Below are positions 1-40,487 of a DNA stretch of 40,487 bases, in pieces; within the stretch, counting starts at the first letter, position 1, and each line of letters opens with the position of its first letter. The DNA comes from Candidatus Omnitrophota bacterium. GTDB lineage: Bacteria; Omnitrophota; Gorgyraeia; Zapsychrales; Fredricksoniimonadaceae. Location of the stretch: contig JADFXW010000005.1 of assembly GCA_015233375.1 (NCBI GenBank), positions 541 through 41,027 of the forward strand, read 5' to 3'. The notes beneath the pieces are model-generated. The model saw only the letters and a program-made list of their open reading frames with translations. It was not told where the DNA came from and ran no database searches. Made by a program: the position numbers and the translations under genes.

Positions 1-130
1 GTTTGCGAGCTGATTTTCCTTCTTCAACAAAGAATACACGTATATCTTTAACCAGATCAATGATATAATTCGGTAATAATTGTTCTGTTTTATCGCTGAT
101 GGTATTGGGAATCAGATATAATTTAGGCAT
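1..130 (-). CDS. RsmI-like SAM-dependent methyltransferase, N-terminal fragment
   Basis: The first 43 residues of a protein that leaves the window at its left edge. The N-terminus (MPKLYLIPNTISD) and the following FFVEEGKSARK resemble the start of the short RsmI/tetrapyrrole-methylase-like family, in which a YLIPTxIxD strand precedes an (F/I)VE(E/N)xxxARRF motif. Family members use SAM; the RsmI branch methylates 16S rRNA, but the substrate of this short subgroup is less certain. The ATG lies 3 bases past the stop of the thioredoxin-like gene, so the two are probably co-transcribed. The catalytic part is outside the window, so the call rests on the N-terminal signature alone. Confidence 0.6.
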   Translation of the reverse strand, partial: MPKLYLIPNTISDKTEQLLPNYIIDLVKDIRVFFVEEGKSARK

Positions 131-133
131 TGC

Positions 134-568
134 TTAGTCATGGGTTTGGCAATAGGTCAAGACTTCACTTAATTCTTTTGCAGTAATAAAACCAACAATC
201 CTGGCATTTTCAATTTCTTGACCATGGCTATTTAAAAAGATGAGTGTTGGAACACCCTCAAGCCCATATTCCCCGGCAATCTTCTGAACTGCGGGGCTTT
301 CTTGATCCGTAACATCGACCTTTAAAGCCGTAAATTTGGCTAATTTAGCCTGAATTTCAGGACGGGGAAAAACTTGTTCTTCTAGCTCATGGCAAACCCC
401 GCACCAATCAGCTGAAAAATCAATAACAACAGGTATACCTTTTGCGAGTGAATCAGCAAGGGCCTCTTTACTATACGTCTTCCATGGCATCTGGGATGAA
501 TGAACAAAACCTTGAGAATACGCACAGAACACAAAAATTAAACAAATAATACCCATCAAATTTTTCAT
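134..568 (-). CDS. Exported thioredoxin-fold protein (DsbD C-terminal-domain-like)
   Basis: A 144-residue thioredoxin-fold protein. Residues 1-20 form a hydrophobic signal or anchor (MKNLMGIICLIFVFCAYSQ), so the domain should lie outside the cytoplasmic membrane. The active site is WCGVC (Cys56, Cys59) followed by HELE, like the WCxxCK(x)xE of the DsbD gamma domain; a cis-proline is visible in EGVPTLIFL. Family knowledge suggests reduction of periplasmic disulfides or cytochrome c maturation partners; which partner is unknown. The ATG at 568 is preferred to an upstream in-frame start at 601 because a strong promoter (TGGTATAAT) ends six bases before it. The RsmI-like gene follows after 3 bases. 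Confidence 0.8.
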   Translation of the reverse strand: MKNLMGIICLIFVFCAYSQGFVHSSQMPWKTYSKEALADSLAKGIPVVIDFSADWCGVCHELEEQVFPRPEIQAKLAKFTALKVDVTDQESPAVQKIAGEYGLEGVPTLIFLNSHGQEIENARIVGFITAKELSEVLTYCQTHD

Positions 569-574
569 GGCATT

Positions 575-601
575 ATTATACCATAAAATATAATTGCTCA
601 A
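575..601 (-). promoter_or_regulatory. Promoter of the thioredoxin-like gene, probably leaderless
   Basis: Reading the minus strand, TTGAGC (601-596), a 15-base spacer and an extended -10 TGG-TATAAT (580-575) precede the ATG at 568. With usual spacing, transcription would start at or within a base of the A of the ATG. No Shine-Dalgarno sequence is seen. The spacer is shorter than optimal, but the extended -10 compensates. Confidence 0.55.
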
Positions 602-698
602 TCTATAGAAATAAATATTGCGTCAGGAAATACCAACAGGTATTATAGTAAAAATTAAGTTATTTGAGATTTTAAATAAGTAGAGTGAGCAAGGATGA

Positions 699-832
699 GG
701 ACTTGGTAAAATTGTTTTTTAAAAGGGATTTGGTCATTTTAGCCTAAAATTGGTCAGAGCCACCGAAGGCTATGACTAATTTTAGGCGTAAAAAATGACC
801 CATCCCTTTTAAAAAATAATTTTACCAAGTCC
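699..832. repeat. Large intergenic palindrome (about 64-bp arms, 6-base loop)
   Basis: Left arm 699-761 and right arm 768-832 are near-complete inverse complements with a few mismatches and a short loop ACCGAA. It fills much of the 291-base gene-free stretch between the thioredoxin-like gene and the B12/radical SAM gene. It has no coding capacity, and neither arm is followed by a T-run typical of a terminator. The structure fits a MITE- or REP-like non-autonomous element. Outside it, 602-698 and 833-859 hold nothing I recognise. Confidence 0.8.
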
Positions 833-859
833 GTCCACTATCAAGCAATTACCCATTTT

Positions 860-2389
860 ATGAAAATAATCATCTTAAACCCTTCATTTGGAGATAATTT
901 TGTCCGCGTGGCTCGTTGGGCTGCGAAATCCCGTGGCCGCGTCCAACGGCATCCTGAATATTTGTTAACTGCAGCACAGGTACTCATTGATGCGGGGCAT
1001 GACACCCATTTTATTGAAGCTGCGGCACGCAATTTGACGGTGGAAGAATCTGTTGATTCAACAGTTCATCTAAAGCCTGATCTTCTGGTGATGCACGTCA
1101 CCACCCCTTCTATTTATTCTGATATTGAACAGGCCAAAATCATCAAAAACAAAACTCATTGCAAGATAGCCTTTGTTGGCCAACACGCCACCGCTGAAAT
1201 TGACAATACCTTTGAAATAGGACGCGGTGTGGTGGATTATATCCTCGCGCGCGAATATGATTATACCCTCCGTGATCTGGCCCAAGGCCTGCCTGATGAT
1301 AAGAATCCAGGCCTTTGCTGGATTAAAAATGGACAAGTCATTAAAAATAACCCCAGACCTGATCTGGATGTGAATGATCTCCCTTTTCCTGCTTGGCATT
1401 TGATTAAACCTGAATGGTATCCTGACGCTGGTAAGAAATTCCCGTTTTTGACCTTAATGACTGGACGTGGTTGTAATAATGCCTGCACCTTTTGCAGGGA
1501 CCCCCAATTAATGTACGGCCATCAATTCCGCAACCGCCGGGCAGATCTCGTTGTTGCTGAAATGGAGCATGATCTAAAACTGCACCCGCAGATTCGTGAA
1601 ATCATGTTTGAAACAGATACCTTTGGGGCCAACCGCCAGCATGTCATTGATGTTTGCAATTTAATAATCTCCAAAGGTATTCATAAGCGGATCAGCTGGT
1701 CTTGCAACATGCGTGTGAACACGGATTTATCCCTGCTTCCACTCATGCGCAAAGCTGGCTGCCGGATGCTCATGACAGGTTTTGAATTTGGGACTAATGA
1801 AAATTTACGGGTTGTGCGTAAAGGCGGCGTATCCATCGAAATGGCCAGGGCCTATACTAAGGAAGCCCATCGTTTAGGCTTTACAGTGCATGGCTGTTTT
1901 ATGTTTGGAGCACCTGGTGAAACCAGGACAAGCGCTCGTGCAACCATTGATTTTGCGAAATCTTTAGCCTTAGACACCATTCAATTTACTGGTATCGCTG
2001 TTTATCCAGGCACATCACTTTATGCCTGGGCCAAGGAAAATGGGTATATATTAGCCCAAGACTGGAAGGATTGGCTAACCGCAACGGGTGAGCAGCGTAC
2101 CCTGCTTTCCTATCCTCAATTTTCACATAAAGACATTGATGAGCATATTGATATTGGGCTTAAAGAATTTTATTTAAGGCCCAAACAAATCTGGAGCATG
2201 TTGATTTCCATTAATTCTATAGGAGATCTCTTAAGGAAACTTTACGGCTTAAAAGCCTTTATTGATTACTTTTCGCACAAAATGAAGAAAGGTTTTCAAA
2301 AACCAACGGATAAAAAACCATTCGCAAAATTCTTGCATAGAAAAATTAAAGGTCGAAATAACAACATGAGATTGACACCTGCGTGTTGA
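860..2389 (+). CDS. B12-binding-domain radical SAM protein
   Basis: A 509-residue protein with an N-terminal cobalamin-binding-like Rossmann domain (about residues 1-150) and a radical SAM barrel. The barrel carries the cluster motif CNNACTFC (Cys205, Cys209, Cys212), which binds a [4Fe-4S] cluster and SAM. Downstream blocks typical of the class are seen: FETDTFGAN, GFEFGT and GCFMFGAPGET. The B12 domain lacks a DxHxxG histidine loop, as is usual in this class. Relatives include BchE, hopanoid and lipid methyltransferases and many uncharacterised enzymes, so the substrate cannot be named. No ribosome-binding site precedes the ATG. A 7Fe ferredoxin gene lies immediately downstream and could supply electrons, but it has its own promoter. 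Confidence 0.85.
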   Translation: MKIIILNPSFGDNFVRVARWAAKSRGRVQRHPEYLLTAAQVLIDAGHDTHFIEAAARNLTVEESVDSTVHLKPDLLVMHVTTPSIYSDIEQAKIIKNKTHCKIAFVGQHATAEIDNTFEIGRGVVDYILAREYDYTLRDLAQGLPDDKNPGLCWIKNGQVIKNNPRPDLDVNDLPFPAWHLIKPEWYPDAGKKFPFLTLMTGRGCNNACTFCRDPQLMYGHQFRNRRADLVVAEMEHDLKLHPQIREIMFETDTFGANRQHVIDVCNLIISKGIHKRISWSCNMRVNTDLSLLPLMRKAGCRMLMTGFEFGTNENLRVVRKGGVSIEMARAYTKEAHRLGFTVHGCFMFGAPGETRTSARATIDFAKSLALDTIQFTGIAVYPGTSLYAWAKENGYILAQDWKDWLTATGEQRTLLSYPQFSHKDIDEHIDIGLKEFYLRPKQIWSMLISINSIGDLLRKLYGLKAFIDYFSHKMKKGFQKPTDKKPFAKFLHRKIKGRNNNMRLTPAC

Positions 2390-2400
2390 TTTGTTATATT
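2372..2400 (+). promoter_or_regulatory. Sigma-70-type promoter of the ferredoxin gene
   Basis: TTGACA (2372-2377), a 17-base spacer and TATATT (2395-2400) form a near-consensus promoter inside the 3' end of the radical SAM gene. It is about 33 bases upstream of the ferredoxin ATG, which also has a good AAGGAG ribosome-binding site at 2421-2426. Confidence 0.75.
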
Positions 2401-2432
2401 AGCCAAAATTAATTATTAATAAGGAGAGTTAT

Positions 2433-2708
2433 ATGCCACACGTTGTAACCGAAGCCTGTCTTAAATGCAAGTACACTGATTGTGTTGTTGTCTGTCCAGT
2501 GGAATCCTTCCGTGAGGATGCTGAAATGGTCTATATTGATCCAGACGTCTGCATTGACTGCGGCGCCTGTGTTCCAGAATGTCCTGTTCAAGCCATCTTT
2601 CCAGACGCTGAAGTGCCGGATAAATTCAAAAATTACATTGCCTTAAATGCAAGCAAATCAAAAGAATGCCCGGTCATCAACCAAAAGAAACCACCGCTGG
2701 CAAAATAA
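2433..2708 (+). CDS. fdxA: 7Fe ferredoxin (FdxA type)
   Basis: A 91-residue ferredoxin. The pattern CLKCKYTDCVVVCPVESF, then CIDCGACVPECPVQAIF, matches FdxA-type ferredoxins, which carry one [3Fe-4S] and one [4Fe-4S] cluster; CIKCKYTDCVEVCPV is characteristic of that family. The role is low-potential electron transfer in the cytoplasm. The length is slightly below the approximately 106 residues of proteobacterial FdxA, with a shorter C-terminal tail. The start is fixed by AAGGAG seven bases upstream of the ATG. The gene has its own promoter and is followed by a terminator, so it may be a single-gene transcript. Confidence 0.9.
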   Translation: MPHVVTEACLKCKYTDCVVVCPVESFREDAEMVYIDPDVCIDCGACVPECPVQAIFPDAEVPDKFKNYIALNASKSKECPVINQKKPPLAK

Positions 2709-2738
2709 GTTTTATTTACGTTATCTTATAGTTTATTT

Positions 2739-2774
2739 GAACTCCCCCTACCCCCTCTTTAAAAAAAGAGGGGG
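2739..2774. repeat. GAACTCCCCCTA hairpin repeat, copy A
   Basis: GAACTCCCCCTACCCCCTC, then TTT, a run of A and AAAGAGGGGG. It forms a CCCCCTCTTT/AAAGAGGGGG hairpin. This is one of five copies in the window (others at 3829, 13683, 15905 and, within a coding region, 36257). Confidence 0.85.
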
Positions 2775-2807
2775 CCTCTTCTTGAAATTCTTTTTGAGGC
2801 CTTTTTT
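2773..2807. terminator. Bidirectional rho-independent terminator between fdxA and the Nudix gene
   Basis: A GGCCTC...GAGGCC stem (2773-2778 / 2796-2801) is followed by TTTTTT on the plus strand. On the minus strand the stem is followed by CCCTCTTTTTTT contributed by the adjacent repeat. The two genes converge here. The rest of the intergenic gap, to 2869, shows nothing else clear. Confidence 0.6.
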
Positions 2808-2869
2808 ATAAAAGAGGTGGAATTAAGCAGAGTGTGTTTTTGGGGACCAATTTCGAAAGTTAGGGAATT

Positions 2870-3418
2870 TCAGCACCAATCACTCATCCCAAAGAAATAC
2901 CACAGGTTTGAAGCCACATGAACACCCTGCTCTAATTGAGAGAGCATGAATTCTTTGGCGTCTTTTCGATAGACCAAGAAGACTTGGATGTCTTCGGCGT
3001 CCTCCAATTCTTGGACAGGATTTTGATTGGCGGGCAGGTTTTCATCGACTTCAACACAAACAATCCTGGCGCTATCATTGACAAGGGACGCGCCAGTTTT
3101 TAGCACAGGACTGACCTCAATGATTTGACCTGTATAACCAGTCTCTTCTTTTAGCTCTACTAAGGCATGGGCCGGATCATTAAAGGCCAAACCTGCTGGA
3201 AAAGAAATAATATAACTGTCAATGGCAGGACGGTATTGCTTAATCAAAACAAATCTTTTTGAAGGCATCAGGCGGGCTAGCACAATAACACCCACCGTGG
3301 AACGTTTCCTGTCCACACATTCCCATGTTAATTCTGCGCCTTTATCATTTTGATACTTGGTTTCACGGACAGCAAGCCAGTTGCCGTCGTAAACTATTTT
3401 TTCGCTTAGTTTTTTCAT
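2870..3418 (-). CDS. Nudix hydrolase, ADP-ribose pyrophosphatase-like, with degenerate Nudix box
   Basis: A 182-residue protein of the usual length for ADP-ribose/ADP-sugar pyrophosphatases. It shows the N-terminal strand typical of the group (YDGNWLAVRETKY), QYRPAIDSYIISFPAG, and a Nudix-like helix ending VELKEETGY. The canonical box is GX5EX7REUXEEXGU. Here the loop after PAG is about three residues short, the first Glu is missing and the Arg is Val, while the metal-binding EExG is kept. The enzyme may therefore be weakened or have altered specificity. The family hydrolyses nucleoside diphosphates linked to another moiety. The ATG has a weak GGAAAG site upstream. It converges on fdxA. Confidence 0.8.
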   Translation of the reverse strand: MKKLSEKIVYDGNWLAVRETKYQNDKGAELTWECVDRKRSTVGVIVLARLMPSKRFVLIKQYRPAIDSYIISFPAGLAFNDPAHALVELKEETGYTGQIIEVSPVLKTGASLVNDSARIVCVEVDENLPANQNPVQELEDAEDIQVFLVYRKDAKEFMLSQLEQGVHVASNLWYFFGMSDWC

Positions 3419-3438
3419 TATTGCTTTCCAAATTGATC

Positions 3439-3498
3439 GTAGGGGCTGACCTTGTATCGGCCCGTTAGACTTTGGGAGGACACAAGGTCCTCCCCTAC
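3439..3498. repeat. GTAGGGG...CCCCTAC palindromic repeat
   Basis: GTAGGGGCTGACCTTGTATC and, at the other end, ACACAAGGTCCTCCCCTAC form an imperfect inverted repeat of about 60 bases between the Nudix gene and atpC. Repeats with this GACACAAGGTC core are common in many bacterial genomes. A relic sharing GGACACAAGGT lies at 13630-13652. Confidence 0.7.
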
Positions 3499-3546
3499 AA
3501 CTTACAGGAAATCTGCGTCATAAAGGGACACAAAATCCATCAGTGT

Positions 3547-3807
3547 TCACTTGATTGCAGTCATTTGATCCGCAAGCAAGGTCACTTGATGCGCCATGTC
3601 CACTTCCACAACCCCGCTTGTTATTTCATATCCAGACTCCTGGTTATGCTGACGCACACGAACCTGTCCTTGTTTTAATGTGGACACTAAAGGCATATGA
3701 CCTGTGTAGATTTCAAATGACCCTTCAGCACCTGGAAGAAAGACAGAATCGACCTGGTCTTCGAAAATGATGCCTGTAGGCGCAACTATTAATAGTTTAA
3801 ATGACAT
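3547..3807 (-). CDS. atpC: F-type ATP synthase epsilon subunit, short form
   Basis: An 86-residue epsilon subunit, the last gene of the ATP synthase operon. It covers only the N-terminal beta-sandwich (LLIVAPTGIIFEDQVDSV, LPGAEGSFEIYTGHMPLVS, EITSGVVEVDMAHQVTLL), which joins the gamma subunit to the c-ring. It lacks the C-terminal helical pair (about 45-50 residues) that in E. coli and Bacillus inhibits ATP hydrolysis. Short epsilon subunits are known elsewhere, for example in Chlorobi and Bacteroidetes, so this need not be damage. It is separated from atpD by 321 bases containing a repeat and a large palindrome. Confidence 0.9.
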   Translation of the reverse strand: MSFKLLIVAPTGIIFEDQVDSVFLPGAEGSFEIYTGHMPLVSTLKQGQVRVRQHNQESGYEITSGVVEVDMAHQVTLLADQMTAIK

Positions 3808-3828
3808 AAAATTACCTGAATTTAAAAT

Positions 3829-3872
3829 GAACTCCCCCTAACCCCCTCTTTAATCGCTTCGCAAAGAGGGGG
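3829..3872. repeat. GAACTCCCCCTA hairpin repeat, copy B
   Basis: GAACTCCCCCTAACCCCC followed by TCTTTAATCGCTTCGCAAAG and AGGGGG. The stem is CCCCCTCTTT/GCAAAGAGGGGG with an ATCGCTTC loop. It starts about 20 bases upstream of atpC. It has the same loop sequence as copy C at 13683, so B and C are a subfamily. Confidence 0.85.
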
Positions 3873-3932
3873 AAAAGAATTTCGGTTCTTTTGAATTTTG
3901 AATGAGTAGGAATAGTATAGATTAGCGGGTGG

Positions 3933-4054
3933 CTTGGACAGCGTGTTAACGAGCGCACGACCAGTGCCCAAGTCAGCGGTAAAGGGAAACCCCCTTTCTG
4001 GCCGCTGATAGGGTTGCCATTCGCCAAGAGGAGCACGTTAACACGCTGTCCAAG
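3933..4054. repeat. Large palindrome between atpD and atpC
   Basis: The outer arms CTTGGACAGCGTGTTAACG (3933-3951) and its exact complement (4036-4054) are 19 bases and perfect. An inner stem, GTCAGCGGTAAAGGG (3972-3986) with CCCTTTCTGGCCGCTGAT (3991-4008), is imperfect. The central loop is only a few bases. In the ATP synthase mRNA this would be a very stable structure just before atpC. There is no T-run after it. Flanking sequence 3873-3932 and 4055-4128 shows nothing else. Confidence 0.8.
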
Positions 4055-4128
4055 ACAGGCCCCGCGTAAGATTAAGCTTTGCTACCCATTCAAAATTTCA
4101 AAGAGCCAGAATTTCCTATAGTATTAAA

Positions 4129-6435
<2,307 letters not shown>

Positions 6436-6439
<4 letters not shown>

Positions 6440-7950
6440 GGTTTAAATGTGCCTTTTACTTCTTCTAATATCTTCTTGAAACCTGCCTTAATTTCATCCG
6501 TCATGGCCAAGGTCTTGTTAAACAAGGCCACAAAATCACCATAACGGGTATCTAATTGGATGAACAGATATTCTTCAAACCTGCGTACCTGGTTTACTGG
6601 AACATCATCCAAATACCCGTTAGTACCTGCAAAAATAATCGCTACCTGATTGGCAACGGATAAAGGCTCATGGATACCTTGCTTGATAATTTCCATCAGG
6701 CGCTTGCCGCGGTCTAACTGTTTGCGGGTTGCGGCATCCAAATCTGAAGCAAATTGAGAGAAGGCTGCTAATTCACGGTACTGCGCTAATTCCAAACGCA
6801 AGGAACCCGCGGTTTGCTTCATGGCCTTGACTTGACCATCACCACCAACGCGTGAAACGGAAAGGCCTGCATTAATAGCCGGCCTCTGGCCTGCATTAAA
6901 CAAATCGCCTTCCAGGAAAATTTGTCCGTCTGTAATGGAAATAACATTGGTGGGAATATAGGCTGACAAATCACCTGCTTGCGTCTCAATAATCGGTAAA
7001 GCAGTCAGACTTCCCGCACCTTTTTTATCCGATAACTTGGCAGCCCTCTCCAATAAACGGCTATGAAGATAAAAGATGTCGCCTGGAAAAGCCTCTCGTC
7101 CCGGCGGCCTGCGTAAAAGAAGGGATAATTGACGATATGCTTGGGCTTGTTTGGTTAAATCATCATAAATAATCAAGGCATGCTTGCCATTATCCCGGTA
7201 ATGCTCTGCCATGGCGGTGCCTGAATAAGGCGCTATAAATTGCATGGGAGCTGGATCAGAGGCGGTGGCTGCAATGATCGTCGTATACTCCATGGCCCCG
7301 AATTTCCGCAAGGTCTCGGAAACCTGGACAACTGTAGATCTTTTTTGACCAATAGCCACATAGAAGCAATAAACACCTTTGCCCTTTTGGTTAATGATAG
7401 TATCAATGGCCAAGGAGGTTTTTCCTGTTTTTCTATCCCCTATAATAAGCTCACGCTGGCCACGACCTACAGGTGTTAAAGCATCAATGACCTTGATACC
7501 TGTTTGCAAAGGCTCATGCACGTTTTTCCTGTCAATGATACCAAGGGCCTTACGCTCAATAGGCAGATAATCTTTGGGAACAAAAGCAGGCTTGCCATCA
7601 ATAGGCACACCTAAAGCATCCACGATACGGCCAAGCAAAACATCACCCACAGGCACAGAGGCAATTTTACCTGTACGTTTAACCTCATCGCCTTCCTTGA
7701 TAGCAGAATCCTCGCCAAAAATAGCAACCCCCACATTCGAACTTTCCAAATTCAAGGCCATGCCCATAACACCGCATGAAAACTCAACTAATTCACCTGC
7801 CATGACATTACTTAAGCCATAAACACGCGCAATACCATCCCCTACATTGAGAACTGTGCCAACCTCGTAGGTTTCAACCTTACTTGAAAAGTTGGCTAAC
7901 TGTTGTTTTAAAATTGAAGATATTTCATCAGGTTGTAATTGTTGAGTCAT
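6436..7950 (-). CDS. atpA: F-type ATP synthase alpha subunit
   Basis: A 504-residue non-catalytic nucleotide-binding F1 subunit of normal length. It has Walker [10 protein letters not shown], the [18 protein letters not shown] block, [14 protein letters not shown], and [14 protein letters not shown], which carries the arginine finger contributed to the beta active site. The N-terminal helix that binds delta is present. The gene overlaps atpG by four bases and follows atpH by 15. Confidence 0.97.
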
Positions 7951-7965
7951 AACACAAGTCCCTTT

Positions 7966-8502
7966 TTAAACCGGTTGGATGGTCTTTTGTAAATAATTTT
8001 CTAACTGATTTCTAAAACTATAATCGTACATCTTGTCCTTAACCAAAATCTTGAATCCACCAATAAGGCTTTTATCTATTGTCCATTGGGGCAAAACATG
8101 GGCTTTAAATTTATCATTTAAACATTGGCCAATATAAGTTTTTTCGGTATCCTCCGTCACCTGGGCGGTGGTGATCAACGCCTTTAATTGACGGGTGCTT
8201 TGCAAATACAAAGCATCAAAGGACTCAATCATATCAGCCAGCCCTGACAAACGGCCTTTATAGGCGATAAACAACAAAAATTGTAAAAAAAGGTCAGGGA
8301 CTTTTTTCTCAAACAAGGCCTTTAAAAGAGAACTCTTCTGGTCATAAGACAAAAGCGGATTGCCCAGGAATCGGCGGAAGTCTGCTGATTCCTGGATAAA
8401 TTTGCCTATACCTGACATGCTTTGATGCAGTTCTTCCAGGCTCATTTTTTCTTGAGCCAGGTCAAATAATGCTTTTGAATAACGTTCGGATGATTGGGAC
8501 AT
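7966..8502 (-). CDS. atpH: F-type ATP synthase delta subunit
   Basis: A 178-residue peripheral stalk subunit (MSQSSERYSKALFDLAQEK ...) with the usual six-helix N-terminal domain and the C-terminal block PQWTIDKSLIGGFKILVKDK. It connects the top of alpha3-beta3 to subunit b. The frame stays open to an ATG at 8550, but those 16 extra residues are translated from the edge of the palindrome at 8534-8713 and do not resemble delta; the ATG at 8502 gives the family N-terminus. No clear ribosome-binding site precedes it. Confidence 0.92.
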   Translation of the reverse strand: MSQSSERYSKALFDLAQEKMSLEELHQSMSGIGKFIQESADFRRFLGNPLLSYDQKSSLLKALFEKKVPDLFLQFLLFIAYKGRLSGLADMIESFDALYLQSTRQLKALITTAQVTEDTEKTYIGQCLNDKFKAHVLPQWTIDKSLIGGFKILVKDKMYDYSFRNQLENYLQKTIQPV

Positions 8503-8533
8503 ATCTATTGTATTAAATTCATTTACACACGCA

Positions 8534-8713
8534 GGATTGAGGGATGGCAATTATGTTTTCGGAACAATCAGGGATTTTTGGCCAAATGTTTGCGAGGATT
8601 TACAATAAATTTTTTCCAAATATACTAAGGATGCTTTAGAAAAAATTTATTGTAAACCGAAGCAAACGGCCAAAATATCCCGTTCAGAAAACATAATTGC
8701 CATCCCTCAATCC
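8534..8713. repeat. 180-bp palindrome between atpF and atpH
   Basis: The ends GGATTGAGGGATG (8534-8546) and CATCCCTCAATCC (8701-8713) are exact complements. Pairing continues inwards with mismatches through GGCAATTATGTTTTC and GGCCAAATGTTTGC to TTTACAATAAATTTTTTC (8600-8617) against GAAAAAATTTATTGTAAA (8639-8656), leaving a loop of about 21 bases. Arms are about 83 bases. The element fills most of the 224-base gap between two co-transcribed genes and has no coding potential. Confidence 0.85.
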
Positions 8714-8726
8714 CTGGATGATTTAT

Positions 8727-9251
8727 TTATATACCCTTTATCGCCTCATTGATTAATTTCTTATTTTTCTCATTATCCATGTTTTCTTTAAGGATCTTTT
8801 CAGCGAGTGACACCGCTATTTGCGCGCTTTCTTTTTTTAGGGCATTTTTAACACGCTGGCGTTCACTCTCAATTTCTTGATAGGCGTTCTCGATGATATC
8901 TTCCGCGTTCTTTTTAGCTTGCCCCTCAATCTGATTGGCTAATTCATGGCCAGATTTTCTGGATTGCTCGATGATGATATTTGCTTTTTCCTTGGCTTCA
9001 TTTAAAATTTGGATCTTTGTTTCTTCAACTTTTACTAATTCGGCCTTTATTTTATCCGCGTCATCCAGGGACTTGCGGATATAATCCTCCCTGTTTTTTA
9101 AACCTTGTAAAATAGGCTTCCAGGCAAATTTTTGTAAAATCCACAGGACAAGAAAGAACGTCACCCATGTCAAAATGACCATGAGTGTTTCGGGCATTAA
9201 AATATTAGGACCGCCATTGGATGCGGCATGAGTCACGGACGAATTTTCCAT
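8727..9251 (-). CDS. atpF: F-type ATP synthase b subunit
   Basis: A 174-residue peripheral stalk subunit. An N-terminal segment of about 22 residues precedes one transmembrane helix (VILTWVTFFLVLWILQKFAW). A long charged coiled-coil helix follows (LKNREDYIRKSLDDADK onwards), rich in K, E and A to the C-terminus. It anchors F1 to Fo through delta. It follows atpE by 17 bases, and the large palindrome lies immediately downstream. Confidence 0.95.
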   Translation of the reverse strand: MENSSVTHAASNGGPNILMPETLMVILTWVTFFLVLWILQKFAWKPILQGLKNREDYIRKSLDDADKIKAELVKVEETKIQILNEAKEKANIIIEQSRKSGHELANQIEGQAKKNAEDIIENAYQEIESERQRVKNALKKESAQIAVSLAEKILKENMDNEKNKKLINEAIKGI

Positions 9252-9268
9252 AAAATTTTAATCCTTTA

Positions 9269-9505
9269 TTATGATTGAAGCGCTAAAAAGCAAAACACCG
9301 CGCACAACAAAGCCACGCCTTCAACCAAGGCCGCACCCACAAACATGACTGTCTGAATCTTACCTGATTGTTCAGGCTGACGGGCAATGCCGTTTAAAGC
9401 CGCAGAAACAATTAAACCGACACCAATACCAGCTCCTACAGAACAAAGGCCGAAGCCGATCCCTACAAAAAGTCTTCCTAAATGTGCTATTTCCCATGAT
9501 TGCAT
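9269..9505 (-). CDS. atpE: F-type ATP synthase c subunit, proton type
   Basis: A 78-residue hairpin of two membrane helices joined by the polar loop ARQPE, which contacts gamma and epsilon. The ion-carrying Glu is in helix 2 (GAALVEGVALL). Sodium-type c subunits have Gln in helix 1 (GxGxGQG) and Ser after the Glu (ES). Here the corresponding positions are Val (GIGVGL) and Gly (EG), so proton coupling is predicted from the sequence. It lies in canonical position between atpB and atpF. Confidence 0.95.
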   Translation of the reverse strand: MQSWEIAHLGRLFVGIGFGLCSVGAGIGVGLIVSAALNGIARQPEQSGKIQTVMFVGAALVEGVALLCAVFCFLALQS

Positions 9506-9519
9506 AGTTTTTTCCTTTC

Positions 9520-10284
9520 TTAATGTTCTGGATGATACATTTGACCTATAAAAACAGCTGATAACAACACAAAAATGTACGCTTGCAAAAAGACAATCAA
9601 AAGCTCAAGAAGCGATACTCCCACCGCTAAAACCAAGGATGGCAGGGCTATCCAGCCAAATAAGGCGATCATCCCAAGCAAGGACAAAACAAGCATATGA
9701 CCTGCCAGCATATTGGCAAAAAGTCGGATCATCAACGCAAAGGTCTTAATAAAAAGACTTATAAATTCCATCAAAAAGATAAAAGGCAAAATGATTACAG
9801 GAACACCCGCAGGCATAAAAGCCTTTAAAAAACCGCCTAAACCATTTTTTCGTATTGTATCCGCAGTCATGAAATAGAACGTCACCAGTGCTAATGGAGC
9901 CGTTACACTAATATTAGCAGTGGCTGAGGCAAACAAAGGAATCTGGCCCATTAAATTTAGACCAAGGATAAAAAAGAAAAAGGTGCATAATAAGGGTGTT
10001 AACCGCTGGCCCTCTTCTTCTCCTAAGGATGGGATTGCAATACCATCACGAACAAATTGGACCATGGCCTCAAGGCAATTGGTCAAACCCGTAGGAACAC
10101 GTTGCTCTCTTTTATAACAAACGCAAAAAATGACAACCAATAATAAAGCCCATATCACCAGCATCAAGCCATGCAAGGACAAAAAATGAGGCAAAAGAAC
10201 TGGCCCCATAAACGGCAGATGCCATTCATTGGAATTGGTCACATGATGCATGATATAGGAACTTAAATCAAATGATGGATTCAT
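9520..10284 (-). CDS. atpB: F-type ATP synthase a subunit
   Basis: A 254-residue polytopic Fo subunit with five or six hydrophobic helices. The essential arginine lies in RLFANMLAGHMLV, and the last helix LLELLIVFLQAYIFVLLSAVFIG contains the conserved Gln/Tyr region. It forms the two half-channels that pass protons to the c-ring. It starts three bases after the stop of the AtpI/AtpZ-like gene. Confidence 0.95.
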   Translation of the reverse strand: MNPSFDLSSYIMHHVTNSNEWHLPFMGPVLLPHFLSLHGLMLVIWALLLVVIFCVCYKREQRVPTGLTNCLEAMVQFVRDGIAIPSLGEEEGQRLTPLLCTFFFFILGLNLMGQIPLFASATANISVTAPLALVTFYFMTADTIRKNGLGGFLKAFMPAGVPVIILPFIFLMEFISLFIKTFALMIRLFANMLAGHMLVLSLLGMIALFGWIALPSLVLAVGVSLLELLIVFLQAYIFVLLSAVFIGQMYHPEH

Positions 10285-10287
10285 TAA

Positions 10288-10503
10288 TTATTTATACAAC
10301 CCTTTTTTTAAAACCTTCCAAACCTCATAAACACAGTACACAATGCCTAAAACAATCCCAATCATAGTCCAAAGAAAACGGGTATGGCACTTTTGATCTA
10401 ACCACCAACCCAGCATGGTCAAAAAAACAATACCACAACCCATGCTCCACAATATCGCAAAAAGAGAATAATCAGGCCTATCTTTTGGGGATTTTTCAGG
10501 CAT
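10288..10503 (-). CDS. AtpI/AtpZ-family ATP synthase accessory protein
   Basis: A 71-residue protein with two membrane helices (SLFAILWSMGCGIVFLTMLG and TMIGIVLGIVYCVYEVWK) separated by a short charged loop. Size and layout match the AtpZ-like group of Fo accessory proteins often encoded first in atp operons. Reported roles of relatives are c-ring assembly and Mg2+/Ca2+ handling; which applies here is unknown. It is the first gene after the operon promoter. I leave the symbol blank because AtpI and AtpZ cannot be separated by eye. Confidence 0.8.
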   Translation of the reverse strand: MPEKSPKDRPDYSLFAILWSMGCGIVFLTMLGWWLDQKCHTRFLWTMIGIVLGIVYCVYEVWKVLKKGLYK

Positions 10504-10516
10504 AAATTAAAAAAGA

Positions 10517-10545
10517 ACTATATCAAAAGTTTTGATGGTGATCAA
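10517..10545 (-). promoter_or_regulatory. Promoter of the ATP synthase operon
   Basis: On the minus strand, TTGATC (10545-10540), a 17-base spacer and TATAGT (10522-10517) precede the first atp gene. The start point would be about 7-8 bases before the ATG at 10503, so the leader is very short and no ribosome-binding site is seen. Between here and the antitoxin stop there are two small inverted repeats: CCTGCG/CGCAGG at 10562-10580 and AAATTTGT-TCGG-ACAAATTT at 10616-10635. Neither has a following T-run. Confidence 0.55.
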
Positions 10546-10668
10546 ATTTTAAATTTTAAATCCTGCGATAACTACGCAGGCCCTATATTAGAAGAAGCGG
10601 CGAAGAAGATTGTGCAAATTTGTTCGGACAAATTTTATGCTTGATTACCTTCTATTGGGTAGGTCTTT

Positions 10669-10971
10669 TTAAAGAACACCTGCTAATCCCTTATCTTCAA
10701 TGATGTGCAGTAGCTTTAAGGCCGTTCCTGAGGGCTTCTTATCGCCCTGTTCCCACTTCTGGACTGTGCGCACGCTGGTATTAATAAACCTGGCTAATGC
10801 TGCTTGGCTTAATTTTAGCTTCCTACGTAACCTGGAAATGGATTTAGGAGTATAGGGCTTTACTTCTAAAGCCAATGCTCTAACTTCTTTAAGGGTTATT
10901 TCATTAATTGAACCCAGCTTATAAAGATCCTCCATTGATTCTAAGACCATATTTTTAATACTGTTTTCCAT
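10669..10971 (-). CDS. HigA/NadS-like antitoxin with XRE-type helix-turn-helix
   Basis: A 100-residue protein with a C-terminal Cro/C1-type helix-turn-helix: LRRKLKLSQAALARFINTSV, then RTVQKWEQGDKKPSGTALKLL. The RTVQKWEQGxRxPSGxA signature is typical of antitoxins paired with HigB/RelE-like toxins. It should neutralise the upstream-encoded toxin and repress the shared promoter. It starts five bases after the toxin stop codon; this toxin-first order is that of hig modules. Confidence 0.85.
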   Translation of the reverse strand: MENSIKNMVLESMEDLYKLGSINEITLKEVRALALEVKPYTPKSISRLRRKLKLSQAALARFINTSVRTVQKWEQGDKKPSGTALKLLHIIEDKGLAGVL

Positions 10972-10976
10972 AGATC

Positions 10977-11354
10977 TTATTCTCCCGGTTTTAAAATCTT
11001 AAAAAATTTCTTTTGTTGAATACCTTGGGCTATTATCCCATCCGTTGAATCCTGATAACCGTCCGATAATTTATGGAGAAAATTAATTTCTGAACTGCTT
11101 AAATTACTTTGGTGACTTTTTTCGAACCCGTAACAAAAAATTAATTTTTTGCCCTTTTGATAAAACAATATCGTCCGTGTTCCTGCGCTTTTTCCTCGAC
11201 CAGCTAATGCAATGCGTTTTTTAAATAAATGATTCCCCAGATCAGCTTCAAATAACCCACTCTCAAATTCACTAACAGCATCTAAAAGAACGTTGTCTGT
11301 AATTCCGTGTTTTCTAGCCCAACGTGCAAAATATTTATTTTTTAAATAATTCAT
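10977..11354 (-). CDS. RelE/HigB-like toxin of a type II toxin-antitoxin pair
   Basis: A 125-residue protein (MNYLKNKYFARWARKHGI ...) with the family blocks FARWARKxGI, ESGLFEADLGNHLFKKRIA, GKSAGTRTILFY and FCYGFEKSH. These match the RelE-like group that is encoded ahead of an XRE antitoxin. Such toxins are usually ribosome-dependent mRNA endonucleases. The frame is open to an ATG-like start at 11390, but that codon lies upstream of the -10 box, so it cannot be in the main transcript; 11354 is the start. The AAAGGG ahead of the ATG is unusually close (two bases). Confidence 0.85.
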   Translation of the reverse strand: MNYLKNKYFARWARKHGITDNVLLDAVSEFESGLFEADLGNHLFKKRIALAGRGKSAGTRTILFYQKGKKLIFCYGFEKSHQSNLSSSEINFLHKLSDGYQDSTDGIIAQGIQQKKFFKILKPGE

Positions 11355-11377
11355 GGCCCTTTTAAATATCCATCGTG

Positions 11378-11406
11378 AGTATACCCCCAAGTACGATACA
11401 TGTCAA
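11378..11406 (-). promoter_or_regulatory. Promoter of the toxin-antitoxin operon
   Basis: TTGACA (11406-11401), 17 bases and TATACT (11383-11378): near-consensus. The predicted start is near 11371, giving a leader of about 17 bases to the toxin ATG. In hig-type modules the antitoxin binds its own promoter; the short palindrome ACATGT lies just downstream of the -35, but I see no convincing longer operator. Confidence 0.75.
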
Positions 11407-11415
11407 GCTGCTTTT

Positions 11416-12579
11416 CTAAACCCGCCAGCTAAAATAGGGCCATCGATGTTGGTTTTTGTGGCTGTCATATTCGATAAAACCATCGGCTTGGGCTAAGGAG
11501 GCAAAATCACCCAAACCTCCTACGACCACTAATTTACCAGCTAAAACAGGTAAGAATTGAGTCAAATCTGATTGGATGTTAATATTTTCAGCAACCTCAA
11601 CAAATTCCTGTTTCACATCAAGCCCACTGGCCTTCTTTAAAAATGGGACAATATATCGAAAAGCACAGATTTGCGCAGATACAGGATTTCCAGGCAGGGC
11701 AAAAACAGGTTTCCCTCTTTGGGCTGTCCCAAACCAAAAAGGCTTGCCTGGCCTTTGGGAAACCTTGTGAAAAAGCTTTTTTATCCCAACCTTTGCCAAA
11801 ACCTTAGGCACATAATCAAAAGCTCCCATGGACAAACCGCCACTTAATATCACCACATCAAATTTTCCTAAAACTTCCTTAATACAATTAAATATCACCT
11901 GCTCATTATCAGGAGCATGAAAAATCTGGACGTCCCCTAGTTTAGCTTGATGGAATAACGCCTGTAATGCATACGAATTAGACAACCTGGTTTGATATTG
12001 CTTGATAGGCTTACTGATATCGACCAACTCATCACCTGTGGCTATCATCGCTATTTTAGGTAACGCGCTGACCTTAAATGTTGATTTTCCGACAATGGCT
12101 GCGGTTGCGATATGTGGAGCCAAAAGCTGGCAACCGTGTTTTAACAAGACCTTTCCCCTTTTCCCATCAGCAGCTTGAAAACGGATATTCTGGTTCTTTT
12201 TAACAATCGTCCAATCCTTAATTTCAGCTATATTACCTTCTAGATCAATTTGATCAATGGGTATAACACAATGACACCCTTTAGGCAAAACAGCGCCTGT
12301 CATGACACGTAAACAATAAGAAGAATTCTTTAAAGGTTTGGCTGCTATTCCTGGCGGAACAATGGCTTGGACATTAAACTGCCTGATGCCTTTTTGCCAA
12401 GCCTCAAAACTAATGGCAATACCGTCTAAAAGGCACTTGTCAAAAGGCGGTTGGTCACGATCGCTTTTTATATCTTCACGCAAAACACGACCTACTGCTT
12501 TTGAAAGTTGAATCGATTCAACAGCCAAAGGCTTGGCATGAGATAAGATAATCCTGATTGCTTCTGATGGAGAAACCAT
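11416..12579 (-). CDS. moeA: Molybdopterin molybdenumtransferase
   Basis: A 387-residue MoeA, slightly shorter than the usual 400. Visible family blocks: DRDQPPFDKCLLDGIAI, MTGAVLPKGCHCVIPID, IATGDELV, SGGLSMGAFDYVPKVL (MPT-binding domain), PGKPFWFG and FALPGNPVSAQICAF. It inserts molybdate into adenylated molybdopterin in the last step of molybdenum cofactor synthesis. MPxFDxSxxDG is usual at the front; here it reads PPFDKCLLDG. No other cofactor gene is nearby in this window. The ATG has no clear ribosome-binding site. Confidence 0.93.
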   Translation of the reverse strand: MVSPSEAIRIILSHAKPLAVESIQLSKAVGRVLREDIKSDRDQPPFDKCLLDGIAISFEAWQKGIRQFNVQAIVPPGIAAKPLKNSSYCLRVMTGAVLPKGCHCVIPIDQIDLEGNIAEIKDWTIVKKNQNIRFQAADGKRGKVLLKHGCQLLAPHIATAAIVGKSTFKVSALPKIAMIATGDELVDISKPIKQYQTRLSNSYALQALFHQAKLGDVQIFHAPDNEQVIFNCIKEVLGKFDVVILSGGLSMGAFDYVPKVLAKVGIKKLFHKVSQRPGKPFWFGTAQRGKPVFALPGNPVSAQICAFRYIVPFLKKASGLDVKQEFVEVAENINIQSDLTQFLPVLAGKLVVVGGLGDFASLAQADGFIEYDSHKNQHRWPYFSWRV

Positions 12580-12625
12580 AGACTTTATTATCTCACAGAT
12601 TTACAAGATAGCAAGTAAGTTGACG

Positions 12626-12696
12626 AACGGACCTGGAACTAAAATGGGGACAGGCCAATTTTTTTGTCCTGTCCCCATTTTAGTTCCAGGTCCGTT
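12626..12696. repeat. Perfect 29-bp inverted repeat with GGGGACAGG core
   Basis: Left arm 12626-12654 (begins AACGGACCTGGAACTAAAAT, ends GGGGACAGG) and right arm 12668-12696 are exact complements over 29 bases, with a 13-base T-rich loop. The element directly abuts the stop codon of the TPR gene (12697). On the minus strand it stands between the TPR gene and moeA and could act as a terminator or mRNA stabiliser. The GGGGACAGG core is shared with an element inside the pyruvate kinase gene at 29194-29229. Confidence 0.88.
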
Positions 12697-13611
12697 CTAG
12701 AAAAAACGAGGGTTGATAGAACGATCGTAAGGAAAACGAGGGTTATTCTGGCGATGAAGCATTAAAGAGACTTCTAGTAAATTCTGGGCCTCTTTGAGAC
12801 GCCCCATAGTTTTATAAATATTCGCCATATAGTAATAAACTTCAGGATTATTCTTCTCAATCAATAAACTTTTTTGAAAAAACTGCTCTGCCTGTGCTAA
12901 TTGCCCTTCTTCAAGAAGCCCAACCCCTAAATAAAGATATAAAGCATCTTTACAGGGCAACCCTCGGCCTAAAGCTGAATTGGCAAGAATGATCATTTTG
13001 TCATACTGTTTTAAATGATTTAAGGTTGATAATAATAAAATATAAGATTTTTCCAGGGCATTTTCCAACTGTTGGCCATAGGTATATTTAAAGTAAGGAC
13101 TTGCAGAAACCTGTCTGTAAATAATTGAAGTCTGCACTAAAAAAGCTGTTAACTTGGGATTTGCCCCAATAGCTTTAAATAAATATTGAGCGGACTCAGT
13201 CCACATGCCTTTTTTATAATAGATAACGCCTAAATTATAGTCAGGCCAAAACACATCCTGCCCGCCAAGCTGGGCAACATCTTTGTATAATTTAATGGCC
13301 CTTGCCTCATCACCCACATAATAACTGACATACCCAAGAAACTGTTTAGCAATCATATCATCTGGCACGTATTGCAAGATAAGCTCAAAATAATCCTTAT
13401 ATCCTTGCCATGACACCTTTTCATCTTTCGCCATTAAACCTTTTTCAAACAAAATTAACTGTGAAAAATCCCGGGCAGCAGAATTGAGGCGTCTTACCTT
13501 AATACGCTCATCAAGCGTCTTTAGATCTAAGCAGGTCAGACAAAAAATAAATATCACCAAGTAGATGACAGCAACCCTGCTAAAAAACCATTTAATTTGT
13601 TGGATAATCAT
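12697..13611 (-). CDS. TPR-repeat protein with an N-terminal membrane anchor
   Basis: A 304-residue protein with one N-terminal hydrophobic helix (VAVIYLVIFIFCLTCLDL, about residues 13-30) and a soluble part made of helical tetratricopeptide-like repeats. Clear units: DVFWPDYNLGVIYYKKGMW, LYLYLGVGLLEEGQLAQAEQ and EVYYYMANIYKTMGRLKEAQ. TPR arrays bind partner proteins, and none can be named. It follows the YfhO-like membrane protein in the same direction. The gene ends exactly at a perfect palindrome. No ribosome-binding site is visible at the ATG. Confidence 0.75.
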   Translation of the reverse strand: MIIQQIKWFFSRVAVIYLVIFIFCLTCLDLKTLDERIKVRRLNSAARDFSQLILFEKGLMAKDEKVSWQGYKDYFELILQYVPDDMIAKQFLGYVSYYVGDEARAIKLYKDVAQLGGQDVFWPDYNLGVIYYKKGMWTESAQYLFKAIGANPKLTAFLVQTSIIYRQVSASPYFKYTYGQQLENALEKSYILLLSTLNHLKQYDKMIILANSALGRGLPCKDALYLYLGVGLLEEGQLAQAEQFFQKSLLIEKNNPEVYYYMANIYKTMGRLKEAQNLLEVSLMLHRQNNPRFPYDRSINPRFF

Positions 13612-13629
13612 ATTATTTCAAATTTTATT

Positions 13630-13728
13630 CGGGCGGACACAAGGTGTGCCCCAACGACCATAAGAAGCGTCCTGCTTATTATGAACTCCCCCTAACCCCC
13701 TCTTTAATCGCTTCGCAAAGAGGGGGGG
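13630..13728. repeat. Two repeat remnants: GGACACAAGGT relic and GAACTCCCCCTA copy C
   Basis: 13630-13652 (CGGGCGGACACAAGGTGTGC) resembles one arm of the palindrome at 3439-3498. 13683-13728 is a full GAACTCCCCCTA hairpin with the ATCGCTTC loop, nearly identical to copy B at 3829. Together they fill the spacer between the TPR gene and the YfhO-like gene. Confidence 0.75.
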
Positions 13729-13750
13729 ACATCTTGAACACGCATGATAA

Positions 13751-15868
13751 TTAACGATAAATTATAAAAAGGGCCACCAAACCTATTAATACCCCAAAAA
13801 ACAAAATTATTAAAGAATAATGAAAAAAATAGCGGCCAAAAGATCCAAAACGCAACACCACCTTTGATTCACCTGCGGGGACCCATAAACCCTTAAATGA
13901 ACCATTAGCCCTAAACAAATGGACTTCTTGGCCATTCACAAAAGCATGCCAATGGCTATGATAATTATCATTAATGACTAAAAACTCCTTATGAGACAAA
14001 TGCGTTTTTAAAATCCAGGTGTTTGAGTCGTGCTTCAAAACCGTCAATTCACCTAACGCCACAGGGTCAAAATCCGCGTTAAAGCTACGGGCCATATCAC
14101 CATGCATATTGTTCTGGATTCCCGCTTTCGCGGGAATGACAATATAAGAGGTATCCGCCCTTGGAACAAAGGCCAGATTAGCATGGGCTTTCATCGCATT
14201 TTGCAAATCAGTATAAAAATTGGGTGTTTCATCGTAAGGCTTCAGAATGTCATAAAAAATAAAGAGGTGTTGGCAATAACCATCAAACACCTCTGGATCA
14301 ATGTGATTAACCAGGTCCCCAAACCAATGGGAAGCATAATACAAATCAATTTTGTGTTTTCCTGTCACTTGATGAGTGTCCTCATAATGGGCAATAAATT
14401 TTTCTAATTGGAACAATTGTTTCTGTAAACTACTGTACACAGGAATTGACTGAATAAAAACAGCCAATAAAACCAACAAAAAACCAAGAAAACAGGAAAT
14501 CTTACGGTCATACAAAATCAATACTATAAAATAAATCAAACTCAATATAACAGCTAACCAATCAGTCCATAAAAGTCCTTGATGCGTTAATAAAAATAAA
14601 ACAAAAATCACATGAGCTGCAATGATAAAAAATAACCATTTTATTTTATGACCAGAAACCTCGATACACGAAAACAGGGATTTTAAAGCAGTCATGGCTA
14701 ATAATAAACCTGCGGGCAGTATTCCTAACCAAAAGAAATAATAAATGTTCCTGATAAATTTAAAACCCATGAGGTGTTCATACAAGAAGCGATGAAGACC
14801 TGAAGCTGTTGTAACCGTTACTAAAAAAAGCGCGAGAATATTAAACAACAAAAAGAAAATTAATTTGTTAACCCGTGCTGGTATAGTAACAAGTAAAATC
14901 AAGAAAAAGATAAACGGCAGGTAAATATCTCCCATGTCTAAATGAGCATGATCCGCAAAAAGTCGATCAAAGAAGCCATGGCTTATAAAATCTCCGCTTT
15001 TCACATGCTCCATGCTCACCGTCACTTCTGAAGCAGTTTTTGCCCCAGCATGCCGGTTTGGAAGAACAAATTCCCCAGCTTTCGAATCTTTATAAAAAAG
15101 AGCGCCAGGAACACATGCGGCTAATAAAAAAAACACACAAAACACGGAAAAAATTTTATTAATTTTAACAAAAGCCAGGCTGCCTTGCATAAACCCAACG
15201 AATTCTTTCCCATAAAACACCAAAACCGCCAAGATAAAAACAGTCAAAATCGTTATAAAGAAAAACGGGATATAGGTTGTGACCAACAACCCCAAGCATA
15301 AACACATCCCTAAAAAATGCCCCTTTTGAAAACGTTGAGCAAAACATAATAAAAAATAAAAAAACCAGACCACAGGAACAAAAATAATAATAATATAATT
15401 ATAAAAAATTTCCGTCGACCAAGAGGAATAAAGAAAAAGAAGATACGCTAAAAAGGCGCAAAAATGATCTTTTAAAAGAAGACGGGTTATCAAATACAAC
15501 GACCACCCTGCTAGAAAATAATAAAAACCTAGAAATATCAAATAGGCAAAAGAGCCGGGTAACCCAAACCCTTTTAAAATTAGTATTAGAATAAAAAATG
15601 GATTAACATCGCCCATCCTTCTTAAAAAGAAATCATTGGACGCCCCGTTAAACCAGGTCGGGTCCCATAATGGATAAACCCCACGACTTAAATTATCAGC
15701 ATAAAAACAAATATGGTTCGCGTAAGAGATAGCATCTTCATATAAAAGCAGGCGACCTGTAAAAAAATGCCAAAAACAAATCACCCATAAAATAAAGGGG
15801 AAAGATAAATAAAAAAATTCGTATCTGGAGGTGTGAGAGGAAAATTTATCAAGGAATGACTTAAACAT
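13751..15868 (-). CDS. YfhO-like polytopic membrane protein with in-frame repeat insertion
   Basis: A 705-residue protein with a dozen or more hydrophobic helices, then a soluble segment (about residues 490-670) and a final helix (SLIILFFGVLIGLVALFIIY). The C-terminal block NDNYHSHWHAFVNGQEVHLF, then RANGSFKGLWVPAGESKVVL, is characteristic of the YfhO family, predicted GT-C-fold membrane proteins linked to transfer of sugars from lipid carriers. The early Asp-containing loop YEDAISYANH fits the catalytic loop of that fold. Around residues 577-585 the peptide VIPAKAGIQ is encoded by a dispersed palindrome (14114-14140). Whether the product is active is unknown. Confidence 0.75.
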   Translation of the reverse strand: MFKSFLDKFSSHTSRYEFFYLSFPFILWVICFWHFFTGRLLLYEDAISYANHICFYADNLSRGVYPLWDPTWFNGASNDFFLRRMGDVNPFFILILILKGFGLPGSFAYLIFLGFYYFLAGWSLYLITRLLLKDHFCAFLAYLLFLYSSWSTEIFYNYIIIIFVPVVWFFYFLLCFAQRFQKGHFLGMCLCLGLLVTTYIPFFFITILTVFILAVLVFYGKEFVGFMQGSLAFVKINKIFSVFCVFFLLAACVPGALFYKDSKAGEFVLPNRHAGAKTASEVTVSMEHVKSGDFISHGFFDRLFADHAHLDMGDIYLPFIFFLILLVTIPARVNKLIFFLLFNILALFLVTVTTASGLHRFLYEHLMGFKFIRNIYYFFWLGILPAGLLLAMTALKSLFSCIEVSGHKIKWLFFIIAAHVIFVLFLLTHQGLLWTDWLAVILSLIYFIVLILYDRKISCFLGFLLVLLAVFIQSIPVYSSLQKQLFQLEKFIAHYEDTHQVTGKHKIDLYYASHWFGDLVNHIDPEVFDGYCQHLFIFYDILKPYDETPNFYTDLQNAMKAHANLAFVPRADTSYIVIPAKAGIQNNMHGDMARSFNADFDPVALGELTVLKHDSNTWILKTHLSHKEFLVINDNYHSHWHAFVNGQEVHLFRANGSFKGLWVPAGESKVVLRFGSFGRYFFHYSLIILFFGVLIGLVALFIIYR
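14114..14140. repeat. ATTCCCGC-TTTC-GCGGGAAT palindrome inside the YfhO-like gene
   Basis: Arms ATTCCCGC (14118-14125) and GCGGGAAT (14130-14137). This is the widely dispersed repeat that reads VIPAKAGIQ in one frame in many unrelated bacteria. Here it lies in frame within a coding region, in a loop between TSYI and NNMHGDMARSF. Confidence 0.85.
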
Positions 15869-15904
15869 AGTATTTTATAGCAAGGTTTATAGACATCTTA
15901 AAAA

Positions 15905-15940
15905 GAACTCCCCCTACCCCCTCTTTAAAAAAAGAGGGGG
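15905..15940. repeat. GAACTCCCCCTA hairpin repeat, copy D
   Basis: The CCCCCTCTTT/AAAGAGGGGG hairpin lies between the TrmH-family gene and the YfhO-like gene. It is closest to copy A (2739), with a poly-A loop. It could weakly terminate the trmH transcript, but a clean T-run is missing on the minus strand. Confidence 0.85.
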
Positions 15941-15972
15941 AAAAATTGCCCATGATTTAAATTTAAAAAAAA

Positions 15973-16494
15973 TCATAAAAATTTGCTGCGTATTTGGTAG
16001 ACGGCAATGCCAAAAGCAACAGCCACATTTAATGAATTCTTAATCCCATCCATATCAATTTCAATAGCCGCGTTGGCCCATTTGGCTAAAGAATCAGATA
16101 TCCCTTCAACCTCATTGCCAACCACCAAACATACAGGAAACTTAGGGGTAAAGGCATCATAACTCACCGCGCCTTGCATCTGCTCCAAAAGAACAATTTG
16201 ATACCCTTGAGTTTTTAATTCTTGGACCAAACTAACCGGGTCTTCTCTATATTCCCATGGGACATGATTTTCAGCGCCTAACGCGGTCTTTGCAATACCA
16301 CCTTGTGGAGGATAACCTGTAATACCGCAAAGCCAGACCTTTTGAATCCCTGCCCCATCCGCAGTCCTGAACATATTACCCACATTATGAAGACTGCGGA
16401 TATTATTTAAAAGAACACATAAAGGAAGCCTGCGATTCTTGACGCGTTGAACCTGCCGGGCAATGATTTCCTCATGGGAAAGCTTTCGAATCAT
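15973..16494 (-). CDS. TrmH/SpoU-family RNA 2'-O-methyltransferase
   Basis: A 173-residue SPOUT methyltransferase. All three family motifs are present: NIRSLHNVGNMFRTAD (motif 1), VVGNEVEGIS (motif 2) and IEIDMDGIKNSLNVAVAFGI (motif 3). The family transfers methyl from SAM to ribose 2'-OH in tRNA or rRNA; the target nucleotide cannot be read from the sequence. It lacks the N-terminal RNA-binding domain found in longer TrmH/RlmB members. The start at 16494 overlaps the stop of the M3 peptidase gene (ATGA), so the two are translationally coupled; a start five codons upstream is less likely. Confidence 0.9.
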   Translation of the reverse strand: MIRKLSHEEIIARQVQRVKNRRLPLCVLLNNIRSLHNVGNMFRTADGAGIQKVWLCGITGYPPQGGIAKTALGAENHVPWEYREDPVSLVQELKTQGYQIVLLEQMQGAVSYDAFTPKFPVCLVVGNEVEGISDSLAKWANAAIEIDMDGIKNSLNVAVAFGIAVYQIRSKFL

Positions 16495-18209
16495 GAAAGC
16501 TTCTCCCATTCACGAGTGACCTCTTCAACCAATGGTTTGATAATACCCTCTGAAAAATCAAACGAAATCCCGCTCGTAGTAAATAACTCTCTCAATGGTC
16601 TTGAACCGCCTAAAGCCAATCCCCTTTTATAATTTTCTAAAGCTTCTTTAAGATTGCGGCGTGCATGAAGCCATACCTGCAATGCACCTAACTGGGCAAT
16701 CCCGTATTCAATATAGTAGAATGGTACCTCAAAAATATGCAATTGCCTATGCCATAAATAACTTTTTATTTCTGACAAGCCATCCCAATCGATAAATTGA
16801 CCACCAAACTTGTCAAACAAACCATTCCAGGCCAAGGAACGCTCTTGATGAGAATGGTTTGGGTGTTCGTAAAGCCAATGTTGAAACGCGTCAATATTAG
16901 CCACCCACGCTAAAACCTGAATAATCCCTTCCAGATGTTCCCGGTTAGATCTTCTCACATCTTCTGGATCATAAAATTCACTTAAATAATCACTTCCTAA
17001 AAGTTCCATGGACATGGACGCCACTTCACAAAACTCCATCGGTGCATGACGGTAATCAACCATTGGGTCTGACGCACAAGCCATCGCATGAAAGGCATGA
17101 CCTGACTCATGTAATAAGGTGCGGACATCATCATCCACACCCACCGCATTCATAAAAATAAAAGGTTTTCTGGACTCATCCAGGGTGTTTTGGTATCCGC
17201 CAGGCGCCTTGCCCTTACGGTTTTCTAAATCTAAAAGCCCTAAACTATCCATTTCTTGAAATTGACGATTGAATTCAATATCCAATTTGTTAAAGATAGC
17301 GCCTGTGGATTGAATTAATTTCCTGGTGTCTTTAAAAGGTGAAAGGGGCTTTTTGCCTAATGGATCACAAGATGTGTCCCAAGGACGGAGTGATTTTAAT
17401 TTCATCTGTTGGCGCCTTGTATTCAAAATCTTTCCATTTAAAGGGACAATCCACTTTTCTATTGTCTGATGATATTTATGGCAATCTTCAGGGGTGTAAT
17501 CAAACCGATGATACGCTTTAAATTGATAATCAATAAAACTTTTATAACCTGCATTTTGGGCTATGGTATTTCGAAGATTAAAAAGCTTATCAAAAATTTC
17601 TTCAAATTTATCCTTATCTTGAAGGCGGCGCTGGGCTGAGGCTTGCCAGGCTCTTTGGCGCAAGGCGGAATCTGTTTCCTGCAAATATTTAGCCATCTGA
17701 GGCAAGGTCTGTTGGCGGCCTTCAAACATGACCGTCATGGCCCCTGAGAGTGTTTGATATTCCTGGGCCAATAAATCAACCTGTGTTTGCAAGGGCACAT
17801 TTTGTTCACAAAAAAGTTTTATGTCCTGTGAAATATCACGCTCATACACCTCATAGCGTTTTTTGTCTAAACCAAAAGACTTTTGGGCCTTCAGGTATTT
17901 ATGGTTTAACCGGTCGTTGATAGGCTTGACTGCTGGCGGAACTGTTTGTATAAAACGCGCATAAGCCTCTGTTCTTTGGGCATCATCTGTTTGGCAGGTC
18001 ATGCGGATATAAAGGATGGAACCTGCTTGAGACAAGCTCGCATCCAATTCAGAACGGTCCATGAGCCAACGTTCTAAGTCTTGGGCTGATTCTATATTCC
18101 TGGCCTCTAATTGTTGATAAAGGCTTTTGACCAGCTGAACATCAGTTAAATCAACCCCTTCTGGAACAAAGGATCGTTTTTGATAATAAGGTAATTGGTC
18201 TAAATCCAT
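16491..18209 (-). CDS. M3-family oligoendopeptidase (PepF-like)
   Basis: A 572-residue zinc metallopeptidase with the HExxH motif HESGH (His367, Glu368, His371) in TLLHESGHAFHAMAC; the third ligand is expected in the following MEFCEVASMSMELL (E in FCEVAS). M3 enzymes are cytoplasmic and degrade oligopeptides. Length is near that of PepF (about 600). The ATG at 18209 has an AAAGG site six bases upstream and is preferred to a TTG at 18236, which sits in the rpmB promoter. It is divergent from rpmB, and a TATAAT at 18255-18250 could be its -10, with no good -35. Confidence 0.9.
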   Translation of the reverse strand: MDLDQLPYYQKRSFVPEGVDLTDVQLVKSLYQQLEARNIESAQDLERWLMDRSELDASLSQAGSILYIRMTCQTDDAQRTEAYARFIQTVPPAVKPINDRLNHKYLKAQKSFGLDKKRYEVYERDISQDIKLFCEQNVPLQTQVDLLAQEYQTLSGAMTVMFEGRQQTLPQMAKYLQETDSALRQRAWQASAQRRLQDKDKFEEIFDKLFNLRNTIAQNAGYKSFIDYQFKAYHRFDYTPEDCHKYHQTIEKWIVPLNGKILNTRRQQMKLKSLRPWDTSCDPLGKKPLSPFKDTRKLIQSTGAIFNKLDIEFNRQFQEMDSLGLLDLENRKGKAPGGYQNTLDESRKPFIFMNAVGVDDDVRTLLHESGHAFHAMACASDPMVDYRHAPMEFCEVASMSMELLGSDYLSEFYDPEDVRRSNREHLEGIIQVLAWVANIDAFQHWLYEHPNHSHQERSLAWNGLFDKFGGQFIDWDGLSEIKSYLWHRQLHIFEVPFYYIEYGIAQLGALQVWLHARRNLKEALENYKRGLALGGSRPLRELFTTSGISFDFSEGIIKPLVEEVTREWEKLS

Positions 18210-18229
18210 AACAACCTTTCTAAAAACGC

Positions 18230-18257
18230 TTGACAAATAATTTATTTGGATTATATT
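18230..18257 (+). promoter_or_regulatory. Promoter of rpmB
   Basis: TTGACA (18230-18235), a 16-base spacer and TATATT (18252-18257), about 58 bases upstream of the rpmB ATG. It shares the 106-base divergent region with the start of the M3 peptidase gene. Confidence 0.65.
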
Positions 18258-18315
18258 TAAAATTCAAAATTTAAGCATTAAATTTAATGAATATTCTTAT
18301 TTGAGGTGCAAAAAC

Positions 18316-18543
18316 ATGAGATCTTGTATTGTTTGTTCTAAAAGTCCGACAACCGGAAAGAAATATAGACGCCGTGGTATGGAAAAGAGAAAAGGCGGTG
18401 CAGGTTCCAAAGTTGTCGGTAAAAGTTTCCGCACGGTTTTTCCTAATTTACAACGCATTAAAATTTCTTTAAACGGTAGTGTGCAACATGCGATGGTGTG
18501 CACAAGCTGTATTCAAGCCAATAAAGTCACTAAAGCGGCTTAA
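18316..18543 (+). CDS. rpmB: Ribosomal protein bL28
   Basis: A 75-residue large-subunit protein. It has the zinc-binding form, with CIVC near the N-terminus and CTSC near the C-terminus, and the basic stretch KKYRRRGMEKRKGGAGSKV. The RTVFPNLQRIKI block is diagnostic of L28. The start is the ATG at 18316, with GAGGTG seven bases upstream; the frame is open to a TTG at 18301, but that codon overlaps the ribosome-binding region. It has its own promoter and terminator, so it is a single-gene transcript. Confidence 0.95.
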   Translation: MRSCIVCSKSPTTGKKYRRRGMEKRKGGAGSKVVGKSFRTVFPNLQRIKISLNGSVQHAMVCTSCIQANKVTKAA

Positions 18544-18561
18544 TTAAATTCTTAAAAACAA

Positions 18562-18591
18562 GGACAGGTCTTAAAAGCCTGTCCTTTTTTT
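18562..18591. terminator. Rho-independent terminator between rpmB and recJ
   Basis: GGACAGG (18562-18568), loop, CCTGTCC (18578-18584), then a T-run to 18591. On the minus strand the same stem is followed by TTGTTTTT, so it probably terminates both converging genes. It lies directly at the recJ stop. Confidence 0.85.
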
Positions 18592-20269
18592 ATGATTTAA
18601 TGTCCTTTAAGATAAGCTGCACCGTATCTGGCTTGTTCCAATCATCAATCGCTACAGAATAAGCTAAATCAATTTTTTTTCCAAGTTGAACCATGTCTTT
18701 CATGGAAGCCATCCCAAAACCTACCACACTTAATGTGCACGCCCCATCACTGACCCAAAATTTAATCGTATCCTTACCTAACACATTCACCGCGCTTTTG
18801 ACAACAACCTGCCTTGTACAAAACACAGGAGCAGGGTTTCCTTCTCCATGAGGTTCCATGGCACAAATAAAATTAACAAGAGACACATCAAGCATGCTTA
18901 AAGGCATATCATAATCAATCTCAAGCGTTGGGATAAAATTTTCCCGCGTCATGTTCTGTTTAGCAAAATCATTAATCGCAAGACGAAAATTCTCAATATT
19001 GTCATGTTTAAGCCTTAAACCAGCGGCCCGCTTATGTCCTCCATAATTATCTAATACACCCGCACAAGAACTCAAGGCTTCATGTAAATGGAAACCTTCT
19101 ATAGAACGGGCTGATCCTGTCCCTATACCACCTTCCACTGAAATGACCACGGTGGGTCGATAATATTTATCCACAATACGGCTGGCCACAATACCTAAAA
19201 CGCCTTTATGCCAGCCTTCTTTATGCACCACAATAATATCTTGGTTCTTAATGCCTTCGTTAGACTCAATCATTAAAAGCGCCTCTGTAATCACCTCACC
19301 TTGCATTTTTTGGCGGGTTTGATTATGCGCCTCAAGACTATGGGCCAACGCATACGCGTCGGTCTGATTCTCAGATAAAAGAAGATCTAAAGAAATAGAA
19401 GCCCTATCCATGCGGCCTGCGGCATTAAGCCTGGGGCCTAGCATAAAACCAATATAATGAGGTTTCATCTTTTTGCCCGCGATTTTGGCCACGTCCAACA
19501 AAGCTTTAATTCCTGGCTTACTACTCCGTTCAATATAAGGCATGCCATTCTTCACTAAAATGCGGTTCTCGCCAGATAACGGGACGACGTCAGCAACAGT
19601 CCCCAGAGCCACTAAATCAAGTTCCTCCATAGGTATGGACCCCAGCATCGCCTGCATTAATTTAGCGACCAGACCAACGGCAGATAAGCTTTTAAAAGGA
19701 TATAAACAATCATGCCTTTTAGGATTAATAACCGCTCTAGCATTCGGGAGTTTTAAACCTTCAGGCTCATGATGATCAATAATAATAACATCAATCCCTG
19801 CCTTATTAAGCGCATCCACAGGAGAAAAAGCATTAATACCGCAATCAACGCTTATCAACAGATTAATATCCTGGTCTTTGGCTAATTTGGCAATATCATC
19901 ATTCAAACCATACCCATCTTCCATGCGATGAGGAATATAATTAATAGTATTTATCTGCAGTTGATTCAACAAACGGCGAAGAAGGGCGCTTGAGGTCACG
20001 CCATCAACATCATAATCACCATAAATAAGAACCTTATCGCCATTCATTCGCGCAGCTTCAATACGCTCAACCGCCTTGTCCATGTCTGTAAGTAAGAAGG
20101 GATTATATAAAGAAGAGATATCCGCAGACATAAACATCCTTGCCTGGTCTAAAGAAGTAATCTTACGGTTTATTAAAAGCTGAGCTATGACAGGATGGAG
20201 CCCTAATGTATCACTGATGTGTTTTTGCAGGTTGGGGTCATGGGGTTTAATGAGCCATTGTCGGGTCAT
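18590..20269 (-). CDS. recJ: Single-stranded-DNA-specific exonuclease RecJ
   Basis: A 559-residue DHH-family 5'-3' exonuclease. Motifs: YGDYDVDGVTSSALLRR (motif I), ISVDCGINAF (II), IIIDHHEPEG (III, the DHH), LVALGTVADVVPL (IV), then the DHHA1 domain with GPRLNAAGRMDRA and VISVEGGIGTGSARSIEGF. The C-terminal OB-fold part (HGEGNPAPVF onwards) is present. It acts in recombination and mismatch repair using Mn2+/Mg2+. Length is normal. It starts four bases after argS, so the two are co-transcribed. Confidence 0.95.
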   Translation of the reverse strand: MTRQWLIKPHDPNLQKHISDTLGLHPVIAQLLINRKITSLDQARMFMSADISSLYNPFLLTDMDKAVERIEAARMNGDKVLIYGDYDVDGVTSSALLRRLLNQLQINTINYIPHRMEDGYGLNDDIAKLAKDQDINLLISVDCGINAFSPVDALNKAGIDVIIIDHHEPEGLKLPNARAVINPKRHDCLYPFKSLSAVGLVAKLMQAMLGSIPMEELDLVALGTVADVVPLSGENRILVKNGMPYIERSSKPGIKALLDVAKIAGKKMKPHYIGFMLGPRLNAAGRMDRASISLDLLLSENQTDAYALAHSLEAHNQTRQKMQGEVITEALLMIESNEGIKNQDIIVVHKEGWHKGVLGIVASRIVDKYYRPTVVISVEGGIGTGSARSIEGFHLHEALSSCAGVLDNYGGHKRAAGLRLKHDNIENFRLAINDFAKQNMTRENFIPTLEIDYDMPLSMLDVSLVNFICAMEPHGEGNPAPVFCTRQVVVKSAVNVLGKDTIKFWVSDGACTLSVVGFGMASMKDMVQLGKKIDLAYSVAIDDWNKPDTVQLILKDIKS

Positions 20270-20273
20270 GAAA

Positions 20274-21944
20274 TTACATTTTCTGAGGCTGTGACACCCC
20301 TAAAAGCCTTAGGCCATTGCCTAAAACCACACAAGCTGCCTCAATTAACCCTAAGCGTTCCGAAGAAATATCTTTATTTTCATCCAAGACCCTGCAGGAA
20401 TCATAAAATTTATGGAAAGCTGCCGCCATTTCCTGTAAATACCTGACTAAAGCAAAAGGTTCTATGAAATGCGCACAACTCACAAGAATATCTGGATAAA
20501 GACCAATTTTACGCATTAAATCCAATTCTTCAGGCGCATGAAGACTTCTGAAATCATTTTGCTTAGGTGTTAAATGGAGTTCGTCATAAGCCTTGCGGAT
20601 AATACTGCATATGCGCGCATGCGCGTATTGAATATAATACACGGGATTTTCAGCGTTTTGTTTCTTGGCTAACGCCAAATCAAAATCCAAATGAGCGCTG
20701 GCCTGGCGCATCAAAAAGAAAAACCGGGCTGCATCACGGCCTACTTCATCCATGACTTCCCTAAGAGTGATAAATTCACCTCTTCTGGTGGACATGGAAA
20801 CCTCAACACCATCCCTAAAAATAGTGGCTAACTGGACAATCAGGACGTCTAAATCGTCCGTTTTATACCCCAAGGCGCCTGCGGCAGCCTTAATACGGGG
20901 AATATAACCATGATGATCCGGACCTAAAATATTCACAATACGACTGAAACCTCGCGCGAATTTGTCTTTATGATACACCATGTCCGGTGTCAAATAGGTG
21001 TATTGGCCATCGCTCTTTCTGACCACACGGTCTTTATCATCAGACCATAAAGTAGATTTAAACCACCAGGCCCCTTCTGCTTCGTAAACATAGCCCTTGT
21101 TTTTTAGATCAGCCAAAAGCGCTTCAATAGACTGCGGGTTTGCAATAACCGATTGATACGACCAAATATCAAAATGAACTCCAAAATCCTCAAGATCTTT
21201 CTGAATCAGGTCCATCAAATATTGGACACCAAATTTCCTGAAAGCATCATCTTGCAGCTTTAATAAATCATCCAGTGATTGAATTTGATGTTGACCCATA
21301 AAAACCTTGGCCATGTCTCGAATATAATCACCTTGATAACCATCTTCCGGGAATGTGATATCGCTCCCCAGGATTTGTAAAGCCCTGGCTTTAATGGATC
21401 GTCCTAAAATATTAATTTGATTGCCTTCATCATTAACGTAATATTCTCTTTGAGCATTAAAACCAACGGCTTTCAGGATATTCACCAGAACATCCCCAAC
21501 AGCTGCTTGACGGCCATGGGCCACGGTCAGCGGGCCGGTTGGATTAGCAGAGACAAACTCTAAACAAAACTTTTGGCCATCCCCGAAATTTGAACACCCA
21601 TACCTGTCTTTTTGCTCAAACACGTCATATAAAACATGATAAAAACCTTCAGGTGACAAATAAAAATTAATAAAACCAGGGGCTTTTATTTCAATCTTGC
21701 CTATCTCTTTATTCAGGGGGCTTTGATTCAATAAATCTTGTAAGACAGGCAGGACTTCCTTGGCAATTATCAAGGGATTTTTCTTAAGCTGCCTGCTTAA
21801 TTGCAGGGCGATATTACAAGAAAATTCACCATGTTGTGTTTCTGCAGGAATATCGATAATAATATTAGGAATGGTAATCCCCTGAAATATAGACAAGGAA
21901 TCTGAAATTAAGTTTTTGAGCTGTTGACGTGTCTCTGAAAACAT
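20274..21944 (-). CDS. argS: Arginyl-tRNA synthetase
   Basis: A 556-residue class I synthetase of normal length. It has an N-terminal Arg-tRNA recognition domain (about 1-110), the HIGH-like signature SANPTGPLTVAHGRQAAVGD (HGRQ), the KMSKS-equivalent VSMSTRRGEFITL, and a C-terminal DALR anticodon-binding domain beginning near YIQYAHARICSI. It charges tRNA-Arg. The ATG at 21944 is preceded by an AT-rich stretch and a stem-loop at 21961-21995. Confidence 0.96.
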   Translation of the reverse strand: MFSETRQQLKNLISDSLSIFQGITIPNIIIDIPAETQHGEFSCNIALQLSRQLKKNPLIIAKEVLPVLQDLLNQSPLNKEIGKIEIKAPGFINFYLSPEGFYHVLYDVFEQKDRYGCSNFGDGQKFCLEFVSANPTGPLTVAHGRQAAVGDVLVNILKAVGFNAQREYYVNDEGNQINILGRSIKARALQILGSDITFPEDGYQGDYIRDMAKVFMGQHQIQSLDDLLKLQDDAFRKFGVQYLMDLIQKDLEDFGVHFDIWSYQSVIANPQSIEALLADLKNKGYVYEAEGAWWFKSTLWSDDKDRVVRKSDGQYTYLTPDMVYHKDKFARGFSRIVNILGPDHHGYIPRIKAAAGALGYKTDDLDVLIVQLATIFRDGVEVSMSTRRGEFITLREVMDEVGRDAARFFFLMRQASAHLDFDLALAKKQNAENPVYYIQYAHARICSIIRKAYDELHLTPKQNDFRSLHAPEELDLMRKIGLYPDILVSCAHFIEPFALVRYLQEMAAAFHKFYDSCRVLDENKDISSERLGLIEAACVVLGNGLRLLGVSQPQKM

Positions 21945-21960
21945 AATATAAAAATAGTAT

Positions 21961-21995
21961 AAAGGCCTCTTTAGGATATCCCTCCAGAGGCCTTT
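21961..21995 (-). terminator. Stem-loop between rsfS and argS
   Basis: AAAGGCCTC (21961-21969) and GAGGCCTTT (21987-21995) pair perfectly over 9 bases with a 17-base loop. On the minus strand the stem is followed by ATACTATTTTTAT, a broken T-run. It could terminate the rsfS transcript or act as a leader structure for argS; no T-box or other riboswitch feature is seen. Confidence 0.55.
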
Positions 21996-22007
21996 AAATA
22001 TATAAAA

Positions 22008-22424
22008 TTACACTTTCTTACGACGGGAAATTTTATATTCTAGCCTTGGGGCATCTTGCCAAAGATGTTCTAAGGCATAAAACTCACGGGATCTGGGCTC
22101 AAACACATGGACCACCACATTCCCTAAATCTAATATAACCCATGCCCCATTCTCTTGGGCTAGTAACACACCCGATTTATCCAGGTTCCTGGATTTCCCA
22201 TTCCCCTTATTATTAAGCCCTTCGTCAACGCCTTCAGCGATGGCTTTGATGTGCCTGTCAGATGTACCTGTTGCAATGATAAAGAAATCACAGAAATTGA
22301 CCATCTGACGCATGTCTAAAATGACAATATCTTCTGCCTTCTTATCATTAGCCAACTTCGCTATCTTCTCGGCTAAACCTTGAGAATTGAGCTCTTTTTT
22401 GCGAATAGTTCCCGTTCTTGCCAC
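22008..22424 (-). CDS. rsfS: Ribosomal silencing factor RsfS
   Basis: A 138-residue protein of the RsfS/Iojap family. It shows KKAEDIVILDMRQMVNFCDF, FFIIATGTSDRHIKAIAEGV and GAWVILDLGNVVVHVF, all family-specific. RsfS binds uL14 on the 50S subunit and blocks subunit joining in starvation. The start appears to be a GTG at 22424, directly after the stop of the small upstream ORF (no intervening base), so translation is probably coupled. A short basic C-terminal tail (KISRRKKV) is extra. Confidence 0.92.
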   Translation of the reverse strand: MARTGTIRKKELNSQGLAEKIAKLANDKKAEDIVILDMRQMVNFCDFFIIATGTSDRHIKAIAEGVDEGLNNKGNGKSRNLDKSGVLLAQENGAWVILDLGNVVVHVFEPRSREFYALEHLWQDAPRLEYKISRRKKV

Positions 22425-22598
22425 TTATTTAGTTTTCAATTTTGCAGCTTGATCTTTACTTAAAACGCGCCAGCATTCATGTGGCCCCTTAGGAGATTTA
22501 GCTACCGCAAAAAAACGGCCGCTTTTTTCCTTTACCTCATAAACTTCCGTTTCAAATTTTCCCTTGGTCTTCACATCATAAAACGATAATTTCTCCAT
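22425..22598 (-). CDS. Small conserved-looking protein upstream of rsfS (57 aa)
   Basis: A 57-residue ORF beginning MEKLSFYDVKTKGKFETEVY and ending KDQAAKLKTK. It has an excellent ribosome-binding site (GAGGAGG five bases before the ATG) and a promoter upstream, and it abuts rsfS. The composition is basic and the predicted fold a small beta-rich domain (alternating K/E and F/Y/V). I do not recognise a family. Position, ribosome-binding site and codon quality argue that it is real. A role linked to translation is only inferred from its neighbour. Confidence 0.75.
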   Translation of the reverse strand: MEKLSFYDVKTKGKFETEVYEVKEKSGRFFAVAKSPKGPHECWRVLSKDQAAKLKTK

Positions 22599-22633
22599 CC
22601 AAGCCTCCTCATGTTTTTGTTAATTTATCTTAA

Positions 22634-22652
22634 GAATGCTCTTCACGCATTC
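22634..22652. promoter_or_regulatory. Inverted repeat in the leader of the small ORF-rsfS transcript
   Basis: GAATGC (22634-22639) and GCATTC (22647-22652) are separated by TCTTCAC. It lies between the predicted start point and the ribosome-binding site, so it could be an operator or a leader hairpin. A chance 6-bp match is possible. Confidence 0.3.
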
Positions 22653-22673
22653 GAGAAAAATCAATTTAAACAA

Positions 22674-22702
22674 AGTGTAATGGATAATATTTTCTTTGTC
22701 AA
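22674..22702 (-). promoter_or_regulatory. Promoter upstream of the 57-aa ORF and rsfS
   Basis: TTGACA (22702-22697), a 17-base spacer and TACACT (22679-22674) on the minus strand. It separates rsfS from the gpsA transcript. Confidence 0.65.
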
Positions 22703-22715
22703 TTCAATTTAAAAA

Positions 22716-23726
22716 CTACTCGGATTTTAAAGAACGACCCATTAAATCTTTCATGGCCAAAAGAGCTGACTTTTGTTCAAAAATAATATTATAAACCTCT
22801 GTCACAATAGGCATAGGGATTTTCATTCGACACGCTAATCGATAGACCGCGCGGGCTGTCACAACACCCTCGGCCACCGCATTCATATGCCCTAAAATCG
22901 CCATTATCTTTTTACCTTGACCCAAGGCCTCACCCACCGTACGGTTACGGCTGTCCGGGCTAAAACAGGTCGTGGCCAAATCGCCAAGACCTGCCAGGCC
23001 ATAAAAGGTTTCAGGCCTGCCACCTAACGCAATACCAAGACGAGTTATTTCAGCAAGACCGCGGGTCAAAATAGCCGCCTTTGTATTGGTCCCCAGTTTA
23101 AGCCCATCACATATCCCGCAGGCCAAGGCAATAACGTTTTTGACACTACCCCCTATTTCAACACCAATCATGTCCGTATTCGTATAAATACGGAAGGTGT
23201 CAGAATTAAAAACCTTTTGGATGGATGACGCTAACCTTAAATCGCTGCAAGCCGCCACCGCGGTTGTCGGGATACATGAGGCCACCTCAGGGGCAATGGT
23301 TGGGCCTGATAAGACAACCAGGGGAGATTCTGGCAAGTGATCCTTAATAATTTCTGACATCCGCTTAAAAGACACGGGATGTATCCCCTTGACCACACTG
23401 ACAAAGACCTTGCCTTGATAGGCTGTTTTTTTGATATTAATTAATGTATTAGTTAAATATTCTGAAGGAATGGCTAAAACAACCAAATCACCAAAAGTAA
23501 TCGCTTCATCAATGTTAGAAGTTAACTCAACCTTGGCCGGTATTTTAAATTTAGGCAGGAATTTCTTGTTAATCCGGGTCTTTTGCATCTGGGCGATATT
23601 CAAAGGGAAAGCACCCCAAAGCATGACTGGATATTTCTTCCGGCTTAAATGAATTGCCAGTGTCGTGCCCCAGGCCCCATCGCCAATAATGCATATTCTT
23701 TTAAATGAAACAGCTTTTAGTGCCAA
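22716..23726 (-). CDS. gpsA: NAD(P)-dependent glycerol-3-phosphate dehydrogenase
   Basis: A protein of about 336 residues that makes sn-glycerol 3-phosphate from dihydroxyacetone phosphate for phospholipids. It has the Rossmann motif IGDGAWGTTLA near residue 15, VVLAIPSEYL, SVVKGI, LSGPTIAPEVA, the catalytic-Lys block GGSVKNVIALACGICDGLKLG, and GLAGLGDLATTCFSPDSRNR. No ATG fits; the likeliest start is a TTG at 23726, with GGGAG eight bases upstream, overlapping the glycosyltransferase gene by 10 bases. A TTG at 23744 is possible. Confidence 0.93.
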   Translation of the reverse strand: MALKAVSFKRICIIGDGAWGTTLAIHLSRKKYPVMLWGAFPLNIAQMQKTRINKKFLPKFKIPAKVELTSNIDEAITFGDLVVLAIPSEYLTNTLINIKKTAYQGKVFVSVVKGIHPVSFKRMSEIIKDHLPESPLVVLSGPTIAPEVASCIPTTAVAACSDLRLASSIQKVFNSDTFRIYTNTDMIGVEIGGSVKNVIALACGICDGLKLGTNTKAAILTRGLAEITRLGIALGGRPETFYGLAGLGDLATTCFSPDSRNRTVGEALGQGKKIMAILGHMNAVAEGVVTARAVYRLACRMKIPMPIVTEVYNIIFEQKSALLAMKDLMGRSLKSE

Positions 23727-24421
23727 ATGAAAATCTCCCGCCAAATTTCAAACATATAAGCCGCGCCCCATTTGAGGATTTGTAATTTACGCTCTCCACC
23801 CTCGCGGGCTGGCTCATCGCCTGGAATATCAATCAACTTTAACCGGCGTTTTGCAGCACGGATAGACAATAAAGGTTCCCAACTAATCTTTGTCTTAAAT
23901 AATTTTTCTTCAAATGAATAACTGGCATCTTTATCAAGGTCTAAATCATAAATCAACTGCTTAGGATACGCCCTATAAATCACCATGGCGTCTGTATAAT
24001 GCGCCCTATGTAATAAATTAATAGAGCCTGTAAATAACCAGTTACCAAAGGCCGTGATAACATCATCATCGTAACTCTTCGCACCCTTCGCATAACGGGA
24101 CACGATGCACATATCATAACCTTCTTTTATCTTAAGAAGGCACTCTGGAATAAGCTCAGGGATAGAATTGCCATCAGGGCTAAAGGTCAGGATAACGTCC
24201 CCTTTAATAAAAGGTAGGGCATCCATATAGGCCCCGCGAATTCCTGGAGATTTTTGCATCACCACATCATAACCCATTTCACGGGCAATATCCGCAGTGC
24301 CATCCTTAGAATTACCATCCACAATAAGGACTTGATCAACCCATTCCTTCTTGACCTTAGGCATAACGGCACGCATACCCACAGCTTCATTCAAGGTCGG
24401 GACTAATAAGGTTGTCTTCAT
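23717..24421 (-). CDS. Family 2 glycosyltransferase (dolichyl/polyprenyl-phosphate sugar synthase-like)
   Basis: A 234-residue GT-A fold enzyme. TTLLVPTLNEAVGM, QVLIVDGNSKDGTADIAREM, GIRGAYMDAL and ILTFSPDGNSIPELIP match the polyprenyl-phosphate mannose/glucose synthase group; the SPDGN region stands where the metal-binding DxD lies. A C-terminal membrane segment is not evident, though the last residues (MFEIWREIFIWH) are aromatic-rich and could touch the membrane. Sugar and acceptor are unknown. The ATG at 24421 has AAAGGA five bases upstream. It starts 31 bases after the encoded 3' end of tRNA-Gly, with no terminator between. Confidence 0.85.
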   Translation of the reverse strand: MKTTLLVPTLNEAVGMRAVMPKVKKEWVDQVLIVDGNSKDGTADIAREMGYDVVMQKSPGIRGAYMDALPFIKGDVILTFSPDGNSIPELIPECLLKIKEGYDMCIVSRYAKGAKSYDDDVITAFGNWLFTGSINLLHRAHYTDAMVIYRAYPKQLIYDLDLDKDASYSFEEKLFKTKISWEPLLSIRAAKRRLKLIDIPGDEPAREGGERKLQILKWGAAYMFEIWREIFIWH

Positions 24422-24452
24422 AAATGTCCTTTTTTCCAATAGGGACTTTAAT

Positions 24453-24526
24453 TGGAGCGGGAGAACGGAATCGAACCGTCGTTCTTAGCTTGGAAGGCTA
24501 GAGTTCTGCCACTGAACTACTCCCGC
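24453..24526 (-). tRNA. tRNA-Gly (anticodon TCC)
   Basis: The acceptor stem GCGGGAG/CTCCCGC, discriminator T and an encoded CCA (24453-24455) are visible. The anticodon loop CTTCCAA gives TCC, and the T-arm contains GGTTCGATTCC. It is the last tRNA of a Thr-Tyr-Gly cluster. Confidence 0.95.
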
Positions 24527-24542
24527 GTCCCACCCCTACATC

Positions 24543-24563
24543 CCTCCCTCATGATGAGGGAGG
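24543..24563. repeat. Perfect hairpin between tRNA-Tyr and tRNA-Gly
   Basis: CCTCCCTCAT (24543-24552), G, ATGAGGGAGG (24554-24563): 10-bp arms around a single base, flanked by CACCCCTAC and GCAGGGGCGG, which extend the pairing. It could serve as a processing signal in the tRNA precursor or be a small dispersed repeat. Confidence 0.65.
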
Positions 24564-24592
24564 TTTGAAGCAGGGGCGGAAATTCTTTTATA

Positions 24593-24673
24593 TGGGCAGG
24601 GAAGGATTCGAACCTCCGAAGCGTGTGCAGCAGATTTACAGTCTGCCCCCGTTGACCACTTGGGTACCTGCCC
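24593..24673 (-). tRNA. tRNA-Tyr (anticodon GTA)
   Basis: Acceptor GGGCAGG/CCTGCCC, discriminator A, no encoded CCA. The anticodon stem-loop GCAGA-CTGTAAA-TCTGC gives GTA. The long variable arm (class II) and T-arm GGAGGTTCGAATCCTTC fit bacterial tRNA-Tyr. Confidence 0.93.
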
Positions 24674-24686
24674 TAAAAATATTATA

Positions 24687-24762
24687 TGGAGCTGGCTAGA
24701 GGCTTCGAACCCCCGACCTGCTGATTACAAATCAGCTGCTCTACCAACTGAGCTAAGCCAGC
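24687..24762 (-). tRNA. tRNA-Thr (anticodon TGT)
   Basis: Acceptor GCTGGCT/AGCCAGC, discriminator T and an encoded CCA (24687-24689). The anticodon stem-loop CTGAT-TTGTA-ATCAG gives TGT. The T-arm has GGTTCGAAGCC. It is first in the cluster, about 19 bases downstream of the predicted transcription start. The Thr-Tyr-Gly order also occurs ahead of tuf in many bacteria, but tuf is not here. Confidence 0.94.
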
Positions 24763-24778
24763 ATAATCATCAATTCTT

Positions 24779-24818
24779 AGATGACGAATTATACAATATA
24801 TTCACGTTTTGTATATAT
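24779..24818 (-). promoter_or_regulatory. Promoter of the tRNA cluster, shared 40-bp element (copy 1)
   Basis: On the minus strand, ATATAC (24816-24811), a 17-base spacer and TATAAT (24793-24788). The 40-base block matches 34336-34375 at 35 positions, including both hexamers. ATTATACAA and TTGTATATAT at the two ends are a near-palindrome, so a regulator site is also possible. Confidence 0.65.
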
Positions 24819-24840
24819 TTTTTTTGATTTATAAAACCGA

Positions 24841-24917
24841 TTGGGGACACTTCTGCTGTAAATACCTGCAGCTCTAGAGTCCACGCAGAAGCGGTCTGGC
24901 TTATTGTCTGGCTTATT
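24841..24917. repeat. GGGGACACTTCTGC repeat remnant and 12-bp tandem duplication
   Basis: GGGGACACTTCTGC (24843-24856) and GCAGAAGC (24885-24892) form an interrupted inverted repeat of the GGGGACA type. It is followed by two tandem copies of GTCTGGCTTATT (24894-24917). This lies in the gap between the tRNA promoter and the SAM methyltransferase gene. Confidence 0.5.
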
Positions 24918-24957
24918 CTATTTGCGGATGATTTTTGTTTATGTTAGAGTACACTTC

Positions 24958-25686
24958 ATGCGTATTCATAAGAATATATTATTGGCCAAAGACGTGGATG
25001 GTTTCTTGACGGATCGTGAAGGGCAAATACTCTATAGTTTAGCCTTTGAGTGTCGAGGAGTTGGAAGCATTGTTGAAATCGGGTCCTGGAAAGGCAAATC
25101 CACGATTTGGTTGGCCCAAGGCGTTAAGGATGCCAAAAAGAAGCAGGTTCTTTATGCGATTGATCCACATGTTGGATCATCAGAACACCAACAAGAAAAC
25201 CACAAGGTGTGGACCTATGAAGAATTTCTTAAAAATATTGATGCGGCGAACGTAACCGATATCATCCATCCAATTGTAAAATATTCATCAGAAGCCATCC
25301 CTGATCTGAAGGTCAGGCCCATCGAGCTGCTTTTTATCGATGGCGCCCATGAATATGAATTTGTGGCCCAAGACTATAAACTTTTCGCGCCACTTGTTTC
25401 TATGGATGGTTATGTGGCTTTTCATGACACGCCATGGCCTGGGGTCAAACAATTTATCAAAGAAATCTTTAAATCTAATGAGCTCAAGAATATTTACTTT
25501 GTTGATACGATTTTATTAGCCCAAAAGACCTCGTCTTTATCTTTAAAGGATAAAATTAAAAATCGATTTATGCTTGGGCTTCATCAACAACTTCAACAGG
25601 CTTGTGATTCTAAGGCCCCAAAAACCTTCCGGGCTCTTTGGAAAAATTGGATTAAACTAATGAGGGATATTCTTTACCAGCTTTAA
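24958..25686 (+). CDS. Class I SAM-dependent methyltransferase (Methyltransf_24-like)
   Basis: A 242-residue protein with a Rossmann-like methyltransferase core. The SAM loop is VEIGSWKGKSTIWLAQG, acidic strand 2 is VLYAIDPHVG, motif IV is ELLFIDGAHEYEFVAQDYKL, and VAFHDTPWPGVKQF follows. This variant is common in surface-polysaccharide clusters, and the acceptor is unknown. Upstream in-frame starts exist at 24904 and 24928; I prefer 24958 because the core begins soon after and the longer forms read through repeat-derived sequence. No ribosome-binding site is evident. The last four bases overlap the convergent FixJ-like gene. Confidence 0.8.
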   Translation: MRIHKNILLAKDVDGFLTDREGQILYSLAFECRGVGSIVEIGSWKGKSTIWLAQGVKDAKKKQVLYAIDPHVGSSEHQQENHKVWTYEEFLKNIDAANVTDIIHPIVKYSSEAIPDLKVRPIELLFIDGAHEYEFVAQDYKLFAPLVSMDGYVAFHDTPWPGVKQFIKEIFKSNELKNIYFVDTILLAQKTSSLSLKDKIKNRFMLGLHQQLQQACDSKAPKTFRALWKNWIKLMRDILYQL

Positions 25687-26309
25687 TCCAGGCAGGAGGT
25701 AATATCTGCTTTTTGAGCGAGGCTGATAAGTTCTGTGACGGTTTTGACCTGCATCTTCTTCATGACTTGGCCTCGTTGGACCTTGATTGTTTGTAAGGAC
25801 GTCCCCCGCTTTGCAGCAATCTGTTTATTCAATAAGCCTCGGGCCACTAACTGAAAAACCTCTAGTTCTCGCGGCGACAGGGTACTAATATGCTTTTTGA
25901 TTTGGGCCACCTCGGCTTGACCCTGATTAAGGACCTTGCTTCGCACAAGGGCTGCTGTGACGCTTTTAAGTAATTCTTTATTCTTAAAAGGCTTGGCCAA
26001 AAAATCAATCGCCCCTGCCTTCATGGCCTTTACTGTCATGGGAATATTGCCATGACCTGTTATAAATATAATAGGGACAAGAATCCCTCGTTGGCTCATT
26101 ATTTCCTGAAGGGCGAATCCATTAATATTCGGAAGACTGATGTCTAATATCAAACATGAGGGTATCTTGGGATGCTTAAAGTCTAAAAATCCTGAAGCAC
26201 TGGTGAATGTTTCTACCCTGAATCCCTGTGATTTTAACAATAGGCTCAAGGCTCGGCACACGGAAACATCATCGTCAACAACATAAAGGATTGACCCTGG
26301 AAGACTCAT
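25683..26309 (-). CDS. FixJ/NarL-type response regulator
   Basis: A 208-residue regulator. The receiver domain (about 1-120) has the acidic pair DDD at 12-14, phospho-acceptor Asp56 (LILDISLPN), Thr in FITGHG and Lys in LAKPF; this is the FixJ form of the receiver. The LuxR-type helix-turn-helix follows (LSPRELEVFQLVARGLLNKQ, IAAKRGTSLQTIKVQRG). It should bind DNA on phosphorylation by the adjacent kinase. The ATG overlaps the kinase stop (ATGA at 26306-26309), with AAAGGA upstream. It converges on the methyltransferase gene. Confidence 0.92.
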   Translation of the reverse strand: MSLPGSILYVVDDDVSVCRALSLLLKSQGFRVETFTSASGFLDFKHPKIPSCLILDISLPNINGFALQEIMSQRGILVPIIFITGHGNIPMTVKAMKAGAIDFLAKPFKNKELLKSVTAALVRSKVLNQGQAEVAQIKKHISTLSPRELEVFQLVARGLLNKQIAAKRGTSLQTIKVQRGQVMKKMQVKTVTELISLAQKADITSCLD

Positions 26310-27571
26310 ATATTTTCCTTTATGGCAACAGGAAGAGAAAAACTGAAAGTTGATCCGCAATCCACATTATTCTCTGCCTCTAAATGGCCGCCATGGGCCT
26401 CTACAATGGAACGGCTGATGGATAAGCCCATCCCCAACCCATCTGGTTTGCTCGTAAAAAAATGGGAGAATAACTTCTTTATATTTTCTGGTGGGATACC
26501 ACATCCGGAATCCTTGACCTGAACCATAATCGTTTTAGTATTCATAAGAAATGATTTAATCAATAAATCTCTGGATTCAGGCCTCTCACCCATGGCCTCC
26601 AAACTATTGCTGATAAGATTTAAAAGCACTTGCTGTAATTGTACCCTGTCTCCCAGAATCACAGGAAGCTTGCTATCCAACTCAAAATTAATAATTTTAT
26701 TTTTTGAAATGACATGGGCCAACATAAGGGCCGTCGTATCCTTAATCAGATCATTAATATTTAAAAGTTTAAAAGCAGGTTTATTCTTTTTTAATAATTC
26801 CCTTAACCGCTGGATAACCTCGGAGGCCCTCACATCATCATTAATAATATTCTGGATAATTTCCTGCAGCTGGGGCTCTCTACCTTTAAAAAGACGCTGA
26901 ATAGCCTCCGCATAAGAAAGAATCGCGGCCAGGGGTTGGCTTATTTCATGAGCCAAAGAAGAAACAAATTCCGCAAGTTTCCCAACCCTCGTGACATGCA
27001 AAAGCTCTTCACGCTGCAGGTTAATTTCTGACTCCCGCTGTTTCATTAATGTGGTATCTGTTTTAATCCCCACATAATGAGTGATGACCCCTTCATTATC
27101 ACGTACCGGCGCGATACGCAGTAAAGTCCAATACTTTTCGCCATTCCTTTTGTATTTTAATATCTCCCCATGAAAAGATTTTCCCTGGAGTAAATTTTTT
27201 TTTATTTCTTCAGGGTTACTCAAATTAACATCAAAACCGTTAAGTAAAAAATAACCTTTTCCCAAGACATCTTTCTTGGAATAACCGGTAATCCTTAAAA
27301 AAGACGGGTTAACATAAATAATAGGAAAATCAGGTTTGATGGCATCAATAATAAAAATAGCATCCAATGTGAATTCCATGGCCTTGGTTTGAATATATAT
27401 TTGCTCTTCTGCAGATTTTTCTCTATCAGCGCCTTCCTTGAGCTGCCCTTTTTTATTCTTTAGTTCAGCTGATTGGCGACTAATTTTCTTTTCTAAACTG
27501 CTGCGAGTAAAATCTTTTATTCGTTGTTTTTTTATTTTCTTTTGCTTATGCACCGTTTTATTGTTTTTCAT
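26306..27571 (-). CDS. Soluble PAS-domain histidine kinase (FixL-like)
   Basis: A 421-residue sensor kinase without membrane segments, so a cytoplasmic signal is expected. Residues 1-60 are basic and coiled. A PAS domain spans about 65-175, with NPSFLRITGYSKKDVLGKG and RIAPVRDNEGVITHYVGIKT. It resembles LOV-type PAS domains but has Tyr107 where LOV has its reactive Cys. The dimerisation helix carries His208 (LAHEISQPLAAILSYAEA), and the ATPase domain has LLNLISNSLEAM (N box), DSGCGIPPE and GLGMGLSISRSIVEAHGG. It lies between two regulators in one operon. Confidence 0.92.
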   Translation of the reverse strand: MKNNKTVHKQKKIKKQRIKDFTRSSLEKKISRQSAELKNKKGQLKEGADREKSAEEQIYIQTKAMEFTLDAIFIIDAIKPDFPIIYVNPSFLRITGYSKKDVLGKGYFLLNGFDVNLSNPEEIKKNLLQGKSFHGEILKYKRNGEKYWTLLRIAPVRDNEGVITHYVGIKTDTTLMKQRESEINLQREELLHVTRVGKLAEFVSSLAHEISQPLAAILSYAEAIQRLFKGREPQLQEIIQNIINDDVRASEVIQRLRELLKKNKPAFKLLNINDLIKDTTALMLAHVISKNKIINFELDSKLPVILGDRVQLQQVLLNLISNSLEAMGERPESRDLLIKSFLMNTKTIMVQVKDSGCGIPPENIKKLFSHFFTSKPDGLGMGLSISRSIVEAHGGHLEAENNVDCGSTFSFSLPVAIKENI

Positions 27572-27584
27572 TGAGAATCGCCTT

Positions 27585-27947
27585 TTATTTTTTTAATGTT
27601 GAATTGATAAGAGAAACCAAGTCCTGACCATGAATAGGTTTTTGTAAATAACCCACTGCTCCAGCATTAAGGGCCCGTTGAAGAGCGTTCTCTTTCTTCT
27701 CAGCAGAAATAAAAATAACGGGGTGTTTCGATCCAGAATCAATATTTTTCTTCTGTGCCTGCCATCCATCCATCCCGGGCATATGGATATCAAGAAGCAA
27801 ACAACCTGGCAGATCCACATTTTCATTCTCAAAAAAACTTTGTGCTGAATTAAATGTTTTCACCTCAAAACCAAAGGTCATTAAAAGAATTTTAAGCGAG
27901 CGACATACGGATTCGTCATCATCGACAATATATATATTTGTGGACAT
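27585..27947 (-). CDS. Single-domain response regulator (FixJ-type receiver)
   Basis: A 120-residue stand-alone receiver with the acidic cluster DDD at 9-11, phospho-acceptor Asp53 (LLLDIHMPGMDGW), Ser in FISAEKK and Lys in LQKPIHG. It has no output domain, so it probably acts as a phosphate sink or relay for the neighbouring kinase, competing with the FixJ-like regulator. It is the first gene of the three-gene operon, with GGGAG five bases before the ATG and 13 bases before the kinase start. Confidence 0.92.
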   Translation of the reverse strand: MSTNIYIVDDDESVCRSLKILLMTFGFEVKTFNSAQSFFENENVDLPGCLLLDIHMPGMDGWQAQKKNIDSGSKHPVIFISAEKKENALQRALNAGAVGYLQKPIHGQDLVSLINSTLKK

Positions 27948-28047
27948 TTTTCTCCCTAAATATAATAAATCAAAGAAAACAAGTTGGAAGCAAAAACTCC
28001 GATCAAAATTGACTTGTTATTATTATGATGCAAAGAAACTTGGATAA

Positions 28048-28068
28048 CAATTATACCAAGGTATAATA
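28048..28068. promoter_or_regulatory. 21-bp palindromic site, copy 1, upstream of the two-component operon
   Basis: Core ATTATACCAAGGTATAAT (arms ATTATACC/GGTATAAT). It is identical over 21 bases to 28318-28338. On the minus strand it supplies an extended -10 (TTGG-TATAAT) about 100 bases upstream of the receiver gene, so it may be both promoter and operator. Confidence 0.55.
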
Positions 28069-28072
28069 CCAC

Positions 28073-28116
28073 AATCTTTCCTGCTAAACACCTTTTGATG
28101 CCTCACAGGAAAGATT
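28073..28116. promoter_or_regulatory. 11-bp inverted repeat upstream of the two-component operon
   Basis: AATCTTTCCTG (28073-28083) and CAGGAAAGATT (28106-28116) are exact complements, 22 bases apart. They lie just upstream of the palindromic -10. This could be a regulator site or, on pyk read-through RNA, a hairpin; neither side has a T-run. The rest of the 399-base gap (27948-28346) contains no gene I would support. Confidence 0.5.
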
Positions 28117-28317
28117 TCAAACCTAAAGCACAGTCGTTGCCTAAATAAAGATTATTCTACAGAGAAACAACATCCACTGCCCTAATGTATTATGTTCCAT
28201 GATTCCACCCTCCCCCTTTTTATCCCCTTACCGTTCTTACAAAAAAACTGTAATGGGTTAAAATCTGCTCTTTTTCTGGCCTGGATGAAGGTAGTATGGA
28301 ACAATTCCAAATATTAT

Positions 28318-28338
28318 CAATTATACCAAGGTATAATA
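28318..28338. promoter_or_regulatory. 21-bp palindromic site, copy 2, at the 3' end of the pyruvate kinase gene
   Basis: The same 21 bases as 28048-28068, exactly 270 bp away, beginning eight bases after the pyk stop. Outside the 21 bases the two sites do not match, which argues for a selected site rather than a duplication. Confidence 0.5.
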
Positions 28339-28346
28339 GGCTGTAT

Positions 28347-29393
28347 TTACCTGATATCTTTAATATGCTCTTCGGTGTATCTGATTATCTGGCGCATCAT
28401 ATCAACGGATTCTACAGGATATTTTCCTGCAGCCGTTTCCGCGGAAAGCATTAAAAAATCAGAACCATCCAAAAGAGCATTGGCCACATCTGTCACTTCC
28501 GCGCGGGTCGGCCTTAAATGCTCTGTCATGCTTTCTAACATTTGCGTTGCGGTTATCACAATTTTCTTCATGCGGTTACATTTTTGGATAAGCATCTTTT
28601 GAATGACAGCTATCTCATAAATGGGCAGACAAACACCCATATCGCCCCGCGCAATCATTATCCCATCAGAAACAGACATGATTTCATCAATATTTTTAAT
28701 ACCCTGCTTGTTCTCGATTTTAGCAATGATCTGACAGCCAGGACGCCGGTCCTTGACAGAATCCCTAAATTTCAAGATATCCTCCTTACTCCTGACAAAG
28801 GACTGGGCAATATAATCCACCTTGTTTTTAACACAAAATTCTATGTTCACCTTATCCTTATCCGTCAACCCGCTAAATTTCAGATCAATCTCTGGAATAT
28901 TGATCCCCTTATGCTCTTTTAAAACACCTGGGACAATCACTTCTGCCTTAAGAGAGCCCTTGTTGCCTGAAATAACCTTAATCGCGATAAGCCCATCATC
29001 AATATAAATCAAAGTACCCTTGCGAATATCCCTTAGATCCCCTTGATAGTCCAGAGGCACAACACCTTTGGTACAAAGACCTGGCTCATTAGTTAATATA
29101 AGCGTTTGCTTTTTCTTTAACAGGATATCACCTGGAAGCTTCCCAATCCTGACCCTAAAACCTTCCAAGTCACCTAATATTTTGACCCCAGAAGAGGACA
29201 GGGCCCTTGTAAAGCCTGGGCCTGTCCCCTTGTTTAAAGTCCTTATCAAATTAATATTTTTCGTATGTTGACCAAGATGGCCATGAGAAAAATTAAGACG
29301 GGCCACATCCATACCCGCCAAGATCATCCCTTTGAGAACGGTTTGTGTGTTGCTTGCTGGTCCAATCGTACAAATAATGCGTGTTTTGGCCAT
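28347..29393 (-). CDS. pyk: Pyruvate kinase lacking the C-terminal domain
   Basis: A 348-residue enzyme against the usual 470 or so. The barrel (domain A) and lid (B) are complete: TRIICTIGPASNT, MDVARLNFSHG, IIAKIENKQGIKNIDEI (catalytic Lys), MIARGDMGVCLP (metal ligands), VITATQMLESM and RPTRAEVTDVANALLDGSD. The chain then ends after YPVESVDMMRQII, where the C-terminal allosteric domain would begin. The frame ends at a clean TAA and no domain C sequence follows, so it looks like a natural short form. Residues about 55-67 are encoded by a GGGGACAGG palindrome. The substrate motif GPxIR reads GFRVR here. Confidence 0.9.
   Translation of the reverse strand: MAKTRIICTIGPASNTQTVLKGMILAGMDVARLNFSHGHLGQHTKNINLIRTLNKGTGPGFTRALSSSGVKILGDLEGFRVRIGKLPGDILLKKKQTLILTNEPGLCTKGVVPLDYQGDLRDIRKGTLIYIDDGLIAIKVISGNKGSLKAEVIVPGVLKEHKGINIPEIDLKFSGLTDKDKVNIEFCVKNKVDYIAQSFVRSKEDILKFRDSVKDRRPGCQIIAKIENKQGIKNIDEIMSVSDGIMIARGDMGVCLPIYEIAVIQKMLIQKCNRMKKIVITATQMLESMTEHLRPTRAEVTDVANALLDGSDFLMLSAETAAGKYPVESVDMMRQIIRYTEEHIKDIR
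29194..29229. repeat. GGGGACAGG palindrome inside the pyruvate kinase gene
   Basis: GGACAGGGCCC (29196-29206) and GGGCCTGTCC (29218-29227) pair with one bulged base. In the gene's direction the element begins GGGGACAGGCCC and ends GGGCCCTGTCC. It encodes KGTGPGFTRALSS, extra to the pyruvate kinase family, just before the strand ILGDLEG. Confidence 0.75.
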
Positions 29394-29412
29394 TTTTACA
29401 TCCCTTCATAAT

Positions 29413-32400
29413 TTAGATTACTGATAAAAACCTTCGGATGTTTTGAATACGATATATTGTATCAATAACTGGAGTAAAACCTGGATAATTTTGGTAGCGT
29501 TGGATCATGGCAGCATCAAAACCTGATTGGGCTTGGGCAGCCATTCTATTGAGGTCTATCATTCTTGGGCTCAAATCTATACCACCAGGACTGGCCATGG
29601 CAGAGCTCTTTAACTTGACGCCTAACTTTCGGCTAGGTAATCTTTTATTCCCATCTATCTTTCGACCATTCAGATCAACCCATTGACCTGTCTGAGCGTC
29701 CCGTATTAAATGACATTGCTCCTCCCATTTGCGCCTATCAACATTCCACTGTAACTGATATTTTTCTACAGAAACAAATTTACCTTTCTTAGAATCCCAT
29801 CGAAAGGCACAAGTTTTCACAATAGTGGAATCATATCTCGGATATCCATAAAAAATAACCAATGGACCCCCTTCTTGAGACCTGACAAATGCTTCTGCCC
29901 TCTGTAAACCACCACCCACTTCCATATACCCATCCTTTTGTTTCCATATTTTTGTATTATCCACATCGTTTGGTAATGGCACAATGCCTCTCATATATCC
30001 TCTGTTTAAATTACTTTTTGTCAGCCATGAGTCAAATTTAATCCAACGCCCTTTTGGGTCCTTATACCCTTCTCTGAATTCTTGAGCTATCTTTTCGCAA
30101 AGCTTCTGGTCATCTGTTATCTGATATATCAATTGTTCTTTCTGTTTATCCCAGAACCATACAGATCTCATCACTTCCTTACCTTTTCTGTATTTAACAA
30201 AAGTTATCTCCATTTGACCATTATTATTAACAATACCTATTTGGCCCTCCTGCAAGTGATCACCCGCCTTCACATACATCCTTGGCATCATTTGACCATT
30301 GGGTAAGGGGAGCCCAAGAACATCTCCTTTTTCTAAATAACTCAACGGCACGAATTTGTCTAATCTGAACCATACTTGAGTTGAGCTTTGATACGCCTCC
30401 AGCATGTCCTTTTGTATCCTTGACTTCTCTTCATCTTTTGGCTGATATACTAATTGCTTTTTAGTATTGTCCCAGAACCAGACAGATCTCATCACTTCCT
30501 TACCATCCCTGTAATTAACGAAAGTCATTTCGATTTGACCATTATTATTAACAATACCCATCACACCTTCCTGTAAATTGTCACCAGCCTTCACATATGT
30601 CCTTGGCATCATTTGACCATTTGGTAATGGTATCCCAAGAACATCTCCTTTTTTTAAATAACTCAACGGCACGCGCTCATCCAACTTAAACCATTGTTGA
30701 GTAAAACCTTTGTAAGCTCTTAAAATAGCTCTTTCAATTTGGACTTGTTTTTTATCTTTTTGATATTTAAATCGTCCTGCTCTTTTAAGCCAAAGCCATT
30801 TTGATTGAGCATGCACCTTTGATCCTTTAAATCCGATGATGGTCATTTCTATCCGTCCATTCCCATTATTATCAATAACCACTTCAACATCTTCCAAGTC
30901 ACAACCTACTTGCATAGAATTAGTGGTCTTTGTTCTATACCACAAGTTGCCATTGGGAAGCGGTGTAGCCGGTTTTATAAAGCCTTGTTTTAAGGATGAC
31001 TCTCCTATCCACTGGCCTATTCTGAATCTACAACTCCCTTTCTTAAGGTAAGCATTCCTAAATTTTGTTTCAATCTCTTGGTATTGGAATTGCCCCTGGC
31101 CTTTATTCCATAACCACTGCGATAATGACGCCCTTTCTTGACCAATCAATCCATAAACCGTCATCGTGATACGCCCATTTCCAGCATTATCAATAACCAC
31201 TTCCATATCATCTAAACCTTCTCCAACCTTCATGTCCCGACTTGTTTCTTCTTTCGTCCATAATGAGCCATCAGGCAAAGGCATATCTGGCATACATCCT
31301 TTTAATAAAGAAACAGGGGAAACCCTGTCTTTGACTCTAAAAGTCCTCAACCCCACTTCTCTATAAGCTGTTTTAAATTCATCCTCAAGTGACATGGGCG
31401 TTTCTTTTTCTATAACTGTTATCTTATCAGCCTGCTGCTTATGAACAAATCTCTCAATGTTATTATCCCACCGATAAGCGCAACTATGAAATCCACCATC
31501 AAGAAAACCTAAAAAAACAATTATGGGAACACCGCCTAAATCCGTAACAATAGCTCTTGAGGGTATAAAAACATTTCCCACATCACTATAGAGTTCTTTG
31601 ATTTGCAGGGAGGTTTTATTAGGTAATGGGATTAAAATTTCTAAATCAGCTTCTACTAAATCAATAGATACTCCAGCCGCGGTTTGATATCCATTTTCAA
31701 ATAACTCGCTGATCGTTTTTATTCGCTGTTCCTTAACAGCCTCCTTTTTATCTTGGCTTGAAACAACGTCACTTTGCCCATCTTTTTCTTCAGTCGATAA
31801 GACTTCTGGCCTCGCTTGTTCCTCTTGTTCTTCAAGACCACCGCTGCGTATCTCAGGAACCTCATTTTTAATATTTTCTGATGTACCCGCCTCTTTCTGA
31901 TTTGGTGGATTCACAGGCGCATCTTGTTGTGGACTTCTTTTCTGACGTTGTTTTTCTGAATTTTTATGTTTTACACATTTAATTTGAAAATTTCCATAAT
32001 AGGTAACCTCACCGCCTCCTTTAAACTTCACGCGATAGCCTTGCCCCAAATCAGGATAATCAGGATTTTGTTCAATCACTTCAATAATCTTCCCATAACG
32101 TTGTCCAATTAAAACCTCATCTCCAGCTTCCAATTCATCATCATCACTAAATTTAACAAACCCTGGGACTGCCGTTTCTATGCTTCTCTGTGAAGATTTA
32201 AGCCTTCTCGCCTTTTTACCCTTTTTAGTCCTACCTCTCTCTAAAGTCTTGTCTGCCAAAACAACTTCTTTCTGTCTTTCAGGTATTTTGACCTGACTCT
32301 GTGCTTTCTTATCAGGCATTGGAACATGAGGGACTTGAATGTCTATATCTGGAATGGGCCTGCTATCTATCCCTTCAATAGAGAGAAGATCAAATTTTCC

Positions 32401-34308
32401 TTTTATGGGGTTCCATAACCATTGACTTTGTCCTGTTTGATGTCCATTCTTAACCCCAACAATAGTTCTTTCTATATGATGGGGATTTCTTAAAACCTCT
32501 AATAATGCCTTGAACACCTGCTTATCTTTAACAATTTCTTCAATCTTATCTTCATCAATTAATCCGGGATCAACAAAAACCTGTCCTCCAACCCTGACCA
32601 TATAACCTTGAGATATTAATTGCTCAAAAACCATAATTCCTGCAGAACGACCCTGCAAAGATCTCAAGGCATCAAAAATATCACTTGTTTCAACAACACC
32701 AGACCCTCCTATCGTATGTTCAATAATCACGTGGGCGTTCGTTAACCCTTGGCCTACCTCCATATATTCTTGACTCAAAAGTTTCCTCCCATTAGGTAAC
32801 AAACAACCAGGTTTTAAATACCCTGCCATTAAAAGATCTTTTTCAAGCCATTCGGTTAATTCTATTTTAGCAGTTCCAGGAACTGTATAGGCCAGCCTCA
32901 ACGCATTTCTTATACTTATATCTACGTTTCTTTTTATCTTATTTCTTTCTTCTTGATGTAATACTTCTTCTTGGGGTATTTCATTAGTCTCTGAAGAATC
33001 TATAGGGACTTTTATAATACCACTTCTTCTCGAACGATAAGTCATCACCACTCCATTTCTCTCAACCTCATATACCGCTAAACCAGCGAGTGGCCCTTCC
33101 TTCTCAGAAGGCAGCTCTGACTTAATCTTCCATGGCGTCCCCTGGATTAAAATCAAATCCCCAGGATTTATCGTTTGATATTGGGGACCTTGACTCTCTT
33201 GTGCTGGTGAAACCAATCTTACCTTCATGCCAAAACTTTCTTTTTCAGGCACGGCCATGGCTCCATCTTCCCTATCCAGTGTTATTTTCTCAAAACCTGA
33301 AATCCCGCCTGAAAAATATTTTCTGGGAATACGAAGACCGTTGGTTTTGTTGATATCCTCCTTGATGTAATTAAAAACACCCTTCTGATAGGCCTTAATA
33401 TAACGCTCATAAATTTGTTCCTTTATTGTCTTATCTTCAATATCAACGCCTTTTATCTTGCCCTTACCCACATAAACCTTGGCCAATAAAGTCTTTGTAA
33501 TAACATCCCTGTACCATTTTGCTAAAATGGCGGCATAATAAATTTGACGTAAATGAGAAAAATTCTTGCCCTCGTTAACCTCATGTTCGATGGCCGGTAA
33601 GATGATTTGACGAATAAGTTGGGAAGTAGAATGGTGAATATTGTTTTTGTGATGAGAAAACGCCAAATAATCCTCTTCAAGCATCACCTTCAATCGAGCT
33701 TCAGTCACATAAACAGCATGGCCTTTTTCATAAATTTTTGCTTGAGCAGGCACGATCCAAACCTTGTTAAAACAATTAAGCGGGATATCATGGGTACCAA
33801 AACGCTTTGAGGCTTCTTCATAAATCTTGTCCCAAAATTCCTTACCCAAAGCTTTTTCTGGATAAATAAGAGAGGCTGTCAATTGCTTAAGCAGATAATC
33901 CTGGGCTAACATGTCTCGTCCCAGATCCGTATTACCTAATTCATTGGGGATGACCCTGTTATGCTCATAGGGCGATAAATTGACCCATAAATCTGATGCT
34001 TTGACAGTCAGAGCAGCTAAGAAGTACCTCACCATGCGCCGGCCTTCTTCTTTTATTGTGCTTTGATACACTCGAGTGCTGCCTGAATCTAATATGAAAT
34101 CAAAATCAAATGGTTTGTCAGGGAAGGTTATCATCCCCTTTAACAGCACAGGGACAAAATCAGAAGATAGATAAACCTGACTGCCTACAGATGGCAAGGC
34201 GTTTAGAAATAGATTTTGAGCAAAGGCCTGTCTTGGACTAAGAAGCAAGGAACCGCTTAATAGGACACACAGAATCTTTCGAGCTAAAGATTTTATATGA
34301 TATTTCAT
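29413..34308 (-). CDS. Giant exported protein: shared N-terminal module, 107-aa repeats and GGIDL tail
   Basis: A 1631-residue protein of no family I can name. Residues 1-31 look like a signal peptide ending SPRQAFAQ. Residues 32-338 are the module shared with the next two genes (DLWVNLSPYEHNRVIP, LGRDMLAQDYLLKQLTASLI, FNKVWIVP, GVFNYIKED, RKYFSGG). A small SH3-like segment near 380-430 (GDLILIQGTPWKI) and another near 725-780 (AGDEVLIGQRYGKII) follow, then a charged low-complexity linker (about 780-860). Six repeats of 107-113 residues fill about 865-1545, each with LPNG/LPDG, a VGxxL block and SxWxWD; a related unit lies near 500. The tail has SPGGIDL. It has its own promoter. Confidence 0.75.
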   Translation of the reverse strand: MKYHIKSLARKILCVLLSGSLLLSPRQAFAQNLFLNALPSVGSQVYLSSDFVPVLLKGMITFPDKPFDFDFILDSGSTRVYQSTIKEEGRRMVRYFLAALTVKASDLWVNLSPYEHNRVIPNELGNTDLGRDMLAQDYLLKQLTASLIYPEKALGKEFWDKIYEEASKRFGTHDIPLNCFNKVWIVPAQAKIYEKGHAVYVTEARLKVMLEEDYLAFSHHKNNIHHSTSQLIRQIILPAIEHEVNEGKNFSHLRQIYYAAILAKWYRDVITKTLLAKVYVGKGKIKGVDIEDKTIKEQIYERYIKAYQKGVFNYIKEDINKTNGLRIPRKYFSGGISGFEKITLDREDGAMAVPEKESFGMKVRLVSPAQESQGPQYQTINPGDLILIQGTPWKIKSELPSEKEGPLAGLAVYEVERNGVVMTYRSRRSGIIKVPIDSSETNEIPQEEVLHQEERNKIKRNVDISIRNALRLAYTVPGTAKIELTEWLEKDLLMAGYLKPGCLLPNGRKLLSQEYMEVGQGLTNAHVIIEHTIGGSGVVETSDIFDALRSLQGRSAGIMVFEQLISQGYMVRVGGQVFVDPGLIDEDKIEEIVKDKQVFKALLEVLRNPHHIERTIVGVKNGHQTGQSQWLWNPIKGKFDLLSIEGIDSRPIPDIDIQVPHVPMPDKKAQSQVKIPERQKEVVLADKTLERGRTKKGKKARRLKSSQRSIETAVPGFVKFSDDDELEAGDEVLIGQRYGKIIEVIEQNPDYPDLGQGYRVKFKGGGEVTYYGNFQIKCVKHKNSEKQRQKRSPQQDAPVNPPNQKEAGTSENIKNEVPEIRSGGLEEQEEQARPEVLSTEEKDGQSDVVSSQDKKEAVKEQRIKTISELFENGYQTAAGVSIDLVEADLEILIPLPNKTSLQIKELYSDVGNVFIPSRAIVTDLGGVPIIVFLGFLDGGFHSCAYRWDNNIERFVHKQQADKITVIEKETPMSLEDEFKTAYREVGLRTFRVKDRVSPVSLLKGCMPDMPLPDGSLWTKEETSRDMKVGEGLDDMEVVIDNAGNGRITMTVYGLIGQERASLSQWLWNKGQGQFQYQEIETKFRNAYLKKGSCRFRIGQWIGESSLKQGFIKPATPLPNGNLWYRTKTTNSMQVGCDLEDVEVVIDNNGNGRIEMTIIGFKGSKVHAQSKWLWLKRAGRFKYQKDKKQVQIERAILRAYKGFTQQWFKLDERVPLSYLKKGDVLGIPLPNGQMMPRTYVKAGDNLQEGVMGIVNNNGQIEMTFVNYRDGKEVMRSVWFWDNTKKQLVYQPKDEEKSRIQKDMLEAYQSSTQVWFRLDKFVPLSYLEKGDVLGLPLPNGQMMPRMYVKAGDHLQEGQIGIVNNNGQMEITFVKYRKGKEVMRSVWFWDKQKEQLIYQITDDQKLCEKIAQEFREGYKDPKGRWIKFDSWLTKSNLNRGYMRGIVPLPNDVDNTKIWKQKDGYMEVGGGLQRAEAFVRSQEGGPLVIFYGYPRYDSTIVKTCAFRWDSKKGKFVSVEKYQLQWNVDRRKWEEQCHLIRDAQTGQWVDLNGRKIDGNKRLPSRKLGVKLKSSAMASPGGIDLSPRMIDLNRMAAQAQSGFDAAMIQRYQNYPGFTPVIDTIYRIQNIRRFLSVI
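29930..31700 (-). repeat. Tandem repeat array within the giant gene (about 321-bp units)
   Basis: Six consecutive units. In nucleotide sequence the two units around 30120-30440 and 30440-30760 are very similar, with blocks such as CAGATCTCATCACTTCCTTA at 30162 and 30483 exactly 321 bases apart. Outer units are more diverged. Each unit encodes about 107 residues. Confidence 0.8.
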
Positions 34309-34335
34309 CGTATTTATTATTTTAAATCAGAATAA

Positions 34336-34375
34336 AGATGAGGAATTATACAACATATTAATATTTTGTATATAT
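34336..34375 (-). promoter_or_regulatory. Promoter of the giant gene, shared 40-bp element (copy 2)
   Basis: ATATAC (34373-34368), a 17-base spacer and TATAAT (34350-34345) on the minus strand. The block is 35/40 identical to the tRNA-cluster promoter at 24779-24818. The start point would be near 34338, about 30 bases before the ATG at 34308. No clear ribosome-binding site is present. It overlaps the stop of the 864-aa paralogue. Confidence 0.65.
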
Positions 34376-36969
34376 TAATTTGTCTTATAATCAAACACAG
34401 AAACACCAAAAGTGGATGATATATCAAGAAGGCCAATATGGAGGATAATAGGCACGATTTTTTTCACGCCTTGACGCTTCATCTTCATCAATAAAGCTTT
34501 ATTAACGGAAACATGAATTTGATTATGCTGGTCTCTCTGGACTGAAAGGACCGCATCTTCTGACTTTAAGTCAATACCACCTTCTGGATTAGGCTGCCTG
34601 TCTGCTGCTTCGCTTCGCAGATAAGATGAGCCTAAAAGAAACCCATATACCTCATCCATATGATACCTATCGCCTTGATCTAAATAAAAATCTAAAGAAT
34701 GGGAAGACTTTATCAGGTCTATCACATTTATCAAAAGAGCCTTTTGCCTTTCATACTCTCTTATCTGATGATGTGCTGTTTGATACCTGATACGCTCTTC
34801 TAAACCTGTCCCAAAATTCTTATAAAGATTATAAAGAACATCCGCAAAGGATACCGACACAAAATCGCCTGACTTAAAATGAGTTAGATAATCACCCGTT
34901 TTATATTGACTATAATAATAACTGTAAACGTAAGCCATCCAATAATGCCGTACAATTGGGTCAATCGGCCTTCTTACCCACTGCTCAAACGTGTTAAAAT
35001 ATTTCCTAAAGGCAATAACAGCATTCACTCTTTCTTCAATATAATCCCTTTGATAGTAGAATGACCCTTCTCGCAGGTGTCTTGCTAAACCCCAATGTCC
35101 AGGAACATATCTATGGCGTTGATATTTCCCTAGATACCTTTCAAAAACCTTCTCATTTGATCCAAAATCATCTGGAAGAAGGTCTAAATATTCCATAATA
35201 ATATAGGCCGCTTCATCGATATATACAGGCTGTTTACTGGTTTCTTGAATAAGTTGTATCAAAGGGACAACTTCATCAACCATGGGCACTCGGCGCTGAC
35301 CTTTGCCTAAAGAATCCCTGGAAACACCTGCCTTGGTTTTTTGATTGAAATTAAAATGTTCCATGAGAGCTGTTAAAACCCTTGAGTTTCTTATCTTATT
35401 TTCTTGATTGTCTGGATCTGCGGCAATAGCAATCCCTTCAAGATCTGATATCAAACCTGATAAAGACGTCTGGTCAAAAGCTGAAATCCGCTGCAACGCA
35501 TTTTGAGCAGCCCTGATTTTCTCTAATGACTCAAAAATCCCAGAAGGGTCTAACGCCAGATAGGCAGATTGGTATTTGGATAATATAGGCTGCAATATAC
35601 TGCCCCTCTTTCTTGTTAACCGAGAAATTTTGAGGGCAATTTCGTATTCCTTTTGTTGAAAATCTCTTCTAAGACGCCTGATTTCCTCTACAATAGCTGC
35701 CTTTTTTTGGTGAATTTGTTCGCTCCATTGAATGATTTCCGGCTCAAGAGGGGTTAAGACAAGCCTTTCATAAGGCCTCTCTTTTTCTTTGACCATTTGA
35801 GGCGATGCCTGAATCTCTTCTGCGACCATACCAGGATTGGCAAAAACCTTAACAGCTAAACAACCGTCTAATTGAGGGATAACGGATGCTAACTGCGCAT
35901 TGCTTCTTAATAAAAATTCTTTCATTCCCCCATCATACCCGCCAGAAAAATATTGATGCGCTACCGGCACTTGAGTCTTTGGGTCAAACTCATCTTTGAT
36001 AAAATTAAAAACACCTTTTTGGTAGGCTTTTAAATATTGGTTATAAATAGCTTCATTGGTGGCCTTATCATTCTGATCAATCCCTTTCACCGTACTTTTA
36101 TTGGCATAGACCTGATTAAGTAAGGCTTGCTTTAAATGACGCTTAAACCAGACCGCTAATACCTGTGCATAAAAAATCTGGCGTAAGGTGGAAAAATTCT
36201 TGCCTTCATTGACTTCTTTTTCGATTTCAGGAAGAATAATTTGACGGATAATATTTGAACTCCCCCTAGCCCCCTCTTTCAAAAAAAGAGGGGGGATATT
36301 ATTGGTTTTAATGTCTTCTTGTTTAGCCAATGCAAGATAATCCTCTTCTAACATCACCTTCAAATGCCCACTGACGATAAACCCTGTTTGACCATGTTCA
36401 TACACACTTGCCTTTTGAGGGACTATCCATACTTTATTAAAGGTATTTACTGGTATTTGTGTTGACCCATATAATTCTTGAGCTTGTTTATAAATTTTGG
36501 CCCAAAATGTTTTTCCTAAAGAATTTTCAGGATACATCAAGGATGCAGTCAACTGCTTGAGCAAATAATCTTGGGCTAACAAGTCCCTGCCCATGACTGT
36601 TTGGCCCAGCGCTGTTGGTATAATCCTGTCTTTTTCATAGGGGCTTAAATTGACCCAAATATCCTTATCAGGCAGGGTTAAGGAAGCAAAAAAGTATCTG
36701 ACCATCCGTAACGCTTCCCTTTTCAATTCTTCCTTTGATGTCTTTGATTCACCAGGTGAAACAATAAAATCAAATAAAAAGGGATTGTTTTCATTAATGA
36801 TCACCCCTTTCATTAATGCAGGTTGAAACAAAGGACTTGCAGAAACCATGGTCCCTGCAACAGGTAAATCAGCAATAGACATAGCCATGCTCATAGAGCC
36901 CCCCGGCCCTGGCATAACCATGATTGATAAAATAACAAAATAAGTGAATATTCTTTTGAGTTTATTCAT
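34375..36969 (-). CDS. Exported paralogue with shared N-terminal module, helical middle and GGIDL tail
   Basis: An 864-residue paralogue of the neighbouring giant proteins. The signal-peptide-like start is MNKLKRIFTYFVILSIMVMP, followed by SMSMAMS. The shared module runs to about residue 345 (DIWVNLSPYEKDRIIP, MGRDLLAQDYLLKQLTASLM, FNKVWIVP, GVFNFIKDE, HQYFSGG). The middle is mostly helical, with a coiled coil near 415-465 (IVEEIRRLRRDFQQKEYEI); the segment after 560 is Tyr-rich and unfamiliar. The tail begins GGIDL near residue 798. At about 226-238 the sequence PPLFLKEGARGSS is encoded by a dispersed hairpin repeat. It starts nine bases after the preceding gene. Confidence 0.75.
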   Translation of the reverse strand: MNKLKRIFTYFVILSIMVMPGPGGSMSMAMSIADLPVAGTMVSASPLFQPALMKGVIINENNPFLFDFIVSPGESKTSKEELKREALRMVRYFFASLTLPDKDIWVNLSPYEKDRIIPTALGQTVMGRDLLAQDYLLKQLTASLMYPENSLGKTFWAKIYKQAQELYGSTQIPVNTFNKVWIVPQKASVYEHGQTGFIVSGHLKVMLEEDYLALAKQEDIKTNNIPPLFLKEGARGSSNIIRQIILPEIEKEVNEGKNFSTLRQIFYAQVLAVWFKRHLKQALLNQVYANKSTVKGIDQNDKATNEAIYNQYLKAYQKGVFNFIKDEFDPKTQVPVAHQYFSGGYDGGMKEFLLRSNAQLASVIPQLDGCLAVKVFANPGMVAEEIQASPQMVKEKERPYERLVLTPLEPEIIQWSEQIHQKKAAIVEEIRRLRRDFQQKEYEIALKISRLTRKRGSILQPILSKYQSAYLALDPSGIFESLEKIRAAQNALQRISAFDQTSLSGLISDLEGIAIAADPDNQENKIRNSRVLTALMEHFNFNQKTKAGVSRDSLGKGQRRVPMVDEVVPLIQLIQETSKQPVYIDEAAYIIMEYLDLLPDDFGSNEKVFERYLGKYQRHRYVPGHWGLARHLREGSFYYQRDYIEERVNAVIAFRKYFNTFEQWVRRPIDPIVRHYWMAYVYSYYYSQYKTGDYLTHFKSGDFVSVSFADVLYNLYKNFGTGLEERIRYQTAHHQIREYERQKALLINVIDLIKSSHSLDFYLDQGDRYHMDEVYGFLLGSSYLRSEAADRQPNPEGGIDLKSEDAVLSVQRDQHNQIHVSVNKALLMKMKRQGVKKIVPIILHIGLLDISSTFGVSVFDYKTN
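36257..36295. repeat. GAACTCCCCCTA hairpin repeat, copy E, inside a coding region
   Basis: GAACTCCCCCTAGCCCCCTC followed by TTTC, an A-run and AGAGGGGG: the same element as copies A-D. It is read in the antisense orientation to give PPLFLKEGARGSS. It interrupts a loop of the shared module that varies between paralogues. Confidence 0.9.
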
Positions 36970-36978
36970 AATTGAGCT

Positions 36979-37977
36979 TTAACTTGTTTGCAGTCCTAAA
37001 ATTGGCAGAATGCTTAAAAGAGGTATAATACGAATAATATTCGCTACTACACCTGAAAATTTTCCACGTTGAAATTCAGCAATCATCGCAGGGTTAAATT
37101 TTATTTTAACACCTTGACCAACCCTCTCAATATCCAGCCCCGCCTTCTTAACCTTAAGGTCAATACCGCCAGGCACAAAATTCTCTTCTAAATGCCGAGC
37201 CTTTCCTATGTCACTTATATTCATGGCAAAATCTTGGGACCATTCAAGCTCAATTTTCAACTGATTCTTATCGAAACCTGCTAACCGAATAACATCATCT
37301 TCATCCATCATCAGAAGCCTCTTTACCACGTTCATTTCTTTTTCACCCGTATCTTCGCCTGTTTCTTGACTTAAAAGGACTTCTTTAGCCTTATTAAAGA
37401 CGGGTTTAATACGTTTGGAAACATCGACAATCTCATCCACCTTGGGGAATAAAACAGATCCAGATTTATCCCGATAACCATTTAACCGTGCCACATATTG
37501 CTGTTGAATAGACAAATCCCCTGGATTCATGACTTTTTCCATAAGCCGTTCGGTTGCATTGATAACAAAATCATCAAAATCTTCTATCCTCAATTGTTGA
37601 ATCTTCAAAAGACCGTCATCACCAAAAACAAAGTTTACAAATTCCTCCATCCCTTCAAAAGATTCAACCAGGCGTTTATCCTTATACATTAACTTATAAG
37701 CCAAAACAAAATCTTCGACATACCCCAACATTTTATCCGCATTAAAGAATAATCTTGCTTCTGGTGATTGAATTTCATCAAATGTCTTTAAAAGAAGATG
37801 ATTAATATCCCTGGAAATATCATGATCAATAGCCAAGTTATTCTGATTGTATACAATTTCCTGGGCTGCTGCCTGATTATACCGTGTCACCACACGTGAT
37901 CCAACCTGCATCTGGGCTGCGATTACGGGATTGGCTGAAAAATATTCACCTATCCCGGCCTTCCACAAAATGAACAA
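36979..37977 (-). CDS. 3' part of a frameshifted radical SAM/HD paralogue, with GGIDL tail
   Basis: An open frame of about 332 codons without a credible start: the first codon would be a TTG, with a stop just before it and no ribosome-binding site. It overlaps the end of the preceding frame by 32 bases. Its beginning (KAGIGEYFSANPVIAAQ) continues an HD motif cut off in that frame. It is mostly helical, with a D/E-rich middle, and ends with VPGGIDLKVKKAGLDIERVG and IIRIIPLLSIL, like the tails of the two other paralogues. I read it as the C-terminal third of one gene, not an independent protein. Confidence 0.7.
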   Translation of the reverse strand: MFILWKAGIGEYFSANPVIAAQMQVGSRVVTRYNQAAAQEIVYNQNNLAIDHDISRDINHLLLKTFDEIQSPEARLFFNADKMLGYVEDFVLAYKLMYKDKRLVESFEGMEEFVNFVFGDDGLLKIQQLRIEDFDDFVINATERLMEKVMNPGDLSIQQQYVARLNGYRDKSGSVLFPKVDEIVDVSKRIKPVFNKAKEVLLSQETGEDTGEKEMNVVKRLLMMDEDDVIRLAGFDKNQLKIELEWSQDFAMNISDIGKARHLEENFVPGGIDLKVKKAGLDIERVGQGVKIKFNPAMIAEFQRGKFSGVVANIIRIIPLLSILPILGLQTS

Positions 37978-40288
37978 ACGGGAGCCTGCCTAACTCATGA
38001 GCTAAAGCTACCGTGACGAGTTTATCTTGATCCATTTGTAATTTCATTTTCTGTGTATATAGTTGGGCAGAAGCCAAGCCACGCAGGACATGCCTTTGTC
38101 TATTCGTCAATGTTTTTGTCGAATCCTCTTTAACATGTACAAATGTTGGAAAACAGCCGCCGATATTCTTAAGCCTTACCCACCCCGAGGATGAACGAAT
38201 TTTCTCTGCTAATCCGGCGCTTGTCATAGAGGCACTGACCTCTTGTTTCTGACTAAGAAGCTCAGTTCTTCCTAAATGCAACAGTTTAGAAGTTATATTG
38301 TTTCTTATTTTAGCCAGTTGCGGTGATCCTTGAAGTCTCTCAAGAGCATCGTGGTCTAATATATTCCCAAAGCTTATATTGTTCCCGTACACCGATGCCT
38401 CCAGTACACCTTTCGAATCAAGATATAAATACGATTGATCATAGGAGGGAGTATCGTATGCTATTGTAAAATCGTTATCAAATTGTCTTCGTATAGCCTG
38501 ACACGCTTCAAAGTATGTTTCATAATCAATAAAATATGGATCCTTTTCTTCCGCATATAATTTAGCTGTTTTTCCTATTCTTTTATACCTGCTTATTTTC
38601 CAACGAAAATTCTGGAGACCTTGTCTTTGTTGCTCCATTAATTGACCGATTTTAGGAAGGTCTGCCAAATTTTTTGCCGAAGCCACGGTCAAAATTTGGG
38701 TCTTTAGATGAGGAAAATGTTGCTTAATCAATCCGATTGTACGCAAACCTGCTTCAAAAGTTCCCTGACGTCCACTGACTTGATCATTTTCAATATTATA
38801 ACCATTGATTGAAACAGAAAGAAAATCAATATTGGGTATAAGATCTAAAAATTTCCTCTCATTTAATAAAACGCTGTTTGTATAAAATAAAATCCGTAAT
38901 CCCTTTTCTTTGGCATATTTTACAAGATCTACTATATGAGAAACCATCAAGGGTTCTCCTCCAGTAATCGTTAAGGAGACAACCCCATTAGCCTGCATCA
39001 TATCAACCATTCTTTTATGTTCTTCAAGAGTCCCTTCCTGATCTGCCGCAAAATTGTCCTTCCAACATATAGAACAATCACGATTACATCTTTTTGTAAC
39101 CAAAAATTCCATTACCGGCGGCAATATCATTGCCGCATTAGACTTGCTTACAAACGTTTCAACGACAGCCATGGCCCCATTCACTGTTATTTGGTCTCCT
39201 GGAGTTGGCTTCTGTTCTGCTTCCAGGATACCAGAAGTCTTCATGGCTAATCCACCTGAGAAATATTTGCGTGAAATGAACTGTTTACTACCCTCATCCA
39301 TCTCTTCCTTAATATAATTAAAAACCCCCTTTTTGTACGCTTTTAAATACTCTTCATAAATTTTTTCCTTGACCCCAATATCATCAGATAAAACGCCACC
39401 GATTTTGGCTTTATTGCTATAAACCTGATTAAGCAAAGCATCTTTCAAAGCCAGCTTATACCATGAAGCCAAAATCATTGAATAAAACATCTGCCGCAAG
39501 GGTGCAAAATTCCGTCCTTGATTGACCTCTTTTTCAAGTTCAGGAATGATGATTTCGCGGATGATGTGACTGCCTATTTGATTGGTAGAGACGCCATAAA
39601 TAGCATCTCTGCGATGATAAAAATTGCCTTGATATTTTTTAAGAGAAAGATAATCCTCATCAAGCATCACCTTTAATTTTGCGCCAACCACATACACGGC
39701 GTTGTTATGTTCCAAAACCTTGGCCTTTTCTGCCACAATCCATACCTTGTTAAAAGTACTCACCAAAATTTCAGATGTGCCATATTTTGCCTGGGCCTTT
39801 GCATAAACCCTATTCCAAAACTCTTGGCCTAAATGTTTCTCAGGATAAATGAGGGACGCGGTTAATTGCTTTAAGATGTAGTCTTGGGCTAACATATCAC
39901 GCCCCAATCCTGTTTTTCCTAACTCGGTTGGAATCATCCTGTTTTTTTCATAAGGAGATAAATTAACCCATAAATCATCTTCTTTGATGGTCAATGAGGC
40001 CAAGAAATATTTAATAAGTTTTTCGGATTCAACCTTAAATTCATGCCTGTTCACTTTTAGACCGGAATTGCCCGTGTCTAGAATGAAATCAAATAGAAAT
40101 GGATTTTCAGAATGAACTTTCAAGCCTTTAATCAAAACTGGCTCGAAGGCAGGGCTTAAATTTACCATGGTCCCTGCAACAGGTAAATCAGCAATAGACA
40201 TAGCCATGCTCATAGAGCACACCGGCCCTGGCATAGCCATGATTGATAAAATAACAAAATAAATGAATATTTTTTTGAGTTTATTCAT
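37946..40288 (-). CDS. Paralogue with shared N-terminal module and radical SAM domain, truncated in an HD motif
   Basis: A 780-residue frame. The signal-peptide-like start MNKLKKIFIYFVILSIMAMP is almost identical to that of the 864-aa paralogue; the ATG at 40288 is chosen for that match over an upstream codon at 40393. The shared module occupies about 30-350 (DLWVNLSPYEKNRMIP, LGRDMLAQDYILKQLTASLI, RKYFSGG). A radical SAM domain follows, with CNRDCSIC (Cys401, Cys405, Cys408), TITGGEPLM and FLSVSINGYN. Near residue 764 a dGTPase-like HD motif begins (LAHELGRLPFVHFVE), then the frame stops. The rest is in the next frame (36979-37977). Confidence 0.75.
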   Translation of the reverse strand: MNKLKKIFIYFVILSIMAMPGPVCSMSMAMSIADLPVAGTMVNLSPAFEPVLIKGLKVHSENPFLFDFILDTGNSGLKVNRHEFKVESEKLIKYFLASLTIKEDDLWVNLSPYEKNRMIPTELGKTGLGRDMLAQDYILKQLTASLIYPEKHLGQEFWNRVYAKAQAKYGTSEILVSTFNKVWIVAEKAKVLEHNNAVYVVGAKLKVMLDEDYLSLKKYQGNFYHRRDAIYGVSTNQIGSHIIREIIIPELEKEVNQGRNFAPLRQMFYSMILASWYKLALKDALLNQVYSNKAKIGGVLSDDIGVKEKIYEEYLKAYKKGVFNYIKEEMDEGSKQFISRKYFSGGLAMKTSGILEAEQKPTPGDQITVNGAMAVVETFVSKSNAAMILPPVMEFLVTKRCNRDCSICWKDNFAADQEGTLEEHKRMVDMMQANGVVSLTITGGEPLMVSHIVDLVKYAKEKGLRILFYTNSVLLNERKFLDLIPNIDFLSVSINGYNIENDQVSGRQGTFEAGLRTIGLIKQHFPHLKTQILTVASAKNLADLPKIGQLMEQQRQGLQNFRWKISRYKRIGKTAKLYAEEKDPYFIDYETYFEACQAIRRQFDNDFTIAYDTPSYDQSYLYLDSKGVLEASVYGNNISFGNILDHDALERLQGSPQLAKIRNNITSKLLHLGRTELLSQKQEVSASMTSAGLAEKIRSSSGWVRLKNIGGCFPTFVHVKEDSTKTLTNRQRHVLRGLASAQLYTQKMKLQMDQDKLVTVALAHELGRLPFVHFVEGRDR
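37955..37962 (-). other. Probable one-base frameshift site
   Basis: On the minus strand the sequence reads GTG GAA GGC CGG GAT AGG TGA in the upstream frame. Dropping one G from GGCC gives GTG GAA GCC GGG ATA GGT GAA, which joins HFVE to AGIGEYFSANP without a stop. No slippery heptamer is apparent, so mutation or an assembly error is likelier than programmed shifting. Confidence 0.6.
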
Positions 40289-40323
40289 AAATAAATTTTG
40301 ATAATAAATATATAGACAGTGAG

Positions 40324-40352
40324 AGTATACCCGGTATGCAAGAAATAAGCAA
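40324..40352 (-). promoter_or_regulatory. Promoter of the paralogue operon
   Basis: TTGCTT (40352-40347), a 17-base spacer and TATACT (40329-40324) on the minus strand, about 36 bases before the ATG at 40288. It would drive the radical SAM/HD gene and, nine bases after it, the 864-aa gene. From 40353 to the window end I see no gene or clear element. Confidence 0.6.
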
Positions 40353-40487
40353 ATTTGTTTATTTTTGAAAATTTTTTCTGGGGAAAATTTCATGCAACTG
40401 TATTTTTAAAAAATAAGAAAAAAGAGGAAATCAAATATGGTGGGATGATAGGAAATGTTCTAGAAACTGCTTGGTACCTTCTAATAA

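What the first reader, a model, noticed from the sequence alone, without database searches (positions are those of the whole stretch)
36257..36295. Dispersed hairpin repeat inserted in frame in a protein gene (PPLFLKEGARGSS)
Four intergenic copies of the GAACTCCCCCTA hairpin occur in this window (2739, 3829, 13683, 15905). A fifth sits inside the 864-aa paralogue and is translated as PPLFLKEGARGSS. The two sister paralogues lack it at the equivalent loop, so it is a recent insertion that kept the frame and adds a peptide to the product. This parallels Rickettsia palindromic elements, but the family is different.
Basis: partly seen in the sequence, partly recalled or inferred. Interest (0 to 1): 0.75.

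Follow-up and report, generated by a model that had tools for sequence, protein, structure and literature searches.

The report
Palindromic repeats inserted inside bacterial proteins
A short hairpin repeat scattered through this uncultured bacterium's genome has landed inside a protein gene without breaking it, and several unrelated repeats of this sort have landed again and again in the same three loops of the same large protein family.

Summary
The element at 36257-36298 is one of 82 sites of a hairpin repeat in this genome and is read in frame in the 864-aa protein. Paralogues and the closest relatives (66-69% identity) lack that peptide. The genome belongs to the genus of MAGs named Candidatus Omnitrophota. 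Of 12 sites deep inside genes, 11 are in this one paralogue family and one in LpxK; none of five neighbouring gene pairs tested was a broken gene. In other genomes it also sits in frame in KdtA, PurL, Lnt, TrxB and a histidine kinase. The larger finding: three loops of the protein family are recurrent landing sites for at least six sequence-unrelated dispersed repeats, including CGTC-1-type REPs (VIPAKAGIQ). In three close G004 sister genes loop 1 holds three different repeats, and one pair shows a clean 21-nt insertion. In-frame REPs were already known (Rickettsia RPEs; Di Nocera 2013). What looks new is the repeated multi-family targeting of the same loops. I infer non-autonomous REP-like elements, filtered by selection to insertion-tolerant loops. 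The mobilising enzyme is unknown; adaptive loop diversification is not excluded.

The parts
36257..36298 (+). Type A palindromic element inside the 864-aa gene; read from the - strand as (N)IPPLFLKEGARGSS
34375..36969 (-). 864-aa host protein P0001 of a hugely expanded paralogue family; no Pfam match; hydrophobic N terminus that looks like a signal peptide (by eye)
36253..36321 (-). Loop 2 of the host domain (between the LKVMLEEDYLAL helix and the IIRQIILPE helix), the site of the insert
   Evidence: model residue + 24 = protein residue
36733..36759 (-). Loop 1 (after FDFIV), empty here but occupied by repeats in 13 of 73 family rows
36064..36105 (-). Loop 3 (NKSTVKGIDQND), empty here but occupied in 6 of 73 family rows
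37946..40393 (-). Paralogue P0002 (815 aa, radical SAM C-terminal part), no element at loop 2
29413..34308 (-). Paralogue P0003 (1631 aa), no element at loop 2
2739..2778 (+). Intergenic type A copy, A-rich loop
3829..3876 (+). Intergenic type A copy, CGCTTCG loop
13683..13730 (+). Intergenic type A copy, CGCTTCG loop
15905..15944 (+). Intergenic type A copy, A-rich loop
14117..14140 (-). A second, unrelated repeat (type B, VIPAKAGIQ, CGTC-1-like) in frame inside the window's 705-aa ORF 13751-15868

Best explanation
The feature is a copy of a small non-autonomous palindromic repeat of the REP/RPE kind: a hairpin of about 23-31 nt with a 13-nt 5' tail GAACTCCCCCTAA, often found with a second, inverted copy as a two-hairpin composite. 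It inserted antisense into a coding loop. It is read through because four of its six frames lack a stop and the frame downstream is kept. It persists because the loop lies between helices and tolerates extra residues. The same process has placed several unrelated repeat families in the same three loops of this protein family, and in loops or ends of core enzymes. Shown: dispersal, in-frame reading, position, recurrence and patchiness on the gene tree. Inferred: mobility of the element, translation of the peptide, and neutral tolerance rather than function. Not identified: the mobilising enzyme.
For: Dispersal: 30 exact 12-mers in the genome against 0 for the reversed control; 105 model matches, 93 kept, 82 sites. 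In-frame reading: all 11 family copies keep long open frames; LpxK carries one at residues 234-247 inside Pfam LpxK 23-364. Elsewhere: KdtA (14 residues absent from 2xci at the insert), histidine kinase HATPase domain, TrxB (about 30 extra residues), PurL and Lnt. Recurrence: types A, B, C, D, F and G are each dispersed in their own genomes and each sits in one or more of loops 1-3. Patchiness: at least 12, 23 and 6 changes of state at loops 1, 2 and 3 on a tree built without those columns. Clean insertion: L231 against L232, 21 nt; loop 1 of three G004 sisters holds B, C and A. AlphaFold puts all three loops between secondary-structure elements, with low confidence at the insert.
Against: No near-identical empty site was found for type A itself; the clean empty site is for type C. 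No Y1 transposase locus examined is flanked by complete A, B or C repeats, and G014 (26 copies, 69% complete) and G005 have no Y1 match. In the family the frame of type B is uniform (14 of 14) against 4 of 24 elsewhere in the same genome, which pure neutral tolerance does not predict. The five type A composites in the genome may partly reflect gene duplication or conversion. Expression was not tested.
Confidence: 0.75

Rival explanations
1. Adaptive diversification: the family is exported, its three loops face other cells or the medium, and REP palindromes are retained or recruited there as a source of new exposed peptides.
For: 14 of 73 examined type B copies in G005 fall in family N-terminal domains against about 2 expected at a generous 3% share; uniform frame in the family; six dispersed repeat families at homologous loops; one G005 gene has repeats in all three loops.
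Against: In-frame repeats also sit in MutS, PriA, UvrD, PurL, LpxK and KdtA, where diversification makes little sense. Loop tolerance alone predicts a similar concentration. Export is judged only by eye from the N terminus. No dN/dS or expression test was made.
Confidence: 0.2
2. Few insertions, many duplications: one or a few ancestral inserts were spread among paralogues by gene duplication and gene conversion.
For: Five own-genome members share a similar two-hairpin composite, and three share the loop 1 insert; the L125/L136 pair is supported as sisters.
Against: Minimum changes of 12, 23 and 6 at the three loops; close sisters differ in repeat type or in having one; unrelated repeat types at the same site cannot descend from one insertion. 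The tree is a quick one with 31 of 70 branches weak.
Confidence: 0.15
3. Functional RNA or DNA hairpin (terminator, mRNA stabiliser, protein-binding site) kept for its regulatory effect, also inside the gene.
For: Most copies lie in short gaps between genes, commonly close to a gene end, as described for REPs (PMC3733652, section 15).
Against: In the protein family the copies sit in loops rather than near gene ends; no T-run follows the stem, so it is not a standard intrinsic terminator (sequence). No RNA-family search was run.
Confidence: 0.1
4. Chance similarity or an assembly artefact: low-complexity C/G and A/T runs, or mis-joined MAG contigs.
For: The genome is a fragmented MAG, 64% complete.
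Against: 0.13 expected against 5 observed; reversed-pattern controls are 0; the same arrangement is seen in several MAGs.
Confidence: 0.02

Closest known systems
Rickettsia palindromic elements (RPE-1 and others), Ogata 2000 (seen only through passages of PMC2229807 and PMC3733652)
   Same: Dispersed palindromes found between genes and in frame inside conserved protein genes; hairpin-forming.
   Different: RPEs there are 105-146 bp; this element is 39-50 nt, up to about 90 nt as a composite. Sequence kinship was not tested. Different phylum. Concentrated in one paralogue family.
CGTC-tagged REPs, including R. conorii RPE-4/RPE-6 and Neisseria dRS3 (Di Nocera 2013, PMC3733652; abstract, sections 6, 13, 15 and passages read)
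   Same: Type B here (TGTC + ATTCCCGC stem, 4-nt loop, tail CCA) fits the CGTC-1 description; intragenic copies that add amino acids are described there, and UvrD-type helicase is among both sets of hosts.
   Different: The window's own element (type A) has no CGTC or GTAG tag. The paper reports different REPs at about the same site only in recB of two Xanthomonas species, not several repeat families at three loops of one paralogue family.
REPs with RAYT transposases (GTAG REPs, REPINs)
   Same: Short palindromes, often as inverted pairs, mostly extragenic.
   Different: No GTAG in 93 matches; no Y1 transposase gene seen flanked by the element.
Protein-coding palindromes of an archaeon (Suyama 2005) and Wolbachia (Ogata 2005), known here from citations in PMC2229807 only
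   Same: Palindromic repeats read inside proteins.
   Different: Not compared by sequence here.

Membership tests
Rickettsia palindromic elements | Dispersed palindrome found both between genes and in frame within protein genes | tested here: met
   82 sites, 12 deep inside genes and all in frame
Rickettsia palindromic elements | Length 105-146 bp with terminal inverted repeats | tested here: not met
   39-50 nt single copies, about 90 nt as composites
Rickettsia palindromic elements | Sequence kinship with an RPE family | not tested
   No RPE sequence was fetched
GTAG REPs | Unpaired GTAG tag at one end | tested here: not met
   0 of 93 matches contain GTAG
GTAG REPs | Cognate RAYT gene flanked by the repeat | tested here: not met
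   15 Y1_Tnp loci in 12 genomes, none with the hairpin core in the flanks held; three have the 9-mer AACTCCCCC alone; genomes incomplete
CGTC REPs (window element, type A) | CGTC/TGTC tag and stem beginning with AT | tested here: not met
   1 of 93 contains CGTC; the stem begins CCCCCTC
CGTC REPs (type B repeat of the same loops) | TGTC tag, 8-bp stem beginning AT, 4-nt loop, CCA tail | tested here: met
   TGTC ATTCCCGC GAAA GCGGGAAT CCA against section 6 of PMC3733652
MITE | Terminal inverted repeats and target-site duplication | tested here: inconclusive
   G025 and G052 copies and own-genome composites have complementary ends; no near-identical empty site for type A

The most novel reading that the evidence does not exclude
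A family of exported proteins in Omnitrophota diversifies three exposed loops by capturing whatever REP-type palindromes are active in each genome: unrelated repeats enter the same loops, replace one another between sister genes, are held in one strand and frame, and so act as natural peptide cassettes. For CGTC repeats of types C and E the Arg-His codons CGT CAT of loop 2 may themselves supply the target tag, which would fix site, strand and frame.
Probability: 0.22. Interest if true: 0.85.

Novelty: new variant of a known kind. Interest (0 to 1): 0.62.

Why it matters
Whether palindromic repeats inside proteins are tolerated junk or raw material for new protein parts has been open since Rickettsia (recalled). 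A family with 18 matches in one genome, three defined loops, at least six repeat types and close sister genes with and without inserts makes the question testable by comparison, expression and biochemistry, in a phylum for which the listings searched here showed no such report.

Tried and rejected
A RAYT origin for the element was sought and not found: two of the Y1 genes looked at have their own inverted repeats (GGTGACACACGACGTAACC in L031, GGGGACACG in L310).

A domain name for the host family was sought: no Pfam match for P0001 and no PDB fold match at E <= 0.001, so its function stays unknown.

Type E (SEGVRSTTEESKGVLRSFANAQDD) was first taken for a dispersed repeat. A strict pattern found only the copy itself in eight genomes, so it is not counted among the shown types. 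Type H (GGGGACATGTTC...GAACGTGTC, loop 2 of L127 and L140) was not searched for dispersal.

A first alignment mixed strands and was discarded; model building failed on structure length and was done. One DNA scan showed a 22-mer of the element in 36 stretches, 22 titled Omnitrophota and 14 from other groups. I read 20 of these 36 (the other 16 were already held from relatives): Ignavibacteria L208 is the one clear in-frame gene case outside Omnitrophota; short ORFs at L212 and L217 were taken as doubtful.

I at first named the G025 host in L177 FlgD-like and the L162 host a glycosyltransferase from fragments (notes). Pfam and PDB show thioredoxin reductase for L177; L162 has no Pfam match.

Full report
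Observation. GAACTCCCCCTA is present five times in the window where 0.13 are expected, always followed by a hairpin CCCCCTCTTT-loop-AAAGAGGGGG with an A-rich or CGCTTCG loop. Four copies lie between genes; the fifth lies in the 864-aa ORF 34375-36969 (-) and is read as (N)IPPLFLKEGARGSS, residues 224-238. The genome (1.76 Mb, 64% complete, 209 contigs) has 30 exact 12-mers against 0 for the reversed control.

Genome-wide tally. A covariance model from 24 copies (6 of the 30 aligned copies were left out because of a one-base shift) gave 105 matches at E <= 0.01. Only 150 of 1363 first-look candidates were scored, so this is a lower bound. I dropped 12 weak matches lying on the other strand of, or inside, stronger ones, and kept 93, which form 82 sites. 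Fifteen sites lie at least 30 nt inside an ORF of 100 aa or more. I set aside three as doubtful: C72 and C146 (ORFs of 100-105 aa) and C148 (N-terminal extension). Of the 12 left, 11 are in paralogues of the window's protein and one is in LpxK, inside the Pfam domain. Five of these genes hold a two-hairpin composite read as QLPLTPSLTKEGERNMIPPLFHKEGVRGSS and the like. To look for broken genes I tested five pairs of same-strand ORFs flanking intergenic copies: all ten have their own Pfam domains and none of the pairs looks like two halves of one gene. This is 5 of the 67 other sites, so broken genes are not excluded elsewhere. Ten ORFs that mostly overlap or abut a copy were scanned too: eight carry whole or nearly whole domains, the T2SSE ORF in L139 matched profile positions 134-257 of 370, and one ORF had no family.

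Whose genome. The window is in the same genus as these.

Other genomes. The model hit 8 of 55 relatives at E <= 1e-4: own 89, G014 26, G052 11, G025 7, G004 2, G005 2, G001 1, G027 1. I read 42 of the 50 non-own matches; the 8 left out were opposite-strand duplicates. Both G004 copies sit in the same paralogue family at another loop. G014 has in-frame copies in KdtA, PurL, Lnt, at the MurB and UbiA N termini, in two prepilin-like genes and in two long ORFs without Pfam match; G025 has them in a histidine kinase and TrxB. PDB alignments place extra residues at or around the insert in KdtA, the kinase and TrxB. For LpxK, PurL and MurB the PDB alignments shown do not span the insert, and for Lnt only the second of the two shown does. 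The N-terminal cases may be start-codon misreadings.

The loops. The host family is hugely expanded: 52 of 55 relatives match P0001. Aligned domains show inserts concentrated at three loops, with scattered extra sites (the L125 insert at columns 326-361 of the first alignment, short tails). Other members carry other repeats there: type B GTCATTCCCGCGAAAGCGGGAATC (VIPAKAGI), type C GTCATTCTGAGCGCAGCGAAGAATC (SERSEES), type D (GDEAIS), type F (GLEPAPTG), type G GGGGACAGG...CCTGTCCCC. The scan also hit half-motifs of 8-11 bases elsewhere in some domains; these I did not count. Each type is dispersed in its own genome, with reversed controls at 0: B 79 in G005, 27 in G004, 22 in G001, 21 in own; C 7 in G004; D 70 in G001, 15 in G005, 13 in own; F 5 in G027; G 17 matches per strand, 16 sites, in own, 5 of them inside family genes by coordinates. 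Types E and H are not shown to be dispersed.

Sampling. Of 73 aligned rows, repeats were scored by hand in 13 at loop 1, 24 at loop 2 (E once and H twice included) and 6 at loop 3. Many rows were fetched because they hold repeats. Among the 46 rows fetched by similarity to P0001 alone (L186-L189, L226-L264), 9 carry one (L186, L187, L188, L231, L232, L233, L236-3137, L237-7542, L264), type E in L236 included.

Independence. On a quick tree without the loop columns (31 of 70 branches weak), the fewest changes of state are 12, 23 and 6. Close sisters in G004 show the case directly: at loop 1, L231 has B, L232 has C and L150+6127 has A; at loop 2, L231 has a 21-nt (seven-codon) C insert where L232 has none. 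In G005, L235 and L236-3137 are very close on the kept columns (branches 0.023 and 0.004), yet differ wholly at loop 2. The clade of the window's gene (100% support) has A, B, D, a B-like remnant or nothing at loop 2.

G005 type B. I examined 73 of 79 copies: 40 lie in an ORF of 100 aa or more, 33 do not; 14 are in the family's N-terminal domain, 2 in what looks like its C-terminal part (by eye), 24 elsewhere. At a generous 3% share, 2.2 family copies are expected; at least 14 has P = 3e-8, and at 5% P = 1e-5. These assume independence, which paralogy weakens. All 14 read VIPAKAGI; elsewhere 4 of 24 do (Fisher 3e-7, same caveat). Other hosts are MutS, PriA, UvrD, PurL and type III pantothenate kinase, in several frames.

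Structure. AlphaFold on 61 sequences (mean pLDDT 76.3) puts loops 1, 2 and 3 between secondary-structure elements, with low confidence at the insert. No PDB fold matched at E <= 0.001.

Comparison with the known. I read the abstract, sections 6, 13 and 15 and passages of PMC3733652: it describes GTAG and CGTC REPs, copies inside genes, and one case of different REPs at about the same site (recB). [quoted passage not shown] The window's element has neither tag (0 of 93 with GTAG, 1 of 93 with CGTC), so I do not file it in either superfamily, nor as an RPE. It works like an RPE. A term search of PMC10066038 on Omnitrophota found no 'repeat' or 'palindrom' in its text. Paper searches showed none on such repeats in this phylum; only listings were seen, and the library lacks most subscription journals.

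Mechanism. REP-like mobility through single-stranded hairpins is inferred from anatomy and from recalled REP biology; no enzyme was tied to it. Selection then leaves the inserts that keep frame and fold. The uniform frame in the family is the result that fits this least, and is why adaptive use stays open.

Noticed in passing
window 14117-14140 (-), ORF 13751-15868 (-): A second repeat family (CGTC-1-like, VIPAKAGIQ) is in frame inside a 705-aa ORF with no Pfam match, so this one window holds two unrelated in-frame palindromes.
   Followed up: partly
window 12625-12697: Intergenic 34-nt inverted repeat containing GGGGACAGG...CCTGTCCCC, a dispersed type G palindrome with 16 sites in this genome, 5 of them inside family genes.
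   Followed up: partly
L268, L280, L282, L276 (G005): Type B repeats in frame in MutS, PriA, UvrD and PurL; DNA repair and replication hosts were also stressed for REPs in PMC3733652.
   Followed up: partly
L164:2630-3442 and L156:43-2454 (G014): Two prepilin-like genes carry the type A peptide just before the GFTLVEVL/GLTLTELL cleavage motif (motif recalled), so the peptide might be removed on processing (N_methyl Pfam match only in the first).
   Followed up: no
L031:1342-2640 (G000:C168): Y1 transposase gene flanked by inverted repeats GGTGACACACGACGTAACC and an array of GAATTCTGGTGA units.
   Followed up: no
window 8534-8713 and 699-832: Two long inverted repeats (32 and 31 nt arms, 97% complementary, 116 and 72 nt apart).
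   Followed up: no
window 29413-40393: The shared N-terminal domain is fused to different C-terminal parts (radical SAM in P0002); P0001 has no Pfam match and its domain no PDB fold match.
   Followed up: partly
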